A DNA stretch of 64,000 nucleotides from Candidatus Thalassarchaeaceae archaeon. Its GTDB lineage: Archaea; Thermoplasmatota; Poseidoniia; Poseidoniales; Thalassarchaeaceae. The notes below the pieces were generated by a model. It saw nothing but the letters and a program-made list of their open reading frames with translations, was not told the origin of the DNA and searched no databases. Numbering within the stretch: position 1 is the first letter of the stretch; each line of letters begins with the position of its first letter. Shown piece by piece: positions 1-64,000 of this stretch. The stretch is from NCBI GenBank assembly GCA_029250605.1, contig JAQXEZ010000012.1:1-64000 (forward strand), written 5' to 3'. A program made the position numbers and the translations under genes.

Positions 1-640
1 ATGACAGGATTTTACCCCTACCCTGAGCGTACCCCACACCTCTCCCGGTCCCAAGTCTGGCCGTGCTCGCAGAATTCAATCAGTTAAGCTGGTTGATTTA
101 CCCACGAATGTACCAAACAGGCTACGGACGTTTTAGGCCCAATAAAATCGACTACCACTTGAGGCGCCGGTATTACCGCGGCGGCTGGCACCGTCCTTAC
201 CCACCCCTTATTCCAAGACCTTTGAAGAGTCAAGAAAAGCGTAGGTCTTACCCTACGCACTTGGAGTTCCCTGGTCACGATTGCTCGCATTGCCAAGTTT
301 TCGCGCCTGCTGCACCCCGTAGGGTCTGGATTCGTGTCTCAGAATCCATCTCCGGGCAATGTCTCCCAACACCCGTACGCGTTGATGGCTAGAGGGTACT
401 TTACACCCCCTACAACCTGATACGGCGCAGGCCCATCCTATGCCGCCGGAGCTTTGACCCACTCACCGTTCCAGGCGTAGTGGGCTATGGGGCATTATTC
501 TCAGTTTCCCGAGGTTATTCCCCAGCATAGGGCAGGTTACCCACGTGTTACTGAGCGGTGCGCCGAGTCCCTAAGACTCTCGACTCGCATGGCTTAATCG
601 AACTCCAATAGCGGTAGCCTCCGGCAGGATCAACCGGATT
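1..640 (-). rRNA. rrs: 16S ribosomal RNA, 5' portion (3' part lies outside the window)
   Basis: Reverse complement begins TCCGGTTGATCCTGCCGGAGGCTACCGCTATTGG near 640, the archaeal 16S 5' end; conserved 16S blocks continue to base 1. Confidence 0.96.
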
Positions 641-966
641 TCGCGTGAGCGGAATCACTGATCCTATCAGAGTCTGTTCGTCACAAGTTTCACTTATTTT
701 GGTTATTGGCGCAGGTGCACTTCATTTCGTTTCATGAAATACCCTGCTCTTGCACCCCCTATCGGGGGCCAAGTCATAATTGTGGTTAACCTCCTAAACC
801 ACGAAAAGTCTCGTGGCCGCACTTCCTCGGCAGCGTCCAGCCTGATGGAAGACGTCATGGCACTAGGTGCTCGGTCTCCAACGCCAGCTTGACGCAGCGT
901 CTCGCCGACCTTCATGCCGTATAAGAACGTGACGAGGGGTCGGATGACTCGCATCTGCGCAGTGCA

Positions 967-2913
967 CTAGTCTGCGCCGAAGAACTCTCGCAGCACCGGA
1001 TGCATCTCCATGGCCTGCTCCTTCTGTATCTGCTCGTATGTCCTGAGTATGATTCCGACTGCCAATAGGAGTCCTGTTCCGGTTGCGTTACCCACCGTGC
1101 CGAGCAGGTCTGCTCCCGCGGCGAGGAGTCCTACGAAGGCACCGGAGAACAACGTGACTGGTGGTATGTAACGTTCCAGAATCCGTTCCAGGACCACTGG
1201 GTTCTTCCGGAATCCTGGGATCTGCATCCCAGTCCTCTCGATCTGCTTCGCGACGTCCTTAGCACCCATGTTTGTGGTCTCGATCCAGAACTTCGCGAAC
1301 ACTGTCGAGCCCGCTGTCATGAAGAAAACGTACACGAAGACGTGCATCATTATCTGGCCGAGGGAGTGACCATGGACGTCTCCCTGCTGCTCCAGAAGTG
1401 GGATCAGCCAATCGCCGACCCCGTTTACCATCGAGCTGTACCATGCGAACCCGTCGTGCGGGGTCGTAGAGCCCTCATAGTAGGAGCCGAACCACTCGGA
1501 CCTGCTCCACATGCCCTCTGAGCCCACGATGGGTACGGTCTGCAATGTGGGATGACTGTGGAAGAGGAGTGTGAACATGTTGACGTTCGCGAGCAGGGCT
1601 GCCATCAGGATCACTGGGATGTTGCTGGCGTACACTAGCCTGATCGGGTACTGACCCCTGTGCCCTCTGACCTTGCCGTGCGTCAGAGGCAGCTCGAGCT
1701 TGCTCGACTCGGCATAGGCGACGACCAGGAACACGATGATCGATGATATCAGGGCGACGATTGGGTTCGCGTGCTCAAGGAGCATCATCTCGAACCCGTT
1801 CTCGCTCACCAACTGGGAGTTGCTGGCGGTCCTTAGGGTGTAGAAGATCATAGGCAGTGTGCCTGAAGGGGGGTTTTCGAAGGACATTGGCTGCCCGTCG
1901 TAGGTGGGCAGTGGAGACAGAGTCCCCACGAATGTCGATTGGGCGACTCCAGCGGCGATGAAAAGCGAGATTCCGCTCCCTATCCCCCACTTGCTCACGA
2001 GCTCGTCCAGGAGGAACACGAGAAGCGAGCCCAGGAAGAGCTGGACTACGATTACCGCACCGGCCCAGCCCTCTCCGTAGTCGAGTATCAGTGATGGCGA
2101 TGGGTCGAGGAAACCGTACACCTGTGGTATCGACTCGATTGGGATCATGATGAGTACCAGAATCTTCTGCACCCCTTGGTACAGCTGCTTGTCTGCGGAA
2201 TCCTGTAGGTCTAGTTGGATTATCTTGGCCCCGGAGAACAGTTGCATTATGATAGACCCGGTGACTATGGGGCCTATCCCCAGGTGCATGATCGAACCCG
2301 ATGCTCCGGCCATGATTGCCCTGAATGAGGAGAAGACATCCAGAGTGGTGTCTGACAGACCGTAGATCATCACGTTGGTCATAATGAAGTAGATGATCAG
2401 GACGAGGGTTGTGGTCCAGAGTTTCTGGTTGAATCTGACGTGACCCTCTGGCTTGGAGATGCTGGGATAGACGTCTACTAGGCGCTTCAGCCCGTACAGC
2501 CTGCTGCCGCCATCGCCTGAGTACAATAGGCACGACAGTGCCAGGCCGACTGCTAGGCCGAACAGTGCGACTCCCACTAGAAGGAACCCCATTGCTGCCT
2601 TGTCGACCCATCCCCAGTAAGAAAATGCAAGGACTATGGCTAACCAGGAGTAAGCCTTTGCGTACTTGCCTACCACTGGAATCTGGCTCACCGACTCGGG
2701 TAGGTCGGTCATCGTACCCCACATAACGAAGGCGATGTAGGGGATCGATGTTGCAAGCAGTATCAGAGCCCAGCTCTGTTGATCGCCACCTGCAGAGAAT
2801 GGGTTTAGTGACCAAACTAGGTTCAGCTCATCCTTTACCCAGTAGTAGAGAGCTCCCCAGTACATCGCACACATGGCGATGACGCCGAACCAGTTCGGGC
2901 CTCTGTTTGCCAT
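967..2913 (-). CDS. secY: Preprotein translocase subunit SecY with N-terminal four-TM extension
   Basis: SecY motifs (LKRLVDVYPSISKPEGHVRFNQKLW..., GIGSGISLFIAAGVAQ) at the end of the spc operon; 648 aa with about 140 aa preceding the usual SecY start. Confidence 0.95.
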   Translation of the reverse strand: MANRGPNWFGVIAMCAMYWGALYYWVKDELNLVWSLNPFSAGGDQQSWALILLATSIPYIAFVMWGTMTDLPESVSQIPVVGKYAKAYSWLAIVLAFSYWGWVDKAAMGFLLVGVALFGLAVGLALSCLLYSGDGGSRLYGLKRLVDVYPSISKPEGHVRFNQKLWTTTLVLIIYFIMTNVMIYGLSDTTLDVFSSFRAIMAGASGSIMHLGIGPIVTGSIIMQLFSGAKIIQLDLQDSADKQLYQGVQKILVLIMIPIESIPQVYGFLDPSPSLILDYGEGWAGAVIVVQLFLGSLLVFLLDELVSKWGIGSGISLFIAAGVAQSTFVGTLSPLPTYDGQPMSFENPPSGTLPMIFYTLRTASNSQLVSENGFEMMLLEHANPIVALISSIIVFLVVAYAESSKLELPLTHGKVRGHRGQYPIRLVYASNIPVILMAALLANVNMFTLLFHSHPTLQTVPIVGSEGMWSRSEWFGSYYEGSTTPHDGFAWYSSMVNGVGDWLIPLLEQQGDVHGHSLGQIMMHVFVYVFFMTAGSTVFAKFWIETTNMGAKDVAKQIERTGMQIPGFRKNPVVLERILERYIPPVTLFSGAFVGLLAAGADLLGTVGNATGTGLLLAVGIILRTYEQIQKEQAMEMHPVLREFFGAD

Positions 2914-2937
2914 TCTCTAGCCTCCAATGGGGAGAAG

Positions 2938-3357
2938 CTACTCCTCTTCCCACTCACCCCAGTCTTCACCTTCGCCGATCTTGACAGATCCACCTGCGGC
3001 CTCTACTTTCTGGATTGCCTTGGCACTGGCCTCGTTGACCATGATCGTCAGGGGCCTGTCTATGCCACCCCTGCCCAGAAGCTTGTCGAATCCCATCTCT
3101 GTGAGGTTTATCGAGTCTCCCTCGGCTATCTCGACTACCTGGCCGAGGTTGATTGAGGAGTTCACCACTCGTAGACCTGGGTGGCGGTTGAACCCGTGCA
3201 TACCCCAGTGGCCTGGCATGTACTTCAGCCTGGTCATCACCTTGTGCTTGTTCAGGCCGGCGTTTCCTCTGCCGCCCCTCTTGCCGGCCCCTCTGCCAGC
3301 CTTCTTGCCACGGCCGTGGTATCTGCTCCCCCTGAATTTGTTAGTCCTTGAAACCAT
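2938..3357 (-). CDS. rpl15: 50S ribosomal protein uL15
   Basis: Sequence (RGSRYHGRGKKAGRGAGKRGGRGNAG) and operon position. Confidence 0.94.
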   Translation of the reverse strand: MVSRTNKFRGSRYHGRGKKAGRGAGKRGGRGNAGLNKHKVMTRLKYMPGHWGMHGFNRHPGLRVVNSSINLGQVVEIAEGDSINLTEMGFDKLLGRGGIDRPLTIMVNEASAKAIQKVEAAGGSVKIGEGEDWGEWEEE

Positions 3358-3366
3358 GTTATCCCC

Positions 3367-3837
3367 TCAGAACATCCTCGCTGCTAGTTCGCCTATCCCG
3401 TCTCCACGGAAGCCCAGCGCCCCCCCTATGGAGTACGCCCTCTTGATTCCGCCCCATCCCTTGGACCCCCTTGGGGGATGTAGCCTGAAAACTGGCTTCA
3501 TTCCCTCGACGTCCTTTGTGGTGGCTTCACCGGAGGCGATGGCCTTCGAGAGTGATTTGATCGTGGAGTGCTCGCTGGCAGACTTGACCAGTGAGTCGGT
3601 GACTCGGTGGTTCCCGACCATCCTCCCCCTCTCCTTGATCAGGGTGCCAATCGTATCTGCATCTACCTCTCCCCACGTGACGTAGTCCTTTACCTTCTGC
3701 AGCATTCCATCATAGGAATCGGTCTTTGGGACGAGGACCGCGTGGTTGACGCGAGTCAGGTTGAGCATCGCCATCGTGTCGCGGATCTTCTTCGTGACTC
3801 CGCGGTCGCTGCGGACTCTGATTACCATGTATGTCAT
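3367..3837 (-). CDS. rpl30: 50S ribosomal protein uL30
   Basis: MTYMVIRVRSDRGVTKKIRDTMAMLNLTRVNHAVLVP; start trimmed from the longer ORF 3367..4137. Confidence 0.94.
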   Translation of the reverse strand: MTYMVIRVRSDRGVTKKIRDTMAMLNLTRVNHAVLVPKTDSYDGMLQKVKDYVTWGEVDADTIGTLIKERGRMVGNHRVTDSLVKSASEHSTIKSLSKAIASGEATTKDVEGMKPVFRLHPPRGSKGWGGIKRAYSIGGALGFRGDGIGELAARMF

Positions 3838-4598
3838 GCGTTTCTCCTCCCTATGGTGATGTGGAGCTTCTCCCTTACCTGGTCGTTGACCTTTGCTCGG
3901 CCGAGAACCTCCAATGCGTTGAATGTGGCCTTTGCGAAGTTGATTGTCGACCTGGTCTGTCCGGAGGAGCGTGACCACACGTCTTCCACGCCGGCTAGTT
4001 TCAGGACCCTCCTGCCGTAGTCGCCGATGACCAGCCCCTTCCCTGATGGGGCGGGTAGTAGGGTCACTCTGGTTGATCCGGAGCGTCCCGTCGCCTTGAA
4101 TGGGATGCTGTTTCCAGGTCCCTCGGCCGACTCCCAAGAACCGTTGCCCCTGAATACTGGGACGAGGTTGAGTTTTGCCTGCGTTATCGCCTTCTGGATT
4201 GTGCTAGCTACCTCCTTGCCCTTGCATATTGATAGTCCCACGTAGCCGTCCCCGTTTCCTACGGCGCAGAGCACGTTGAATCTCACGCGCCGACCCGAGT
4301 CGGTCATCCTCTGGATCATGTTGACGCTGAGGACGTCGTCGTCCATCTCGGGGAGTAGTGCGTCTACTATCTCCACCTCTCTGATTGGGAATCCTGTTGC
4401 TAGTGCCTCCTCGTAGGTGAGGATCTCGCCGTTCATGACCATGCGTCCAAGCCTGGTCCTCGGGGTCCAGTTCCTCAGTGCCGCTAGAGGGTCGGGGCCG
4501 CGTCTCCTAGGGGCGTCTTCATCGACCGGTGCGAGAGCCAATGCTATCCCCGGTGCTATTGGTGCGTCCTTCTCTTCGGTACTGGTTTCCTCTGTCAT
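3834..4598 (-). CDS. rps5: 30S ribosomal protein uS5
   Basis: S5 motif RMTDSGRRVRFNVLCAVGNGDGYVGLSICKGKEV; start trimmed to MTEETSTEEKDAP. Confidence 0.94.
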   Translation of the reverse strand: MTEETSTEEKDAPIAPGIALALAPVDEDAPRRRGPDPLAALRNWTPRTRLGRMVMNGEILTYEEALATGFPIREVEIVDALLPEMDDDVLSVNMIQRMTDSGRRVRFNVLCAVGNGDGYVGLSICKGKEVASTIQKAITQAKLNLVPVFRGNGSWESAEGPGNSIPFKATGRSGSTRVTLLPAPSGKGLVIGDYGRRVLKLAGVEDVWSRSSGQTRSTINFAKATFNALEVLGRAKVNDQVREKLHITIGRRNA

Positions 4599-5113
4599 CA
4601 CTTTCCACCTCCTATCGACTTCTTTGTAGTGGCCACTGCCTTGGCGATTCCCTCTCCGATGTGCTCGCCGTTGATCCTTCCTTCCGAGGGAAGGACCTCG
4701 TCCGAGTGTGGGATCTCCATGCCGGCATCGACCATTCCCTTCAGGGCAGCATATGCCCTGTTTCCGGATGAAGATGCTGCTAGCCCGATGTCCAGGATGG
4801 CCTGAGAGTGGCCGTTCGATATTGCCGAGGTGGCCATTGCGAATCCGGCTAGGTAGCATGCAGGGACTGACTTCCTTGAAGCGTCTGAGGGCCACTTGTG
4901 CGAGTCAACGAGGGACTTGCCCGTGATTGACGCCAGCACTCTGTCACCTTCTGGCTCGTACGCCACTAGTTGGCAGGTTACTTGGGTGTTCGAGACACGT
5001 ACGACTGCCCGGGGTGCCCCTCCGCGGAGCATCCTCGACCTTCGGTGGTAGTCAGTCTCAGCGTTTCTCCTTCTCTTGAATCTAAGTCTCTGGTTTCTTC
5101 CCTTTGCCATCAC
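4598..5113 (-). CDS. rpl18: 50S ribosomal protein uL18
   Basis: RFKRRRNAETDYHRRSRMLRGGAPRAVVRVSNTQVTCQLV; operon order. Confidence 0.94.
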   Translation of the reverse strand: MMAKGRNQRLRFKRRRNAETDYHRRSRMLRGGAPRAVVRVSNTQVTCQLVAYEPEGDRVLASITGKSLVDSHKWPSDASRKSVPACYLAGFAMATSAISNGHSQAILDIGLAASSSGNRAYAALKGMVDAGMEIPHSDEVLPSEGRINGEHIGEGIAKAVATTKKSIGGGK

Positions 5114-5586
5114 TCATCACCTCCCAGTGAAATCCCATCCAGTTCTATGTTGCTCCTCAGGTGAGATGTGGAACGGTAGGATCCGCCCTTCGCCTTGCGG
5201 TAGAAGTACCTGTATTGCGAGGGGGTGATCTTGCTCCCCTCCCTGAGTTCCTTGAGGACCCTCCTCTGGGCCCTTATCTTGGACATCCACCTCTGCTTTC
5301 GGGGGCTTCGGGAATTCGCGCTACCGCTTCTGGAGCCATGGCCCTTCCTCCTCCCCTTGGACTTCTGGAATGCGGACTTGCGAGCCCTGGAACGGCTCGT
5401 GCCCTTGATTGGCTTAGCCTTGATTATCCCATCTTCTATGAGGAGCCTCACGTCATTCCTCTGGACTGCATCAGCGACTTCGCTGAGGTAGTCGGGGTTG
5501 ACCCATATTCTGTGGATTCCCACGGTCTTGCCCTCCTTCCTCGAGAGGATCTCGGCTGCCATCCTCTTCTGGTTTGACAAGAACAT
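5110..5586 (-). CDS. rpl19e: 50S ribosomal protein eL19
   Basis: NQKRMAAEILSRKEGKTVGIHRIWVNPDYLSEVADAVQRNDVRLLIEDG. Confidence 0.94.
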   Translation of the reverse strand: MFLSNQKRMAAEILSRKEGKTVGIHRIWVNPDYLSEVADAVQRNDVRLLIEDGIIKAKPIKGTSRSRARKSAFQKSKGRRKGHGSRSGSANSRSPRKQRWMSKIRAQRRVLKELREGSKITPSQYRYFYRKAKGGSYRSTSHLRSNIELDGISLGGDE

Positions 5587-6281
5587 CAGAGATCACCCCT
5601 CTTGTCTATCTGGCGCCGATTCAGGACCCTCAGGCCCAACTCGTCTGCCCTGTCGTGGATTCGTGATCTCTTCCTGTTTCCTACGCTCGAGCCTATTCTC
5701 ACTGCTTGCTTCTCTGGGTCGAGCCCGTCTAGGTGGTCTGCCTTGTGGACGATGACCTCCTCGAATCCAGAGGGGTGCAGTCCTCTAGCGGCTGCGACCT
5801 TGCCGTACCCTACGCGGGCCATGGGGGTGCGGTACTTCCTGTTCTTCCTCATGCTCGAGTCATCCCCCTTCGGCTTCCTGTATCCGGTCTTGGATAGTCT
5901 CCTGTACCTGAACCACTCTTGCCTGCGGAACGTGGGCTGCTTCTTGCTCTGCTCTGAGCGCATCTTGAGTGCGGATTTGGTGGATTCGTCCAAGACTGGC
6001 TTCTGCCTTGCTGTGTGCAATACGTCCCATTCCTCGAAGTCGCCCTCTTCCTCGAAGTCGCCCTCTTCCTCGTCCGGGGATTCTTCCTTGGGGATCTCTT
6101 CCTTGGGGATCTCTTCCTTGGGTTCCTCTTGGAGAGTCTCATCGGGAGTCTCTGCCGTGGTGTCCTCTCCCTCGCTTAACCTTGCGATTAGATCTGCCTT
6201 CTTTCCAGAGACTGGTAGGCCCCTTTCCCTGAGTAGTTCCTTCAACTCAGCGACTGTCAGATTCTCGTATGCCATTCTCAT
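5586..6281 (-). CDS. rpl32e: 50S ribosomal protein eL32 with N-terminal SAP-like domain and acidic repeat linker
   Basis: C-terminal eL32 (FRRQEWFRYRRLSKTGYRKPKGDDSSMRKNRKYRTPMARVGYG); N-terminal LTVAELKELLRERGLPVSGKKADLIARL is SAP-like; EEIPKEEIPKEE / EEEGDFEEEGDFEE linker. Confidence 0.92.
   Translation of the reverse strand: MRMAYENLTVAELKELLRERGLPVSGKKADLIARLSEGEDTTAETPDETLQEEPKEEIPKEEIPKEESPDEEEGDFEEEGDFEEWDVLHTARQKPVLDESTKSALKMRSEQSKKQPTFRRQEWFRYRRLSKTGYRKPKGDDSSMRKNRKYRTPMARVGYGKVAAARGLHPSGFEEVIVHKADHLDGLDPEKQAVRIGSSVGNRKRSRIHDRADELGLRVLNRRQIDKRGDL
6031..6125. repeat. Short in-frame tandem repeats in the eL32 linker: an 18-nt unit twice (6031-6048, 6049-6066) and a 15-nt unit about 3x (6082-6125, third imperfect)
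   Basis: tcctcgaagtcgccctct x2; tcttccttggggatc x2 plus tcttccttgggttcc. Confidence 0.9.
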
Positions 6282-6829
6282 GCCCCCTTGGAAGTGATGT
6301 ATATTCCGTCCTGGAATACTCTAGGATCCCTCTTCTTTACCTTGCAGGCCTTCTCTATGTTTGCCGCTGACTGGCCAACCTTCTCTCGGTCGGCCCCTGT
6401 AACAATTACGTCGGATTTCCCCTCGATCTTCACTTGGACCTCCGAGGGAGTCCAAGGTAGCTTAGCCACCCTAGGGACCTTCTCACCGAGCATATTGGTG
6501 ATTGTGAACTTGTTTCCATCGACCTTGAGGGTCATCGGGAAGTGGCTGAAAACTGCCTTTAGGCGGTATTCGAATCCCTCGTCTAGGCCCTTGACCATGT
6601 TTCGGAGATGTGCCGCCCAGGTTCCGGCTATTGCCTTCTCGGACCTTCTTGGAAGTTTGCAGTACACCTCTATCCCGTCATCAATCTGCCTCAGGGAGAC
6701 GCTGTTGTGTGTGAATTCTCGAGAGAGGCTGTTGCCGTCCTTGTTGAGCGTCACGGAATTGCCATCCATGCTGGCGCCCATTCCTTCGGGCAGGATGATG
6801 CTGTGGGACACTATAGCTACTCTTGGCAT
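6278..6829 (-). CDS. rpl6: 50S ribosomal protein uL6
   Basis: ISHSIILPEGMGASMDGNSVTLNKDG-type archaeal L6 and operon order. Confidence 0.93.
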   Translation of the reverse strand: MPRVAIVSHSIILPEGMGASMDGNSVTLNKDGNSLSREFTHNSVSLRQIDDGIEVYCKLPRRSEKAIAGTWAAHLRNMVKGLDEGFEYRLKAVFSHFPMTLKVDGNKFTITNMLGEKVPRVAKLPWTPSEVQVKIEGKSDVIVTGADREKVGQSAANIEKACKVKKRDPRVFQDGIYITSKGA

Positions 6830-6840
6830 TCTTATTCCTC

Positions 6841-7230
6841 CTAGAAAACATATGCGAGCAGTCTTCCGCCCACCCTCTCCTTCTTCGCTTCTGAGTGATC
6901 CATTATCCCCTGGTTAGTTGTCAGGATTAGGAGGCCGAAGTCCCTTGCAGGCAGGTACCTTGACTCCCACTTGTCGAAGTCAGACCTCTTGACCGAGTGC
7001 CTGGGCTTGATAACCCCGCACTTGTTGATGGCCCCTATCAGGGAGACTCTGAATGCCCCTCCCCTGCCGTCATCTAGCTTCTCGAATTCTCCGAGATAGC
7101 CGGATGTCTGCATTATGGAGAGCATGCTGCCGAGGAGTTTGCTAGCGGGTCGCACGGTTACTTCGTACTTGCCTGCGCTCTCAGCGTTGTATATCGTCGT
7201 GAAGGCATCATTCAATGGGTCAAACTGCAT
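6841..7230 (-). CDS. rps8: 30S ribosomal protein uS8
   Basis: DPLNDAFTTIYNAESAGKYEVTVRPASKLLGSMLSIMQ; operon order. Confidence 0.94.
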   Translation of the reverse strand: MQFDPLNDAFTTIYNAESAGKYEVTVRPASKLLGSMLSIMQTSGYLGEFEKLDDGRGGAFRVSLIGAINKCGVIKPRHSVKRSDFDKWESRYLPARDFGLLILTTNQGIMDHSEAKKERVGGRLLAYVF

Positions 7231-7241
7231 CTTTCATCACC

Positions 7242-7394
7242 TCATGAGTATTTCTTGAATCCTATGTTCGGGGCCACATCTCGGAAGCACTGTCTGCAGA
7301 GCCTCAGGCCATGTCTTCGAATCATTCCTCTCTTTCGGCCGCAGCGTCTGCAGCCGATGCTTCTTCCAATCTTCTCCCCGTGATCGCGTGCCAT
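7242..7394 (-). CDS. rps14: 30S ribosomal protein uS14 (50 aa, zinc-binding type)
   Basis: Translated by eye: [50 protein letters not shown]; CxxC...CxxC; absent from the ORF track because it is short. Confidence 0.95.
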
Positions 7395-7398
7395 ACTA

Positions 7399-7926
7399 TT
7401 ACTCCTCCACAATTTTCAGACCGAACTTGCCTGCGAACCAGTCCTTGGACTCGTCACGGCCGACTCTATGAGGGAAGGAAACCCTCGACTTCCTCCGCCT
7501 TCTCCTGGATACTCGGTGGCCCGGCCTCTCAAGGACGACATTGATGTCCATGCCGAAGATGCCGATGTCGGGATCGTACTTCTGGTCGGGGAAGTCGGTG
7601 TAGTCTGAAATGCCGAATGAGAGGTTTCCTGAGATGTCGAAGTTGTATGCGGGCAGGGTGTGGTCTCTGACCCAGAATGCGTCCTTGAGGAACGACTCGA
7701 CCTTGTCATGGCCGCGTATGGTCACCTTGCATCCAATTGGTGCGCCCTTCCTTGTCCCCAGGTCCCTGTTTGTCTTGGTGGACAGGGTCCTTGACGGGGT
7801 CATTCCAGTCAGTACTTCCAAGACCCTCTCGGCCAGTTGGAGGCGCCTGCCTCCCTCTCCGACTCCGATGTTCACCGTCACCTTGGTGATCGAGGGGGAA
7901 AGCATTGGGTTGGATGATTCGCTCAT
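7399..7926 (-). CDS. rpl5: 50S ribosomal protein uL5
   Basis: [58 protein letters not shown]. Confidence 0.95.
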
Positions 7927-8621
7927 GACTCATCCCCCAGTGGTATGTCAGTCTCCTTGCTGATGATGAAGACGTAGTCCGTGATAGTCCCGAACTCCTC
8001 GAAAATTGTCTCATTTGGCTTCGATGACCTCTTGATGTCTTGGTCCTTGATTACAGCGGTCTCTCCGATGTGGCTCCCACCCGTCAGGTATGCCTTGGCA
8101 CCCTTCTTCATCTCGATGTGGGAGGTTATCTTCTGATCTGGAAGGGATATCACTAGTGAGTCCCCGGTCTTGTAGTCTGGAGACTTGTCCAAGACGATGT
8201 TCCTTCCATCGTGCAGATGAACCTGGGTCTTGCCGCCCTTTACGGTGGTCTTGCCCTTGACTCTGCAGATCTTGCTTCCTGCTGCCTTCTTTGGGATCGA
8301 CCTGTATCGCAGCTTTCCATTGGTGTCGAGGATGCATCGGAAGTTCTCCTCACCAACGGTGAGGACGTCCATCAGACCAACTCCACGGGCTCTGTCTGTC
8401 TCGACCTTGCCATCCACCATCACGCTTCGTGCGTGAAGAATCCTCTTTGCCTCCCTCATGTTATGAGCGAGGCCGAGGACGTCTCTGAGTATGATTCCTA
8501 GTGGCATGCACATCTCTATCTGGTGACCGCTTGGGTTTGGCTTCTGTGCCCAGATGTTGGTCTTCCTAGTCAGTGGCCAGGTCCTCGGCATGACTAGCCT
8601 CTTGTGGTGACTTCTGCTCAT
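7923..8621 (-). CDS. rps4e: 30S ribosomal protein eS4
   Basis: HHKRLVMPRTWPLTRKTNIWAQKPNPSGHQIEMCMPLGIILRDVLGLAHNMREAKRIL. Confidence 0.95.
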   Translation of the reverse strand: MSRSHHKRLVMPRTWPLTRKTNIWAQKPNPSGHQIEMCMPLGIILRDVLGLAHNMREAKRILHARSVMVDGKVETDRARGVGLMDVLTVGEENFRCILDTNGKLRYRSIPKKAAGSKICRVKGKTTVKGGKTQVHLHDGRNIVLDKSPDYKTGDSLVISLPDQKITSHIEMKKGAKAYLTGGSHIGETAVIKDQDIKRSSKPNETIFEEFGTITDYVFIISKETDIPLGDES

Positions 8622-9064
8622 TCTGAGTCACCTCCTGTGGACCTATCGACGATCCTCTTGATTCGTACTGGATCTCCCTCGAACAGCTTCGTCACTATGA
8701 CGTTTGATGGGTTGACGGGGACGGCTTCTTCCTTCCCATCGGCAGTGGTCTGAGTCAGGCCGTCGACGAAAATGAGACCTCTCTTTGTATCTACTGATGC
8801 GACCTTGGCCTTCACTCCAGCCCTCCCCCTTGGCTGTCCGAGCCTCTTTCCTCTGGAGTCAGACTTGACACTGTTCGGGTGACTGAAGTCACCTCTGGTA
8901 ACCTCGACCTCGTCCCCGACCCTGATGGTCACCGAACGTACCTGTCTTAGGTCTGGATCGTCGGAGACGAGACGGGCTCGCATCCTCTTCCTCTTTACGT
9001 GAGTAGGGGCATCCCTCTGGGACATTCTCTGCTTTCCTGCTTTCTTGCTTACCATTCTAATCAC
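8618..9064 (-). CDS. rpl24: 50S ribosomal protein uL24
   Basis: RSVTIRVGDEVEVTRGDFS...; operon order. Confidence 0.93.
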   Translation of the reverse strand: MIRMVSKKAGKQRMSQRDAPTHVKRKRMRARLVSDDPDLRQVRSVTIRVGDEVEVTRGDFSHPNSVKSDSRGKRLGQPRGRAGVKAKVASVDTKRGLIFVDGLTQTTADGKEEAVPVNPSNVIVTKLFEGDPVRIKRIVDRSTGGDSE

Positions 9065-9463
9065 CTACACTATCTGTTTGGCCGTAGCCGCTATCCTTGG
9101 CCATCTCTCAGCAGCTTCCCTACTGACTGGACCCTTGATGTCGGAACCCTGGACGTCCCCTCTATCATTCGTGATAACGCAGGCGTTGTCCTCGAACTGG
9201 ACCCACGTCCCATCGACCCTTCTGAAAGGTCTGGATTGACGCACGATCACTGCAGTGTATATCTGTCGCCTTGTCTCAGGCGTACCTCTCCTGACAGTGA
9301 CCCTGATCATGTCGCCGACCCCTGCTGACGGGTACCTTCTGGCAACTCCACCCTTCTTCAGGACGGTGATCAGTTGCACAACCTTGGCACCGGTGTTGTC
9401 GACGCACTCAAGACGCGCCTGAGTCGGGAGGCCGGATGTCACTCTGCCGGCTATCCCCTTCAT
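9065..9463 (-). CDS. rpl14: 50S ribosomal protein uL14
   Basis: RLECVDNTGAKVVQLITVLKKGGVARRYPSAGVGDMIRVTVRRG; start trimmed to MKGIAGRV. Confidence 0.95.
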   Translation of the reverse strand: MKGIAGRVTSGLPTQARLECVDNTGAKVVQLITVLKKGGVARRYPSAGVGDMIRVTVRRGTPETRRQIYTAVIVRQSRPFRRVDGTWVQFEDNACVITNDRGDVQGSDIKGPVSREAAERWPRIAATAKQIV

Positions 9464-9792
9464 TCGCTCCCCTCCTTCTCGATTACGCAGAACTTCACGG
9501 TCTTGGAGAGTGGTCTGCATTCCATGATGCGGACGTTGTCCCCGGGGCTTAGTTCCCCGATGCAGGTGGGCAGGTGGGCCGAATAGCGCCTGGTGCGCTT
9601 CTCGTACCTCTCGAACTTCTGCATGTAACGTGTAGTTTCCCTCTCGATAACAACTGTGTCCGTCATTCCCTGTGAGGAGACGACTCCGCTGATGATCTGT
9701 CCACGAAGCCTCAGAGTGCCATAGAACGGGCAGTTCTTGCTCCCATCCCACTCGCCTTCGGGCTTGTTGACGTCTACACCTATGTCTCTCAT
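9460..9792 (-). CDS. rps17: 30S ribosomal protein uS17
   Basis: CPFYGTLRLRGQIISGVVSSQGMTDTVVIERETTRYMQKFERYEKRTRRYSAHLP. Confidence 0.94.
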   Translation of the reverse strand: MRDIGVDVNKPEGEWDGSKNCPFYGTLRLRGQIISGVVSSQGMTDTVVIERETTRYMQKFERYEKRTRRYSAHLPTCIGELSPGDNVRIMECRPLSKTVKFCVIEKEGSE

Positions 9793-9793
9793 T

Positions 9794-10048
9794 TCATGAC
9801 CTCCTGTATGCCTTGCCGATTCTTTCCTCGGGCCTCTGCCCGACGAGAGTCCCGTCGATCTCCTCGTCTTCGATTGTGAATCTGATGGTGTTCTTGGCAA
9901 GAGTGACTTCATTGCCCCCCGTGTTGACGAGTATGGTACGCCTGGTTTCGTCAACTACCGTGCCTGAAATACCCACTAGGGTCGGATCGGTGGAATCTGT
10001 GACCTCAAGGTTCCTGGAAAGCCAAGGGAGGTTGATGATATGACTCAT
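9794..10048 (-). CDS. rnp1: Ribonuclease P protein component 1 (Rpp29/Pop4)
   Basis: LVGISGTVVDETRRTILVNTGGNEVTLAKNTIRFTIE; position between uS17 and sui1. Confidence 0.88.
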   Translation of the reverse strand: MSHIINLPWLSRNLEVTDSTDPTLVGISGTVVDETRRTILVNTGGNEVTLAKNTIRFTIEDEEIDGTLVGQRPEERIGKAYRRS

Positions 10049-10348
10049 TCAGCGCACCTCCACCTGGTAGCCATTCTGCTCGAGGACCTTGGCTGCCTTC
10101 TTTTTGTGGTTTCCTTGAAGCTCGATTGTCCTACCCTTGACCGTGCCACCGCTGGCGCATGCGCCCTTCAGTATCTTTGCCAGTTGGCCGATGTCGATTG
10201 CGGTATCCTCTATACCCTCCACCATTGTGACCATCTTACCGTACCTTCTCCTAACCACTGAAATCACCGCCTTCTGCTGTTCTTTGGCTATCTCCTGACA
10301 GATACATAGGTCATCTGGAAGCGCACACATGTTGCAAATTCCCGCCAA
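10049..10348 (-). CDS. Translation initiation factor aIF1 (SUI1 family)
   Basis: C-CALPDDLCIC motif, RRYGKMVTMVEGI, LKGACASGGTVKGRTIELQGNH. Confidence 0.92.
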   Translation of the reverse strand: MAGICNMCALPDDLCICQEIAKEQQKAVISVVRRRYGKMVTMVEGIEDTAIDIGQLAKILKGACASGGTVKGRTIELQGNHKKKAAKVLEQNGYQVEVR

Positions 10349-10349
10349 A

Positions 10350-10559
10350 TCACTCCTCCTTTTCCTGTTTCATCTTGGTTAGGAGCCTTGCAATGCTCCT
10401 TCTAGTCTGCTTGTATGCCCCTGAGTTTGAAGAAGAGCCGCCTAGTGCCTGCTGGGCCCTTAGTTGCAGCATCTCGTCTCTGAGTTCACCGAGGGTGATC
10501 TCACGCTGCTCTTGGTTCATCTCGTCAATCTCCTTAGGGCTGATGTGTGACAATTTCAC
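10350..10559 (-). CDS. rpl29: 50S ribosomal protein uL29
   Basis: REITLGELRDEMLQLRAQQALGGSSSNSGAYKQTRRSIARLLT. Confidence 0.92.
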   Translation of the reverse strand: MKLSHISPKEIDEMNQEQREITLGELRDEMLQLRAQQALGGSSSNSGAYKQTRRSIARLLTKMKQEKEE

Positions 10560-11251
10560 TCCTCCTCCCTTGCTGCCCTCTCGAGGGCTTCCTCTAGGTC
10601 AAGAGGGACGAATCCGGATGCCTCTACCAGTTCAGGTAGTCCGGATTCGCTTCTATCCTGGATTGTGATCTCGTGAGGGAGTTTTGACCCTGGCCTCATG
10701 ATTCTCACGGTGCAGCCAACTGTTCCCAGCTTCTTAACTGCGGTTGAGAATCCGACGTCCATAAGCTGGAGGGCAGTCTCTCCACAGTACTTGATATGCC
10801 CCTTCTGGAACTTCTCAACTCGGTGCCTAGCTCCGGTTATCTTCCCACTGAGTGTGACGATGCAGCCTCTGGCTCCCGCGTCCATTATGTTCTGCACGGT
10901 GCTGTGTCCTGCTCTTCGGAAGAACCATCCCCTCTCGAGTGAGCTTGCGAGTCTGCTAGCCATAACCTGGGCATTGGTTCGTGATTCCCCTATCTCCTCT
11001 ACCTCGAGCTGGGGGTTGGTCAGGTTGAAATCCTCTTGGAGGCGGCGCTGGAGTTCGTGGATGACCTTGCCCCTCCTGCCTATGACGCGCCCAACTTGCT
11101 CTGCTTGCAGGGTTACCTTGGTCCCCTCGGGAGTCCTGTTGAATATTAGTCCGCCGAAGCCTGCCCTCTCTGTTTCCTTGAGCAGGTACTCTCGGACTAG
11201 TTGTCTCTCGACGTTGCGATTGATCATCTTCTGGATTGTGTTCACCTTCAT
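10556..11251 (-). CDS. rps3: 30S ribosomal protein uS3
   Basis: KH domain QVGRVIGRRGKVIHELQRRLQEDF; operon order. Confidence 0.95.
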   Translation of the reverse strand: MKVNTIQKMINRNVERQLVREYLLKETERAGFGGLIFNRTPEGTKVTLQAEQVGRVIGRRGKVIHELQRRLQEDFNLTNPQLEVEEIGESRTNAQVMASRLASSLERGWFFRRAGHSTVQNIMDAGARGCIVTLSGKITGARHRVEKFQKGHIKYCGETALQLMDVGFSTAVKKLGTVGCTVRIMRPGSKLPHEITIQDRSESGLPELVEASGFVPLDLEEALERAAREEE

Positions 11252-11260
11252 GCAATCACC

Positions 11261-11794
11261 TCAGAACTCGTCTTCTCCCATTTCCTCATCATCCTCTCCG
11301 AAGTATTCTAGGAAAATCTCCAGATTGACTTGGTAGTGGTTGCTGGGGGTTGCCCTGCCTTGGGCTCGAGGCCTCATGTTTCTGGATACTTGGCCACGAT
11401 GAGCAGCAACGTGCGTAATCACCATGTCCTCGGCATCGATGTCATCGAATCGCTGCCTTGCGTTGTCCATGGCGCTGCTGATTAGCTTGATGAATTCGCG
11501 GGAAGCCTTGTTTGGGAACTTGCCCGGGCCCATCTTGCCCTTCCTGTGACCGGCCATCGTGTTGCCTCCTCGTCCCTTTCTGGATCTTCTTTGGTACGGT
11601 ATTGCCCTCTTCTTGGCAACTACGTCCTCAAGGTAATCTATCGCTACTTCCGCATTCATGCCCCTGATTGCCTTGGCGATGTGGTAGCAGTGCTTGTGAT
11701 GGCAGTCCAAGTTGACTGCCCGAGCAGTCACGAGGTTGGATCCCTCGAGGAGCTGGGTGTATCCGTTCTGCGACCTTCCTAATCTCCTACTCAT
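11261..11794 (-). CDS. rpl22: 50S ribosomal protein uL22
   Basis: KAIRGMNAEVAIDYLEDVVAKKRAIPYQRRSRKGRGG. Confidence 0.94.
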   Translation of the reverse strand: MSRRLGRSQNGYTQLLEGSNLVTARAVNLDCHHKHCYHIAKAIRGMNAEVAIDYLEDVVAKKRAIPYQRRSRKGRGGNTMAGHRKGKMGPGKFPNKASREFIKLISSAMDNARQRFDDIDAEDMVITHVAAHRGQVSRNMRPRAQGRATPSNHYQVNLEIFLEYFGEDDEEMGEDEF

Positions 11795-11804
11795 TCATCT
11801 CACC

Positions 11805-12326
11805 TCACTTTAGTGCCACGTGCTGGGAAGATCTGGTTGCACCCACACCGGGGCCGGTGTGTGTTACAGACTTCCTTGTAATTGCGAATTCGCCCAATGC
11901 GTGCCCGATCATTGGGGGGATGATTTCTAAGTTTACGAATTTCTGACCATTGTGCACCCCGACTGTAGTGCCCACCATCTCAGGGAGGATGTACATCCCT
12001 CTGCAGTGTGTCCTCACAGTCTTACCATTGCTGTTCCTTATTCTCTCTAGGAGTTTCTCGCACTCGATATTGAGCCCCCTCTGTAATGATCTCTTGACTC
12101 TTGATGGCATCAGGGTTGCGATAGAAATCGCATCTGGATCGTAGTCGTCGTTCTCAGGCTCAGCACTGTTACCCCACGGGTACAGTGGAATATCCTTCAG
12201 CTCATCGATCGTGTAACCCCTCCAGAGGAACTCCTTCTTCCTCCTCTCGGAAATCTTCGATCTCCTCTTCCTGGCCTGGCGTCTGGCCATCTTTGCTGTC
12301 CTGAACTGCTTCCTCTTCCTAGCCAT
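11805..12326 (-). CDS. rps19: 30S ribosomal protein uS19
   Basis: VRTHCRGMYILPEMVGTTVGVHNGQKFVNLEIIPPMIGHALGEFAITRK. Confidence 0.94.
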   Translation of the reverse strand: MARKRKQFRTAKMARRQARKRRSKISERRKKEFLWRGYTIDELKDIPLYPWGNSAEPENDDYDPDAISIATLMPSRVKRSLQRGLNIECEKLLERIRNSNGKTVRTHCRGMYILPEMVGTTVGVHNGQKFVNLEIIPPMIGHALGEFAITRKSVTHTGPGVGATRSSQHVALK

Positions 12327-12331
12327 ACTAT

Positions 12332-13048
12332 CTACTCCTTCTTCGACCTTCCACGGCCGGTTCGCCTAGGTGCGATGTTCCCGACCTTCTGGCCGGGGGG
12401 TGAATTTCTGCTGACTGAGCTTGGTCCGTGCACTGCTTGGTGGTTACCGCCGCCGTGTGGGTGGTCTACCGGGTTCATTGCGACGCCGCTGACTGTCGGG
12501 TACTGCTTACCTCGTGCTCTGGCCCTGTGGTGAGCGGCGCCGGCCGTCATCAGGGGCTTCTCGGTCCTACCATGGCCGCCAAGAACCCCGATGGTGGCCC
12601 TGCACTTGGCAGGGAGGTCCTTAGAGCGCCCACTGGGCAGGATAATTCTGACGTAGTCTCCCATCCTGGTGTCTATCATGCCCGAGTTACCGCCTGATCT
12701 GGCAATCTTGCCACCATCTCCCGGGCGCAATTCGATGTTGCAAATCTGAGTACCCTCTGGAATCTGGCTTAGGGTAGTGACGTTTCCTGGCCTCAGTGAA
12801 ACCTTGTCACCAAATGCGACTGTCTGTCCGACTGAGAGTCCCTCTGGAGCACCCAGATGTGCTATTTCTCCGTCCTCGAACTTCACCTTGGCTAGAGGTG
12901 CGGTATGAGCTGGGCTATGGATAAGGTCGATGACTTCCGCAATCTCTCCACTGACTCTGGGAAGTCTGTTGGCAGCAGGGAACCTATGGCTGGAAACCTT
13001 GTTTTTGGGGCTTGACCCCTGCCTCTGTGAACGTGTCCTCTTGCCCAT
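12332..13048 (-). CDS. rpl2: 50S ribosomal protein uL2
   Basis: VSGVAMNPVDHPHGGGNHQAVHGPSSVSRNSPPGQKVGNIAPRRTGRGR. Confidence 0.96.
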   Translation of the reverse strand: MGKRTRSQRQGSSPKNKVSSHRFPAANRLPRVSGEIAEVIDLIHSPAHTAPLAKVKFEDGEIAHLGAPEGLSVGQTVAFGDKVSLRPGNVTTLSQIPEGTQICNIELRPGDGGKIARSGGNSGMIDTRMGDYVRIILPSGRSKDLPAKCRATIGVLGGHGRTEKPLMTAGAAHHRARARGKQYPTVSGVAMNPVDHPHGGGNHQAVHGPSSVSRNSPPGQKVGNIAPRRTGRGRSKKE

Positions 13049-13059
13049 GATATCACCTT

Positions 13060-13347
13060 CTAGAACGCTCCTAGTTTGAGCGCTGCCTCCTCTGCGTCAT
13101 ATCCATCTGCTAGACGAATGCTGGCATGTTTGCCAGTTCTGTTGATTCGAACGTTTACCTTAGCGACCTTGACCTCGAGAAGGGCCTCTATTGCCTCTTT
13201 GATGTCTTTCTTTGACGCCTCCCTTCTGACAATGAACTCGATTCTGTTGTTGTTCTCTCTGTGGCCGCCGTCTGGATCTGCGGTCCTCCTCGCTTCGAGG
13301 GTCTTCTCTGTAATCCAAGGCATAATAATCACGTCATATGGATCCAT
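13060..13347 (-). CDS. rpl23: 50S ribosomal protein uL23
   Basis: MDPYDVIIMPWITEKTLEARR...NRIEFIVRREASKKDIKEAIEALLEVKVAKVNVRI; start trimmed. Confidence 0.94.
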   Translation of the reverse strand: MDPYDVIIMPWITEKTLEARRTADPDGGHRENNNRIEFIVRREASKKDIKEAIEALLEVKVAKVNVRINRTGKHASIRLADGYDAEEAALKLGAF

Positions 13348-13352
13348 CTTAA

Positions 13353-14231
13353 TCACTCCAGAGCCTCTATTGCTGACTTCGTCCAAACCGTGAGCCTGCC
13401 TACGTCCCCACCAGGTGCGAGGTCTTCGGCACACAAATCCTTAGCAGTGACTACGTCGACTCCCGGGAGGTTCCGAGCTGCCTTTTCCAAGCCTCCCTTC
13501 TGGGCCACGACCAAGAGGACGCTCTTTGGGGTCCTGTACTTCCTACCCCTCATTGTCCCCTTTCCAGCTCTTATCGATCGGCCATTCTTGGAGCGAGTGA
13601 GATCTGCTGAGACTCCCAGACCCTCCATCATCGCAACGAATTTTCTAGTAGAATACTGGTTAGGAATTGACTCTATGTCGTACTTCTCGTCCGAACCGCC
13701 CCTAGACTCAAGGTAGCCATCAATGATGATTGGGAATCTGAGGCCATCGTCGAACTTGTGACCTCTGGAGGATACTGTGCTCGAATCGCATGAAGCTGTT
13801 ATGGCAGAGTCGCGGGCTATCTTCTTCTCGCGGGAGTTTATCTTCTGGGACCATTCCTTATCCACCTTTGGCCCGTGAGCTCTCCTGCCCCCTCTGGTGT
13901 GAGGGTTCTGTGCTCCGGTCTTCTGCCCAGCCTTCCTCATTATTCTGGAGACTCCTCGGCCCTTGCCCCACCACTCTACGGAGTGCTTCATACCTGGCTG
14001 GGGAGCACGCTTTCCACTATGTTCCCTGTGCCCGTAGGACTGCCTCCTGTTTGCCCTTGATGCATGAACGGCGGAACGGACTAGGTCCTCCCTGATCTGC
14101 GAAGTGAATGGGGATGGGAGTTCGATGGCCTTGCCGTCCTTGGCCACTACGGCGAATGATTCGGCCAATAGACCTGCGTCCATCTCCTCTTGAGCTACAG
14201 AATTGACCAAATTGTATGCCTTAGTCTTCAT
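13353..14231 (-). CDS. rpl4: 50S ribosomal protein uL4
   Basis: GHREHSGKRAPQPGMKHSVEWWGKGRGVSRIMRKAGQKTGAQNPHTRGGRRAHGPK. Confidence 0.95.
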   Translation of the reverse strand: MKTKAYNLVNSVAQEEMDAGLLAESFAVVAKDGKAIELPSPFTSQIREDLVRSAVHASRANRRQSYGHREHSGKRAPQPGMKHSVEWWGKGRGVSRIMRKAGQKTGAQNPHTRGGRRAHGPKVDKEWSQKINSREKKIARDSAITASCDSSTVSSRGHKFDDGLRFPIIIDGYLESRGGSDEKYDIESIPNQYSTRKFVAMMEGLGVSADLTRSKNGRSIRAGKGTMRGRKYRTPKSVLLVVAQKGGLEKAARNLPGVDVVTAKDLCAEDLAPGGDVGRLTVWTKSAIEALE

Positions 14232-14235
14232 ATTA

Positions 14236-15315
14236 TCACACACCCTGCTTGCTTGAGGTACTGACGTATGTTAAGTCAACTTCTCCAACGACGTTCCTCG
14301 GACGAGTTGGGTCTCTGAATCTTAGAAGCCTCTTTGCTGGTCCCGGAAGGCTTCCTTGGATTATCATGTAGGGATTTCGAACTTCGCCGTAGTTCAGGAA
14401 ACCACCAGAAGGTGTTATTTCTGACTCATCGGGATTTGAAATCCTCAGGATCTTCTTGTTCAACTCAGTCCTCTTGTGGTAACCTACCTGCCCAGCCTGC
14501 CTGATTGTCTTTCTGACGTATCCAGTTCCGAAGTCTCCCATGTTACCTCCCTGGCGTCTCCTCTTGCTGTTCTTGTGGCTAAGTAGCTTAAGTCCGAACC
14601 TCTTAATCGAGCCTTGCCAACCCTTACCCTTGGTCACGCCTACGACGTCAATCTCCTGTCCGGCTTCGAAAACGTCTTCGAGACCGACTTGCCCCCCTAG
14701 GCGATCCACGGCCCAGTCGAGTTTTGCATCTATGTCCCCGCCTGTTAGTCCGATCTCCATTATCTCTGGAGTCTTCGAAGGGATGCCGCGAACTAGGTCT
14801 GGTTGAGTGCATACTATCAAACGGACCTCGGTTAGGTCCTGCTCCCTCAGAGAGTTCAATGCGTCCTCCGATGGCTGGGACAGCCTCTTTGGAATTCTTC
14901 CACCGCGAGTTGCTGGCTTCCTTCCTTCCTCAACGTCCCTTTCGCCTCGAGTCTGGTTAGCTAGTCGTGGGAATAGGTTGGCAGGGGATTCCGCGGAGAC
15001 GTCGGTCCAGACTTCACCCGCTGTCTGCTTACCGTACGAGGTCATCTTGTATCCCCTTACTGCTAGAACGTTCATTGGAGGGGTCTCAACCACGGTTACT
15101 GCCTTCCTGACTTCCTGTCCAGCAGAGGTCGATTTCGGATTGGTATCCCTCATCAGTATGTGAGTCATGCCTGCCTTCCAGCCAGCGAATCCCTGAACTC
15201 GGACCTCTGATGACTCTGTTTCTGGCCAGGAGGTTATTCTTGCGAATTGCCGGATAGCACGCTTTCTAGGGCCATAGCCCATGCTACCACGGCGGGGTTT
15301 GGATCGGTCTGCCAT
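14236..15315 (-). CDS. rpl3: 50S ribosomal protein uL3
   Basis: SKPRRGSMGYGPRKRA...GFAGWKAGMTHILMRD...VTKGKGWQGSIKRFG; start trimmed to MADRSKPRRG. Confidence 0.95.
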   Translation of the reverse strand: MADRSKPRRGSMGYGPRKRAIRQFARITSWPETESSEVRVQGFAGWKAGMTHILMRDTNPKSTSAGQEVRKAVTVVETPPMNVLAVRGYKMTSYGKQTAGEVWTDVSAESPANLFPRLANQTRGERDVEEGRKPATRGGRIPKRLSQPSEDALNSLREQDLTEVRLIVCTQPDLVRGIPSKTPEIMEIGLTGGDIDAKLDWAVDRLGGQVGLEDVFEAGQEIDVVGVTKGKGWQGSIKRFGLKLLSHKNSKRRRQGGNMGDFGTGYVRKTIRQAGQVGYHKRTELNKKILRISNPDESEITPSGGFLNYGEVRNPYMIIQGSLPGPAKRLLRFRDPTRPRNVVGEVDLTYVSTSSKQGV

Positions 15316-15597
15316 TGCATTTCCTCCTGTATTCCGAAATCGGTCGCGGGCGACCAATGCCGGGCCTACTACGCCATGGAGACACCGTGACACCGAGCCA
15401 GATCCACGAATGCGGATGCGGTTTGTGGGATGCTAACAGAGCCCTTTGGTGTCTGGTACCTCACGTAGTGAGCGGCCTTGCGACTAACATACCCTATTTG
15501 AACGAATCGGGGTGCCAAAAACACACCCCTACGGGGTGGCGAAGGTGAAAATTGTCAATGCAACGATTTTGAACCCTGACTTCAGAGGCCCCTGTCC

Positions 15598-17343
15598 GTG
15601 CCCTCATATGTTGCCCATCCGGGATTGGTCTCAGAAACGATTCAGGCTAGGGCATACCAACTCCAAGCAGTAGATGATGCCATGGCTGGGTCGATGCTGT
15701 TGATTCTACCTACTGCTGCTGGGAAGACTGCTGTCGCGTGGTTATCCATAATCGAGAGATTGGAAAGAACAGGGGGATGGGCATTGGTAATCGCCCCGAC
15801 CGTTGCCCTCTCGAATCAACATCTGGAAAATGCAATCCCCGTTCTTTCCAATATTTCCGAATTGAATCCAATTTCACTTAGTGGGCAGCAAACAGCATCC
15901 AAGAGACCCGAACTATGGAAGGATTCGAGATTGGTGTTCGCAACCCCACAGGTCGTTAGGAATGATGTGAGAAAGGGAGTTCTTTCTCTTGGCGATTGTA
16001 GTATACTTGTTGTCGATGAAGCACATCATTGCACGGGAGAACATGCCATGGCAGAGGTTGCTGAGATGTATATCTCCCAGTCCCAAAGTCCACTGATTCT
16101 AGCAACTACGGCAAGCCCCGGCTCTAGAAGGGAGCAAGTACAGGAGATATGCAGGAGGTTGGGAGTCCAAAAAATACACATGAGAACGAAGGAAGATCCC
16201 ATGGTTGCAGAATTTCTCTCAGAGCTTGATGTTGAGGAAGTTGGAGTGGAGGTTCCTAGCGAGATCAGAGAACTGGCAGAGCCGTTCAGGATTTGGCAAG
16301 AAGGGATAGTCGACAGAGAACGTAGGAGTGGAAGGTACGTGATGCCGGGAACGATTAATCAGGCTGGTTTATCGAATGCAATGGAACGTGCTCAGGCGGC
16401 CATCGGCAGGGGGGATAAGAGTGGTTTCAGATCATCTTCGCAGATAGCAACTGCAATGAGGCTCCATCATCTGATTAACCATCTCCTCTGTCAAGGGATA
16501 GCCGCATCTAGGCATTTCCTCTCGAGGATGGAGGGTGGGGAAGAGAAGAGTAAATCTTCGAGGGATTTCCTCAGAGACGGGAGAGTAAGGAGGCTGTCTG
16601 CCAGCCTCAAGGGCATGGCCGAGGTACATTCCAAGGTCGGAGCAGTGAGGAGGCTCGTCAGGGAAAGGATCCGGAGAGACAATGGGTCAAGAATCATTGT
16701 TTTCGCCAACTACAGGGACACGGTGGAAGCTCTCGAGGGTGCGCTGTCTGACCTCAATGGCATCAGGGCGATTCAGTTCATCGGACAGTCGCGTCGTTCC
16801 GGTTCGGGAGGACTAACTGCGAAGCAACAGATATCAAGACTTTCCGAGTTCAGGGAAGGAGGGGCAAATGTACTGGTTGCAACTTCAGTTGGCGAAGAGG
16901 GTTTGGACATCCCGAGTGCCGACCTTGTCATTTTCTATGAACCTGTATCGAGCGAAATCCGGACCATCCAGAGGAGGGGTAGGACTGGTAGAAGGAGGCA
17001 GGGAGAGGTGGTTGTCCTTGTTGCCGAGGGTACAAGGGACGAGGGGGCCAAAGACTCTGCTAAGAGGAAGGAGGAATTCATGCACAAGGCCGCTAGGAGG
17101 GTCGCTAGAGAGCTTCCCGGTAGCCCTCACAAGGATTTATCGAACTTGGAGAGGTTCTCCGTATCCTCTGATGGAGGGATCTGCTCAGCAGCCGAATTCG
17201 TACTCGAAACCAGAGAACGCCACAAGAGTGACCTTTCTGGGACCGACGCCACCACTGCCAAGGACCCAAAGAGGTCCCCCAATGCTGATCCCCCCCCTGG
17301 GAACTTCAGACCCGCGGGACAGACGGGGCTGGACCAGTTCTAG
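15598..17343 (+). CDS. SF2 DEAD/DEAH helicase, Hef/FANCM helicase-domain type, no recognisable ERCC4 nuclease domain
   Basis: Walker A LILPTAAGKTAVAWL, DEAH (LVVDEAHHCTGEHAM), TTASPGSRREQVQEICRRLG, VATSVGEEGLDIPSADLVIFYEPVSSEIRTIQRRGRTGR; GTG start. Confidence 0.87.
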   Translation: MPSYVAHPGLVSETIQARAYQLQAVDDAMAGSMLLILPTAAGKTAVAWLSIIERLERTGGWALVIAPTVALSNQHLENAIPVLSNISELNPISLSGQQTASKRPELWKDSRLVFATPQVVRNDVRKGVLSLGDCSILVVDEAHHCTGEHAMAEVAEMYISQSQSPLILATTASPGSRREQVQEICRRLGVQKIHMRTKEDPMVAEFLSELDVEEVGVEVPSEIRELAEPFRIWQEGIVDRERRSGRYVMPGTINQAGLSNAMERAQAAIGRGDKSGFRSSSQIATAMRLHHLINHLLCQGIAASRHFLSRMEGGEEKSKSSRDFLRDGRVRRLSASLKGMAEVHSKVGAVRRLVRERIRRDNGSRIIVFANYRDTVEALEGALSDLNGIRAIQFIGQSRRSGSGGLTAKQQISRLSEFREGGANVLVATSVGEEGLDIPSADLVIFYEPVSSEIRTIQRRGRTGRRRQGEVVVLVAEGTRDEGAKDSAKRKEEFMHKAARRVARELPGSPHKDLSNLERFSVSSDGGICSAAEFVLETRERHKSDLSGTDATTAKDPKRSPNADPPPGNFRPAGQTGLDQF

Positions 17344-18200
17344 TCACCGATTACGGCTATCCTAGTGCGGAGCTGGGCCAAGCGGTTGTTGTAGTGGCCC
17401 ATTGCGAATGCGAGCATCTCAGTCAAGTGGATCACTGGGATATTTGTGGATAAACCGGCTGCCCTGCCTGCCTTTCCTTGGTATACGTCGAGTGCGGTGT
17501 GGGAAAGAGTGCATGCGCTGACGATCATCGCCGCCCCCTCCGACTTTGCATCGTCGATAGTGGATGCAATCTGGCGCAGGACCGTAGCCTCCTCCGAGAA
17601 AAGACCCGGTACGCCAACGCTTTGCGTCCTGCTCTCCCAGAGAATCGGCTCCCCGCCCAGTGCTTTGATTAGCATCTCTAGGTACTGGGGATCGAAAACA
17701 TCGTCTTCGCCACAGGCCCCCGCCTGCTGCATATTTGGACCATAGAATCCGGCTATCGGGAAGTCGATCGGATTGCGTACATTCTGACTCACCTTGTCCA
17801 GGCCAATCTCATCGACGATGACATGCAGTAGGTGATGCACGCCTATATCGCCAGACATCGTGAGACCTGTGGTGCGCTGTAGTATCTCGTTGGTCTTTGC
17901 GAGAAGTAGGGAGTCCCGCTTCAACCTGGCAAGGTCCTCGTTGAGGTTCCCCGCTGTTGCTGCACACGGGGTGATGATGTCCATGCCCATGGATTCAGCG
18001 ATCGCGAAGTTGCGTGCGTTGAGAGTCACTTGAAGCAAGTCGTTTGCTTGCCTGATAATCCCTGCTCCGCAACTAGTTGCACCATGCATGGGAAATAGTT
18101 CGATGCCAAGGGAGCGGGCGGTGGGCTCCATGGTCTGGGAAACCTCGGTGGCGCTGCTGTGGGCAATGTTTCCAGGGTGATATGCGTACTTCAGTGCCAT
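17340..18200 (-). CDS. HdrB/SdhE-like CCG-domain-fold protein with most cluster-ligand cysteines substituted
   Basis: Aligns by eye with the CCG architecture (YAYHPGN, GATSCGAG, ITPCAATAGNLNEDL, GVHHLLHVIVDEIGLDKV, AGFYGP, ALGGEP, MIVSACTLSH, IPVIHLTEMLAFAMG), but most canonical Cys positions are replaced. Confidence 0.72.
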   Translation of the reverse strand: MALKYAYHPGNIAHSSATEVSQTMEPTARSLGIELFPMHGATSCGAGIIRQANDLLQVTLNARNFAIAESMGMDIITPCAATAGNLNEDLARLKRDSLLLAKTNEILQRTTGLTMSGDIGVHHLLHVIVDEIGLDKVSQNVRNPIDFPIAGFYGPNMQQAGACGEDDVFDPQYLEMLIKALGGEPILWESRTQSVGVPGLFSEEATVLRQIASTIDDAKSEGAAMIVSACTLSHTALDVYQGKAGRAAGLSTNIPVIHLTEMLAFAMGHYNNRLAQLRTRIAVIGD

Positions 18201-20377
18201 CAGAACCTACCATCCATCTCGTTGAAAATCGCAACTACCTCGTGATGATTCTCTACAGAGGAGTTGAATTGCTTGGGCATCTTTCCTATTCCGGCTGGAG
18301 GGGCCACCATTCCCAGCATCCCGTTGAAAACGTTGCCACCGGTCCTTGTGAAGCCCAGGACCATTCGAGCGGTAACTCCCGAGAACAGGTTGCCGAGAAG
18401 CGCAAAGGGACCTAGGGCTTGCCTATAGATTACGGTGTCATTGACCATTCCGCTGCTCTTAACAGTCCAAGTGTACCACCAAACGTGCTTACCGTGCTTG
18501 CCGTTGAAGCCATCTCCGGTTAGTACTGAGTTCTTCGCGACTAGCAGTGAATCGGAGACGGCCCTCGGGACAGAAGGCTGACGATTTATCGAGGCAAGGT
18601 CGGTCTCGGCCTTAATCCCATTAGGGGAGGATAGCATTTTGTCGATTTCCTCTACCTTGTAGGGGGAGGTCCTAGGGTCGTTCCTCCTGGACCATGTGGA
18701 GGCAATGACTGCGGGTCCGAGGTACCCATTTGCATGAGGGACAGCGTCAGAACTGGAGTGGAGTATGTTCTGGCTGCCGAAGTCCTTCATCGAGTGTAAA
18801 CTGGAGGCGATCGGGGGGTCCATCGTCCCCATCACGCCTTGAGGCGTGTTGGCCCCCTCCCTAGTGGCGGCGACCATCCATGGATCGCTTGATTCCCTCT
18901 TCCTCTCTAACAACCATGGGTCTATGGCCAAGTCCCTGATTACCTCGAATCCCGGGAGGGGCTCAATCCTCAGGGAAACCGAGCCTTCCCTCATTGGTGC
19001 GGCAGAGTCGAGGCGGCAGAGTCCTGGTAAAACTAGGCGGCCGTTAATCGAAATCGCTGTATTGGAATCGTCTGGATAACCATCGCGGAATGTCAGAGTC
19101 CCATCTTGGGTTGCCTTGAGTGTCCTCAGGACCTCCAGTACCGACATGTGCCCCGGTAGAGAGCATAGCCAAGTATCGGTTCCTGTGCTGGAAGTCTCTG
19201 GATCATACCTGAAGACACTGACACTCGCCTGAACGGGTTCGGATTTGACCTCAGGCATGGAGAAGCCATCCTCCCCCTCTGCACCGGCTGAAGAACCGCT
19301 GGCGTACATCTTGATCGCATCCACCATTTCCTCGTGGAAGCGTCCGGTGCTATCCACAGCAGCTAGCTTTGGAAGGGCTTCCAATATCCACTCAGCCGCT
19401 GGTGCATCATAGTCAACATCGCAGTCTAGCCGGTCAATTATTCGGGTAGCACCGAGTTTCTCCAACTGGCCATCCCAGTCCTTGCCAGACTGGCAGAATA
19501 ACTCGTAGCTCGTGTCTCCCAGAGCGCAAATTGCGAAGTGGACCCCTTCTAGGCGAGACGCTGAGTCGGAGATTGCGAATTGCCAGAGATCCTCTGCATT
19601 GTCGGGCATCTCCCCCTCCCCCCAGGTGGAGCAAACAATTAGCACGCGCTTCTTCCCAGAGAGTGAGTTGAAGTCGAAGCCATCCATGTCGTGGACCTCT
19701 CCCTCAAGGCCGTATGACTTTGCATCCTTCGAGATCTTAGCGGCAAGTCCCTCTGAGTTTCCAGACTGGGACCCGAATAGCAGAATTAGCGACCTATCGC
19801 CCGAGGATACTAGGCCCTCCAGGTCACCGCTATCTGTTTCGACCTGAGATTCCGATTCCCCGTCCCCTGATGGTTCCTCAGATTGGTCAGAAGGTTCCTC
19901 TTCGGAAGGATTCTCCGCCCCGGTTCCTGAGGACGCAATCAGAGAAAGGGCATTGGTCGTGAATTCTGCAGCTGGATCGTCATATTCGACATCGCAATCG
20001 ACCCTGCCGAGGAGCCTGTTTGCACCTTGCTTCTCAAACCAGCCATCCCAGTCCTTGCCGGACTGGCAGAAGAACTCGTAGCTCGTGTCCCCCAGAGCAC
20101 ATACAGCGAAGTTGCACCCCGACATTGACGGTGGCGAGTCCCCGTTGGCCGCTTCCCAGAGGTCGACTGCATTGTCTGGCATCTCCCCCTCCCCCCAAGT
20201 GCTACAGAAAATCAGGATGTTCTGGTAATTGGGTAGGTCCTCGACTTCGACTTCGTCCATCCCCTTCACGGAGGGAGTCAAGCCGAGAGATTTGGCCTGC
20301 TTCTCGGCTATGGTTGCCAAGTCTTCAGAGTTTCCTGACTCGGATCCAAACAGTATCAACAGAGGGGGGACCGACAA
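18200..20377 (-). CDS. Tandem flavodoxin domains fused to an SdhB/TfrB-like domain lacking Fe-S cysteines (TTG start)
   Basis: Two flavodoxin modules (FGSESGNSEDLA...STWGEGEMPDNA...CALGDTSYEFFCQSGKDWD; FGSQSGNSEGLA...STWGEGEMPDNA...CALGDTSYELFCQSGKDWD), then SVFRYDPE...MSVLEVLRTLKATQDGTLTFR...ISINGRLVL...IEPLPGFEVIRDLAIDPWLLERKRESSDPWM (SdhB-like). Confidence 0.8.
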   Translation of the reverse strand: MSVPPLLILFGSESGNSEDLATIAEKQAKSLGLTPSVKGMDEVEVEDLPNYQNILIFCSTWGEGEMPDNAVDLWEAANGDSPPSMSGCNFAVCALGDTSYEFFCQSGKDWDGWFEKQGANRLLGRVDCDVEYDDPAAEFTTNALSLIASSGTGAENPSEEEPSDQSEEPSGDGESESQVETDSGDLEGLVSSGDRSLILLFGSQSGNSEGLAAKISKDAKSYGLEGEVHDMDGFDFNSLSGKKRVLIVCSTWGEGEMPDNAEDLWQFAISDSASRLEGVHFAICALGDTSYELFCQSGKDWDGQLEKLGATRIIDRLDCDVDYDAPAAEWILEALPKLAAVDSTGRFHEEMVDAIKMYASGSSAGAEGEDGFSMPEVKSEPVQASVSVFRYDPETSSTGTDTWLCSLPGHMSVLEVLRTLKATQDGTLTFRDGYPDDSNTAISINGRLVLPGLCRLDSAAPMREGSVSLRIEPLPGFEVIRDLAIDPWLLERKRESSDPWMVAATREGANTPQGVMGTMDPPIASSLHSMKDFGSQNILHSSSDAVPHANGYLGPAVIASTWSRRNDPRTSPYKVEEIDKMLSSPNGIKAETDLASINRQPSVPRAVSDSLLVAKNSVLTGDGFNGKHGKHVWWYTWTVKSSGMVNDTVIYRQALGPFALLGNLFSGVTARMVLGFTRTGGNVFNGMLGMVAPPAGIGKMPKQFNSSVENHHEVVAIFNEMDGRF

Positions 20378-20387
20378 GACATCACCT

Positions 20388-20406
20388 ACCCAGCCTTAGG
20401 CTGGGT
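20388..20406. promoter_or_regulatory. Perfect 8-bp inverted repeat (ACCCAGCC-TTA-GGCTGGGT) just upstream of the flavodoxin fusion start
   Basis: Read directly; 11 bp upstream of the predicted TTG start, minus-strand gene. Confidence 0.7.
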
Positions 20407-20481
20407 ATTCACCTCGACCATAATCCGATTATTGAATATGCTCATTGGGAAGTGTGTCGACAGTGACTAAAGTTAGGTCGC

Positions 20482-22089
20482 TCACATGTCCATTGCATCG
20501 AAGTCTTCTGGCATTGGCCCTGCTCCCTTGCTGGAGATCACATCGTCAATTCTCAGAATCATCACTGCTGTCTCGGATGCGCTCTGAATCGCCTGCTCTA
20601 CTACACGGCTGGGTTCGAATACCTTGGCCTTGGCCATGTCTACTACTCCACCCTTGTAGACATTCACCCCATGAGTTGACTTGCCCTCTGAATGCGCCTT
20701 CCTAAGGTCGATTATCGTATTCACGGGATCTAGTCCGGCATTCTCGGCGAGAGTCCTGGGGATCACCTCAAGAGCGCTGGAGAATGCCTCTATCGCCATC
20801 TGCTCCCTGCCACCGGTTGACTCCGCGAATAATCTGAGGTCCCTGCTAAGTGCGGCTATCACTGAGCCTCCCCCGGTTAGAACTGCCCCGTCCTCGTGGG
20901 CCACCGCGACCACTCCGATTGCATCCTCGAAGGCTCGCTTCACCTCGTCGACCACGTGCTCGGTACCGCCCCTAAGAAGAACTGAGACGCTCTTTGCTTG
21001 GGGGCACCCTTCAACGAACACCATGTCCGAGTCGCCTATCTTCCTCTCCTCGACCTTAGAGGCTGAACCGAGATCTCCCTCGGAGAGGTCATCCAGATTG
21101 TTTACTATCCTTCCACCGGTCGCCTTTGATAGGGCCTCCATATCGCTCTTCTTCGCCCTTCTGATTGCAAAGATCCCAGACTTTGCCATGCAGTGCTGGG
21201 CCAAGTCATCGATTCCCTTCTGGCAAATTACCGTGTTTGCTCCGCTTTCTACAATCTTGTCTACTAGGGACCTCAGGAATTGCTCCTCTTCGTCTAGGAA
21301 CTGAGAAAGCATGTTCGGGTCTGTGATCTGGATCTTTGCGTCCACCTCTGTCTTCTTCACCTCGATGGCAGAGTTCACAAGTGCAATCTTAGCATTGGCC
21401 ACGCTCCTGGGCATGCCGCTGTGAACCCTCTCTTTGTCGAGAATGATTCCGTCGACAAGGGTGCTATCCCTGATGGAACCTCCTTGCTTCTTCTGGACCT
21501 TGATGTCGTCCAAGTCAACAATTGCTCGATCGTCACCCTCCTGGGCAACGGACAGGACAGCCTTCACGCTAATGTCCGAGAGGAATTCCTTCACAGCACC
21601 AGTGCTCTTTCCCGTCAATGCTGTCTTGGCTACCTCTGTGAGCATCTTTTCGTCGACTCCGGCCCCGTGCGAGTCGATCAACTCAACGGCCTTGTCAGAA
21701 GCCAGCCTGAAACCCTCGCAGATGACTGTTGGATGTACATTCTGGTCGACCAACTCCTCGCTCCTCTTCAGGAGCTCCCCCGCAATCACAACCGCGCTAG
21801 TTGTTCCGTCGAAACAGTGCTGCTCCTGTGTCTTTGCGATTTCGATAATCATCTTGGCTGCGGGATGCTCGATTTCCATCTCCTTCAGTATTGTAGCCCC
21901 GTCATTGGTGATTACCACATCTCCCATTGAGTCTACGAGCATCTTGTCCATGCCCTTCGGGCCCAGAGTCGACCTAACTGCGTCGGCTACTGCCTTTGCT
22001 GCGGCGATGTTGTTGCTCTGGGCTCCCTTTCCGCTAGTCCTAGTTGTTCCCTCTTTCAGAATGAAGATTGGTTGTTGTCCGTTATACAT
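20482..22089 (-). CDS. thsA: Thermosome (group II chaperonin) subunit
   Basis: [48 protein letters not shown]-like [14 protein letters not shown]. Confidence 0.97.
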
Positions 22090-22176
22090 GCAATCACTCG
22101 CCTTGGTTCGACGGACGAGGCAACGGAGGGGGGGTCATAAGGCCTCCCAATCGACTTTGGAGCCTGCGTCTGGCAA

Positions 22177-25100
22177 CTATTCCTTCTGAGATTCAAGCCA
22201 CTGCTTTCCGTAGTACTGCCACTGCTCCATGGTCCATCCCTCTGGTAGCCCACCCTCTGGTACAGGTGGCCCGTTTGATTCCTGAGTCGTTGCAGTGTCC
22301 TGCTCCACAGGGCCTGGCAGAGGTGGTGGCTGCTGGAAAAGTTCCTTTGAGCCCCCATACATCGAATTGGCTATTTCGTCTGCGGATGGTAATTGGCTCG
22401 GGTCATTCTTTTCCCCACTCCATCCCTCAACAGTCATGCTGTAGTCGCCCAGCGAGGAATACTCTTCCAACGGAGCGCGAGCACTCCTCAGTACCCTGAA
22501 AGAAGAGAACAGAACGGCACCCATAATCACAAGTCCTACCGCGACAAGGGCAAAGTTGGCTGCGAGCCAACCGACCTCCTTGACATCGGTACCTTCGGGT
22601 ATGGGATCTGGCTTGTAGAGGGTGATCTCAGTTGTCTTGGTTGTCGTGTCCAAGTCGCTGATGACCACGAGAGAGACGTTGAAGTCGACGATGTTGGCTG
22701 CAAGATTCGCCAGTTGCTCCTCCTGGACTTCGATATGTATTGTGACGTTCCTACTCTCCCCCGCAGCGAGAACGAAGTTCCTATCGTCCTCGTCGACCCT
22801 CGCATTATAGAGTGTCCAGAGGTTGTCCAACTCGACATCGGCCCTGATCTGCTGCTCCAGTTCCGGATGAGCGCTTCGAATGGTGAAGACTAGGACGTAG
22901 TCATCTCCTGGTTCGTAAATCTCGGCTGCATTGGACTGGGAAGAGGGAGGGAGTACCAATAGGAATCCAACAGTCCCGACCTCGAACCTTGCCTCTCCCT
23001 CTGCACTGTTGCCAGATTCGGTGCTAGTGGCCTTGAGTTTGATTATTCTGGGACCCTCGACCCCTTCGGCGAAGGAGTAGCTGACACTCAGATTGTAATC
23101 CTCCCCAGGTGCTATGTACGGCGTCTTCCCATTGGAAAGTCCTGCCACAAAGGCGGAAACGTCAGATGGGAAATCCAGTTCTATTCTGTAGGAGTCGTCC
23201 TCGTTGCCCGTGTTGGAAATCTTCCACTTGAGGGTTCGAGGGTCGGTTCCGGCTGCGAAGACCTCTTGGGATAGGTCCCTGTCTTCGACTTCCACAAGGT
23301 ATGTCTTTGGAACGGTGAGGTAAAAGTTGGAAACAGACTGGTAGCTAGGATTCATCTGACTCGTCCCGATTATGGAAACGCGGTATGTTCCGTTATCCAC
23401 CCCTTTAGGCATTGGGAGGAGGAGCGATAGGGTGATCTGTCCACCGTTGGCCTCCAAGGTTACTTCATCCGAACTCATGTCGGCTTCTAGCCTCCAGTTA
23501 TCCGTTTCCACCCTGATGTCGAAGGTGTCCTCAGTGTTCCCATAGTTGAACAGGAAGACCTGGACTGTGCGCAATTGTCCATCCGCGGGAGCGAGCATCG
23601 CATTCTTCACTGGGGCGATAGCCAAGTCATGATACACAGGGACCTCGATGTAAATCTTCGATGAAGCTTGGAATGTGTTGGGGAGACGGGGATTTGCGAG
23701 AAGGGTCAACTCATATGTCCCAGGCTCCATCCCCTCCGGAATAATGACCTCGACGTGCAGTGAGACCTCTTCCACCGGAGTCATGTTGATTATCGAGACC
23801 TCGTCACCTCCGATCTCGTACCACTTCAGGTTGTCAGAGGATAGTTGTGAGTCCGAGAATAGACCTCCGAGGCTCCACGAAGAGTACTGGTTACCGGTGT
23901 TCTTCAGATCCATCGTGATGTTTGCTTTGCCCCCTGGCAATATCGTCGCTGCGGGATTGGCGGGAGTCTCCTGGATCAGAGTCATCCTGTAGGTTGACTC
24001 TACACTAACAGGGAGTTCGACGAAATACTTCGTGTCTTGGAAGCCCATGATCCCATCATTGATCCAAGTGTACCAGAACAGATCCTGGACGGGGGCGCCA
24101 TCTGGAATCGTTAGGTTAAACCATGCATGGGTGTATGTTCTCGCCTTGATGGTATTTGTCTTAACCTCATTATCGTGGTCATTGAAGTTGTTCGAATCAA
24201 TCCTAAGGGGGAATTGGGACATCCAAGAGCTGTTGGAGACCTCTGTGAAGAATCTGAGGGTGGTGTCGATGTAGCCCTTGTTGAATATTCGGCAGTGAAG
24301 TGAGGGAGGGTCTGGATCGGCTGCTTCGACAAGAATCGTATTGCCCCCCTCGGAATCGGGGTCGTATACAGTAGAACCACCGAAGTTGTCTGGGAAATCG
24401 CATTGGGCGTCCAATGTGTACTCATCCCCGCGTTCTATAGCGAAGATGATGAATGAGTCGATGTGTACACCCTCATCGGCAAAGGATGAGTTGGATCGGA
24501 ACAGGAAAGATAACGTGAAGCCCTCATTCTGGTGCATTCCCGTTGCATTCCAAACTAGTCTAGACCAGTCTCCCTCTGATGAGGAGAGGTTTCTGGCAGA
24601 GTAGTTCAGATACTCTACGCCACCCCCTGCCCCGGAGTTGGTCTCGAGCATGATAGTGTCACCTGCGCCCATTGTCCCCCAAGCGTCAGTTGCAATCTGT
24701 ATCGAGTATAGGAGTGGGCTATTCACCTTGACCAGACAGAGGTTTGCCCCGTGTATCGAGGACACAATCGGGTCATGCTCGCCATAGCCGAGGCCATGGC
24801 TTTCATCGAAGACCTGATCGGAGCAACCGTCGTTCGAATTGTATCGTTGCCATGCCCATCTCAGTCTGTCGTAACGGTTGGAAGCGTAGTTGTCATTGTC
24901 CCCAGAAACCTTCCAATGCCAATCTCCGGTGGCGCTGGAAAGGTTCTCCATTCTCCATGTGCCTGTTGGAAAGTTGTTTGTGTCGGGTTGGTAGCCATCG
25001 GTGTATCCTGCGGCGAACCATGTCGGTTCTCCGAAGGGAACTGCGTTGTTGGTGCAGTACTTTCCTTCATTGGCCTCGTCGTTGCAGAAACCATTCTCCA

Positions 25101-25659
25101 TTGGATCGTACCAGAAGGCGATGGGGACGTCCCTGTCTAGGATGTCATTTGAGTCGTCGCCGTCGATTCCGATTCCCGCATCGACAATACCTCTAATCGT
25201 AACCCCACCAGTTAGCCACCCATCGTCGCTGAGTGTGCTGTGGGCTAATGATGGCGTCCATACGAATGGCATCCGAATAGACTGGCCAGCTGCCAGTGTG
25301 ATATTGAATGTCCATTCTTGTAGAATTGTCCCAATGGGGTGCCAAATCTCTAGTTTGGCGTCTGCAGTTACCGGCGAGGGATCGACTCCCACTTGACGGA
25401 ATGTGACATTGACTTGGATCGATTCGCCCTTGGTCATGTACTCCAGGGTGCTGGAGTCGGGCTGGTCCCAGACCCTTGGCGAATAGCTTGAGTTACCAAG
25501 CTCAATTCCAGTTACTTCGAAGTCGACAGGGTTGTTCCTAGGGCCTACCTCTGATTGCCTAGAAGGAGTCTCGGGAGTCTGAATTGCGACATGGGAAAGG
25601 CTCACCGCGATTAGCAGAGAAGAAAGGAGGAGTGCACGAATCGAACTCATTGACACCAA
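22177..25659 (-). CDS. Large secreted/membrane-anchored surface protein with CARDB/NEW3-like beta domains, signal peptide and C-terminal TM
   Basis: N-terminal hydrophobic signal; repeated NTGNxxDxxxxxL-type motifs; TM NFALVAVGLVIMGAVLFSSF; C-terminal LPEGWTMEQWQYYGKQWLESQKE. Confidence 0.7.
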   Translation of the reverse strand: MVSMSSIRALLLSSLLIAVSLSHVAIQTPETPSRQSEVGPRNNPVDFEVTGIELGNSSYSPRVWDQPDSSTLEYMTKGESIQVNVTFRQVGVDPSPVTADAKLEIWHPIGTILQEWTFNITLAAGQSIRMPFVWTPSLAHSTLSDDGWLTGGVTIRGIVDAGIGIDGDDSNDILDRDVPIAFWYDPMENGFCNDEANEGKYCTNNAVPFGEPTWFAAGYTDGYQPDTNNFPTGTWRMENLSSATGDWHWKVSGDNDNYASNRYDRLRWAWQRYNSNDGCSDQVFDESHGLGYGEHDPIVSSIHGANLCLVKVNSPLLYSIQIATDAWGTMGAGDTIMLETNSGAGGGVEYLNYSARNLSSSEGDWSRLVWNATGMHQNEGFTLSFLFRSNSSFADEGVHIDSFIIFAIERGDEYTLDAQCDFPDNFGGSTVYDPDSEGGNTILVEAADPDPPSLHCRIFNKGYIDTTLRFFTEVSNSSWMSQFPLRIDSNNFNDHDNEVKTNTIKARTYTHAWFNLTIPDGAPVQDLFWYTWINDGIMGFQDTKYFVELPVSVESTYRMTLIQETPANPAATILPGGKANITMDLKNTGNQYSSWSLGGLFSDSQLSSDNLKWYEIGGDEVSIINMTPVEEVSLHVEVIIPEGMEPGTYELTLLANPRLPNTFQASSKIYIEVPVYHDLAIAPVKNAMLAPADGQLRTVQVFLFNYGNTEDTFDIRVETDNWRLEADMSSDEVTLEANGGQITLSLLLPMPKGVDNGTYRVSIIGTSQMNPSYQSVSNFYLTVPKTYLVEVEDRDLSQEVFAAGTDPRTLKWKISNTGNEDDSYRIELDFPSDVSAFVAGLSNGKTPYIAPGEDYNLSVSYSFAEGVEGPRIIKLKATSTESGNSAEGEARFEVGTVGFLLVLPPSSQSNAAEIYEPGDDYVLVFTIRSAHPELEQQIRADVELDNLWTLYNARVDEDDRNFVLAAGESRNVTIHIEVQEEQLANLAANIVDFNVSLVVISDLDTTTKTTEITLYKPDPIPEGTDVKEVGWLAANFALVAVGLVIMGAVLFSSFRVLRSARAPLEEYSSLGDYSMTVEGWSGEKNDPSQLPSADEIANSMYGGSKELFQQPPPLPGPVEQDTATTQESNGPPVPEGGLPEGWTMEQWQYYGKQWLESQKE

Positions 25660-25753
25660 ATTGCGGAGTTAAATCGTGTAAGAAGGTTGGGGACTGTGGT
25701 TCGATTGAGATATTAGCCGGTGGAACGGATTCTGTACTCTAACGAGTCTCTTC

Positions 25754-26890
25754 ATGTCTACTTCGAATGAAGTGCTTATGGTGCGATGCAGGACCGTAGT
25801 AGATATGGTTGAGAGGGGAAAAGTTGCCAAACAGTTGTCCCTTGCTCTGTTAGTGGTTTTACAAATCACAATGGCCCCTATCATCCTCTTCTCCCTTACA
25901 TATCTGATTCATGTCGACTATGAAGCAGCGCAAGTAAGCGTTCGGACCGAGTTGATTCACTGGGTTGTGACTGCCGGACTTTCTTATGGCGGTATCTCCA
26001 TAGCATTGGCACTTGTTTTTGGTGGCTTCAGGCCCTTCTTCGTCGCCAATCAGGGAGGAGTCTTGCCCTTTCTCAGATTGAGTCCCAGAACAGGGGATCC
26101 CGAGTTGGTGGACAGGGCAAGACTGCATCTGCAAGGAACACCCTATGGGAAGATGGCCAAACTAGTCCACTCGAAGAATAAGGACGATGGTTTCGACCTC
26201 ATGGCAATACATGGCGGGCTTCAACTCCTTGCGGTCCCTATGCAGGTCATCCTAATAGCAGTCCCACTTGTCATCATGGAAGGGATACCTGATTCCGTTG
26301 TTAGGCCCAGTAGGGCTTTCGACCTAGGGATGGCAGGTTACCTGGTTGCCCTATGGATAGCAGTTAGAGTTCACCCTCTTGTGTCATGGCACCTAGTCGG
26401 AATAGCAGCGATGTTCAGGAATGTGGTTTGGAGAGTATCCAGACTATCCTGGATTCTGCCAATCTTTCTCTATTGGCTTGTCGCCAGACTAGTGCTTCTC
26501 TTCTCTCTCGATGTTCTCAACGTGAACTACGAACAATGGCATGAGATGCAACTAGAGAAGATTGTCCTCGAGATGATTGCTCCGGATGCGGAAATGCCTG
26601 AAACTGCGATCCTAGATTTCATAGTGGCGATTTCCGTCCTACCCATGGCCACCTTCACGACGATTTCAGTCCTAGGTGGCTCTCAGTCAATGCCTGATTG
26701 GATGTTCGGACAAGAGGAGAAACTTGAGTCCCTCAGGACGAAGGAGTTAGGCGAGGGAGGTGATGCCCACAATTCCGATGCGGAAGAAGAAATAATGAAC
26801 CCCGAAGAGGAGATTCATGAAGCAAACGACGGTGAAACTGAAGGTAGCGAGATGATTGACATGCCCTTCAATCTGTTCAAGGACGACTAG
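25754..26890 (+). CDS. Multi-pass membrane protein of unknown function
   Basis: Full-length ORF with several hydrophobic segments and an acidic C-terminus; no family recognised. Confidence 0.65.
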   Translation: MSTSNEVLMVRCRTVVDMVERGKVAKQLSLALLVVLQITMAPIILFSLTYLIHVDYEAAQVSVRTELIHWVVTAGLSYGGISIALALVFGGFRPFFVANQGGVLPFLRLSPRTGDPELVDRARLHLQGTPYGKMAKLVHSKNKDDGFDLMAIHGGLQLLAVPMQVILIAVPLVIMEGIPDSVVRPSRAFDLGMAGYLVALWIAVRVHPLVSWHLVGIAAMFRNVVWRVSRLSWILPIFLYWLVARLVLLFSLDVLNVNYEQWHEMQLEKIVLEMIAPDAEMPETAILDFIVAISVLPMATFTTISVLGGSQSMPDWMFGQEEKLESLRTKELGEGGDAHNSDAEEEIMNPEEEIHEANDGETEGSEMIDMPFNLFKDD

Positions 26891-26909
26891 TCACCGAGTG
26901 AGGGCGCAA

Positions 26910-28055
26910 TCAGCTCCTTAGCTCTCTCAGGACTCTTTCCACTCTGTCCATACCCTTGGAAATGTCTTCCCTGCCAATTGTGTATGCGAATCTGAGATGG
27001 CCCTCACCCGCATCACCAAATGCAGTCCCTGGGGAGCAAAGTACCCCACCTTCAAGGAGCTTGAGGGCTATTTCCTCACTATTCATTCCAGGAATCTCTA
27101 CCTTAGGGAAGACGTAGAATGCGCCGGTTGGCGTGTGACACGAGACCCCGGGCATGGAATTCAACCTCTCGCAAATCAAGTCTCGACGAGTCTGGAACTC
27201 GGCGCACATCTCTTCGGGGTAATTTGGGTATTTCTCTAATGCCTCTAGTACTGCGTGCTGCATAGCATCGTTGGAACAGGCGGTTACGTAGTATTGCATC
27301 TTGGTCAACTCGACCATAAATTCGGGATCGGGAGAGAGTAGATACCCGATCCTCCACCCAGTCATGGCAAAGGTCTTGGAAAATGATTGGACCATGACCA
27401 GTTTGTCATAACCAGCCCCTAGGAAGGAAACATGGGGGGAGTCGTACACTATTCGGTCGTAAACCTCATCTGTAATCAGCCACAGGTCATTTTCCCTTGC
27501 GAATTCAACCAGTTCGTCCCTTTGCTCCTCATTCACATTTCCTCCGGTTGGGTTGCTTGGGAAGTTGTATAGTATTGCGACCGTTTTCTCATCCACGATA
27601 TCCTGAAGATCCGAGATGGACGGAACGAAGCCATTCTCGAATTTGCATGGATAGAAGGATGGCTCCCCTCCGCAGATAACCACATCAGGAGGATAGAGGG
27701 GGAAGTATGGCTCCGGGATCATCACCTTATCACCAGGATTTACAATTGCTAGGAATATGTCAAGCAAAGCATTAGTCCCACTCATTGTAATGCAGACATT
27801 GGATCCATCCAGAGTGGGGATTCGATGATGCCACATTTCTGCAATTTTTTCACGTAGTTCTGGAAGTCCCGCGGTAGTTGTGTACTTGTTCCTGCCATCC
27901 CTCATTGCATTGGTGAAAGCTTCGATAGCTATGTCGGGGGGTTGGAAGTCTGGTTCTCCCAGGCCGAATTGCACCGCATCGTCACCTGCCATGTCGAACA
28001 TACGCCTTACGCCCGTTGGACGAATGCTGTTCGAACGGTCGGAGAATCTCACCAT
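26910..28055 (-). CDS. Class I/II pyridoxal-phosphate aminotransferase (aspartate-type)
   Basis: LYNFPSNPTGG, ITDEVYDRIVY, SFSKTFAMTGWRIGYLLS. Confidence 0.93.
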   Translation of the reverse strand: MVRFSDRSNSIRPTGVRRMFDMAGDDAVQFGLGEPDFQPPDIAIEAFTNAMRDGRNKYTTTAGLPELREKIAEMWHHRIPTLDGSNVCITMSGTNALLDIFLAIVNPGDKVMIPEPYFPLYPPDVVICGGEPSFYPCKFENGFVPSISDLQDIVDEKTVAILYNFPSNPTGGNVNEEQRDELVEFARENDLWLITDEVYDRIVYDSPHVSFLGAGYDKLVMVQSFSKTFAMTGWRIGYLLSPDPEFMVELTKMQYYVTACSNDAMQHAVLEALEKYPNYPEEMCAEFQTRRDLICERLNSMPGVSCHTPTGAFYVFPKVEIPGMNSEEIALKLLEGGVLCSPGTAFGDAGEGHLRFAYTIGREDISKGMDRVERVLRELRS

Positions 28056-28127
28056 GACCCGCGGACTTCTGTTCTAGGATTTTAACAAGGCGGCTCGGGA
28101 TGCTCCGATTTCCAATTCAGAGTCTTA

Positions 28128-30251
28128 TTATTCGATTATCTCAGCGTCGATAACTTGTTTCTTACGACTCATGAAAGAAGTCATCATTCCCTCAATCTGT
28201 TCATCCGACCGGAATCTAATAAGGACCAGTGATCCGACCCAGGCTAGAGCGACTAGTGCGACAAGGCCAATCACCGAAGATGGTATGCCATTGGCTGATG
28301 AATCTGAGCCAGATCCTGCAACTTCGTAGAATACTGGCAGGGAGTGGAAGCCTCCAGAAACAGCATGGACTTCTATAGTGTGATTACCACTTGATAGTTT
28401 ATCCGGATCTAGAAGAACATGCCAAAGGAACGGTGTCAGCGCTCCGATTTCCCCTATTGTTTCCGAGTATGTTGCCTCTTGCCAGATTCCTTCACCAATT
28501 CTGAATTCGACGCTTTCGATTGACCCAGATTGTCCCCAAGCATGCCCTGTAATGTTGATTATCTCGTCCTGAGTGAAGTTAAGTCCGTGGTTCTGTAGTT
28601 CCGGATTAATTGACTGAGATTGCCCGGATCCATGGAGGAAGATTGCGAGTTCGACGGCTGCCAATGCATCTACCATCCCATATCCGAATTCTCGGTTCCA
28701 GTATGGGTCTACTTCAGGTGCACTTGGCTCGCCCCTAAGCTCTGAGGTATGCTTCAGAATCTCCTTGACCTGTAGTGGTGCCAGGTTAGAGTTGGCTTCC
28801 AAAACCAAAGCAATCACTCCGCTCACAGAAGGGGTGGCGTATGAGGTTCCGCTTCCCCTTCCAGTGTAGGTATTCTGGGATGCATCTCCCCCGATGAAAT
28901 TGTTGCAAGTACCACTGCTGACGCAACCCTCCGCCTGGATGATGTTGGACCCAGGCGCACTAATCTCAGGAATCAGTTCATTGACCGGGTTCCCGTCACC
29001 ATTGTCCTTCCTAGGGCCTCTGGAAGAGTAGCCGGCGATCTCGTCATCTGCCCGGTCGACTGTATTCTTGTCATCTGTCGCAGCAACGGTAATGGAGAGA
29101 GAAGAAGAGCTCATCCCGGAAAGGCCGTCATTTTCCTCGCCATCGTTACCAGCAGCGTTGGACACCACGATACCTGCCTCCATTGCCTCATCCAATATTC
29201 GGCTATGCATGTCTGATCCGTCAGAGCCCCCGCCTTCGTGACTGGTGATCCCCCATGAAAGAGAGATGATGTCGATCCCGTGGCTCTCCTCGTCGACACC
29301 AGGCCATGCGTCATCCTTGTGGTCAATGATCCACTGGAGGCCGTTCATAGCGGACTCATAGGCCTCCTGTTCAAGCAAGTAGTTCTCGAAGGGGCCCGCC
29401 CCAACATCAGTACCTATCCGAACATCCACTAGACCTGCATCTGGCGCGGAGCCATAGAAGGAAGATTGCGTCCCATCAGCCTCCAGCCCAGTTGCACTAG
29501 CCATACCCATGCACGCTGTGCCATGTTGATTCCCATCGTCCGGATCGAAGGAGCCGTCCTCCGCCCGTCCACCGGCAAGGACACATTGGGGATCGCTGTG
29601 CAAATAGCAGACAGCATCGTATCCAGACACAAACTTCCCTTCCAGACCGGGGTGCTCGTTATCCACGCCAGTATCGACCATTGCGATATTAATTCCCTTG
29701 CCCGATAGTCCGAGGTCCCATGCTCCAATGGGGTAATCGGAGGAGTTGCTGGCCTTCACGGCAGGGGTCTGCACATCCCCATAGAATGTAACCGAGCCGT
29801 ACCTCTCGACCATTGCCACCCCGTCTATTCCTGCGAGCACAGGGATCTGAGAAGAGTCAACATCGCCGAGGAGAACAGCATCAACTATGGGCAACTCAAG
29901 ATGGATGTCGAACCCCATTGATTCCAGCGTCTTCCTATCTTCGCCGGAGAATTCACGAGAAAATGAGAGCCCGATGTTTACCGGCCCGGAGGCGGTCTGA
30001 ATTGAGTCGTGGACGCCATCCCTGTCTTGGTCAAGGGTCGAAACATCCCACCATTTTACATTGGGATCCCACCATATTTCGCCCTGCTCCGGGACTTCAG
30101 TACTTTGTCCGTGGCCAATTAACTGTGGGCCTGTTAGGTAATTTGTTTCAACGGTGGCCCCCGAACTCGATGCAGCGATGCTTCCAGAAAGGGGAGATAT
30201 CAGCAAGGCAACCAGAGCCAAGGCAATCGGGGACCTGTTCATCGACTCCAT
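28128..30251 (-). CDS. Secreted subtilisin-family (S8) serine protease with C-terminal TM anchor
   Basis: Catalytic motifs IAMVDTGVDNEHPGLEG, GNQHGTACMGMA, GSGTSYATPSVSGVIAL; signal peptide and C-terminal hydrophobic helix. Confidence 0.93.
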   Translation of the reverse strand: MESMNRSPIALALVALLISPLSGSIAASSSGATVETNYLTGPQLIGHGQSTEVPEQGEIWWDPNVKWWDVSTLDQDRDGVHDSIQTASGPVNIGLSFSREFSGEDRKTLESMGFDIHLELPIVDAVLLGDVDSSQIPVLAGIDGVAMVERYGSVTFYGDVQTPAVKASNSSDYPIGAWDLGLSGKGINIAMVDTGVDNEHPGLEGKFVSGYDAVCYLHSDPQCVLAGGRAEDGSFDPDDGNQHGTACMGMASATGLEADGTQSSFYGSAPDAGLVDVRIGTDVGAGPFENYLLEQEAYESAMNGLQWIIDHKDDAWPGVDEESHGIDIISLSWGITSHEGGGSDGSDMHSRILDEAMEAGIVVSNAAGNDGEENDGLSGMSSSSLSITVAATDDKNTVDRADDEIAGYSSRGPRKDNGDGNPVNELIPEISAPGSNIIQAEGCVSSGTCNNFIGGDASQNTYTGRGSGTSYATPSVSGVIALVLEANSNLAPLQVKEILKHTSELRGEPSAPEVDPYWNREFGYGMVDALAAVELAIFLHGSGQSQSINPELQNHGLNFTQDEIINITGHAWGQSGSIESVEFRIGEGIWQEATYSETIGEIGALTPFLWHVLLDPDKLSSGNHTIEVHAVSGGFHSLPVFYEVAGSGSDSSANGIPSSVIGLVALVALAWVGSLVLIRFRSDEQIEGMMTSFMSRKKQVIDAEIIE

Positions 30252-30325
30252 GCGAACATGCGTATGTCTTCAATCCAACCGAAATTGGAGTGCCGGGGAT
30301 ACGCTTCGCAGGGACAGTAAAGTGG

Positions 30326-30511
30326 TGGGGGCACTGGGATTTGAACCCAGATCAGCGGGTTTCTTCCGCTTAGCGTGCACCCGGCTCGCGCACGCTCTCG
30401 GTTTGCGACGGGTCGGTGCTCCAGTTGGTCATCAAAGCCATCAGAATACCTCCTCGTCGTCATTCCCGTGCAACTGGAGCCCGCGGTACTACCAGGTTAT
30501 ACTATACCCCC
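30326..30511 (-). tRNA. tRNA-Trp(CCA) with 113-nt intron at position 37/38; CCA encoded (30323-30325)
   Basis: GGGGGTA/TGCCCCC acceptor; D arm GTATAACCTGGTAGTAC; anticodon stem GCGGG/CCCGC; CTCCAG | intron | A; T arm CTGGG-TTCAAAT-CCCAG. Confidence 0.93.
30413..30464 (-). ncRNA. Box C/D guide RNA embedded in the tRNA-Trp intron
   Basis: Minus strand: AATGACGA (C) - 12 nt - CTGA (D') - TGGCT - TTGATGA (C') - CCAACTGGAGCA (12 nt guide) - CCGA (variant D). Guide is perfectly complementary to GCTCCAGTTG at the anticodon. Confidence 0.8.
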
Positions 30512-30566
30512 AAGGGTGGTTCAGAGAACGGTTTCCCTCTTATGATGCTCTCGGTCGGAGGATATG

Positions 30567-32927
30567 TCAGAATGTAGACGCAAAGGGACCCATTGAGACG
30601 CTCATAAGCGTCCATAACCCCATTATTGCAATAGATACGCCCCAAGCTCTCGGACGTACGCCGACACTGAGCAAACCGATAATCGCAGCGTACTTCCCAA
30701 GCAATAGGGGTATTGATCTCAATATTGCGACCACCAAACCTGCCGAGACTCCAAAGCCTATCAGCATCAATGGGGAAAGAGATACTCCAATTAGGCCTGA
30801 TCGAGCCATCGAGCCCACTCCTTGTGCGATCATGGAGGGGTCGATGAGCCAAGAAATCCAAGCAAGCCATAGTCCGAGATAGACGTCTTCGGAGAATCTC
30901 TTGTACCCCCTCCAGTCCTTGTATTTCTGACTCATCCTAGAGTGAAGCAGACGAGACAGGTGCTCGATTTCGAAAACCCTGCCCTTAGTCAGCATCGAAA
31001 CACCATGGTAAACCAGAATGATTGACAATAATATCTCGAGGGTGATCCAATAGGCTCCCAAGCCCAATGATGAGAGGATTGCGATTGGAGCTGCCCACAC
31101 CAGGAATCCAAAGGATGAGGCCCACATGGTCATGAAAATCCCAACGCCGGGAATCAGTGCATCTTCAGGTGCCTCGTAATTCCTCTCACTAGGCATGGAT
31201 AGAACTAGCAGAGGCAGAAGGGAAAGGCCTGCGGCCATTGAGAGTAACCCCATAGGCGACTTGCCAGAGCCGAATGAAGCATCTTCGGAAGCAGATTGGA
31301 TATCTGAAGGAGACATCGAACCAGGAGACCATGAGGCGATGAATCCGGCTGAGTCAATGACAAAAACCGAATCAGTCGGTCCGCTTGGAAGAGATTGTCC
31401 AACTGTTCCATCATCAAGTAGCAAGGGCCAAGAGCCATTAATCTCCTCCGAGAAATCATCCAAATTGTATGCCTTAACATCCTCTCCAGTAGCTATCTGT
31501 GCGAAGGAGGCAGAAAGACCGTCAATAGCCAGAACCGTCTCGGCTGACTCAAAGTCAACCATCTGTCTCTTGGCGTTGGGCGAACCAGGAGTGAACAGCC
31601 CTATCACAGCCACGTCTGAGTCTTCCAATAGGTCCGAAAGGGATCCGGCTCCGGAATCTGGATTATGGGAAAGGAGGATGAAATTTGGCGCTGCCCCCCC
31701 TTCCCTATAGTTCTCTGAGTCGATATCTGGGAGGCTGAGTGCAGTAACGGATGATGCCAAGGCAAGGAGTAAAATCGCACCGTAGGCAGGCAATGGGAGT
31801 TGCCCCCCCCTCATTGAAGCACCCACCCAGGCAAACATCCCAATGAAGACGAATGCCGCTGCGGCTACAGAACCGAGAACGGGGGGTTCGTCGGCAGGAA
31901 CACTGAATCTCAAGAGCACCCACGAATGACAGGTCTCGCCCGGATCTTGATCGGAAAGCACCAAGCACGCGTCAAGCATATAATCGCCCGGAGCTAGGGG
32001 CTGGTCGGTTATCCAATTGAGAACTGTTCTGTTCCCCTCGCCCTTGGAAAATCCATCTGGAAGCTCGAAGTGGTCAACCCAAGTATCTTCGTAGTGCTTG
32101 CCATGCCTCATTTCCGACCATGGCATCGGACCAACGAGCTCAATTGACTGGGCAGAGAAATCGGTTGCACCCCATGGTGAGAAAGGTGTGAATTCAATTC
32201 TCGCCATACGATTCTGGTCAACAATTACATCCAACTCAGTCTCGACAATGTGCCCGTCGAAAACTACTCCTGTTCTGGCATCGTACGTACCCCACCATAG
32301 GGTGCCGGAGACTGCACATTCGTGCCTAACCTGGATGGATAATCGTATTTCCTCGCCTGAATTCATCGAGATGTTAACATTGTCTGCTCTGACCTCGAAG
32401 ATGTGTGGATCGGTCCGATCCTTATCCATTACGATAGGATCCGTATAGGCATTAGAAAGAGCTGATATTCCACCCATAGTTAGGGAGACGGAGAATTGAG
32501 TCTCAGAACCTAATGGGCCACCCACTGGAAGATCCGACATAGAGCAGATGTTGCTAGCCGACTCAAGGGAGGCGAACAGCCTGATGGAAATGTTACCTTC
32601 GAAGTTGAATGGCTCTTGGGTAGGGGACGAAAAGGCATCCACTATGGTGGGAAGTGTGAATGAGCTGGTCTTGGAAAATGTCGCGCTTCCTGATGGGAGG
32701 CCAGTGACTGTGGTCCAGTTTCTGTCCAGAAAGTGGTTTTCCTCTACGCCCTTGAGGAACAACATGTGGTGTTCGGGATATTCAAAGTCTAGTCCGGGTC
32801 CCTCGTAGGCTGTTTGGTTCTGGGCGATTCCGGGGGATGATGCCACAAGAGTTAGCACTAGAACTATGGAGGCTAGTAGTGGCACCTGTCCCGAATGCAT
32901 CCTTTCCATCATTATGTTCTGCCCCAA
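30567..32927 (-). CDS. Membrane protein with signal peptide, beta-rich ectodomain, thioredoxin-like segment without CxxC, and polytopic C-terminus
   Basis: SDVAVIGLFTPGSPNAKRQMVDFESAE...DSVFVIDSAGFIASWSPG resembles a thioredoxin-fold peroxiredoxin/TlpA layout; several C-terminal TM segments. Confidence 0.55.
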   Translation of the reverse strand: MGQNIMMERMHSGQVPLLASIVLVLTLVASSPGIAQNQTAYEGPGLDFEYPEHHMLFLKGVEENHFLDRNWTTVTGLPSGSATFSKTSSFTLPTIVDAFSSPTQEPFNFEGNISIRLFASLESASNICSMSDLPVGGPLGSETQFSVSLTMGGISALSNAYTDPIVMDKDRTDPHIFEVRADNVNISMNSGEEIRLSIQVRHECAVSGTLWWGTYDARTGVVFDGHIVETELDVIVDQNRMARIEFTPFSPWGATDFSAQSIELVGPMPWSEMRHGKHYEDTWVDHFELPDGFSKGEGNRTVLNWITDQPLAPGDYMLDACLVLSDQDPGETCHSWVLLRFSVPADEPPVLGSVAAAAFVFIGMFAWVGASMRGGQLPLPAYGAILLLALASSVTALSLPDIDSENYREGGAAPNFILLSHNPDSGAGSLSDLLEDSDVAVIGLFTPGSPNAKRQMVDFESAETVLAIDGLSASFAQIATGEDVKAYNLDDFSEEINGSWPLLLDDGTVGQSLPSGPTDSVFVIDSAGFIASWSPGSMSPSDIQSASEDASFGSGKSPMGLLSMAAGLSLLPLLVLSMPSERNYEAPEDALIPGVGIFMTMWASSFGFLVWAAPIAILSSLGLGAYWITLEILLSIILVYHGVSMLTKGRVFEIEHLSRLLHSRMSQKYKDWRGYKRFSEDVYLGLWLAWISWLIDPSMIAQGVGSMARSGLIGVSLSPLMLIGFGVSAGLVVAILRSIPLLLGKYAAIIGLLSVGVRPRAWGVSIAIMGLWTLMSVSMGPFASTF

Positions 32928-32955
32928 ACTGAATGTTCAATCCTTCGTCTCCGTT

Positions 32956-33696
32956 TTACAAAAGCCTCGTTGCTACAAATAGTGCCATTATGGATCCAGA
33001 AAGTGTGGAAATGAAGTTAACACTATGCTTTCCCAGGAATCCTCGATTCTCAAGAAGGGCCCCCAGGATCGAGTCAACTTGACATCCTAGCCAGCCAAAC
33101 AATATCACTGCCGGGAAGAAAATTGCAAGGGGGATTCGATCTCCGTTAATCGCACCCAGAATAGAGGATACTACGGCGATAAGTAATGCTCCGTAAAATG
33201 CAGCAAGCGTACCAGTAGGGGACATTCCCCCGTTCGTTCCTGCTGGAACGGCCTCCAATGTTGTGATGATTCGCGTCCTAGGATCTAGGCTGCCAATTTC
33301 CGAGGCAAGAGTATCAGAAGCTGCAACAGAAACCGCTGCGCAGAGAAGGAAGTATGACCATTCGTGGCCGCCGACGAAGAAATGTCCAATGGCGACAATG
33401 CTGGCCATGCCACCGTTTGCCAAGACATTCTTCCACCCTCTGACTCCGTCGTTGGCTTCCTCGGCCGATATCCTTGCCTTCTCCTCAAATCTCCATTTGG
33501 TGGCTAGGGAGCCGACAATTAGGAATGTCATTAGGACCACGAGCCAGGTCCAATGCCCTAGAAGAGAGATTGTCAGGCCCACTACCAGTGCTGCCAATAG
33601 TCCGCCACTGTCTAGGAGATCTTTGGTCATGGAAATTAGCAATAGGCCCGAAACCAGTGCGAGCGAGATTATCAAATCGTCCCCAAGTTCCACCAT
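32956..33696 (-). CDS. DUF92/TMEM19-family membrane protein
   Basis: GWKNVLANGGMAS, SVAASDTLASEIG, ITTLEAVPAGTNGGMSPTGTLAAFYGA. Confidence 0.82.
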   Translation of the reverse strand: MVELGDDLIISLALVSGLLLISMTKDLLDSGGLLAALVVGLTISLLGHWTWLVVLMTFLIVGSLATKWRFEEKARISAEEANDGVRGWKNVLANGGMASIVAIGHFFVGGHEWSYFLLCAAVSVAASDTLASEIGSLDPRTRIITTLEAVPAGTNGGMSPTGTLAAFYGALLIAVVSSILGAINGDRIPLAIFFPAVILFGWLGCQVDSILGALLENRGFLGKHSVNFISTLSGSIMALFVATRLL

Positions 33697-33776
33697 ATTG
33701 ACAAGTTGTCGTTATCAACTGCGGTCATGAAATATTCGGAATAGTTCGGAGTGAGAGTGAAATTTCAGTAGTAATC

Positions 33777-35351
33777 CTACTCGAGAGAGTTTACCCCTCT
33801 AATTACGCCCCTGGTGACTAACAGGACAGAGCAAATCAGGAAGATTATCCACGAGAAGGCTGCCAAAGTGGACCCCACCTCCCCCATCCCAAGTGACTCG
33901 GCTGCAGAGAAAGACAGGAAAGAACTGCCATTCCAGAATGAGTGCCCTGCTATCGATAGTGCCAGTGCTGGTGCGACCCCCCGGGGAGTATGAATGCCCG
34001 GATGATTTTGAGCAATGGTATTCTTCTCATAAGTTAGAGAGAAGGCTTCCACCCCTAGTTTCGAGTCGGGTACATTGGCCCCATCTTTTTCCTGGCCAAG
34101 GATCATCCATGGCTTGGTTTCGTCGATTTCTTTGGATGCTTGGTTCACTGCCTCCTCCAAAGTAGGCCGTGACCCATCGAAACCTGAGAGGTCGCCATCT
34201 CCGTCAGTATCGATACCGATTCCCTCTGCGATGTCAATTGCAGAAATTGCCATCGAACGGGCCTTCCACGAGAGTTTTGCCTTGAGTTTCTTGTCGGTGG
34301 CCATCCAACCAATGGCAGTTCCAGAAATTGCCGTCCATACTGCATGTCCGGGGATTGAGCCTATTCCTCTGACCAAGATTGTGAAGCTCAATCCGACAGG
34401 CCCTCCAAGCAGGGAGATGCCAATGTACTGAAAGTTCTCAATCAATGCGAATCCCAGACCTACTGTGAATCCAACTTGGAAACCGTGTTTAGGACCTTTG
34501 ATGTAAGGCAGGAAAAGGGCAACTGCCATCGCTTTGAAAATCTCCTCGCAGAACGGAGCCCCTACTGCCAGAAGTGAGAACTCGGTCCAGTAAACGGAAT
34601 CGAACGGAATAATCTCGGGCGCGATTAGTGAGTTGAAGATGAAGGCTGGAAATGCGGAAGCCATCCCCGCCATTAGCCATGCCTCTGCATCCCTCCTCCT
34701 AGTTGGGAGTCCTAGCAGCTTGTTCGAAGTCCCCCACCATGCTAGAACCGGTAGGGAGAACCCGATGAACCAAATTGGTATCCCTATCAGGATGAAAGCC
34801 AGCACGGCGATTACTTCCAAGGACTCAACTTCCGAAAATAGCATTGCGCTTAGCGAGGCCCCCACTAGAATTACAGCTGAGAAAATCCCCCACAGCTGCC
34901 TATTCGGGGGGACGTCCAATATTGAGTCGTCCTTGACTAGGAATCGTGAGAACTTTGTCCGCATCGGAGTCCTCAGAGAAACACCGGGAGATATGGCATG
35001 GGCTTCGGATCCCATTTCATCAGGAACGGCAAGTTGTACGTGGACGAGTCGTGGTTTATGCAGGCTCAGGATGAAGAAGATAAGGGGAGCGCTGCAGAGG
35101 CCGGAGATGAGTACAATTCCGGGTTCAAGGAGGGCCAAACCAATTACAAGGAATAGGAGTACGTACATCAGGAAGAAGGCTGGAATTACCGTACCAAGCA
35201 TTCTGCGATAAGTCGCCCATGGCTTGCTAGTTCTTGCAATTCTGAGGTTGTTTGGGGGTTCACTGAGGGGGACTGTTGCCTTGATTCGGTACATTCGCCC
35301 AATCTCGTCTATGTACACCCTCTGGTCTTCCATTGCCTCACCCGGTGCCAC
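33777..35351 (-). CDS. PrsW-family intramembrane metalloprotease-like protein with an EF-hand-like insertion
   Basis: APFCEEIFKAMAVALFL, GFALIENFQYIG, GIGSIPGHAVWTAISG, ALSIAGHSFWNG; insertion contains DTDGDGDLSGFDGS. Confidence 0.78.
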   Translation of the reverse strand: MAPGEAMEDQRVYIDEIGRMYRIKATVPLSEPPNNLRIARTSKPWATYRRMLGTVIPAFFLMYVLLFLVIGLALLEPGIVLISGLCSAPLIFFILSLHKPRLVHVQLAVPDEMGSEAHAISPGVSLRTPMRTKFSRFLVKDDSILDVPPNRQLWGIFSAVILVGASLSAMLFSEVESLEVIAVLAFILIGIPIWFIGFSLPVLAWWGTSNKLLGLPTRRRDAEAWLMAGMASAFPAFIFNSLIAPEIIPFDSVYWTEFSLLAVGAPFCEEIFKAMAVALFLPYIKGPKHGFQVGFTVGLGFALIENFQYIGISLLGGPVGLSFTILVRGIGSIPGHAVWTAISGTAIGWMATDKKLKAKLSWKARSMAISAIDIAEGIGIDTDGDGDLSGFDGSRPTLEEAVNQASKEIDETKPWMILGQEKDGANVPDSKLGVEAFSLTYEKNTIAQNHPGIHTPRGVAPALALSIAGHSFWNGSSFLSFSAAESLGMGEVGSTLAAFSWIIFLICSVLLVTRGVIRGVNSLE

Positions 35352-35448
35352 TCAGATCGCCCATCACTCGCGGTGCCCGGAGCACCCGGTGCGGTTCCTC
35401 ATCACTGTGGCGTTACATGGAAGGGGGTTTCGATATTGGGGTTTGCCA

Positions 35449-35634
35449 TTAACCTATTACTCCACATGAGGTACAGAAGGTCTCACTTCTGGATTCGTCC
35501 CTCTTCATGCTCCATTGCCCGCAGGACGGACACCTAGGAAGCCTCCTTTTCTTTGGGTCGCTGGACCTCCCTGGTCTTGGCCTACGAGTCTTCGGGGCGG
35601 CCCATCCCTTCTTCGGTCGCCTGACCTTGGGCAT
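35449..35634 (-). CDS. Small basic zinc-ribbon protein
   Basis: 61 aa, CPSC...CTSC with a basic N-terminus. Confidence 0.55.
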   Translation of the reverse strand: MPKVRRPKKGWAAPKTRRPRPGRSSDPKKRRLPRCPSCGQWSMKRDESRSETFCTSCGVIG

Positions 35635-35727
35635 ACCATCGGAAGGGGGGTCTAACTCAAGAAATTGACGGACGAAAATTGGAGTCGTTTGCTAGAGTTT
35701 AATCATAAGCCAGACGTGTATCCGAAC

Positions 35728-36669
35728 ATGCGCTTTACAATAGTAGGGGCAGGGGTATCCGGACTGTCTTCAGGGATTAGACTCCTGGAGAGAGGTCATG
35801 ACGCACACATCGTTTCGGACAAGTTCAGCCCAGAGACAGTATCTGATGTCGCTGCAGCAATTTGGTACCCATTTCTAGTGAAGCCTGCAGAGAGGGCGGA
35901 CACCTGGGGCATCGTGACTTACGATGTTCTCGAGGCCCTTTGCGATAGTGCACCAGAAGCAGGAGTGAGGATGATAGACGGGCGAGAGTACCTTAGGAAC
36001 GTTGTTGACCTTCCCCCCTGGAATGATGAAATAGCCGCATTCAGAATTCTTGAGGATAGTGAGATTCCCGATGGTTATGTGTTCGGTTGGGAATTCAGGG
36101 CACCGGTAATCGACATGCAGTTGTATATGCCATGGCTCAAGGATAGGTTCGAAGAACTTGGAGGTACATTCGAGAAGAGGTTTGTAGAAAGACTGCAAGA
36201 CTTGGAGGGTGATATCGTCGTGAATTGCGTTGGCCTAGGAGCAATAGAGCTCTGTAAAGACGAAGAAGTCAAGCCAGCGAGGGGTCAAATCATCTTCATC
36301 GAGCAGGATCCCGGAGTTGGCCATTTTGATCAACAGCCGGAGACTCTGACATACACAATCCCTAGGACAAATGTCACAGTACTCGGAGGTACGGCCCAGG
36401 TCGGCGACTGGGGGCTAGAAATCAGGGATGAGGACAATGATCTGATTCTAAGCAAGGTCGAAGCGATCTGGCCCGACTTGGATAGAAGCAAGATCGTCGG
36501 AGGGACTGTAGGCCTGAGGCCCTCTAGGTCCGAAGTCCGCCTGGAAGAGGAGGAAATTGACGGCACCAGGGTGATTCACAACTATGGCCACGGTGGTGCA
36601 GGCGTGACTCTGTCATGGGGATGCGCGGATGAAGTGGTTTCAATTGCTGGGACCAGAAAGGAATCCTGA
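35728..36669 (+). CDS. FAD-dependent oxidoreductase, D-amino-acid oxidase-like
   Basis: MRFTIVGAGVSGLSSGIRLLERGHDAHIVSD; GLRPSRSEVRLE, NYGHGGAGVTLSWGCADEV. Confidence 0.88.
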   Translation: MRFTIVGAGVSGLSSGIRLLERGHDAHIVSDKFSPETVSDVAAAIWYPFLVKPAERADTWGIVTYDVLEALCDSAPEAGVRMIDGREYLRNVVDLPPWNDEIAAFRILEDSEIPDGYVFGWEFRAPVIDMQLYMPWLKDRFEELGGTFEKRFVERLQDLEGDIVVNCVGLGAIELCKDEEVKPARGQIIFIEQDPGVGHFDQQPETLTYTIPRTNVTVLGGTAQVGDWGLEIRDEDNDLILSKVEAIWPDLDRSKIVGGTVGLRPSRSEVRLEEEEIDGTRVIHNYGHGGAGVTLSWGCADEVVSIAGTRKES

Positions 36670-36794
36670 TGGTGGAAGAAATCTCCGAGGTCAGATGGTT
36701 CTCTGGTGAAAGCGTGGACCAAATGCTATTGGAGGAAAGGGAGGCTTTTTCTCCGGCATTCGCACTGGTGTGGCAACTACTAAACCAGTCTTGA
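36669..36794 (+). CDS. Short ORF (41 aa) resembling the C-terminal tail of a Nudix/IDI-like domain; possible relic
   Basis: Translated by eye: MVEEISEVRWFSGESVDQMLLEEREAFSPAFALVWQLLNQS*; its ATG overlaps the upstream stop (TGATG). Confidence 0.4.
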   Translation: MVEEISEVRWFSGESVDQMLLEEREAFSPAFALVWQLLNQS

Positions 36795-36810
36795 GATGGG
36801 ATAATGATTC

Positions 36811-37869
36811 TCAGGCAGTAGCCATACTCACTGATTCAGCATCAGCGCCTACTTCTGTTCCTAAGTAAGCAGACTTGGTTGTACTAATTACTACAGCCCC
36901 AATTTTGTATGGGTCGCCATTAGATGATGGCCTTCTGTCTTCGAGGCGCCCACACCACCCGTCTTCCACTGTTCCAATTGGAATTCTAATAGATGCCCCC
37001 CTATCGGAAACGCCATACGAGAATTCGTGGATTGATTGGGTCTCATGCAATCCAGTGAGTCTCTGATCGTTGTAAGCCCCGTAAACATCCATGTGCTTCT
37101 TGATATTCCTGCCGAACCCCTCACAAACCCGGGAGAAGACCTTCTCATCGCCACAAGTCCTTAGGGTGGTGTCTGAGAAGTTTACGTGCATTCCCGATCC
37201 ATTCCAATCAGTTGCCCCCAATGGTTTTGGATGCCATTCAATTGTGAGACCATACTTCTCTGCGTTCCTCTCTGCAAGGTACCTAGCGACCCAGACCTCG
37301 TCTCCGGCGTTTTTTGCACCCTTAGCAAAGATTTGGAACTCCCACTGGCCTACGGCTACTTCTGCATTTATTCCTTCGACATTTATTCCAGCCTCCAGGC
37401 ACATGTCTAGATGTGCTTCGACTACCTCTCTTCCGTATGCATTCTCTGCCCCGACGGAGCAGTAGAACTGACCCTGCCCCGTGGCATCATTGGGGAAACC
37501 CAATGGGAGATTAGTTTCAGGATCCCAAAGGAAGTATTCCTGTTCGTAGCCGAACCAGAAGTCATCGTCGTCCTCCTCAATCGTCGCACGCCCGTTTGTT
37601 GGATGGGGTGTGCTATCGGCATTATACACCTCACACATTACCAGATATCCGTTCAATCTGTCTGGATCTGGGTAAATTGCAACTGGCTTCAGGAGGCAGT
37701 CTGATGCCCCCCCCTCAGCTTGCTTTGTCGAACTTCCATCGAACGACCACATCTTGCAATCTTCTAGTTCCCCGGAGAAATCAGTTTCAATCATTGTCTT
37801 ACTTCTCATACTCTGGGTTGGTTCGAATCCATCTAGCCAGATGTATTCTAATTTCGACTTAGTTACCAT
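36811..37869 (-). CDS. glnII: Glutamine synthetase, type II (eukaryote-like GSII)
   Basis: FDGSSTKQAEG, GYEQEYFLWD, GINAEVAVGQWEFQI, HPKPLGATDWNGSGMHVNFSD, RGASIRIP, EDRRPSSNGDPYKI. Confidence 0.94.
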   Translation of the reverse strand: MVTKSKLEYIWLDGFEPTQSMRSKTMIETDFSGELEDCKMWSFDGSSTKQAEGGASDCLLKPVAIYPDPDRLNGYLVMCEVYNADSTPHPTNGRATIEEDDDDFWFGYEQEYFLWDPETNLPLGFPNDATGQGQFYCSVGAENAYGREVVEAHLDMCLEAGINVEGINAEVAVGQWEFQIFAKGAKNAGDEVWVARYLAERNAEKYGLTIEWHPKPLGATDWNGSGMHVNFSDTTLRTCGDEKVFSRVCEGFGRNIKKHMDVYGAYNDQRLTGLHETQSIHEFSYGVSDRGASIRIPIGTVEDGWCGRLEDRRPSSNGDPYKIGAVVISTTKSAYLGTEVGADAESVSMATA

Positions 37870-37955
37870 ACCCCTCCGCCGGGATAAGGCAGTATATAGT
37901 CTGAACGATTGAGCATTATTTTAGATGGAATATGAATATTATAATTAAAATATCT

Positions 37956-38008
37956 AATATTTGTATACATTTGACTTATTATTTAGATAAATAATCAATA
38001 TTTGTATA
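37956..38008. repeat. Direct repeat AATATTTGTATA (37956-37967 and 37997-38008) in the glnII / MFS intergenic region
   Basis: Two identical 12-mers 41 bp apart, read directly. Confidence 0.85.
37978..37995. promoter_or_regulatory. Perfect inverted repeat ATTATTTA-GA-TAAATAAT, candidate operator
   Basis: 8+2+8 palindrome between divergent genes, overlapping the start of the direct-repeat region. Confidence 0.6.
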
Positions 38009-38085
38009 TTTTTAGCCGTAAAAGTTGTTTCTTTTGGTTCAATTGAACAATCGCATTAACGTCCGTTCTACCTCATCATGGACAA

Positions 38086-39354
38086 ATGCCATTGAAAAGG
38101 GAAAGGCGCGGATGCCAATCCATGAGCATGTCGGAGGCATGGGGGATACCTGAATTCAGGAGACTAGTCATTGGCAATGGTGTCAACATGGTTGGGTCTG
38201 CAATTTTCTTCATTGGAATGGGGTGGACGGTGGCACAAATCGGAGGCCCCAAGGAATACGGATTGATTTTCACGTCGTATTTTCTTGGCCACCTCCCTCT
38301 GCTCCTCTTTGGCGGGATGGTAGTTGATCGAATGCCAAGGAGAACGGTAGCTCTGATGGCGGACTTTGCCCAGGCATTAATGGTCACGATTGCTGTAATC
38401 GCTCTGGCAATGGGTTTTGGAGAAATCAAAACCCTACTTGTTGTTGCATTTTTCACTGGTGGAGCAGGGGCATTCTCAATTCCAGCTATTGGGGCCCTAG
38501 TCCCCGATCTGGTTGAGGAGGAACTGCTACCCCAAGCCAATGCGATCAGGGGCGTAGCCATGACAGGGGCATGGATGCTTGGGCCACTTATTGGGGGCTT
38601 CTCGGTCGGTACATGGGGGATTGAAGTATGCCTAATTCTGGATGTTCTGACTTTCGCCTTCAGTGGATTGGTCCTCTGGACAATCTCGGAGATACCAGTT
38701 GAGAGGGAAGAAAACGGAAATCTCCGAGAAGAGGTCGCTGAGGCGTGGTCCTTCGTTAAGACCCAACCGTGGCTTTTCGCGGGGATTGCGATGTTCATGA
38801 TTTGGCATATTGGAGACTCCGCTATCGAGATTGGGATCCCATTCATCATAGAGAACAATGGACTTGGCGCCAAGGAGTTCGGGGTCTTCGGAGCAGTTGG
38901 AGCAGCTGGTGCGATGGTGGGGTCCGTCATTGGTGGCATCAGACCAGTCTCAAAAGAAATCAGAGGGTTGGTTTTCTATGTCCTAATCGGGGGAATAGCA
39001 TGGTGCATGCTGATGTGGGCAATGCCGATCCCATTCATTTTGATACTTGTCTTCGTACTTCTGGAAGGAGTTCTCGGTGGTACTCTGGGAGTAATCTGGC
39101 GGACCACTATGTCAGATAGCGTCGACCGGCACCTAAGGGGGAGAGTGAACTCGCTTGACGCGATTGGTTCCTTGGTTTTCATCCCGCTTGCCCCTCTAAT
39201 GGGCGGTTGGATGATTGAGGAAACTAATGTCCTCACCACATTTGCAGTTGCAGTCTCCATCATGGTCCTCACCACTATGGCAGGTCTAATCGTGCCCTCG
39301 TTCAGGAGGTTCGAGAGGGTAGATTCGGAGTTGTTTCCCATCAAGGGCGATTAA
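38086..39354 (+). CDS. MFS transporter (start may be 38122)
   Basis: 12-TM-like hydrophobicity; GNGVNMVGSAIFFIGMGWTV; VVDRMPRRTVALMAD. Confidence 0.85.
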   Translation: MPLKRERRGCQSMSMSEAWGIPEFRRLVIGNGVNMVGSAIFFIGMGWTVAQIGGPKEYGLIFTSYFLGHLPLLLFGGMVVDRMPRRTVALMADFAQALMVTIAVIALAMGFGEIKTLLVVAFFTGGAGAFSIPAIGALVPDLVEEELLPQANAIRGVAMTGAWMLGPLIGGFSVGTWGIEVCLILDVLTFAFSGLVLWTISEIPVEREENGNLREEVAEAWSFVKTQPWLFAGIAMFMIWHIGDSAIEIGIPFIIENNGLGAKEFGVFGAVGAAGAMVGSVIGGIRPVSKEIRGLVFYVLIGGIAWCMLMWAMPIPFILILVFVLLEGVLGGTLGVIWRTTMSDSVDRHLRGRVNSLDAIGSLVFIPLAPLMGGWMIEETNVLTTFAVAVSIMVLTTMAGLIVPSFRRFERVDSELFPIKGD

Positions 39355-39709
39355 AGTCAATCTGGCTGATATCAACTGCGAACCATTCAGCATAGAGGCG
39401 GCGCTGTAACCTGATCGCCATTACGAGAATGAGGATGTAGACAAACCATGAGAATGATGTCCTCCCCATCCTTACTGGTATCTCAGAGAGTATCAATCCA
39501 TCGAAAAGAATGCATGTGGAAATATAGATGACCCTCCCCAGGGTGCTGGCCAGACCTTCTTCCTCCTGAGCCATCACTCTCTTCAGTCGGTTCTCTCGCC
39601 ATTCGTCCGAGGCCCTCTTGAGTCTCCAGAAAGATGATTCTGCCTCCTGTCTACTATCGAAGAATGGTGGCCTTTCTCTGTCATCGGAGTCGCCTATGCT
39701 CTCGGCCAT
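39341..39709 (-). CDS. Small membrane protein, unknown function
   Basis: 122-aa ORF with two hydrophobic segments, between MFS and ABC genes. Confidence 0.5.
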   Translation of the reverse strand: MAESIGDSDDRERPPFFDSRQEAESSFWRLKRASDEWRENRLKRVMAQEEEGLASTLGRVIYISTCILFDGLILSEIPVRMGRTSFSWFVYILILVMAIRLQRRLYAEWFAVDISQIDFNRP

Positions 39710-40780
39710 TCATTCCCCTCGCGCCCATGATGGCGGTTTACTGTATTCTTCTGAGTCTCCCCTGGTCTGCTTCGGTTCGGGCTCATCATCGTCGGAATTT
39801 CCTAGGGAGTAATCTGTGCAACATGGGCATGGCTGCACCCAATGACCAGGAGAGACCTCCCTCATTGAGAGGTTCATCGTTATGCTCTTCTCCCATTCAG
39901 GATGATGCATGCGATGCCCGAAAGCACATCCCGGAGGGGGGTCCACGGGAGAAGGGACGTCCCCCTCAACTGGTGCCTTATCCCTCCTGGAACTGGGGTC
40001 TGGATTGGGTATTGCGGATATCAGGACCTTGGTGTAGGCATGCCTTGGATTTCTATAGATCTCATCAGCATCTGCCAACTCAACAATCTTGCCAAGATAC
40101 ATCACCGCGACCCTATCGGAAATGTGCCTAACTACAGCCAAGTCGTGAGAAATGAAGACGAAAGTGAGGTCTCTGCTCTTCTGGATGCCCTCGAGTAGGT
40201 TGAGCACCTGTGCCTGTACCGAGACGTCCAATGCGCTGGTCGGCTCGTCGAGCAAAATGAACTCGGGGTCAAGTGAAAGGGCGCGTGCCAGTGCTATCCT
40301 TTGTTTCTGCCCGCCTGAGAACTCGTGAGGATATCTGGTCATGTGCTCGCTCTTTAGGCCGACTGAATCCAGAAGTTCGACGACCCTCTGTGTCAATTCG
40401 ACACCATCCATGAGCCCATTCACCAGGAGGGGCTCACCAACGATCGAGCGAACTGCCATCCGAGGGTTCATCGAACCCCCGGGGTCTTGGAAAACGATCT
40501 GCATCTTCCTTCTGATTTCCTTGTTAGGTATCTTCCTGATATCCTCTCCGGAATAGCGAACCGAGCCATCTGTAATCGGTATTAGCCCCATGAGAACCCT
40601 GCCCAGTGTAGTCTTGCCGCATCCTGACTCCCCCACGATTCCCAGGGTCTCGCCTCGTTGTATCTGCAGGCTGACTCCGTCAACGGCCCTGACGAACTTC
40701 TTAGTTTGGGAGAGGAAGCCCCCTTTGATGGGAAACCACTTCCGCAGGTTTTCGATTTCTATTAGTGGTTCTTCGGCCAT
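39710..40780 (-). CDS. Peptide/nickel ABC transporter ATP-binding protein, OppF/DppF type
   Basis: GIVGESGCGKTTLGRVLMGL, IVFQDPGGSMNPRM, FSGGQKQRIALARALSLDPEFILLDEPTSALDVSVQAQVLNLL. Confidence 0.95.
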   Translation of the reverse strand: MAEEPLIEIENLRKWFPIKGGFLSQTKKFVRAVDGVSLQIQRGETLGIVGESGCGKTTLGRVLMGLIPITDGSVRYSGEDIRKIPNKEIRRKMQIVFQDPGGSMNPRMAVRSIVGEPLLVNGLMDGVELTQRVVELLDSVGLKSEHMTRYPHEFSGGQKQRIALARALSLDPEFILLDEPTSALDVSVQAQVLNLLEGIQKSRDLTFVFISHDLAVVRHISDRVAVMYLGKIVELADADEIYRNPRHAYTKVLISAIPNPDPSSRRDKAPVEGDVPSPVDPPPGCAFGHRMHHPEWEKSITMNLSMREVSPGHWVQPCPCCTDYSLGNSDDDEPEPKQTRGDSEEYSKPPSWARGE

Positions 40781-40784
40781 TTTC

Positions 40785-42557
40785 TCACTCCCACTTGTCC
40801 TCTGACTCATCCAAGCAAATCGGACATGCCTCAACCCAGTGGCCTGGGCTTGACTCGATCATCTGGGGACGGGTGATGAGTGTGTCCCCATACCTCTCCA
40901 TCCTCTGACAGAACCGGCACCCTCTGACGAAGTCGGAAGGGTTCGCGACTTGTCCAGGAATTGCTGGCAGAATCGATTTCCTGGTTGATGCGATGTTTGG
41001 GGTGCAAGCCATCAATCCCCTGGTGTATGCATGCAATGGATTGGCAAATAGCTCTTTCACCGGGGCTCTCTCGACAACCCTACCGGCGTACATCACCGTA
41101 ACGTCGTCGCACATCTCTGCGATTACCCCGAGATCATGGGTGATTAGTAGGATGGATGTGCCCTTATCATCTCGAAGGTCCATCATCAGTTTGAGTATCT
41201 GGGCCTGAATCGTTACATCGAGGGCCGTGGTAGGCTCGTCTGCTATCAGTAGCTTTGGCTCGCAGGACATCATCATCCCGATCATTACTCTCTGACGCAT
41301 CCCTCCCGAGAGCTCGTGAGGGTACATCTTCACTACCGCCTCCGGATTGGGTATCCTCACATCCTCCAGAATCTCTTGGACCTGTCTAGAATGGGCTGGA
41401 TCGAGCCTTAGGAAGTCGAGCCAGACAATTACAGGCAACGCCAGAAGGGATGAGATAACGACCATGCCCATCAAGGAAGAAAAAGGCATCCACAGCATTA
41501 GGAAGACCACTATGGTGACGGCTAGTGCGGCAGGGAGTCCTTGTAGGGAAACTCCGAATCGATGGAGGGAGAGCCAGACGTACGGATTCTGACTCCTCAG
41601 CCACATTTCATAACCAGTTATCTCAGCATCCAAATGCCTGTACTCTGAGAAAACCGTCCCTGTGCTTGGATCTATACTATCCATGGAGAAACCGGACCCT
41701 GAGAAGCCCGTCTCCATTGACACCCTCTCTTCAAGCGTCATTTCATCCGTAAATAGTGACTTTACCTTCCAGATGCTCGAGACGGAGTACAACAGTGGGA
41801 CTGCCAGCAGGAGGGCCCATGTCCAAGATTGGGCCTCGTCGGCGAATTCCCATCGGTGCGCAAGGGTCACGAAAGCCATGATGGAGAGGAAAGCAGCTGA
41901 GGACTGTGGCTTGGCCACCAATGTCCTGTAGATTAGTGAGAATGGGCTGATAATCGCCTCGCCGATTCGATTGATTGTAGGAGTCTCCGGGTCCACGAGT
42001 CTGTCGTGCTCACGCATCACCTCGGAAATCTGCTTTTCCACGGAATAGAGTGGGTTCAATGCAGTCATCGGCTCCTGGAAAATCATGCTAATCTCGTTGC
42101 CTCGGACCCAACGCATGAATTTCTCATGGGCACGTGATTCATGTGCGAAGAAGAAGCCGACCCCCCAAGAAACGGAAGAAACTAGTCCGAACCCGAGTAG
42201 AATGTTCCTGCCTTGTATCGGATCGATGAGGATAGTCCAGAATCCTCCGAATATGGAGAGCAAGACCGATGCCACGACTATGTAGCCAGAGATTTCCTTG
42301 ATCTTGTTGATTGATTCCGGGTCTCTGAACAGGAGTTCTTCGCCCTCGTACTTGACGCTCCCCTCGTCGACCTCGCAGGTGGCAAGACCTATCGTGACAA
42401 GAGAAGTGACTGATTTGCCGCATCCAGACTCCCCGACTAATCCCATTATCTGACCCTTATTCACCTCCAAGTCAACAGAGTTGAGTGCCTCCACTTGCCC
42501 GTCGAGTGTATCGAAATGAACTCTCAAGCCGCTAATCTCCAGCAATTTCTCAGACAT
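40785..42557 (-). CDS. Peptide/nickel ABC transporter ATP-binding protein, OppD/DppD type, with two membrane-spanning insertions in the NBD
   Basis: GLVGESGCGKSVTSLV, EISMIFQEPMTALNPLYSV, YPHELSGGMRQRVMIGMMMSCEPKLLIADEPTTALDVTIQ; hydrophobic insertions before the Q loop and before LSGGM. Confidence 0.93.
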   Translation of the reverse strand: MSEKLLEISGLRVHFDTLDGQVEALNSVDLEVNKGQIMGLVGESGCGKSVTSLVTIGLATCEVDEGSVKYEGEELLFRDPESINKIKEISGYIVVASVLLSIFGGFWTILIDPIQGRNILLGFGLVSSVSWGVGFFFAHESRAHEKFMRWVRGNEISMIFQEPMTALNPLYSVEKQISEVMREHDRLVDPETPTINRIGEAIISPFSLIYRTLVAKPQSSAAFLSIMAFVTLAHRWEFADEAQSWTWALLLAVPLLYSVSSIWKVKSLFTDEMTLEERVSMETGFSGSGFSMDSIDPSTGTVFSEYRHLDAEITGYEMWLRSQNPYVWLSLHRFGVSLQGLPAALAVTIVVFLMLWMPFSSLMGMVVISSLLALPVIVWLDFLRLDPAHSRQVQEILEDVRIPNPEAVVKMYPHELSGGMRQRVMIGMMMSCEPKLLIADEPTTALDVTIQAQILKLMMDLRDDKGTSILLITHDLGVIAEMCDDVTVMYAGRVVERAPVKELFANPLHAYTRGLMACTPNIASTRKSILPAIPGQVANPSDFVRGCRFCQRMERYGDTLITRPQMIESSPGHWVEACPICLDESEDKWE

Positions 42558-42561
42558 CCCA

Positions 42562-44412
42562 TCACCTCCTGTTCTTTGGGTCCACTACGTCCCTTATTCC
42601 ATCGCCGAGGAGATTGAATCCAAGGACGGTGACGGCGATAGCCAGCCCCGGATAGAGCATCAAGTGAGGGTCGTTGAGGAAGTAGCGGCGGCTCTCGGAT
42701 ACGAGGATGCCCCACTCGGCCGTCCCCGACTTTGCACCGAGTCCGATGAACGAGAGCCCTGATGCGGAAAGGATCGTCCCCCCGATATCGAGAGTGAATG
42801 CGACAAGGAGGGGTGCCCATGCGTTTGGCAGTATGTGTCGGAACATTATCCTCCCAGAGGGGGCTCCGACGCTCCTGGCGGCCTCAACGAAGTTCATCTC
42901 CTTCACGTAAAGTACCTGGCCCCGGATTAGCCTAGCATAGCCGGGCCATCCCGTGAAAATCAGCGCGGCCTGAATCTTCCAAAGTCTATCGAAATCCTTG
43001 ATCAGGGTGATTTCCCCCCCGTCTGCTCCCGAGAACCGGAATAGAAGGACGATTGCGGCAGAGACCACAATCGTCCTCATGGTCAGGTAACGCCATGGGT
43101 TTGTCCAATCAAAGGAATTAGAGATCCTGTTCGTGGCGCCATCGAGTTTGGAATCCTCGATGAACTTCCTATCTGCGAATGTAATCACCCCGACCACGAT
43201 AATGATTGAGAGAGAGGCGATTATCCTCCATGCCCTGCTATCGAATTGTTCGAAGAAAGACGACCATAATTGGAAGTAGAGGATGATCACGAGTATTGGG
43301 AGGGTAAGCCAATATCTGTATCCAATCGCTATGTTCATCGTTCGAGATTTGAGTTCCTGGACCCTGACGTCGTCGAAGACGGTGTTTGTGATATATGATC
43401 TGAAAAACGATGCTAGCAACAATATCGGAAGAATGACGCCCAACCAGACAGGAATCGTCAGGCTCGTGACAGAACCCATTGCGGCTACGAATGCCATGGC
43501 CAGAATAAGCCCTGGAACGGCGAAGAAGATGTCGCATATCCTCATTATCACCTCGTCTGTCCTGCCTCCATAGTATCCGCTAATACTCCCAACTATTGTC
43601 CCGATAGTAACGGTTAGGACTGCGACTGTGAAGCCGATCTTCAGTGAGACACGGGAACCGTAAAGCACCTTGCTGAACAGATCCTGGCCCGTGTCTGTCG
43701 TTCCGAAGATGCAGACATCATAGCCATCGGGAAGCCACCAGTGGTGCATATCACTATTGTCGAATTCGTAGGTAACCCAGACTCCTAGATTCAAGGAGGA
43801 GTTGTCGTAGAGTTCCTGGGTTAGGACTAGTATCGACGAGTTGTCTGGGTGAATGTAGAGGAGAGATGAGTTCAGATCATAGCCCTTGGAGTCTTCAATC
43901 TTGATTATCTTGATCGCTGAGAGTGTTTTCCGATAGTACCTATTGTCGTCCCCGACCTTATCATCTGACTCAGCGACAACCTCTTCCGAGAATAATGCTG
44001 ATCTGGTGTTCGTGATGATCTTCTGCTCGTGCCAATCGCATCCCTCATCGAATGGCGCCAGCCTCCTTGGCTCGTAGTCTATGGACCACAAATCCTCTGT
44101 GTCCTGGAGATTCCGGTATGGATGCTCGACCGCTATATGATCTGCGAATACGGAAATCAGAGTGACGGAGACTACCATGAATAGTCCCAACATGGCTAGG
44201 AGGGAGCGCCGGTAAATCTTCCAACTTCGCCTCAAGTCGCTACCGGACTGGATGATTGCGAGCAGAATCCTTCGCTGACTCTCCTTGCGATCCTCCCTCC
44301 CCCTCTCCCACGCACCTGTTTGGATGGTGGTTGATTCCTGTTGGTCATTTTCGCTGACCTTGATCCCCGTAATGGGGTCTATCCGGTCGGACTTTCCATC
44401 CCCTCGACTCAT
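42562..44412 (-). CDS. Peptide/nickel ABC transporter permease, DppC type, with large insertions
   Basis: FGTTDTGQDLFSKVLYGSRVSLKIG, GWPGYARLIRGQVLYVKEMNFVEAARSVGAPSGRIMFRHILPN; 616 aa. Confidence 0.92.
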   Translation of the reverse strand: MSRGDGKSDRIDPITGIKVSENDQQESTTIQTGAWERGREDRKESQRRILLAIIQSGSDLRRSWKIYRRSLLAMLGLFMVVSVTLISVFADHIAVEHPYRNLQDTEDLWSIDYEPRRLAPFDEGCDWHEQKIITNTRSALFSEEVVAESDDKVGDDNRYYRKTLSAIKIIKIEDSKGYDLNSSLLYIHPDNSSILVLTQELYDNSSLNLGVWVTYEFDNSDMHHWWLPDGYDVCIFGTTDTGQDLFSKVLYGSRVSLKIGFTVAVLTVTIGTIVGSISGYYGGRTDEVIMRICDIFFAVPGLILAMAFVAAMGSVTSLTIPVWLGVILPILLLASFFRSYITNTVFDDVRVQELKSRTMNIAIGYRYWLTLPILVIILYFQLWSSFFEQFDSRAWRIIASLSIIIVVGVITFADRKFIEDSKLDGATNRISNSFDWTNPWRYLTMRTIVVSAAIVLLFRFSGADGGEITLIKDFDRLWKIQAALIFTGWPGYARLIRGQVLYVKEMNFVEAARSVGAPSGRIMFRHILPNAWAPLLVAFTLDIGGTILSASGLSFIGLGAKSGTAEWGILVSESRRYFLNDPHLMLYPGLAIAVTVLGFNLLGDGIRDVVDPKNRR

Positions 44413-45569
44413 TCCAACCTCACCCTCGGGTCAATAATGGCATACGTGATGTCGACGATCAGATTGGAAAGCAAGAAGATAATCGATGTGATTAGCGTCA
44501 CACCCATGATCACGGTGAAGTCCAGATAGTTGATCGACTCGACAGCCACCCTCCCCATCCCATTGAATGCGAAGATTGTCTCGGTCAACACTGCCCCTCC
44601 TATGGCCCCTCCAATGGAGAATCCCAGTATTGTTACGATGGGGACAAGAGCGTTCCTGCATGCGTGAACTAGCACCACCCGAGATTCAGAGAGGCCCTTC
44701 GCACGGGCGGTCCGTACGTAATCCTCATTCAGAACCTCGAGCAGGCTTGCCCTCATGTACCTCAGCAGCGAACCTGCTGAAGAAACGCCAAGTGCGATGC
44801 AAGGGAGTGCCAGATGCATCAGCGTGTCCTTGAAGAGGAGGCCTCTCGTACCGAATTCCTCTGGGAGAGTTGATAGTTTAGTGTCAGTCACAAACCAGCT
44901 ATCCACCAAGTGGAATCCGGTGCCTCCGACAGGATAGAACCAGGCAAATCCGTCTTCGGGATATGTGAAGCTCGGGTCGTGTCTGCCATAAATCGGGAAG
45001 CACCCGCCGTCAGTCCCCAGGATGGGATCGCATATGCCACCGTTCTCGGTGCCTGTTGCGAAGTATAGCTGTAGCATCATTGCAAACCAGAAAATCGGCA
45101 GGCTGACGAAAGCGATGCCGAAGAATCTCATAACGTGGTCGAACATCTGGTCCTGCCTGACGGCGCTGAGTATCCCCAGTGTTATCCCAACTGGATAGGC
45201 GATCATCAGTGCCATGAACGACATCTCCAGGGTTATCGGAGCAGCATCCTTGACGACGTCTAATACCGGCCTGTGGTATGTTATCGATTCACCCCAGTCT
45301 CCGTCCAATAGCCGAGTGATGTACTTCTCGAACTGAACGCTGACTGGCTGGTTCATCCCAAGTCTCTCTCGATTCGCCTCATATGCCGAGATTGGTTCTC
45401 CCTCATCCGTGTAGTCCACTACGATGCCGCACTTGTCTCCGCATTGCGCGGCCGCAGGGTCTGCAGGAATCAGATGGGCTATTGCGAATGTGAATACCAC
45501 CACCCCAATTATCACTGGGATTAGCAACAACAATCGGCGGACGACGAACTCGTGCAGCTTCATCTTCAC
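44409..45569 (-). CDS. Peptide/nickel ABC transporter permease, DppB type
   Basis: MSFMALMIAYPVGITLGILSA, RYMRASLLEVLNEDYVRTARAKGLSESRVVLVHACRNALVPIVT. Confidence 0.94.
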   Translation of the reverse strand: MKMKLHEFVVRRLLLLIPVIIGVVVFTFAIAHLIPADPAAAQCGDKCGIVVDYTDEGEPISAYEANRERLGMNQPVSVQFEKYITRLLDGDWGESITYHRPVLDVVKDAAPITLEMSFMALMIAYPVGITLGILSAVRQDQMFDHVMRFFGIAFVSLPIFWFAMMLQLYFATGTENGGICDPILGTDGGCFPIYGRHDPSFTYPEDGFAWFYPVGGTGFHLVDSWFVTDTKLSTLPEEFGTRGLLFKDTLMHLALPCIALGVSSAGSLLRYMRASLLEVLNEDYVRTARAKGLSESRVVLVHACRNALVPIVTILGFSIGGAIGGAVLTETIFAFNGMGRVAVESINYLDFTVIMGVTLITSIIFLLSNLIVDITYAIIDPRVRLE

Positions 45570-45659
45570 TCCCTCTGTCCGGCCAGGACACAGACCTATG
45601 ACAGTTGCCGCAGGCCGGTTTCAAGTCTTTGTTCTGAAATTGATTTGTTTCGGCTCGAC

Positions 45660-45681
45660 GGCAGGCCCCTGAGGGCCCGCC
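45660..45681 (-). promoter_or_regulatory. GC-rich hairpin between the SBP gene and dppB-like gene
   Basis: GGCAGGCCC-CTGA-GGGCCCGCC, 9-bp stem with one mismatch. Confidence 0.6.
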
Positions 45682-45712
45682 GCCGGCCTTACGTTTCTCT
45701 AACTAGGGTTGC

Positions 45713-48010
45713 CTAGCAGGAGCCGACAAGTGCGCCGTCGACCATTGGCAGCTTGTCGTAGTCGAACCAGTGGGCCGACCCGATAGCTGCGTATGGTGGG
45801 CTGCAGATGTCGTCGTGCTTGACGCCGATTCCGTTGTATTGGCCGATGATGATCATGTTTGGATCAGCGGTCCATGCAGCGAAGGCATCCACGTACGCCT
45901 GCTCACGCGTGGCGTCGTCCTGAGAGGTCCTTCCTATTACGAGAGCGTCATTGACTGCCGAGTTCTCGTATCCTGTCCCATATGCGTCTCCGCCGATGGA
46001 GTGGCCGCCCGCGAACGGTGACCAGTAGTTGTCAGGGTCTAGGTAGTCAGGAGCCCATCCGCTGAAGCGGATATCCCAAGTGCTGGTGTAGTACATGGTC
46101 AGGTACTCTGCCCATGGCTTTGCGTCACCAGCGGTGGCGACACCGATGGTTCCCAGCGCCTCTGCGATCTGTCCTGCCATGGCAATTCGGTAGTCGTTGC
46201 CCTCGTTGGCCATGATGCGCAGGATGTTCGGTAGGCGGCACTCGTCGCCGGTTCTGTCGGCTTCAGCGACCACGGTAGCTGCGCCGCTAACGGATAGCGA
46301 AGCGCAGTCGTACTGGCGGATGAATCCTGCATTCTCCAGGATTGCCTCTGCATTGGCCAGATCGTACGTGAATGTCTCAGTCTGAGTATCAGCGTACAGG
46401 AAACCGGTTGGGATAGGTCCGTACTGAGGAGCCAACGAGTTGTCGTAGGTCTCCCTTCGGTGAGTCTCGTAGTCGAAAGCGTACGAGACTGCCTCACGAA
46501 GTGCAGCCGTCTCCATGACGTTCATGTCCATGGTTCCGTCTCCGTCGGAGTCGTGGTTCAGCACGAGTGACGAGTTAGCGTCAGTGTTGGATGTATCCTC
46601 TCCAGCGTCTAGGGCCTGCGGGTGCAGGTTGAAGGCGGCTAGGGTCGTTGTGAAGGTCTCCCTGTAGGAGCAGATGTATCCATCCTTGCTGGCTACGTTT
46701 GGCTTGTCGTCTAGTGCAGCGTCCTCTCCGGAGTCTAGTGCGCCGTTTCCGTTTTCGTCGATATAGCAGAAGTTGATCAGGTCCTCGATGTTGACGCTGC
46801 CGAAGTCGACCTCGCCATCGGTGAAGGCCAGTAGCCTCGTCGATGCCTCAGTGACTATGGAGACTGTGTGGCGGTTGATGTTGTAGTCGCCACTCTCCCA
46901 GTAGATCCAGTTTGGAACTAGTACGAGCCTGTCCTCACGGACCCAGGACTGTACCATGTATGCGTTGGTTCCGGCTCCGTATGGGCCCTCGTCCATCCAT
47001 GCATGGCAGTAGTCGTCGGAGCTGACGTTTCCGTCGGCATCCAACTCGATTACTCGGTTAGCCTCGCAAAGATCTGCGTTGATCACAGCGCCCACGGTGT
47101 AGGCGATTGTGGAGATAAACGCAGACGATGGCGCGAACAGAGTAACGCTGAACGTGTTTGCAGCGTTATCGTACGTGAAGCTTGCTCCACCCATGTCGTG
47201 GTGGTTGCCGTCTGCGTCGTTGCAGTCGAAGCTCTGCTCCAGAATCCATCCAACGTGGCTGTCAGGGGAGCCGTATCCTAGAACGCGGCACCATGAGTAC
47301 ACGACGTCGGAGGCCTCCATCTTGTCACCATTGCTGAAGTAAACATCGTCACGTAGAGTGAAGGTGTAGGTTAGGCCATCAGTGCTGACGGAGTACCCCG
47401 TAGCGAGCCTCTCCTCGATGATAGCGTTTCCAGTACCATCGCCAGCGTACCTGTACAGAGTGTCGTAGACCTGCTCGATCACATCACCAGAGGCTGAGTC
47501 GTAGGCGTCATGAGGATCGATTGTAGAGGCGTCACCAATGGACATCTCGACTACCTCGCAAGGGTTGTTAGAACCCTGCTCACGGCACTTTCTGGACTTC
47601 TCTAGCTCGTATGTAGCGTTACCGAAGTCCATGGTTCCTGCAGCGTAGGCAGCCATGATGTCTGCCTGTGCCATCCCATAGTCGCAGGAGTTGTCGTTTT
47701 CCTCTGCGGCAGCATCGTAGTTGTTTGCTGCCATGTCGGTACATCCTGGGACCTTGTTCACAGTCTCCGTTACGGTCTCCGTTACCGTCTCAGTCACAGT
47801 TTCGGTTACGGTCAGGACGCATGCGTTGTTGCCGCTGTCTAGCGTGTAACCGTCTCCGATTGCGTCGCAGTCAGCTTGTGTCAGCGTCCTTTCCACATCC
47901 TCCCCAGCGCATCCCGCTAGGGCTGATGCAATCATCAGTGTGCATAATAGAAGAGCATTCGCTTTAGTCTTCATCGAGTCATTGAGACTATGATGTGTAT
48001 TTAGTATCAC
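45713..48010 (-). CDS. ABC transporter substrate-binding lipoprotein (family 5), with T-E-V repeat linker and GCTD...NYD...C module
   Basis: Lipobox-like ASALAGC; VTETVTETVTETVTETV; GCTDMAANNYDAAAEENDNSCDYG; SBP5 features (VSTDGLTYTFTLRDDVYFSNGD). Confidence 0.92.
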   Translation of the reverse strand: MILNTHHSLNDSMKTKANALLLCTLMIASALAGCAGEDVERTLTQADCDAIGDGYTLDSGNNACVLTVTETVTETVTETVTETVNKVPGCTDMAANNYDAAAEENDNSCDYGMAQADIMAAYAAGTMDFGNATYELEKSRKCREQGSNNPCEVVEMSIGDASTIDPHDAYDSASGDVIEQVYDTLYRYAGDGTGNAIIEERLATGYSVSTDGLTYTFTLRDDVYFSNGDKMEASDVVYSWCRVLGYGSPDSHVGWILEQSFDCNDADGNHHDMGGASFTYDNAANTFSVTLFAPSSAFISTIAYTVGAVINADLCEANRVIELDADGNVSSDDYCHAWMDEGPYGAGTNAYMVQSWVREDRLVLVPNWIYWESGDYNINRHTVSIVTEASTRLLAFTDGEVDFGSVNIEDLINFCYIDENGNGALDSGEDAALDDKPNVASKDGYICSYRETFTTTLAAFNLHPQALDAGEDTSNTDANSSLVLNHDSDGDGTMDMNVMETAALREAVSYAFDYETHRRETYDNSLAPQYGPIPTGFLYADTQTETFTYDLANAEAILENAGFIRQYDCASLSVSGAATVVAEADRTGDECRLPNILRIMANEGNDYRIAMAGQIAEALGTIGVATAGDAKPWAEYLTMYYTSTWDIRFSGWAPDYLDPDNYWSPFAGGHSIGGDAYGTGYENSAVNDALVIGRTSQDDATREQAYVDAFAAWTADPNMIIIGQYNGIGVKHDDICSPPYAAIGSAHWFDYDKLPMVDGALVGSC

Positions 48011-48114
48011 CCGAAAAAACCCCGCTTTTGGCCATTCAGAAATGGAAATGGCGCAATAATGGCTGAGAAATGAAGAGTATGTGGTTGATTTTCACATCAT
48101 TGATGATTAGGTGG

Positions 48115-48188
48115 TGGACGTGCCGAGATTTGAACTCGGGGCCTCTTCCATGCCAAGGAAGCGCGCTTCCAAGCTGCGCCACACGCCC
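48115..48188 (-). tRNA. tRNA-Ala(GGC), CCA encoded (48112-48114)
   Basis: Acceptor GGGCGTG/CACGTCC with G3:U70; anticodon arm CTTCC-TTGGCAT-GGAAG; T arm CCGAG-TTCAAAT-CTCGG. Confidence 0.95.
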
Positions 48189-48242
48189 AGTGACCTGACG
48201 AACTACGACGCCCATTTAAGGGAGACGTGAGGAGGGGTTGAT

Positions 48243-48779
48243 GTGGCAACCGAGAGAAGTGAAGAGCGCGCGCCTACTATTCCAGATGGACTGATGGAAG
48301 AGCTGTCCATGGAGTTGGAGGGAGAGGATGCCCCGTTCGCCAGAAGTATGGAAAGGGACTTGGAACTGAAGTGGCTAGATGATGGTGAATCGAGGTTGGG
48401 ATTCACAAGATTCGAGTGCGACCACAACGAAATATATCGTAGGCGCAGGCTTGGCGTCCCCCCTGGCCCAGTGACAATTGCCCTGAACCCAATACTGTCA
48501 GATGACCCGGTACTTTTCCGGCACACCCTTGCGCATGAGCTCCTGCACGCTGCCGGTTTACTCGATCACGATGATTTGCATGCACGGATAGTTGGCAAGA
48601 TCGCACCGGCTCCCAAACTTAGGGACTCGCCAGTACTGATGAGGCTGCGTGAGCAGGTTCTGGAAGGCCTTCCCGAAGGGCAGTGGATCTGCGGAAAGTG
48701 CGGACACGCATGGGAGAGGCGAAGGGTGACTAGACCGACAAGGTGCCCTAAGTGTGCAAGCAGGTTCGAGGCGAAGTGA
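48243..48779 (+). CDS. SprT-like zinc metalloprotease with C-terminal zinc ribbon
   Basis: HTLAHELLHAAGLLDH (HExxH); WICGKCGHAWERRRVTRPTRCPKCASRF. Confidence 0.85.
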   Translation: MATERSEERAPTIPDGLMEELSMELEGEDAPFARSMERDLELKWLDDGESRLGFTRFECDHNEIYRRRRLGVPPGPVTIALNPILSDDPVLFRHTLAHELLHAAGLLDHDDLHARIVGKIAPAPKLRDSPVLMRLREQVLEGLPEGQWICGKCGHAWERRRVTRPTRCPKCASRFEAK

Positions 48780-48814
48780 GGGTTCATCTAAGTGAGGCTC
48801 CCGCAGGGGGTCAC

Positions 48815-48888
48815 GGGCGATTGGTGTAGTCTGGATATCATGCTGGCCTTCTAAGCCGGTGACACGGGTTCGAATCCTGTATTGCCCA
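48815..48888 (+). tRNA. tRNA-Arg(TCT), CCA encoded (48889-48891)
   Basis: Acceptor GGGCGAT/ATTGCCC; anticodon arm CTGGC-CTTCTAA-GCCGG; GTTCGAAT T loop. Confidence 0.95.
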
Positions 48889-48971
48889 CCACCTATTCTA
48901 GGTATGTATCACGAATCTCTCATATACGCGAGGCAGGTCGGATGGACTCGCAAACTGGAGGATGATTCACA

Positions 48972-49082
48972 GTGAAGAGAGGTTCCCGTGCTTGGAAAAA
49001 GCAGGGGAAGCAACGCTGGAAGTGGCGAAAGAAGAAACTCCGAAGGCGGAAGGCAGCAAGGAAGAGAGCCAAGCAGCGATGA
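48972..49082 (+). CDS. rpl41e: 50S ribosomal protein eL41 (36 aa, GTG start)
   Basis: Translated by eye: MKRGSRAWKKQGKQRWKWRKKKLRRRKAARKRAKQR*; matches the archaeal eL41 pattern (MKRxxRxWKKKGxxRWKWxKKRxRRLKR); not in the ORF track. Confidence 0.85.
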   Translation: MKRGSRAWKKQGKQRWKWRKKKLRRRKAARKRAKQR

Positions 49083-49123
49083 CGTAGGGTCAGCGTGAAT
49101 AGGGGCTGCCTAGTCTCAGCATC

Positions 49124-50719
49124 ATGGAAGAGTCGTCTCCTGTCGATGCGGAGATAATCTTCGAATCTAGCGATAGTAGGGTTCTATTGGCCGGCACGGG
49201 AGCAGTTCTGGTCGTAATAATCCTCATTTTCGCTGCTACCCAATACTTCGTCTCTCCTGCTGGTTCCGATTCTAGTATCGACGGAGGCAGCAGAAGTGCC
49301 ACCATAGTTTGGGATCAGGGCATATACATGCCAAGGCACGAGGAGTGTGTTGACGATAGTAATGGCCAGAATCTGCCGGAATTCGGGATCGGGTACGAAC
49401 CTAGCATCTCCATAACCAGCAATGGGAACATGTTCATCACAGCACACAAGGATCTGAGATGGGGTGGCGAGGACTCCCCCATCCCGATAATTCTGGATCC
49501 AGATGACCCCGGTCCCTGGTGGGCCTGCACGGATGGCAGAGAGACGACCTGGGACTACTGGGCATCTTGGTTCTGGACCTCTTACGACAACGGCACCACT
49601 TGGGGGCACGGGGAGAACTTCGGGCCGACGCCCGGAAACATGCTCTTCGCAAACTACCTAGCAGGAGGTTCGGAGTGCCTGGGTGACGAGGGCGACATCT
49701 CCGTTGATGCGATGGACACAGTCTACTACCTGGACACGACGCTCGAGGACAACTGGTGGCACACCCTGGTCGACCACGGCACGGAATACTCCACGGGAGT
49801 GTGCCAGAGGATGAACACCATGGCGGCAGATGACCGTCCGTGGGTCGCAGCGCAGGGGGATGGCATCATTCACTACCTAGGAAATTCTGGCGCGTCCCCT
49901 CCGGAATGCACCGGCGATTCTGGGAGGTACTGGTACTATCACTCCGAGGATGGCGGGAACACATTCTCGCAGTGCTACTCGGTTCCAGGGGGCTGGAGCA
50001 CGATCTCTAGCCAGAGGCATGGCTCGTACGTCTACATCGCCCAGGAGAACGCTGACACACAATCGGGGACCGTGACTGTTAGGATCAGTGATGAGTATGG
50101 GAGGGGGACGGGATTCGGAGACGGGACCTGGGCCGCCCCTATCGACGTAGGCCCTAGGGAGGGGAATTGCCCCGAGGGTTACCCGGTGGTGAATAACAAC
50201 GAGGGCGGGACGGTAGCGGTGGTCTGGGCAGACTGCCCGAATGGCAGTACCGGAACATGGGACATCAGGTTCGCCATCTCGTACGACTACGGTACGAACT
50301 GGTCCACTTGGAACGTCTCGCACATCAACGGGATTCAGATGTACCCTTTCGTCAGCATCAGCGATGGCGACATGGTCTCACTGGCATTCTACGGACTGGA
50401 CTTCGAAGACGGGGGGCTGGATGGGGACTACGTGGAAGGAGAGGAGTGGTTCCTGTACGCAGGGGCGCTTCAATCTCCGATCGAGGGGGACAGTTGGGAT
50501 TTCACAATAGCAGACCCCGAGCCTTTGCATGTGGTGACCGCATACGAGGAGCAGTCTGGGGACGTCCATGCGCTGCACGACTTCTTCGAGACCGTGCTAA
50601 GTCCGGATGGCACGTGGTTTGGTATCGCCTACCAGCAGAACCTGGGGCAGCACCCGTTCGAGGAGAACGAGGAGCAGCGCTACATCAAGTTCGTCAGGGG
50701 CGACCTCTCAACCGCCTGA
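49124..50719 (+). CDS. Membrane-anchored extracellular protein, BNR/sialidase-like beta-propeller
   Basis: N-terminal TM; Asp-box-like SYDNGTTWG, SEDGGNTFS, SYDYGTNWS. Confidence 0.75.
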   Translation: MEESSPVDAEIIFESSDSRVLLAGTGAVLVVIILIFAATQYFVSPAGSDSSIDGGSRSATIVWDQGIYMPRHEECVDDSNGQNLPEFGIGYEPSISITSNGNMFITAHKDLRWGGEDSPIPIILDPDDPGPWWACTDGRETTWDYWASWFWTSYDNGTTWGHGENFGPTPGNMLFANYLAGGSECLGDEGDISVDAMDTVYYLDTTLEDNWWHTLVDHGTEYSTGVCQRMNTMAADDRPWVAAQGDGIIHYLGNSGASPPECTGDSGRYWYYHSEDGGNTFSQCYSVPGGWSTISSQRHGSYVYIAQENADTQSGTVTVRISDEYGRGTGFGDGTWAAPIDVGPREGNCPEGYPVVNNNEGGTVAVVWADCPNGSTGTWDIRFAISYDYGTNWSTWNVSHINGIQMYPFVSISDGDMVSLAFYGLDFEDGGLDGDYVEGEEWFLYAGALQSPIEGDSWDFTIADPEPLHVVTAYEEQSGDVHALHDFFETVLSPDGTWFGIAYQQNLGQHPFEENEEQRYIKFVRGDLSTA

Positions 50720-50908
50720 CGAGACCACCACTAGCTCGAGTTTCGTGTCACTCTTGATGATCGAAGTATGAGGGACGATTGTCTCTCCGTGAACGGCTAG
50801 GACGGTGGATGGGGGAACGCCCATCCTCTCAAGCACATCGCTGACAGAAATAGGCTCGCTTGATTCGACCTCGGTGCCCTCTCCAAGGTGCTCAACTCGG
50901 ATGATCAT
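50708..50908 (-). CDS. Ubiquitin-like small modifier/sulfur carrier (ThiS/MoaD/Urm1/SAMP-like) ending in Gly-Gly
   Basis: MIIRVEHLGEGTEVESSEPISVSDVLERMGVPPSTVLAVHGETIVPHTSIIKSDTKLELVVVSSGG*. Confidence 0.85.
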   Translation of the reverse strand: MIIRVEHLGEGTEVESSEPISVSDVLERMGVPPSTVLAVHGETIVPHTSIIKSDTKLELVVVSSGG

Positions 50909-50962
50909 GAACGGTTGGGGCCGGGTCAGCCTTATGTCTGATTCGCAGGTGGCCGTTCCGCT

Positions 50963-51045
50963 GCCGAGATCGCATAGCCCGGTATTGCGGTGGATTCGAA
51001 ATCCACTGTCCATTGGACGCGGGGGTTCAAATCCCTCTCTCGGCG
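50963..51045 (+). tRNA. tRNA-Ser(CGA), CCA encoded (51046-51048)
   Basis: Acceptor GCCGAGA/TCTCGGC; anticodon arm GTGGA-TTCGAAA-TCCAC; long variable arm; GGTTCAAATC T loop. Confidence 0.94.
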
Positions 51046-51731
51046 CCATCATCCTCCTCCCACCAGCCTACTTCCTCGGATGGTTCCCCAGTGGTTTCTG
51101 AACTCTCGTCAGCATGCTCTCCCGAGTATTCCTCGGGTTGCTCTTCTGGTTCCTCTGAGTGCTCCAGCCAATCTGCCTGGGGGAATCCAAAGCCTATCTT
51201 CTCCAGCTTGGTCCTAATTCTGGCGTTTGCATTTCCCGCCGAACCTAGACCGAGGAATAGGAGGAAGAAGTTGCAGCAAGATAGGATGGCTATGTTTGTG
51301 ATAGCCCCGGATCCTATGGAGAACCCAGTAATTAGTACGCTTCTTTCGAGGTTATTTGGGTCAACGTATACATCGATGGTGGAGAAGCGTGGATGGGCTC
51401 TCTCGAAGTCCTCCTTCCATCCGAGGCTGCTGTCGGTTGAGTCTTCCCAATCTACCAATGAAATCTGGTCGCTTTCGTAGACTATTCCATCTACCTCGTA
51501 GCTATAATCGACTTTCAACCCATAGGTGCAACCATCCTCCCCACCACAGTCCTCCCAGATGTAGATGTCATCGACTGTACCCGGTGTCCTGTCCCAGTTT
51601 TTCGTTTGCCACTGCTCATAGTGCAACGGGACGGCAAAAATGTCGACGACAAGCACGATTGTCAGACAGACTACGGCAACTAACATACCCCTGGGATCAC
51701 CGGGTTTGAAAGTCAGTGAGAAGGTCGCCAT
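51027..51731 (-). CDS. DUF3592-like membrane protein with acidic C-terminal tail
   Basis: Two TM segments flanking VDYSYEVDGIVYESDQIS...IDVYVDPNNLERSVL; tail SEEPEEQPEEYSGEHADESSETTGEPSEE. Confidence 0.65.
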   Translation of the reverse strand: MATFSLTFKPGDPRGMLVAVVCLTIVLVVDIFAVPLHYEQWQTKNWDRTPGTVDDIYIWEDCGGEDGCTYGLKVDYSYEVDGIVYESDQISLVDWEDSTDSSLGWKEDFERAHPRFSTIDVYVDPNNLERSVLITGFSIGSGAITNIAILSCCNFFLLFLGLGSAGNANARIRTKLEKIGFGFPQADWLEHSEEPEEQPEEYSGEHADESSETTGEPSEEVGWWEEDDGAERGI

Positions 51732-51840
51732 GGCAGTTCCGCCAACCGCCGACTTTTCGTTCTTTGTGGTTGTTAGTTCGACTATTATTGTTGAGGGCGC
51801 GAATACAAGTAATTAAATTCGTTTTTCTGGGCGAGTAACT

Positions 51841-52545
51841 ATGGAAATAGAAAAAGAATTCGATCCGGCCTTTACTATGATGACTGCAAACCTCTCACCA
51901 GGAGAACAGATTAAGGTCGAGCCGGGAGCCATGGTCGCTCAATCGAATGGAATGGAGATGAAGACAGGAATGGGCGGCGGAGGGGGCTTTGGAGGATTCA
52001 TGAAGAGCATGGTTAGGAGCCTAGCCGGTGGTGAGTCTTTCTTCGTCAATACATACACCGCAGGGCCTACGGGTGGCTGGATCTCATTGGCTCCATCTGC
52101 ACCGGGAGATATCAATACATTTGACCTCACTCCTGGCGAGTCTTTCTTCATGCAAGGAGGGGCATACATGGCCTCTGAAGTAAACGTCGAAGTATCGACG
52201 AAGTTCCAGGGCGCTAAGTCCCTCTTCTCTAGAGAGGGGGCTTTCTTCCTAAGGGCTGAGGCGATAGACGTCCCGGGCAAAGTCTTCTACACCTCATATG
52301 GGGCCATGAAGGAAATCGAGGTTACTCCTGACAAACCCATCAAGATCGATAACGGCCATGTAGTTGCATTCACAGAGGGACTGTCGTACAACATCAGCAA
52401 GGTCAAGGGACTAGGTTCCTTCATGTTCGGAGGCGAGGGCTTCACCCTTGACTTCCAAGGTTCTGGAAAGGTCTGGATACAAACGAGAAACATTAGTTCG
52501 CTTGCGACACAGTTGATGCCATTCCTGCCCAGCTCTAGCCAGTAA
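51841..52545 (+). CDS. AIM24/TIGR00266-family protein
   Basis: LSPGEQIKVEPGAMVAQSNGMEMKTGMGGGGGFGGFMKSMVRSLAGGESFFVNTYTA. Confidence 0.9.
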   Translation: MEIEKEFDPAFTMMTANLSPGEQIKVEPGAMVAQSNGMEMKTGMGGGGGFGGFMKSMVRSLAGGESFFVNTYTAGPTGGWISLAPSAPGDINTFDLTPGESFFMQGGAYMASEVNVEVSTKFQGAKSLFSREGAFFLRAEAIDVPGKVFYTSYGAMKEIEVTPDKPIKIDNGHVVAFTEGLSYNISKVKGLGSFMFGGEGFTLDFQGSGKVWIQTRNISSLATQLMPFLPSSSQ

Positions 52546-52547
52546 TG

Positions 52548-54413
52548 TCAGAAGTCGATGGTATCCTCTGCGTGCTTGAGGATGACGACGCGTGCACCGG
52601 GTCCAATACGGACCTGGGGCCTACCGGCCCATTCGCCTACCTCGCCATTCAGTATTGCGATCTCATCCCCTCGGCAGATGGCAGCGGCCGATACTGGGAT
52701 GAACTGCTTGAAGGCAACGGAGGCGGCCGAACCAGTCTTGTCCATCAGGGTGATTGACCAACGGCGTACGTTGGCCCCATCTGGATAGGCGTCGATGGAC
52801 CACACGCGGCCCACTACGCTGACCCTGGTCTCCACCTCGACCACGGGGGCGATATCATCCTCCGTTGCAATGGATACCGACGATCTTTCGTCCAGATCGA
52901 ACTGTAGCTGGCCCCTCCAAATGGATGGCATCCCCCCATCAACTCGTACACGGGAGCCTTCGGAGATCCCCCTGGTGACGTTGCGTGGGTTGCCCTGCCT
53001 GGAGGGTCTGACGCGTGCCCTGTCATAGCCATCCTGGAGGGTAAACTGGAGGCTAATTGTCCCGTCATCCATGAGTTCTGGGCCTTGCAGGCCTACGACA
53101 TCCCCCACTATGCTGGCACGCGTGATTATCCCCCCTATGGGCGTCACTGGCCATGCGTGTCCAAACCTCTCTATCCGTTCCTCCAAGGGAAGTTCCAACT
53201 CGTAATCCGATCCCTCGCAAATCCCTCGGTAGTCGCATCTTGTGCATCGCGCCCTCTCATCAGGGTGGATGGGAGTTTCGGACGGGATGCCTCCCTTGTC
53301 GAAGAATCTCAGTGGTGATGGCTCTGGAGGGCACATCGAGATGTCGGGGTCTTGGGCATGGATCTGTTTGTAGAGCCCCTCTAGTTCATCGTTCATGATC
53401 CCCATCTCCTCCGTCGATGGGAGTTGGACTTGCTTCACTGTGCCCGTACCCAGATACCAAATCTCGAGGCCCTCGACCACCTCGTCCCTGTCGTGCGTCT
53501 CCCACCATAGCCAACCGTACATCCGAAGTTGGTCCAGATAGTCGCCGGACCTGTCCCCCTTGCCCACCGATGCCTTTAGGTCGACTATCGTGGTCTTACC
53601 CGACCATCGGTAAATGAGGTCGTACTCGCCTTGGAACCAGTCTTCGGGATGTGCGCTTGTCTGGGTGAAAGACTTGGCATCGGGATCGACGAACCATGGT
53701 CTGGTGACCTCCCACGCCTCTGCCCATGTGATATGTCCGCTTCCTGCTGCTGGGTGTGGCCCTTCCCACTCTCGGGGGAATCCGTCTGGGGCTGGCCAGT
53801 AGGGCCTAGCGCCTGACCTCCATTCGTCGAGGTCTGGCCCTCCGCTGGAGTCGATGCACGCCTGAACCTGGTCCAAGTGGAGTGATAACGCCGATTCGAC
53901 CATCTGCCACCCTTCCTCTTTGTCCACGTCTTCTGCCAATCCTACCCTGTTTGGACTAGCCTCCCAATCACTAATCGCCGAATCCCAGCATCGTTCGAAG
54001 TGCGCTTCCGCTCTTGCAGTGGCCCATTCTAGCATTGATTCCCTGTCATCGGGGATTGATTCCCTTGGAAGAGGGCTTAGCCCTGGCCCTACCCAGTAGT
54101 CCTGGCTGTCCCAGTCTGGGGAGCCATCTTCGGCAAGGGGCGTGGTCATCGAGGAGCGAGAGTCATGAACCAGCAGGGCAGGGGATTCACGGAGGACCCT
54201 GCACACGCACTCTTCAACGGCATTGCCCCTCAGTATCTGAGGTGGAAGAGGTGACTTGAGGCGCACCATCCAACCATAGTACCACAATCTCGGGCACTTC
54301 CTCCAGGCATTGACTTGCGAAGCTGATAGCCTCCGGTATGGATTGACCTTGGAGTTCTCTGCGTCTGGCTTCCTAACCGGCACGATTCCAATTGGAAGTC
54401 GGGGACATATCAA
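52548..54413 (-). CDS. PD-(D/E)XK (RecB/Cas4-like) nuclease, probably Fe-S-stapled, with C-terminal OB-fold-like region
   Basis: LSASQVNAWRKCPRLWYYGW, GEYDLIYRWSGKTTIVDLKAS, DQLRMYGWLW, CTRCDYRGICEG. Confidence 0.82.
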   Translation of the reverse strand: MICPRLPIGIVPVRKPDAENSKVNPYRRLSASQVNAWRKCPRLWYYGWMVRLKSPLPPQILRGNAVEECVCRVLRESPALLVHDSRSSMTTPLAEDGSPDWDSQDYWVGPGLSPLPRESIPDDRESMLEWATARAEAHFERCWDSAISDWEASPNRVGLAEDVDKEEGWQMVESALSLHLDQVQACIDSSGGPDLDEWRSGARPYWPAPDGFPREWEGPHPAAGSGHITWAEAWEVTRPWFVDPDAKSFTQTSAHPEDWFQGEYDLIYRWSGKTTIVDLKASVGKGDRSGDYLDQLRMYGWLWWETHDRDEVVEGLEIWYLGTGTVKQVQLPSTEEMGIMNDELEGLYKQIHAQDPDISMCPPEPSPLRFFDKGGIPSETPIHPDERARCTRCDYRGICEGSDYELELPLEERIERFGHAWPVTPIGGIITRASIVGDVVGLQGPELMDDGTISLQFTLQDGYDRARVRPSRQGNPRNVTRGISEGSRVRVDGGMPSIWRGQLQFDLDERSSVSIATEDDIAPVVEVETRVSVVGRVWSIDAYPDGANVRRWSITLMDKTGSAASVAFKQFIPVSAAAICRGDEIAILNGEVGEWAGRPQVRIGPGARVVILKHAEDTIDF

Positions 54414-54425
54414 CTTGAGGAGTGT

Positions 54426-55001
54426 TCAGAGGCCGAAAAGCCACCTTGGTTGGGCGAAAAACCAACCCATCCTCGTCTTGCAGGAGCGGAAGAGGTTCAA
54501 CCTGTGGCGACCTACCCTGACTAGTTCGACTCCTTCCGATTCGAACCGGGAGCGCCACTCGTCACGGGTTTCCTCGGGGAAGCTCCTGGAGAACCTGATC
54601 GGAGTGGCCATCGCCTTCCATTTTCTCATCTTCGAAATAGTTTCCAGGACTTCTGAGCGTGCCTGATCAGTCTCCAAGTGCTTGATCTCCACCATTACTG
54701 ATTCTTCCCTATCTCGTAGATGCTCGCAGACCTCTGTGAATAGGGGGATTGAGATGCCTTGCTGGAGTCCTGCTTCATGGATTTGCGAGAATGCCATATC
54801 TGTTGTCTCGGAGAGTGACCCATCGACTGTTATTGCATCGTCATGGAATACGAATACCTTGCCATTGGAAGACTCCTGGATGTCGAATTCCCAGTACCTG
54901 AAGTCACTTCTCGATACGTTTTCCAAGGAGCTCTGTAGACCCTCTATGGTGTTCTCGGTTGACGTACCAGAGGTGCCCAGCCTGTGACCGGAGTTCTTCA
55001 T
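54426..55001 (-). CDS. Glycerophosphodiester phosphodiesterase-like protein
   Basis: GHRLGTSGTSTENTIEG, YWEFDIQESSNGKVFVFHDDAITVDGSL. Confidence 0.82.
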   Translation of the reverse strand: MKNSGHRLGTSGTSTENTIEGLQSSLENVSRSDFRYWEFDIQESSNGKVFVFHDDAITVDGSLSETTDMAFSQIHEAGLQQGISIPLFTEVCEHLRDREESVMVEIKHLETDQARSEVLETISKMRKWKAMATPIRFSRSFPEETRDEWRSRFESEGVELVRVGRHRLNLFRSCKTRMGWFFAQPRWLFGL

Positions 55002-56152
55002 TCGGGATCAGCCTCATTGTCCTCGGCCCCGTTTAGGAGAACCATGGTGACCTCTAGCCTCTCGTGAGTAGGCAGGACCTCGACCATGAAGACGGGTTCG
55101 CCTATCTCCTCTGCTATGTCCTCTGCCACGACAAGGGGCATCTCGATGCGTCCATTCTCCTCGTCCCAGAGAAGGAATCTGCGTGGCAGACCGGTCTCAT
55201 CGACGAGTTCGTCCATCCAGTCTTCCTTGGAATCAGCATCCGCATCGATGGCCCCGAAGATTAGTGTCCCATCCTCAGTCAGTACCTCATGAGGAGCGAT
55301 GGTGGACTCGCCTCTCCTAAGGAAGCGCCTCCTAAGTTGGCCGGCGTCCTTGAATACAGCGGTGCAGAACTTCAGGTGGAAGCCGAATGGTTCACGGAAA
55401 GTTCCGTCCAATGGGTCAACATCGCCCTGCTCTGCTGCCATGACCCTGGACTTCATTTCATGGGCAAGCTCGTTCGAGCCGGAAGCCCCTGCGGTAATCT
55501 CGGTTGAGAGGTTGAAGCCCCTCAACTCCATGTTGTCGTGATTTCCTACTGTGATTTCGAGCTCGTTGAGATTCATGAATGAGATGTCGAAATCCCTCAA
55601 GACATCGAGAAGTGAGAGGAGTTCTTCTCTCTTGTCCGGTTCGCAGGGAATCTCCACGCCAGTTAGGATGCCTGCATCTGTGCATGCAGAAATCGACGAG
55701 CGGTATCGCTCTGCATCCAGGCCGAGCAAATGGAATCGTATCTCGTCCAGACCCGCTTCGGCGAAGTCACGGGCGACTTCCGGCTTGAAGGGAATGCTGG
55801 TGTACATGTGCAGGTGGAAGCCGGACCCGAACTCTTCCTTGAGTCGGGATATTCCATCTAGAGTGCGTTCCTTCGCCATCAAAGGGTCCCCTCCAGTAAT
55901 GCCAGCCCCTGTGGCCCTCATTGCGCGGGCCTCCTCAATCACCTCGTCGAAAGTCTCGCACCTCCTCTCGTTTGCATACATCCAGTCGATGTCTCGACGA
56001 GTCTCGGAAAGAGGGCAGTAGTCGCATTGCCAATGACAGTTTCCAGTGATGAACAGCACTAGCTTGCTACCCATCTGGCACTGGATGCAGCCCTCAGTGT
56101 CAGAAAGGTCTGGTGCTTCGGCGAGATTGGGGACCTGGGGAAGGGAGAGCAT
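54998..56152 (-). CDS. Radical SAM protein
   Basis: GNCHWQCDYCPLSE (CxxxCxxC), GAGITGGDPLM. Confidence 0.88.
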   Translation of the reverse strand: MLSLPQVPNLAEAPDLSDTEGCIQCQMGSKLVLFITGNCHWQCDYCPLSETRRDIDWMYANERRCETFDEVIEEARAMRATGAGITGGDPLMAKERTLDGISRLKEEFGSGFHLHMYTSIPFKPEVARDFAEAGLDEIRFHLLGLDAERYRSSISACTDAGILTGVEIPCEPDKREELLSLLDVLRDFDISFMNLNELEITVGNHDNMELRGFNLSTEITAGASGSNELAHEMKSRVMAAEQGDVDPLDGTFREPFGFHLKFCTAVFKDAGQLRRRFLRRGESTIAPHEVLTEDGTLIFGAIDADADSKEDWMDELVDETGLPRRFLLWDEENGRIEMPLVVAEDIAEEIGEPVFMVEVLPTHERLEVTMVLLNGAEDNEADPE

Positions 56153-56779
56153 CTACGACTCCACCCCTTGCTTGGCTGCCGTCTCCAGTAGCCATTCATG
56201 GAATCCTGAGTCATGTGACAATTCCGGATGGAATGTTAGTGCCATGCGGTTCTGAGTCATGACTCCCACGGCCTCATCCCCGAGTCTAGCCATGACATGG
56301 GCATCATCGCCTATCTCGACAAAGCGTGGCGCTCGAATGAAGACGCCGGGAAATTCCCTGTCGAGCGCTATGGCATCGATCTCTGCTTGGAATGAATCGG
56401 CTTGAGAGCCGAAGCCGTTCCTCTCTACTGAAGCGTTGACCAGGGGGACTCCCCCATCTCCGGGTTCTGCGAGGAGTATCGCCCCAGCACAGGTGCCCAG
56501 AACCGGTCGCATCTGATCCTCCCTTATCCACTCGAAAACAGCGGGCAGAAGTGAGGAGATTGCATCGTTCCCAGTTAACCTCATGGTGGTTGACTCCCCC
56601 CCTGGCATCACGATTGCGTGAGGTTCGGATGACTCTAGGTCGGAGGCCTTCCTGAGTTCGAGGACTTCTATGTCGATACCCGTCTCACTGGAAGCCATCT
56701 CGAGAGCCGAAATATGCGAGTTTCGAGCCCCTTGGAGCATAACGAGGCCGATGCGTAGCACAAACTCCCGACTTGACAA
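56153..56779 (-). CDS. pdxT: Pyridoxal 5'-phosphate synthase glutaminase subunit PdxT
   Basis: IGLVMLQGARNSHISAL, IVMPGGESTTMRL, PVLGTCAGAILLA, GFGSQADSFQAEI, MALTFHPELS. Confidence 0.92.
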   Translation of the reverse strand: MSSREFVLRIGLVMLQGARNSHISALEMASSETGIDIEVLELRKASDLESSEPHAIVMPGGESTTMRLTGNDAISSLLPAVFEWIREDQMRPVLGTCAGAILLAEPGDGGVPLVNASVERNGFGSQADSFQAEIDAIALDREFPGVFIRAPRFVEIGDDAHVMARLGDEAVGVMTQNRMALTFHPELSHDSGFHEWLLETAAKQGVES

Positions 56780-57933
56780 CGAGAAATGAACCCTATTGCT
56801 GCTCCGATGGGCTGAAAGACCGTCTGCGGTCCCGTGTCTATGTGGGGGCCTCGGGTCGCATTCACAACTTCGGGGCAGGCCCCGCTGTTCTCCCTCTCGA
56901 AGTAGTGGCCGAGGTTGCCGAAAATCTGCCTAATATGAATGGCAGCGGTTTTGGAGTGATGGAAATCTCACATCGCAGCCCTGCATTCCAGGAAGTGATT
57001 GACTCGGCCATGGACAGGATGAGGAGGATCCTCTCTATCCCCGATGACTACGAGATACTGTTCCTCCAAGGGGGTGCATCGACCCAGTTCTACATGACTG
57101 CACTGAACCTACTGAGCCAAGGCGACGCGGCGGACTTCCTGGTAACTGGCATTTGGGCGAAGAAAGCCCTGGCAGAGGCAAGCAGAGTCGGGGATGGCTG
57201 GGCTGCATGGGATGACTCCGACAATGGTTTCAAGTCCGTCCCCAATGACGACGAATACTCGGTTCGAGATGATGCCGAGTATCTCCACTACACCTCCAAC
57301 AACACCCTCTTCGGCACCCAGTTCCATCACCTTCCCGATAGCAACGGGAAGCCGCGAGTCGTCGATGCCAGCTCCGACATCTGCGGAGCCCCCCTTGACG
57401 TTTCCAAGCATGACCTGATCTACGCGGGGGCCCAGAAGAACCTGGGGCCGAGCGGGGTGACGGTCGTCATCCTCTCGCCTTGGGCTGCCAGCAGGGGCAA
57501 GGAGGGGCTTCCGACCATGCTGGACTACCAGACCCACATCTCCAAGGGATCGATGTTCAACACCCCCAACACATACGGCATCTTCGTCCTGGACAAGGTT
57601 CTCTCCTGGGTCGAGAGGAATGGCGGCTTGGAGGGAGCCATCCAGAGGAACCAGAAGAAGTCGGGACTCATCTACGACATGCTGGACGGGAGTGACTTCT
57701 GGAGACCGCATGCCGGAGTCGGTTCCAGATCGATGATGAACGTCACATGGAGGTTAGCCGACGAGAGCCTAGAAGATGTGTTCCTGGCTGAAGCGGCGGA
57801 CAACGGAATGGGTGGCCTGAAGGGCCACAGGAGCGTTGGCGGTATCAGGGCGAGCCTGTACAACGGATGCCCGGTGGAGAGCGTGGAGGCACTCGCTTCT
57901 TTCATGGCCGAATTCGAGAGTCGCCACGGATGA
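56773..57933 (+). CDS. serC: Phosphoserine aminotransferase (true start probably downstream of 56773)
   Basis: IHNFGAGPAVLPLEVV, GVMEISHRSPAFQEV, LFLQGGASTQFYM, YAGAQKNLGPSGVTVVI. Confidence 0.94.
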   Translation: MTTRNEPYCCSDGLKDRLRSRVYVGASGRIHNFGAGPAVLPLEVVAEVAENLPNMNGSGFGVMEISHRSPAFQEVIDSAMDRMRRILSIPDDYEILFLQGGASTQFYMTALNLLSQGDAADFLVTGIWAKKALAEASRVGDGWAAWDDSDNGFKSVPNDDEYSVRDDAEYLHYTSNNTLFGTQFHHLPDSNGKPRVVDASSDICGAPLDVSKHDLIYAGAQKNLGPSGVTVVILSPWAASRGKEGLPTMLDYQTHISKGSMFNTPNTYGIFVLDKVLSWVERNGGLEGAIQRNQKKSGLIYDMLDGSDFWRPHAGVGSRSMMNVTWRLADESLEDVFLAEAADNGMGGLKGHRSVGGIRASLYNGCPVESVEALASFMAEFESRHG

Positions 57934-58661
57934 GTGACTCGATGGAGAAGAGGGGTATCCTCGATCTGCTGGACTTGACCCTGCTTGACTTGAGTGCCAG
58001 CGAAGAGGACCTTGCCGAGATCTGCGATCTTGCCAGCAGGCATCGGACGGCAGCAGTCTGCGTTTTCACCGAGCATGCCGGGTTCGTCAAGGGGCGGATC
58101 GACCCCGTTGTTTCGCTGGTCCTGGTTGCAGGCGGGTTCCCACGAGGCAGCGACTCCCCCGACGAGATATTCGATGCGGTCAGTGAGGCGGCATCGAAGG
58201 GTGCCGATGAGATAGACTGCGTTTTGGAGCCGAATGACGACCCCTCGTTCCCTGGGCATTCCGAACTAGCCAAGCTCATTGCAATGAGGGAGGCTTCACA
58301 GGGGCTAATCCTGAAGGTCATCTTAGAGGCTCCGTTACTAGATGAGAGGCGTTTGAGGGCAGTTACCAGGATGGCCCTGGCAACCGGGGCCGACTTCGTC
58401 AAGTCTTGCACGGGCAAGAGAGGAGGATGCAGTGACGAGGTCGCTGCCATAATGGCGGAGGAGGTCAGCAGGCACTGCCTTTCATTCGAAGGGAGACCGG
58501 GGGTCAAGGTATCGGGCGGGATCTCGAAGAGGGAGGATGCTGAGAGGCTGATTTCCATAGTAGAGGAGAAAGACGGCTCCATCGCCGGCAAGGGACGCTT
58601 GCGCATAGGAGCATCCTCCCTTATGCAAGAGTTGGTCGATGGTGGGCTCGGCAGGAATTGA
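57930..58661 (+). CDS. deoC: Deoxyribose-phosphate aldolase
   Basis: AAVCVFTEHAGFVKG, DEIDCVLEPND, ATGADFVKSCTGKRGG, GVKVSGGIS (Schiff-base Lys). Confidence 0.88.
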   Translation: MSDSMEKRGILDLLDLTLLDLSASEEDLAEICDLASRHRTAAVCVFTEHAGFVKGRIDPVVSLVLVAGGFPRGSDSPDEIFDAVSEAASKGADEIDCVLEPNDDPSFPGHSELAKLIAMREASQGLILKVILEAPLLDERRLRAVTRMALATGADFVKSCTGKRGGCSDEVAAIMAEEVSRHCLSFEGRPGVKVSGGISKREDAERLISIVEEKDGSIAGKGRLRIGASSLMQELVDGGLGRN

Positions 58662-58715
58662 ACCTGCGATCTTCGCCATGTGAAGGCGACGTCATAACCC
58701 CTAGACCACGAGCCC
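58643..58715 (-). tRNA. tRNA-Val(CAC), CCA encoded (58640-58642)
   Basis: Acceptor GGGCTCG/CGAGCCC; anticodon arm TCGCC-TTCACAT-GGCGA; T arm GCAGG-TTCAATT-CCTGC. Confidence 0.95.
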
Positions 58716-58828
58716 GGCCAATTTGCCAGCAATCTCCTGCGGATAAGATTGGTGACAGGTCGGCATCATATCCCCGCCGGTGTCAAAAGAGGCAGAGGGC
58801 TCGGAAACCCGTGGCAGAGGGCATCGAT

Positions 58829-60259
58829 ATGGGGGTTTTGCGCGAGCAAGACACCTGGAAAGCATTCGGAATCGGCGTCGTCCTTTTCTGCATGATTGCC
58901 TATGCATCGCTATCGATTTTCGGAGTCTCGTCTTCGCTTTACGGAGTATCTGATGATGCTGAGCTTGTTCCTGACTTCGAGGTGATGACCATGAACAGGA
59001 CTGGAATTGACGATTCCATTGCTGACGATGGAGGGATGGTCAAGCTCTCCGAACTGAGGGGGAGTGTGGTCATCCTCGACTTCACCGCAGTTGACTGCGC
59101 CAACTGCCACTACGTACAGGGGCACATCGAGGATAGTCTCGACTCGTGGCAGGACTCTGGCCCCGGGTACCCAGTCGTGGTGTTATCAATCGGATCTTGG
59201 TACGGATACGAGTCATTCGAATGGATCAACGAGACGTTCGGAGATCCTGTCTCGGACAAACACATGCGTTGGCCACTGGCAAACGGTGCCACTGACTCGG
59301 TACTCCTGGATAACGGTGCCAGGGGAGACCTAGTGGAGCACTTTGCGGCTCAAAACCTCCCGATCGTGTACGTGATCGACCATGAGGGTTACGTGGTGGC
59401 AAAGGAGGGCACTGGGACGCCTCTGGATGGGTGGTCGTCATTCGACAGGGCCGTTGACAGGGCGATCGAGGGGGATGCGGAGAGCCTTCGATTCGGCATC
59501 GAGAAGGCAGACAGGTCATTCTCTGGGGTCTTCGTAATCGGACTCTTCCTTGGCGTCCTTGTCTACTTCTCGCCCTGCGCGTTCCCGGTTCTACCATCCT
59601 ACATCAGCTACTGCCTTAGCCTCGGGGTGAGGGAGGACGAGCTCCGAGAGGCGGGGAAGCTGGAGGGTGCTGCACCTAGTGCCCTTGAGGTGGGTGCATT
59701 CGCGGCTCTGGGCCAACTGACATTCTTTGGTTTAGTGGGAGTCGTGATCTTCGGTCTTGATGGTTTTCTGAACCTGTCCGGAGTCCTACATGACATTGCA
59801 GTGGGAATCGCCCTCCTCCTAGTTCTGCTAGGGGCATTGATGCTCATGGGGTGGACAACGCACGTGCTGTCACGGGTCCAAGGGATGCTGGACAGGCACA
59901 TGACCACGGAGGATGACGAGCGTTTCACCCCCCGGAAGAACATGTACCTGTGGGGGATCGGCTACAGCGCTGCTTCGGTGGACTGCACCGCGGCTGCGGT
60001 TTTCCCATTCGTGGCATGGCTGGCAGTGGTTGGCGAGGGCGCACTTGTGATGGGGATGGGTGGGCTGATGATATCCGTCTCACTACTGATGATTGGGGTG
60101 ACTGCCATGGTTGGGATGGGCAGGGGGGCTCTGATCGACTCCCTGAGGAGGCACTCGGCTATCGTGAAGGCTACGGGATCTTGGATGATGATGTTCGCCG
60201 GCATAGGTCTCTTCGCCTACCTTACCCAACCGGATGTTGTAGCCGGAATACTGGGCTAG
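58829..60259 (+). CDS. Thioredoxin-like domain fused to CcdA/DsbD-type membrane domain
   Basis: VVILDFTAVDCANCHYVQGHIE; YFSPCAFPVLPSYISYCLSLG; SAASVDCTAAAVFPFVAWLAV; start trimmed to MGVLREQDT. Confidence 0.85.
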   Translation: MGVLREQDTWKAFGIGVVLFCMIAYASLSIFGVSSSLYGVSDDAELVPDFEVMTMNRTGIDDSIADDGGMVKLSELRGSVVILDFTAVDCANCHYVQGHIEDSLDSWQDSGPGYPVVVLSIGSWYGYESFEWINETFGDPVSDKHMRWPLANGATDSVLLDNGARGDLVEHFAAQNLPIVYVIDHEGYVVAKEGTGTPLDGWSSFDRAVDRAIEGDAESLRFGIEKADRSFSGVFVIGLFLGVLVYFSPCAFPVLPSYISYCLSLGVREDELREAGKLEGAAPSALEVGAFAALGQLTFFGLVGVVIFGLDGFLNLSGVLHDIAVGIALLLVLLGALMLMGWTTHVLSRVQGMLDRHMTTEDDERFTPRKNMYLWGIGYSAASVDCTAAAVFPFVAWLAVVGEGALVMGMGGLMISVSLLMIGVTAMVGMGRGALIDSLRRHSAIVKATGSWMMMFAGIGLFAYLTQPDVVAGILG

Positions 60260-60930
60260 TTGCCACCTATCGGCTGTAGCATATGCTCCACAACAGGTCT
60301 GACTGAATCCCATATCTTGTCATGGACCTCTTCGACAGTGTGCCTAGTGGGGATGAGCGTCGCACTGGCCTTCTTTCCGGCCTTCTGGAATTCCTGCCTC
60401 AGGATCTTCTGGTACTGGAGGAAGGAAGAAGTGATGGAGGTTGATAGCGCTAGGTCCATTCCGGACTCAAAGTGATTCAGTGCCTCCAATCGCTCTCCGA
60501 ACATGATTCGGTTCAGGAGTCTCCTAGGACCTGCATGTAGGACTATCATGGCATCTGGATCTGGAGTGTTCGCGTAGAGCGATTCGATCCAGTCCCCGTC
60601 GCCGCCCCTGACCTCCTCCCTGATTCTGGGGGTGAGCGTGTAGCGATCGGCGATGACCACGAATCCGGCACCTAGCAGAGGCTCGGCCTCATGCTTGATC
60701 TGATCATGCAAATCGGTGGCGTAGAGAAGGGACCGAGTACGCCAGTTTAGCTGATGGATGTCCGCGGTGCGAGACTTGACTAGGGGGCCCATCAAGTCGG
60801 AGCGAGCCAGCCCGATTGTGTGGGTGGCAATCCCATTAGCCTTCAGCCTGGCAGATAGAAGGCGGGCATGGAGGGTCCTACCTACGTGGTCGGGGCCCTC
60901 GATTACAATCAGCTTGCCCGCGTGACTCAC
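60256..60930 (-). CDS. Thymidylate kinase-like protein with atypical P-loop (K to R)
   Basis: VIEGPDHVGRTLHARLL; FVVIADRYTLTPRIREE; thymidylate-kinase-like layout. Confidence 0.75.
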   Translation of the reverse strand: MSHAGKLIVIEGPDHVGRTLHARLLSARLKANGIATHTIGLARSDLMGPLVKSRTADIHQLNWRTRSLLYATDLHDQIKHEAEPLLGAGFVVIADRYTLTPRIREEVRGGDGDWIESLYANTPDPDAMIVLHAGPRRLLNRIMFGERLEALNHFESGMDLALSTSITSSFLQYQKILRQEFQKAGKKASATLIPTRHTVEEVHDKIWDSVRPVVEHMLQPIGGN

Positions 60931-61664
60931 TTTCCACCCCCTCCCGAGTATGTGAGCCAGTCAATGTCTGATTCACTCAGGTTCTGAGCAAGCCTGTCGG
61001 ACTGATCAATTACCTGCGTAGATGAGAGGTCGATGTGCTTGTCGAATGCTTCCCTGACTCTGGACTGTACCTCTGCGACCGACCCCTGAGCGTCCAGGCG
61101 TACGATTCTACCTTCTTCGACTAGTGCTGAGTATATCTCAGAGACCTTTCCTTGAAAAATCCTGTATGACTCGAAGGGGTCGGTGGTCCATCCCATGTCC
61201 ATCCCTGCTTCGTAGAACTTCAGCTTGGGCCTACCCTTGGCTATACGATCGAAACTGACATCGACGGGGACGTCGAAGTACAGAGTTAGGTCTGGCTCCC
61301 TGGCGAATGAGTAAGTGTCCTCGATAATGCCCCTGGACACGTCTCGAGAGCCATCCCTAGCCATAGCTGTGTACTTGTAACGGTCACAAATTACGATGCC
61401 CCCTATCTCCAGGACCGGTTCAATCTGCTGGGCCCATCTGTCGGCGAAGTCGGCTGCGTGGATCATGTGGAATGTGATGGGCAGGAGGCGTCGGGTGTTC
61501 TTTCCTACCTTAGTGGCCTCCTTCACGATCTTGCTGGAGTTCCACTCGGTATGGAAAACGGGCAACCCCTTGGCTCGGAGCCAGTGGTAGAGTAGCTTGG
61601 CTTGGGTGCTCTTTCCCGAACCGTCCATCCCCTCAACTGCAATCAGGAATCCCTTTTTTGCCAA
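60927..61664 (-). CDS. tmk: Thymidylate kinase
   Basis: AVEGMDGSGKSTQAKLLYHWL; IVICDRYKYTAMARDGSRDV. Confidence 0.87.
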   Translation of the reverse strand: MAKKGFLIAVEGMDGSGKSTQAKLLYHWLRAKGLPVFHTEWNSSKIVKEATKVGKNTRRLLPITFHMIHAADFADRWAQQIEPVLEIGGIVICDRYKYTAMARDGSRDVSRGIIEDTYSFAREPDLTLYFDVPVDVSFDRIAKGRPKLKFYEAGMDMGWTTDPFESYRIFQGKVSEIYSALVEEGRIVRLDAQGSVAEVQSRVREAFDKHIDLSSTQVIDQSDRLAQNLSESDIDWLTYSGGGGK

Positions 61665-61747
61665 CCAATCACCATCCCTAAAATTACGCCTTGGCGCGGT
61701 TTTGGGAATAGGAAGAGACGTATTAGAGTGTGGTTGGGCGTGATTGC

Positions 61748-62014
61748 CTAATTATCCCCAGGACCACCAGCCATGTTATGCGCAACTAGGCCGTAGAGCG
61801 CTAGTCCCGATAGCAGAGCAAGGGGCTCCTTCATTGCGCCCATTTCTGAGCTAGATGGGAGTAACCCTGCCTCTTGTGCCCATGGTAGTACGACGAACAT
61901 TATGCCAAAGGCAGATAGGACAAGCCATAGCACGAAGAGTCGTTCTCTTGTCTCGGCATTGATTATTGTCATCCTACAAATAACAGGGAAAAATAGAGCT
62001 GTAAGGTTTGTCAA
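61748..62014 (-). CDS. Small two-TM membrane protein, unknown function
   Basis: 88-aa ORF with two hydrophobic helices. Confidence 0.45.
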   Translation of the reverse strand: MTNLTALFFPVICRMTIINAETRERLFVLWLVLSAFGIMFVVLPWAQEAGLLPSSSEMGAMKEPLALLSGLALYGLVAHNMAGGPGDN

Positions 62015-62023
62015 AATAAATTC

Positions 62024-63061
62024 TCAGAATCTTCTGATGGAGTCGTATGCTAACATGTTTAGAAGAATCTCTCCGAAATCTCTTGCATATGCGCATAGTC
62101 TTCGAGTTGATTCGGATAACCTATCCTCGAAGAGAAGGGGTGCTGCCTTGCGCTTTCCTGACCAGAGGCCCTCCTCGTGCTTCTCTAGTTCTAGTTGGGC
62201 AGCTTTGAGTGAGTTTCGAGCAGCCTCTATCTGATGGGCATCCCTCCCCCTGAGGTTAATCATTAGAGATTTGATTGAATCGAGCCAAATAGGGAGAATC
62301 GATAGTGGCATTTCTTGAGACGATAGTTTTGGAATCGAATCTGCATCTAATGTTAATTTGGCCATCTGATTGGCATGATCCATCATCCTCTCCAATGATC
62401 GGGCTAGGTTTGCATGCTCGACCCCCTGCTTGCGACTAAGGCCAAGCGACTTTACAATCTGAGATGAAGAGAGCATTGACCCCACTTGCCTCTCGATGAG
62501 ATACTGTAGGCCGTCGACTTCTCTCTCACGCTCTTCGTGATCGGATATCATCTCCTCATCTCCACCTCTCAAAACTTCCAATATGTCCCTGACAAGAGAA
62601 GAAAGTAGGAGATACATCCTGTTTAGACTGGAGTGCAACGGAAGTTCCCCTGCATTCAGGAGGCTGATGAGCCGGGCGCTGGAGTCATCCTGCTCACCAA
62701 TCTCGAAACCGCGTGTTGAACGCAGGAAGCGCCTGATTACGCTACGAGTATGTCTGCCCAATAGACTATCGCTAGTGACAAGGATCCCTTGAACTCCCGA
62801 GATATATGCCCCCATTAGATGGTCATATAGTGCCCCCTCTGGAAGGTGATCAATTTGGATGATGATCTCAGTATTGCCCTCTCCTACATCATCCAAAGGA
62901 GAGAGCATCAATTCGCCACTTGTCCTCCAATCAACACGGATGCTATCGCGGGCGGAGAGATTGTTTGCATTCACCCACGGCTTAGGTAGGCTCAGGGTGA
63001 ATGTTGCCCCTCCTGTTAGCTGCAGTCTACGTACATCATTTTCCCCGGGTCCAATGGGCAT
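62024..63061 (-). CDS. PhoU-domain protein with N-terminal AbrB-like DNA-binding segment (phosphate uptake regulator)
   Basis: RRLQLTGGATFTLSLPKPWVNANNLSARDSIRVDW then helical PhoU-like repeats; divergent from a PiT permease. Confidence 0.82.
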   Translation of the reverse strand: MPIGPGENDVRRLQLTGGATFTLSLPKPWVNANNLSARDSIRVDWRTSGELMLSPLDDVGEGNTEIIIQIDHLPEGALYDHLMGAYISGVQGILVTSDSLLGRHTRSVIRRFLRSTRGFEIGEQDDSSARLISLLNAGELPLHSSLNRMYLLLSSLVRDILEVLRGGDEEMISDHEEREREVDGLQYLIERQVGSMLSSSQIVKSLGLSRKQGVEHANLARSLERMMDHANQMAKLTLDADSIPKLSSQEMPLSILPIWLDSIKSLMINLRGRDAHQIEAARNSLKAAQLELEKHEEGLWSGKRKAAPLLFEDRLSESTRRLCAYARDFGEILLNMLAYDSIRRF

Positions 63062-63120
63062 GATGTTGCGAATCTAATTATTAATATATAGATTACCGGA
63101 GTTCTCTATCAAATACCCCA

Positions 63121-64000
63121 GTGGAATCGGAAGTTATTGTGGAACTGACCGGATTGATGTGGTTGGTACTGTTTGTCTCATTGGCTGTTTGTGCATACAT
63201 GGCATGGAACATCGGTGCCAACGACGTTGCAAATGCAATGGGGACTTCGGTCGGATCTCGTGCTTTGACTCTAAAGCAAGCGGTAATTATCGCAGCAATT
63301 TTCGAGTTTGCGGGAGCGATGATTGCAGGTGATGCAGTCACGGACACAGTTCGAAAGGGAATATTGGTTGTCGACTTCGATGATCGTGAGATGGTTGATG
63401 CGATGTCTGATGATCTAATGTACGGATTCATTGCTGCTATGATGGCAGCTGCCCTGTGGCTCACCACTGCGACAAGATACGGCCTTCCCGTATCCACTAC
63501 CCATAGCATAATTGGTGGGATTGTCGGAATTGGCCTAGTTCTAGAGGTTCAACATGATACGTCTCTAATTGACTGGGACGTGGTCGAAAAGGTTGCATTG
63601 TCTTGGGTGGCCAGCCCGGTGATGGGGGGTCTATTCGCTTTCTTCACTTTCTGGATTATTCGTGAGACTATTCTCGAAGCCCCCGAACCGGAGGCCAGAG
63701 CCCGTTGGATGGCGCCAATTCTGGCAATTCCTACGTTCTTTGTCCTTGGGCTAGCGCTCCAGTTCAAGGCCCTTAAGGGCCTGTTCAAGAGACTCGATAG
63801 ATCTGGTTTCCTCGAAAAGGAAGACTGGTTGCCGGCTCCCGAGGCGGGGGTCTGGAACCCAATGGAAGCCAATGCTTGGTTTCCGATAAACAGCCTCATC
63901 CTCGCAATGGTCGTTTCCATCATCGCTTCTGTGGCTCTAGCATATGTTCTGAGGAACTACGACTTCAAGGGCGAGAAGGACGGCTTCTATGGCGTCGAGA
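63121..64000 (+). CDS. pit: PiT-family inorganic phosphate transporter, 3' end truncated by window edge (start GTG 63121 or ATG 63157)
   Basis: Translated by eye: ...YMAWNIGANDVANAMGTSVGSRALTLKQAVIIAAIFEFAGAMIAG...TRYGLPVSTTHSIIGGIVG; not in the ORF track because no stop lies inside the window. Confidence 0.92.
   Translation, partial: MESEVIVELTGLMWLVLFVSLAVCAYMAWNIGANDVANAMGTSVGSRALTLKQAVIIAAIFEFAGAMIAGDAVTDTVRKGILVVDFDDREMVDAMSDDLMYGFIAAMMAAALWLTTATRYGLPVSTTHSIIGGIVGIGLVLEVQHDTSLIDWDVVEKVALSWVASPVMGGLFAFFTFWIIRETILEAPEPEARARWMAPILAIPTFFVLGLALQFKALKGLFKRLDRSGFLEKEDWLPAPEAGVWNPMEANAWFPINSLILAMVVSIIASVALAYVLRNYDFKGEKDGFYGVE

Follow-up and report, generated by a model that had tools for sequence, protein, structure and literature searches.

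The E-type succinate dehydrogenase/8-methylmenaquinol:fumarate reductase, SdhABE, is known from Wolinella and Acidianus, and its SdhE subunit carries a 10-cysteine motif (PMC2680327). The replacement of ferredoxin by flavodoxin under iron limitation is also known from algae and bacteria, where the carriers are encoded by separate genes (PMC5322553, PMC10287166). As far as the part of the survey considered here goes, Marine Group II archaea are without cultured isolates and are credited with a canonical succinate dehydrogenase (SDH), with no mention of flavodoxin (PMC6336850). The locus reported here lies in a 64,000-nucleotide stretch of DNA (the window), contig C2 of a Marine Group II genome, and recalls each of these systems without conforming to any of them. 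Like SdhABE, it encodes full-length homologues of the B and E subunits (hereafter SdhB' and SdhE') in adjacent genes that retain the B-E order. Unlike SdhABE, its SdhB' has lost all clusters and SdhE' one or both, SdhA is not adjacent to the pair, and flavodoxin or ferredoxin modules are fused to SdhB'. The parts are thus recognisable families, and the complex cannot be classed as a member of either SDH or Hdr.

The fusion gene occupies positions 18200-20377 of the minus strand and encodes 725 residues. The initial annotation had proposed this open reading frame without naming its strand; the translation, the domain content and the presence of homologues across the order indicate that it is real. 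Two N-terminal flavodoxin domains with their signatures had likewise been predicted, and Pfam does recover two Flavodoxin_1 domains (E 8e-66), both of the CysJ type: Fld1 (residues 6-137, 19967-20362), the exchangeable N-terminal module, and Fld2 (residues 196-329, 19391-19792), which also has a PDB match and is present in nearly all homologues. The FMN-binding loops (the phosphate-binding loop, the STWGEGE loop and the ALGDTSYE loop) are intact in both. SdhB' follows at residues 386-725 (18203-19222), and the fused SdhB-like module recognized by the initial annotation proves to have an overlapping downstream partner that it had overlooked: SdhE', a 286-residue homologue of HdrB and SdhE on the same strand (17340-18200), joined to SdhB' by a TGATG stop/start overlap at 18198-18202 from which we infer translational coupling. 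Upstream, a thermosome (chaperonin) gene on the minus strand (20482-22089) is a conserved flank across the order and lies outside the system. Between it and the start of the fusion, the minus strand holds a perfect 7-bp inverted repeat (CCCAGCC-TAA-GGCTGGG, 20389-20405), which could be a terminator, an attenuator or a chance occurrence.

An SdhB framework had been proposed for residues ~384-725. Profile and fold searches both recover SdhB, and the homology extends over the full length of residues 386-725. Residues 386-486 pass the Pfam gathering cut-off as Fer2_3 (E 1.6e-8) and the NCBIfam SdhB models cover residues 378-589, but plain HMM searches lose the signal in the C-terminal region. That region is spanned when hhalign sets the E-type SdhB profile against the profile of residues 386-725, with 306 columns aligned at a probability of 99.2 and E 1.4e-19. 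In a Foldseek search of the PDB with the AlphaFold2 model of SdhB', all matches down to rank 31 are SdhB/FrdB chains. The fold match (TM 0.33 of the query) is weak on its own because model confidence is low (pLDDT 61, from a 52-sequence alignment, with the C-terminal 80 residues at very low confidence in the absence of a partner), and the model is taken only as support. Intact E-type operons (SdhA-SdhB-SdhE, with all cysteines present) occur in families f6 and f27 of the Thermoplasmatota, and the fusion and its neighbour are shown to descend from the B and E subunits of an ancestral succinate dehydrogenase/fumarate reductase of this type in the phylum. The SdhB/TfrB-like origin assigned by the initial annotation was therefore sound, but this specific ancestor had gone unrecognised.

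Loss of the iron-sulfur ligands from SdhB' is equally firm. None of the 12 cysteine positions of E-type SdhB holds a cysteine in 86 of 88 genomes, and in the other two only position 69 does. Several former ligands are now fixed as other residues (C167 as Ser and C212 as Glu, each in 88/88), and the residues that flank the former clusters are conserved (RDL.VD, GP, DPR, G.LNE) where the ligands are not. In the window, the stretch without cysteines noted at 19022-19093 in place of the plant-type [2Fe-2S] loop now reads FRDGYPDDSNTAISINGRLVLPG and maps to 19022-19090 of the minus strand, by translation, profile alignment and ligand count. The CxxCxxCxxxCP clusters reported missing from the C-terminal region are indeed absent here, with their ligands replaced across the 88 homologues. 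Of the two outcomes that had been named as refutations, neither obtained: an SdhB relationship was recovered by both kinds of search, and close homologues lack the cysteines too, which is not the signature of isolated decay. Descent from SdhB, loss of the Fe-S ligands and fusion to flavin modules are thus all supported. A different cysteine, C20 of the SdhB' domain (in DTWxC, at about 19163-19165 of the window), is found in 84/88 SdhB' sequences; it is absent from E-type SdhB and lies outside the former cluster motifs.

The second subunit has followed a parallel course. SdhE' matches the NCBIfam families CoB_CoM_SS_B (E 8e-37) and MFR_anch_SdhE (E 5e-32), and its model (pLDDT 89) has the fold of HdrB (5odc, 8rvy; TM 0.89). 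Unlike HdrB, the SdhE' of the window has lost seven of the ten ligand cysteines of the two non-cubane clusters, and its CCG motifs fail; the three that remain give the pattern NSCCT+PSVCS, as opposed to CCCCC+CCCCC in E-type SdhE. Over 86 Poseidoniales sequences the ligand patterns fall into three states. Six genomes (family f1, genera g2 and g5; family f2, genera g15, g16 and g19) retain the full N-terminal CCCCC, their C-terminal set being broken. All others have NSCCT+PSVCS if they belong to f1 and NSDCS+PSVCS if they belong to f2, or patterns close to these. Hence, the C-terminal cluster is gone in all the Poseidoniales examined and the N-terminal one in most of them. From these three patterns and from family membership we infer that the former was lost before the radiation of the order, and the latter at least once in each family. 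In both families the N-terminal loss replaced Cys9 with Asn and Cys41 with Ser, apart from one f2 genome that has Gly at the latter position. These positions correspond to residues 11 and 43 of the window's SdhE', and both families also contain genomes with all five N-terminal cysteines; the identical changes may reflect either convergent loss or recombination. Two cysteines, C79 and C230 in window numbering, each the first of a former CxxC, are invariant in 86/86 sequences and are possible remaining redox residues. All full-length cases with a complete N-terminal cluster carry the ferredoxin form of the fusion, and with only five of them there are too few to claim an association. In one genome (G022, locus L008), SdhB' and SdhE' form a single 997-aa frame through a short deletion at the junction, which may be a natural fusion or an assembly error.

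The double flavodoxin described by the initial annotation is present here, but it is only one of two interchangeable states, since about half of the relatives have a ferredoxin as first module. Among 86 readable N-terminal regions, 44 combine a ferredoxin with a flavodoxin and 38 two flavodoxins, three have a single flavodoxin and one joins a ferredoxin directly to SdhB'. The ferredoxin module was identified as Pfam Fer4_13, of the [4Fe-4S] type. The SdhB' tree implies 16 switches between ferredoxin and flavodoxin, and for the double-flavodoxin label no fewer than 14 changes are required by well supported branches alone; both states coexist within eight genera (g1, g3, g8, g9, g10, f2g11, f2g12 and f2g15). 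Two close pairs of loci, L069/L073 and L059/L062, have an unrelated N-terminal module set between DNA that is ~85-98% identical both on the thermosome side and in SdhB'. The first-module flavodoxins, moreover, cluster mostly with one another and not with the second flavodoxin of their own protein, and that of L062, from a g9 genome, falls inside the g1 group, both on a short alignment with moderate support. These data demonstrate repeated module exchange, which is best read as cassette exchange by recombination, even if repeated independent duplication is not excluded everywhere. As in the replacement of free carriers, an Fe-S carrier is exchanged for an FMN carrier; unlike it, the exchange affects a covalently fused domain within one gene and recurs on the tree. 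Because most relatives carry, or had, a ferredoxin, complete freedom from iron was not the ancestral purpose of the system. The ferredoxin joined straight to SdhB', without any flavodoxin (L055, in genome G085), suggests that a single carrier module can suffice.

The nature of the flavodoxins bears on the source of electrons. Flavin relays had been envisaged for this protein, and fused flavin modules are supported, but their type had been missed: the fusion flavodoxins match CysJ, the flavoprotein of NADPH sulfite reductase, best (NCBIfam E 1.9e-80), and their best PDB match is 1ykg, the CysJ FMN domain. Being of the CysJ type, they indicate an NADPH reductase as the donor. The window's genome (G000) does encode a stand-alone 431-aa CysJ-type FAD/NADP half without an FMN domain (L275, C6:81728-83020), and 57/60 relatives possess such a half, which is fused to a flavodoxin domain of its own in five of the genomes read. 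The system thus resembles CysJ and the diflavin reductases in its flavodoxin domains and in its separate CysJ-type FAD/NADP half, and differs from CysJ in having the FMN domain on SdhB' and, in most genomes, a FAD/NADP half that is a protein of its own. A further difference is that genome G000 (86% complete) yielded no NiR/SiR hemoprotein (the sulfite reductase CysI). On the other hand, the NADPH/FAD half is unlinked to the fusion locus, and a free flavodoxin of the same genome (C4:145856-146335) is a possible alternative partner, which the half could even serve exclusively.

On this basis, we propose that the SdhB-SdhE pair has been demetallated and repurposed as a flavin-based electron-transfer complex, probably driven by NADPH, a reading to which we assign a probability of about 0.62 in the absence of any biochemical data. 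NADPH would supply electrons by way of the separate CysJ-type FAD half, an input inferred from the type of the flavodoxins, and these would then pass to an FMN on Fld2, whose binding is likewise inferred. Fld2 would reduce the outer module, be it the [4Fe-4S] ferredoxin or an FMN on Fld1, from which single electrons would reach an unidentified acceptor; this one-electron output is an inference, as is the formation of a complex between SdhB' and SdhE'. The two subunits would constitute its docking body, and SdhE' might act through its two invariant cysteines. As no recognisable cofactor site remains in SdhB', this subunit is most simply seen as a docking or conformational element.

No SdhA is found among the window ORFs at the SdhB'-SdhE' locus, and the same genome holds a canonical SdhC-SdhA-SdhB with intact cysteine motifs. 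It also encodes a second, divergent flavoprotein of the FrdA/SdhA superfamily (SdhA'; C19:175620-177050 in G000, L036:7618-9054), which is possibly this complex's original SdhA and is a candidate for third subunit or acceptor. If SdhA' were the catalytic subunit, its FAD would reduce or oxidise a new, non-dicarboxylate substrate. SdhA' is order-wide and monophyletic, it keeps the dinucleotide-binding (FAD) motif, and 19/19 sequences no longer have the catalytic Arg, the QHY substrate His or the substrate Arg, a set of features that would suit such a role. Counting only matches better than E 1e-40, it occurs in 54/60 genomes (the raw tally of 58/60 takes in canonical SdhA). Nonetheless, SdhA' is unlinked to SdhB' and gene neighbourhood gave no connection between them, AU tests (p 0.08-0.09) do not decide whether it stems from the E-type, the canonical or the NadB lineage, and no strong match was found in G016 (94% complete) or G056, both of which have SdhB'. 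A catalytic role for SdhA' is therefore possible, with the odds somewhat against it, and the connection is kept as a hypothesis; given that the AU tests cannot place it and that it was not found in every genome with SdhB', we do not claim SdhA' as a proven third subunit. In both families, SdhA' keeps the same neighbours, a HIT-family protein and an acyltransferase-like gene.

Alternatively, SdhB' and SdhE' might have no redox role themselves and serve as a structural or regulatory scaffold that places the flavodoxin/ferredoxin relay near a partner enzyme. A scaffold was among the roles first suggested for the SdhB part, and it is still possible there because no recognisable cofactor site is left; the very low confidence of the C-terminal 80 residues when modelled without a partner, and the retention of just two CCG cysteines in all SdhE' sequences, point the same way. 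The universality of those two cysteines and the complete N-terminal cluster motif of six genomes tell against it, however, and together suggest that the site in SdhE' was redox-active until recently, which makes a purely structural role for the pair unlikely.

The repurposed electron-transfer pair that we favour must also be set against a far less probable scheme, in which SdhB' takes the place of SdhB beside canonical SdhA and so spares iron in succinate oxidation under iron shortage. The N-terminal domain of SdhB contacts SdhA in SDH structures, SdhB' retains this domain, and canonical SdhA is present in the same genome. Yet SdhB' resembles E-type SdhB and not the canonical SdhB that sits beside that SdhA, and both SdhB' and SdhE' are encoded away from canonical SDH. 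The potential of succinate is about +30 mV, and electron flow from it to low-potential flavodoxins would be uphill.

The pair is also widespread. Strong SdhB' profile matches were found in about 209 of the class's 245 genomes, after eight weak matches (five in f3 and three in f2) were taken off a total of 217, and SdhE' is as widespread as SdhB' in the order; the same class-wide search gave no strong SdhB' match in the sister group f3. Only strong matches were counted, the raw profile tally for the fusion (55/60) taking in free flavodoxins. In the GTDB species collection, the named SdhB' matches belong, so far as their titles show, to Ca. Poseidoniales/Thalassarchaeaceae, the others being titled only Euryarchaeota or Thermoplasmatota archaeon; the nearest comes from Marine Group II euryarchaeote MED-G35, whose SdhB' part matches at 96%. 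Gene order (thermosome, fusion, SdhE') is common to both Poseidoniales families. Conservation in related genomes, proposed at the outset as a check, is thus satisfied: the pair is nearly universal and syntenic, and the cysteines are absent in relatives. Across 15 close pairs, dN/dS is 0.015-0.11 for SdhB' and 0.005-0.07 for SdhE', which demonstrates that the pair is retained by strong purifying selection. The loss of every ligand residue might suggest a decaying pseudogene pair, but these dN/dS values, the lack of stop codons in SdhB' matches, the near-universality and the synteny refute it. Sequencing error is ruled out on the same grounds of dN/dS and breadth of occurrence. Given this constraint, spread and synteny, and the canonical SDH alongside, the pair represents neither a replacement of SDH nor a case of decay.

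In the window's genome, the SdhB'-SdhE' pair is without any recognisable iron site, and the exchange of even the last ferredoxin module for a second flavodoxin looks like the iron-saving rebuilding of an entire electron-transfer complex. Only tentatively, and at less than even odds, can we go further and picture an SDH/Hdr-derived complex converted stepwise from iron-sulfur to flavin, with some lineages, that of the window included, iron-free in both pair and carriers, and with the last iron site as a cassette swapped by recombination, possibly tracking iron supply. The initial annotation had regarded an SdhB-like module without Fe-S and with its own flavin relays as not known to be described, and a search of the open-licence literature brought up no earlier account of one; nor did that literature yield an SDH-derived pair with erased clusters, recurrent ferredoxin/flavodoxin domain exchange in one gene, or any link between Poseidoniales or Marine Group II and such a protein. 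If the proposed reading holds, the Fe-S wiring of this complex was removed piecewise, the protein body was kept and flavin wiring was added, and living representatives of the stages in between are found in sister genera. It is a long-standing idea that low-iron surface oceans drive flavin chemistry to replace Fe-S chemistry. This replacement would become testable per domain, with the ratio of ferredoxin to flavodoxin cassettes countable at one locus in marine metagenomes. More generally, the Marine Group II archaea, which are abundant in the ocean, would possess a redox system that is nearly universal among them and has gone unrecognised.
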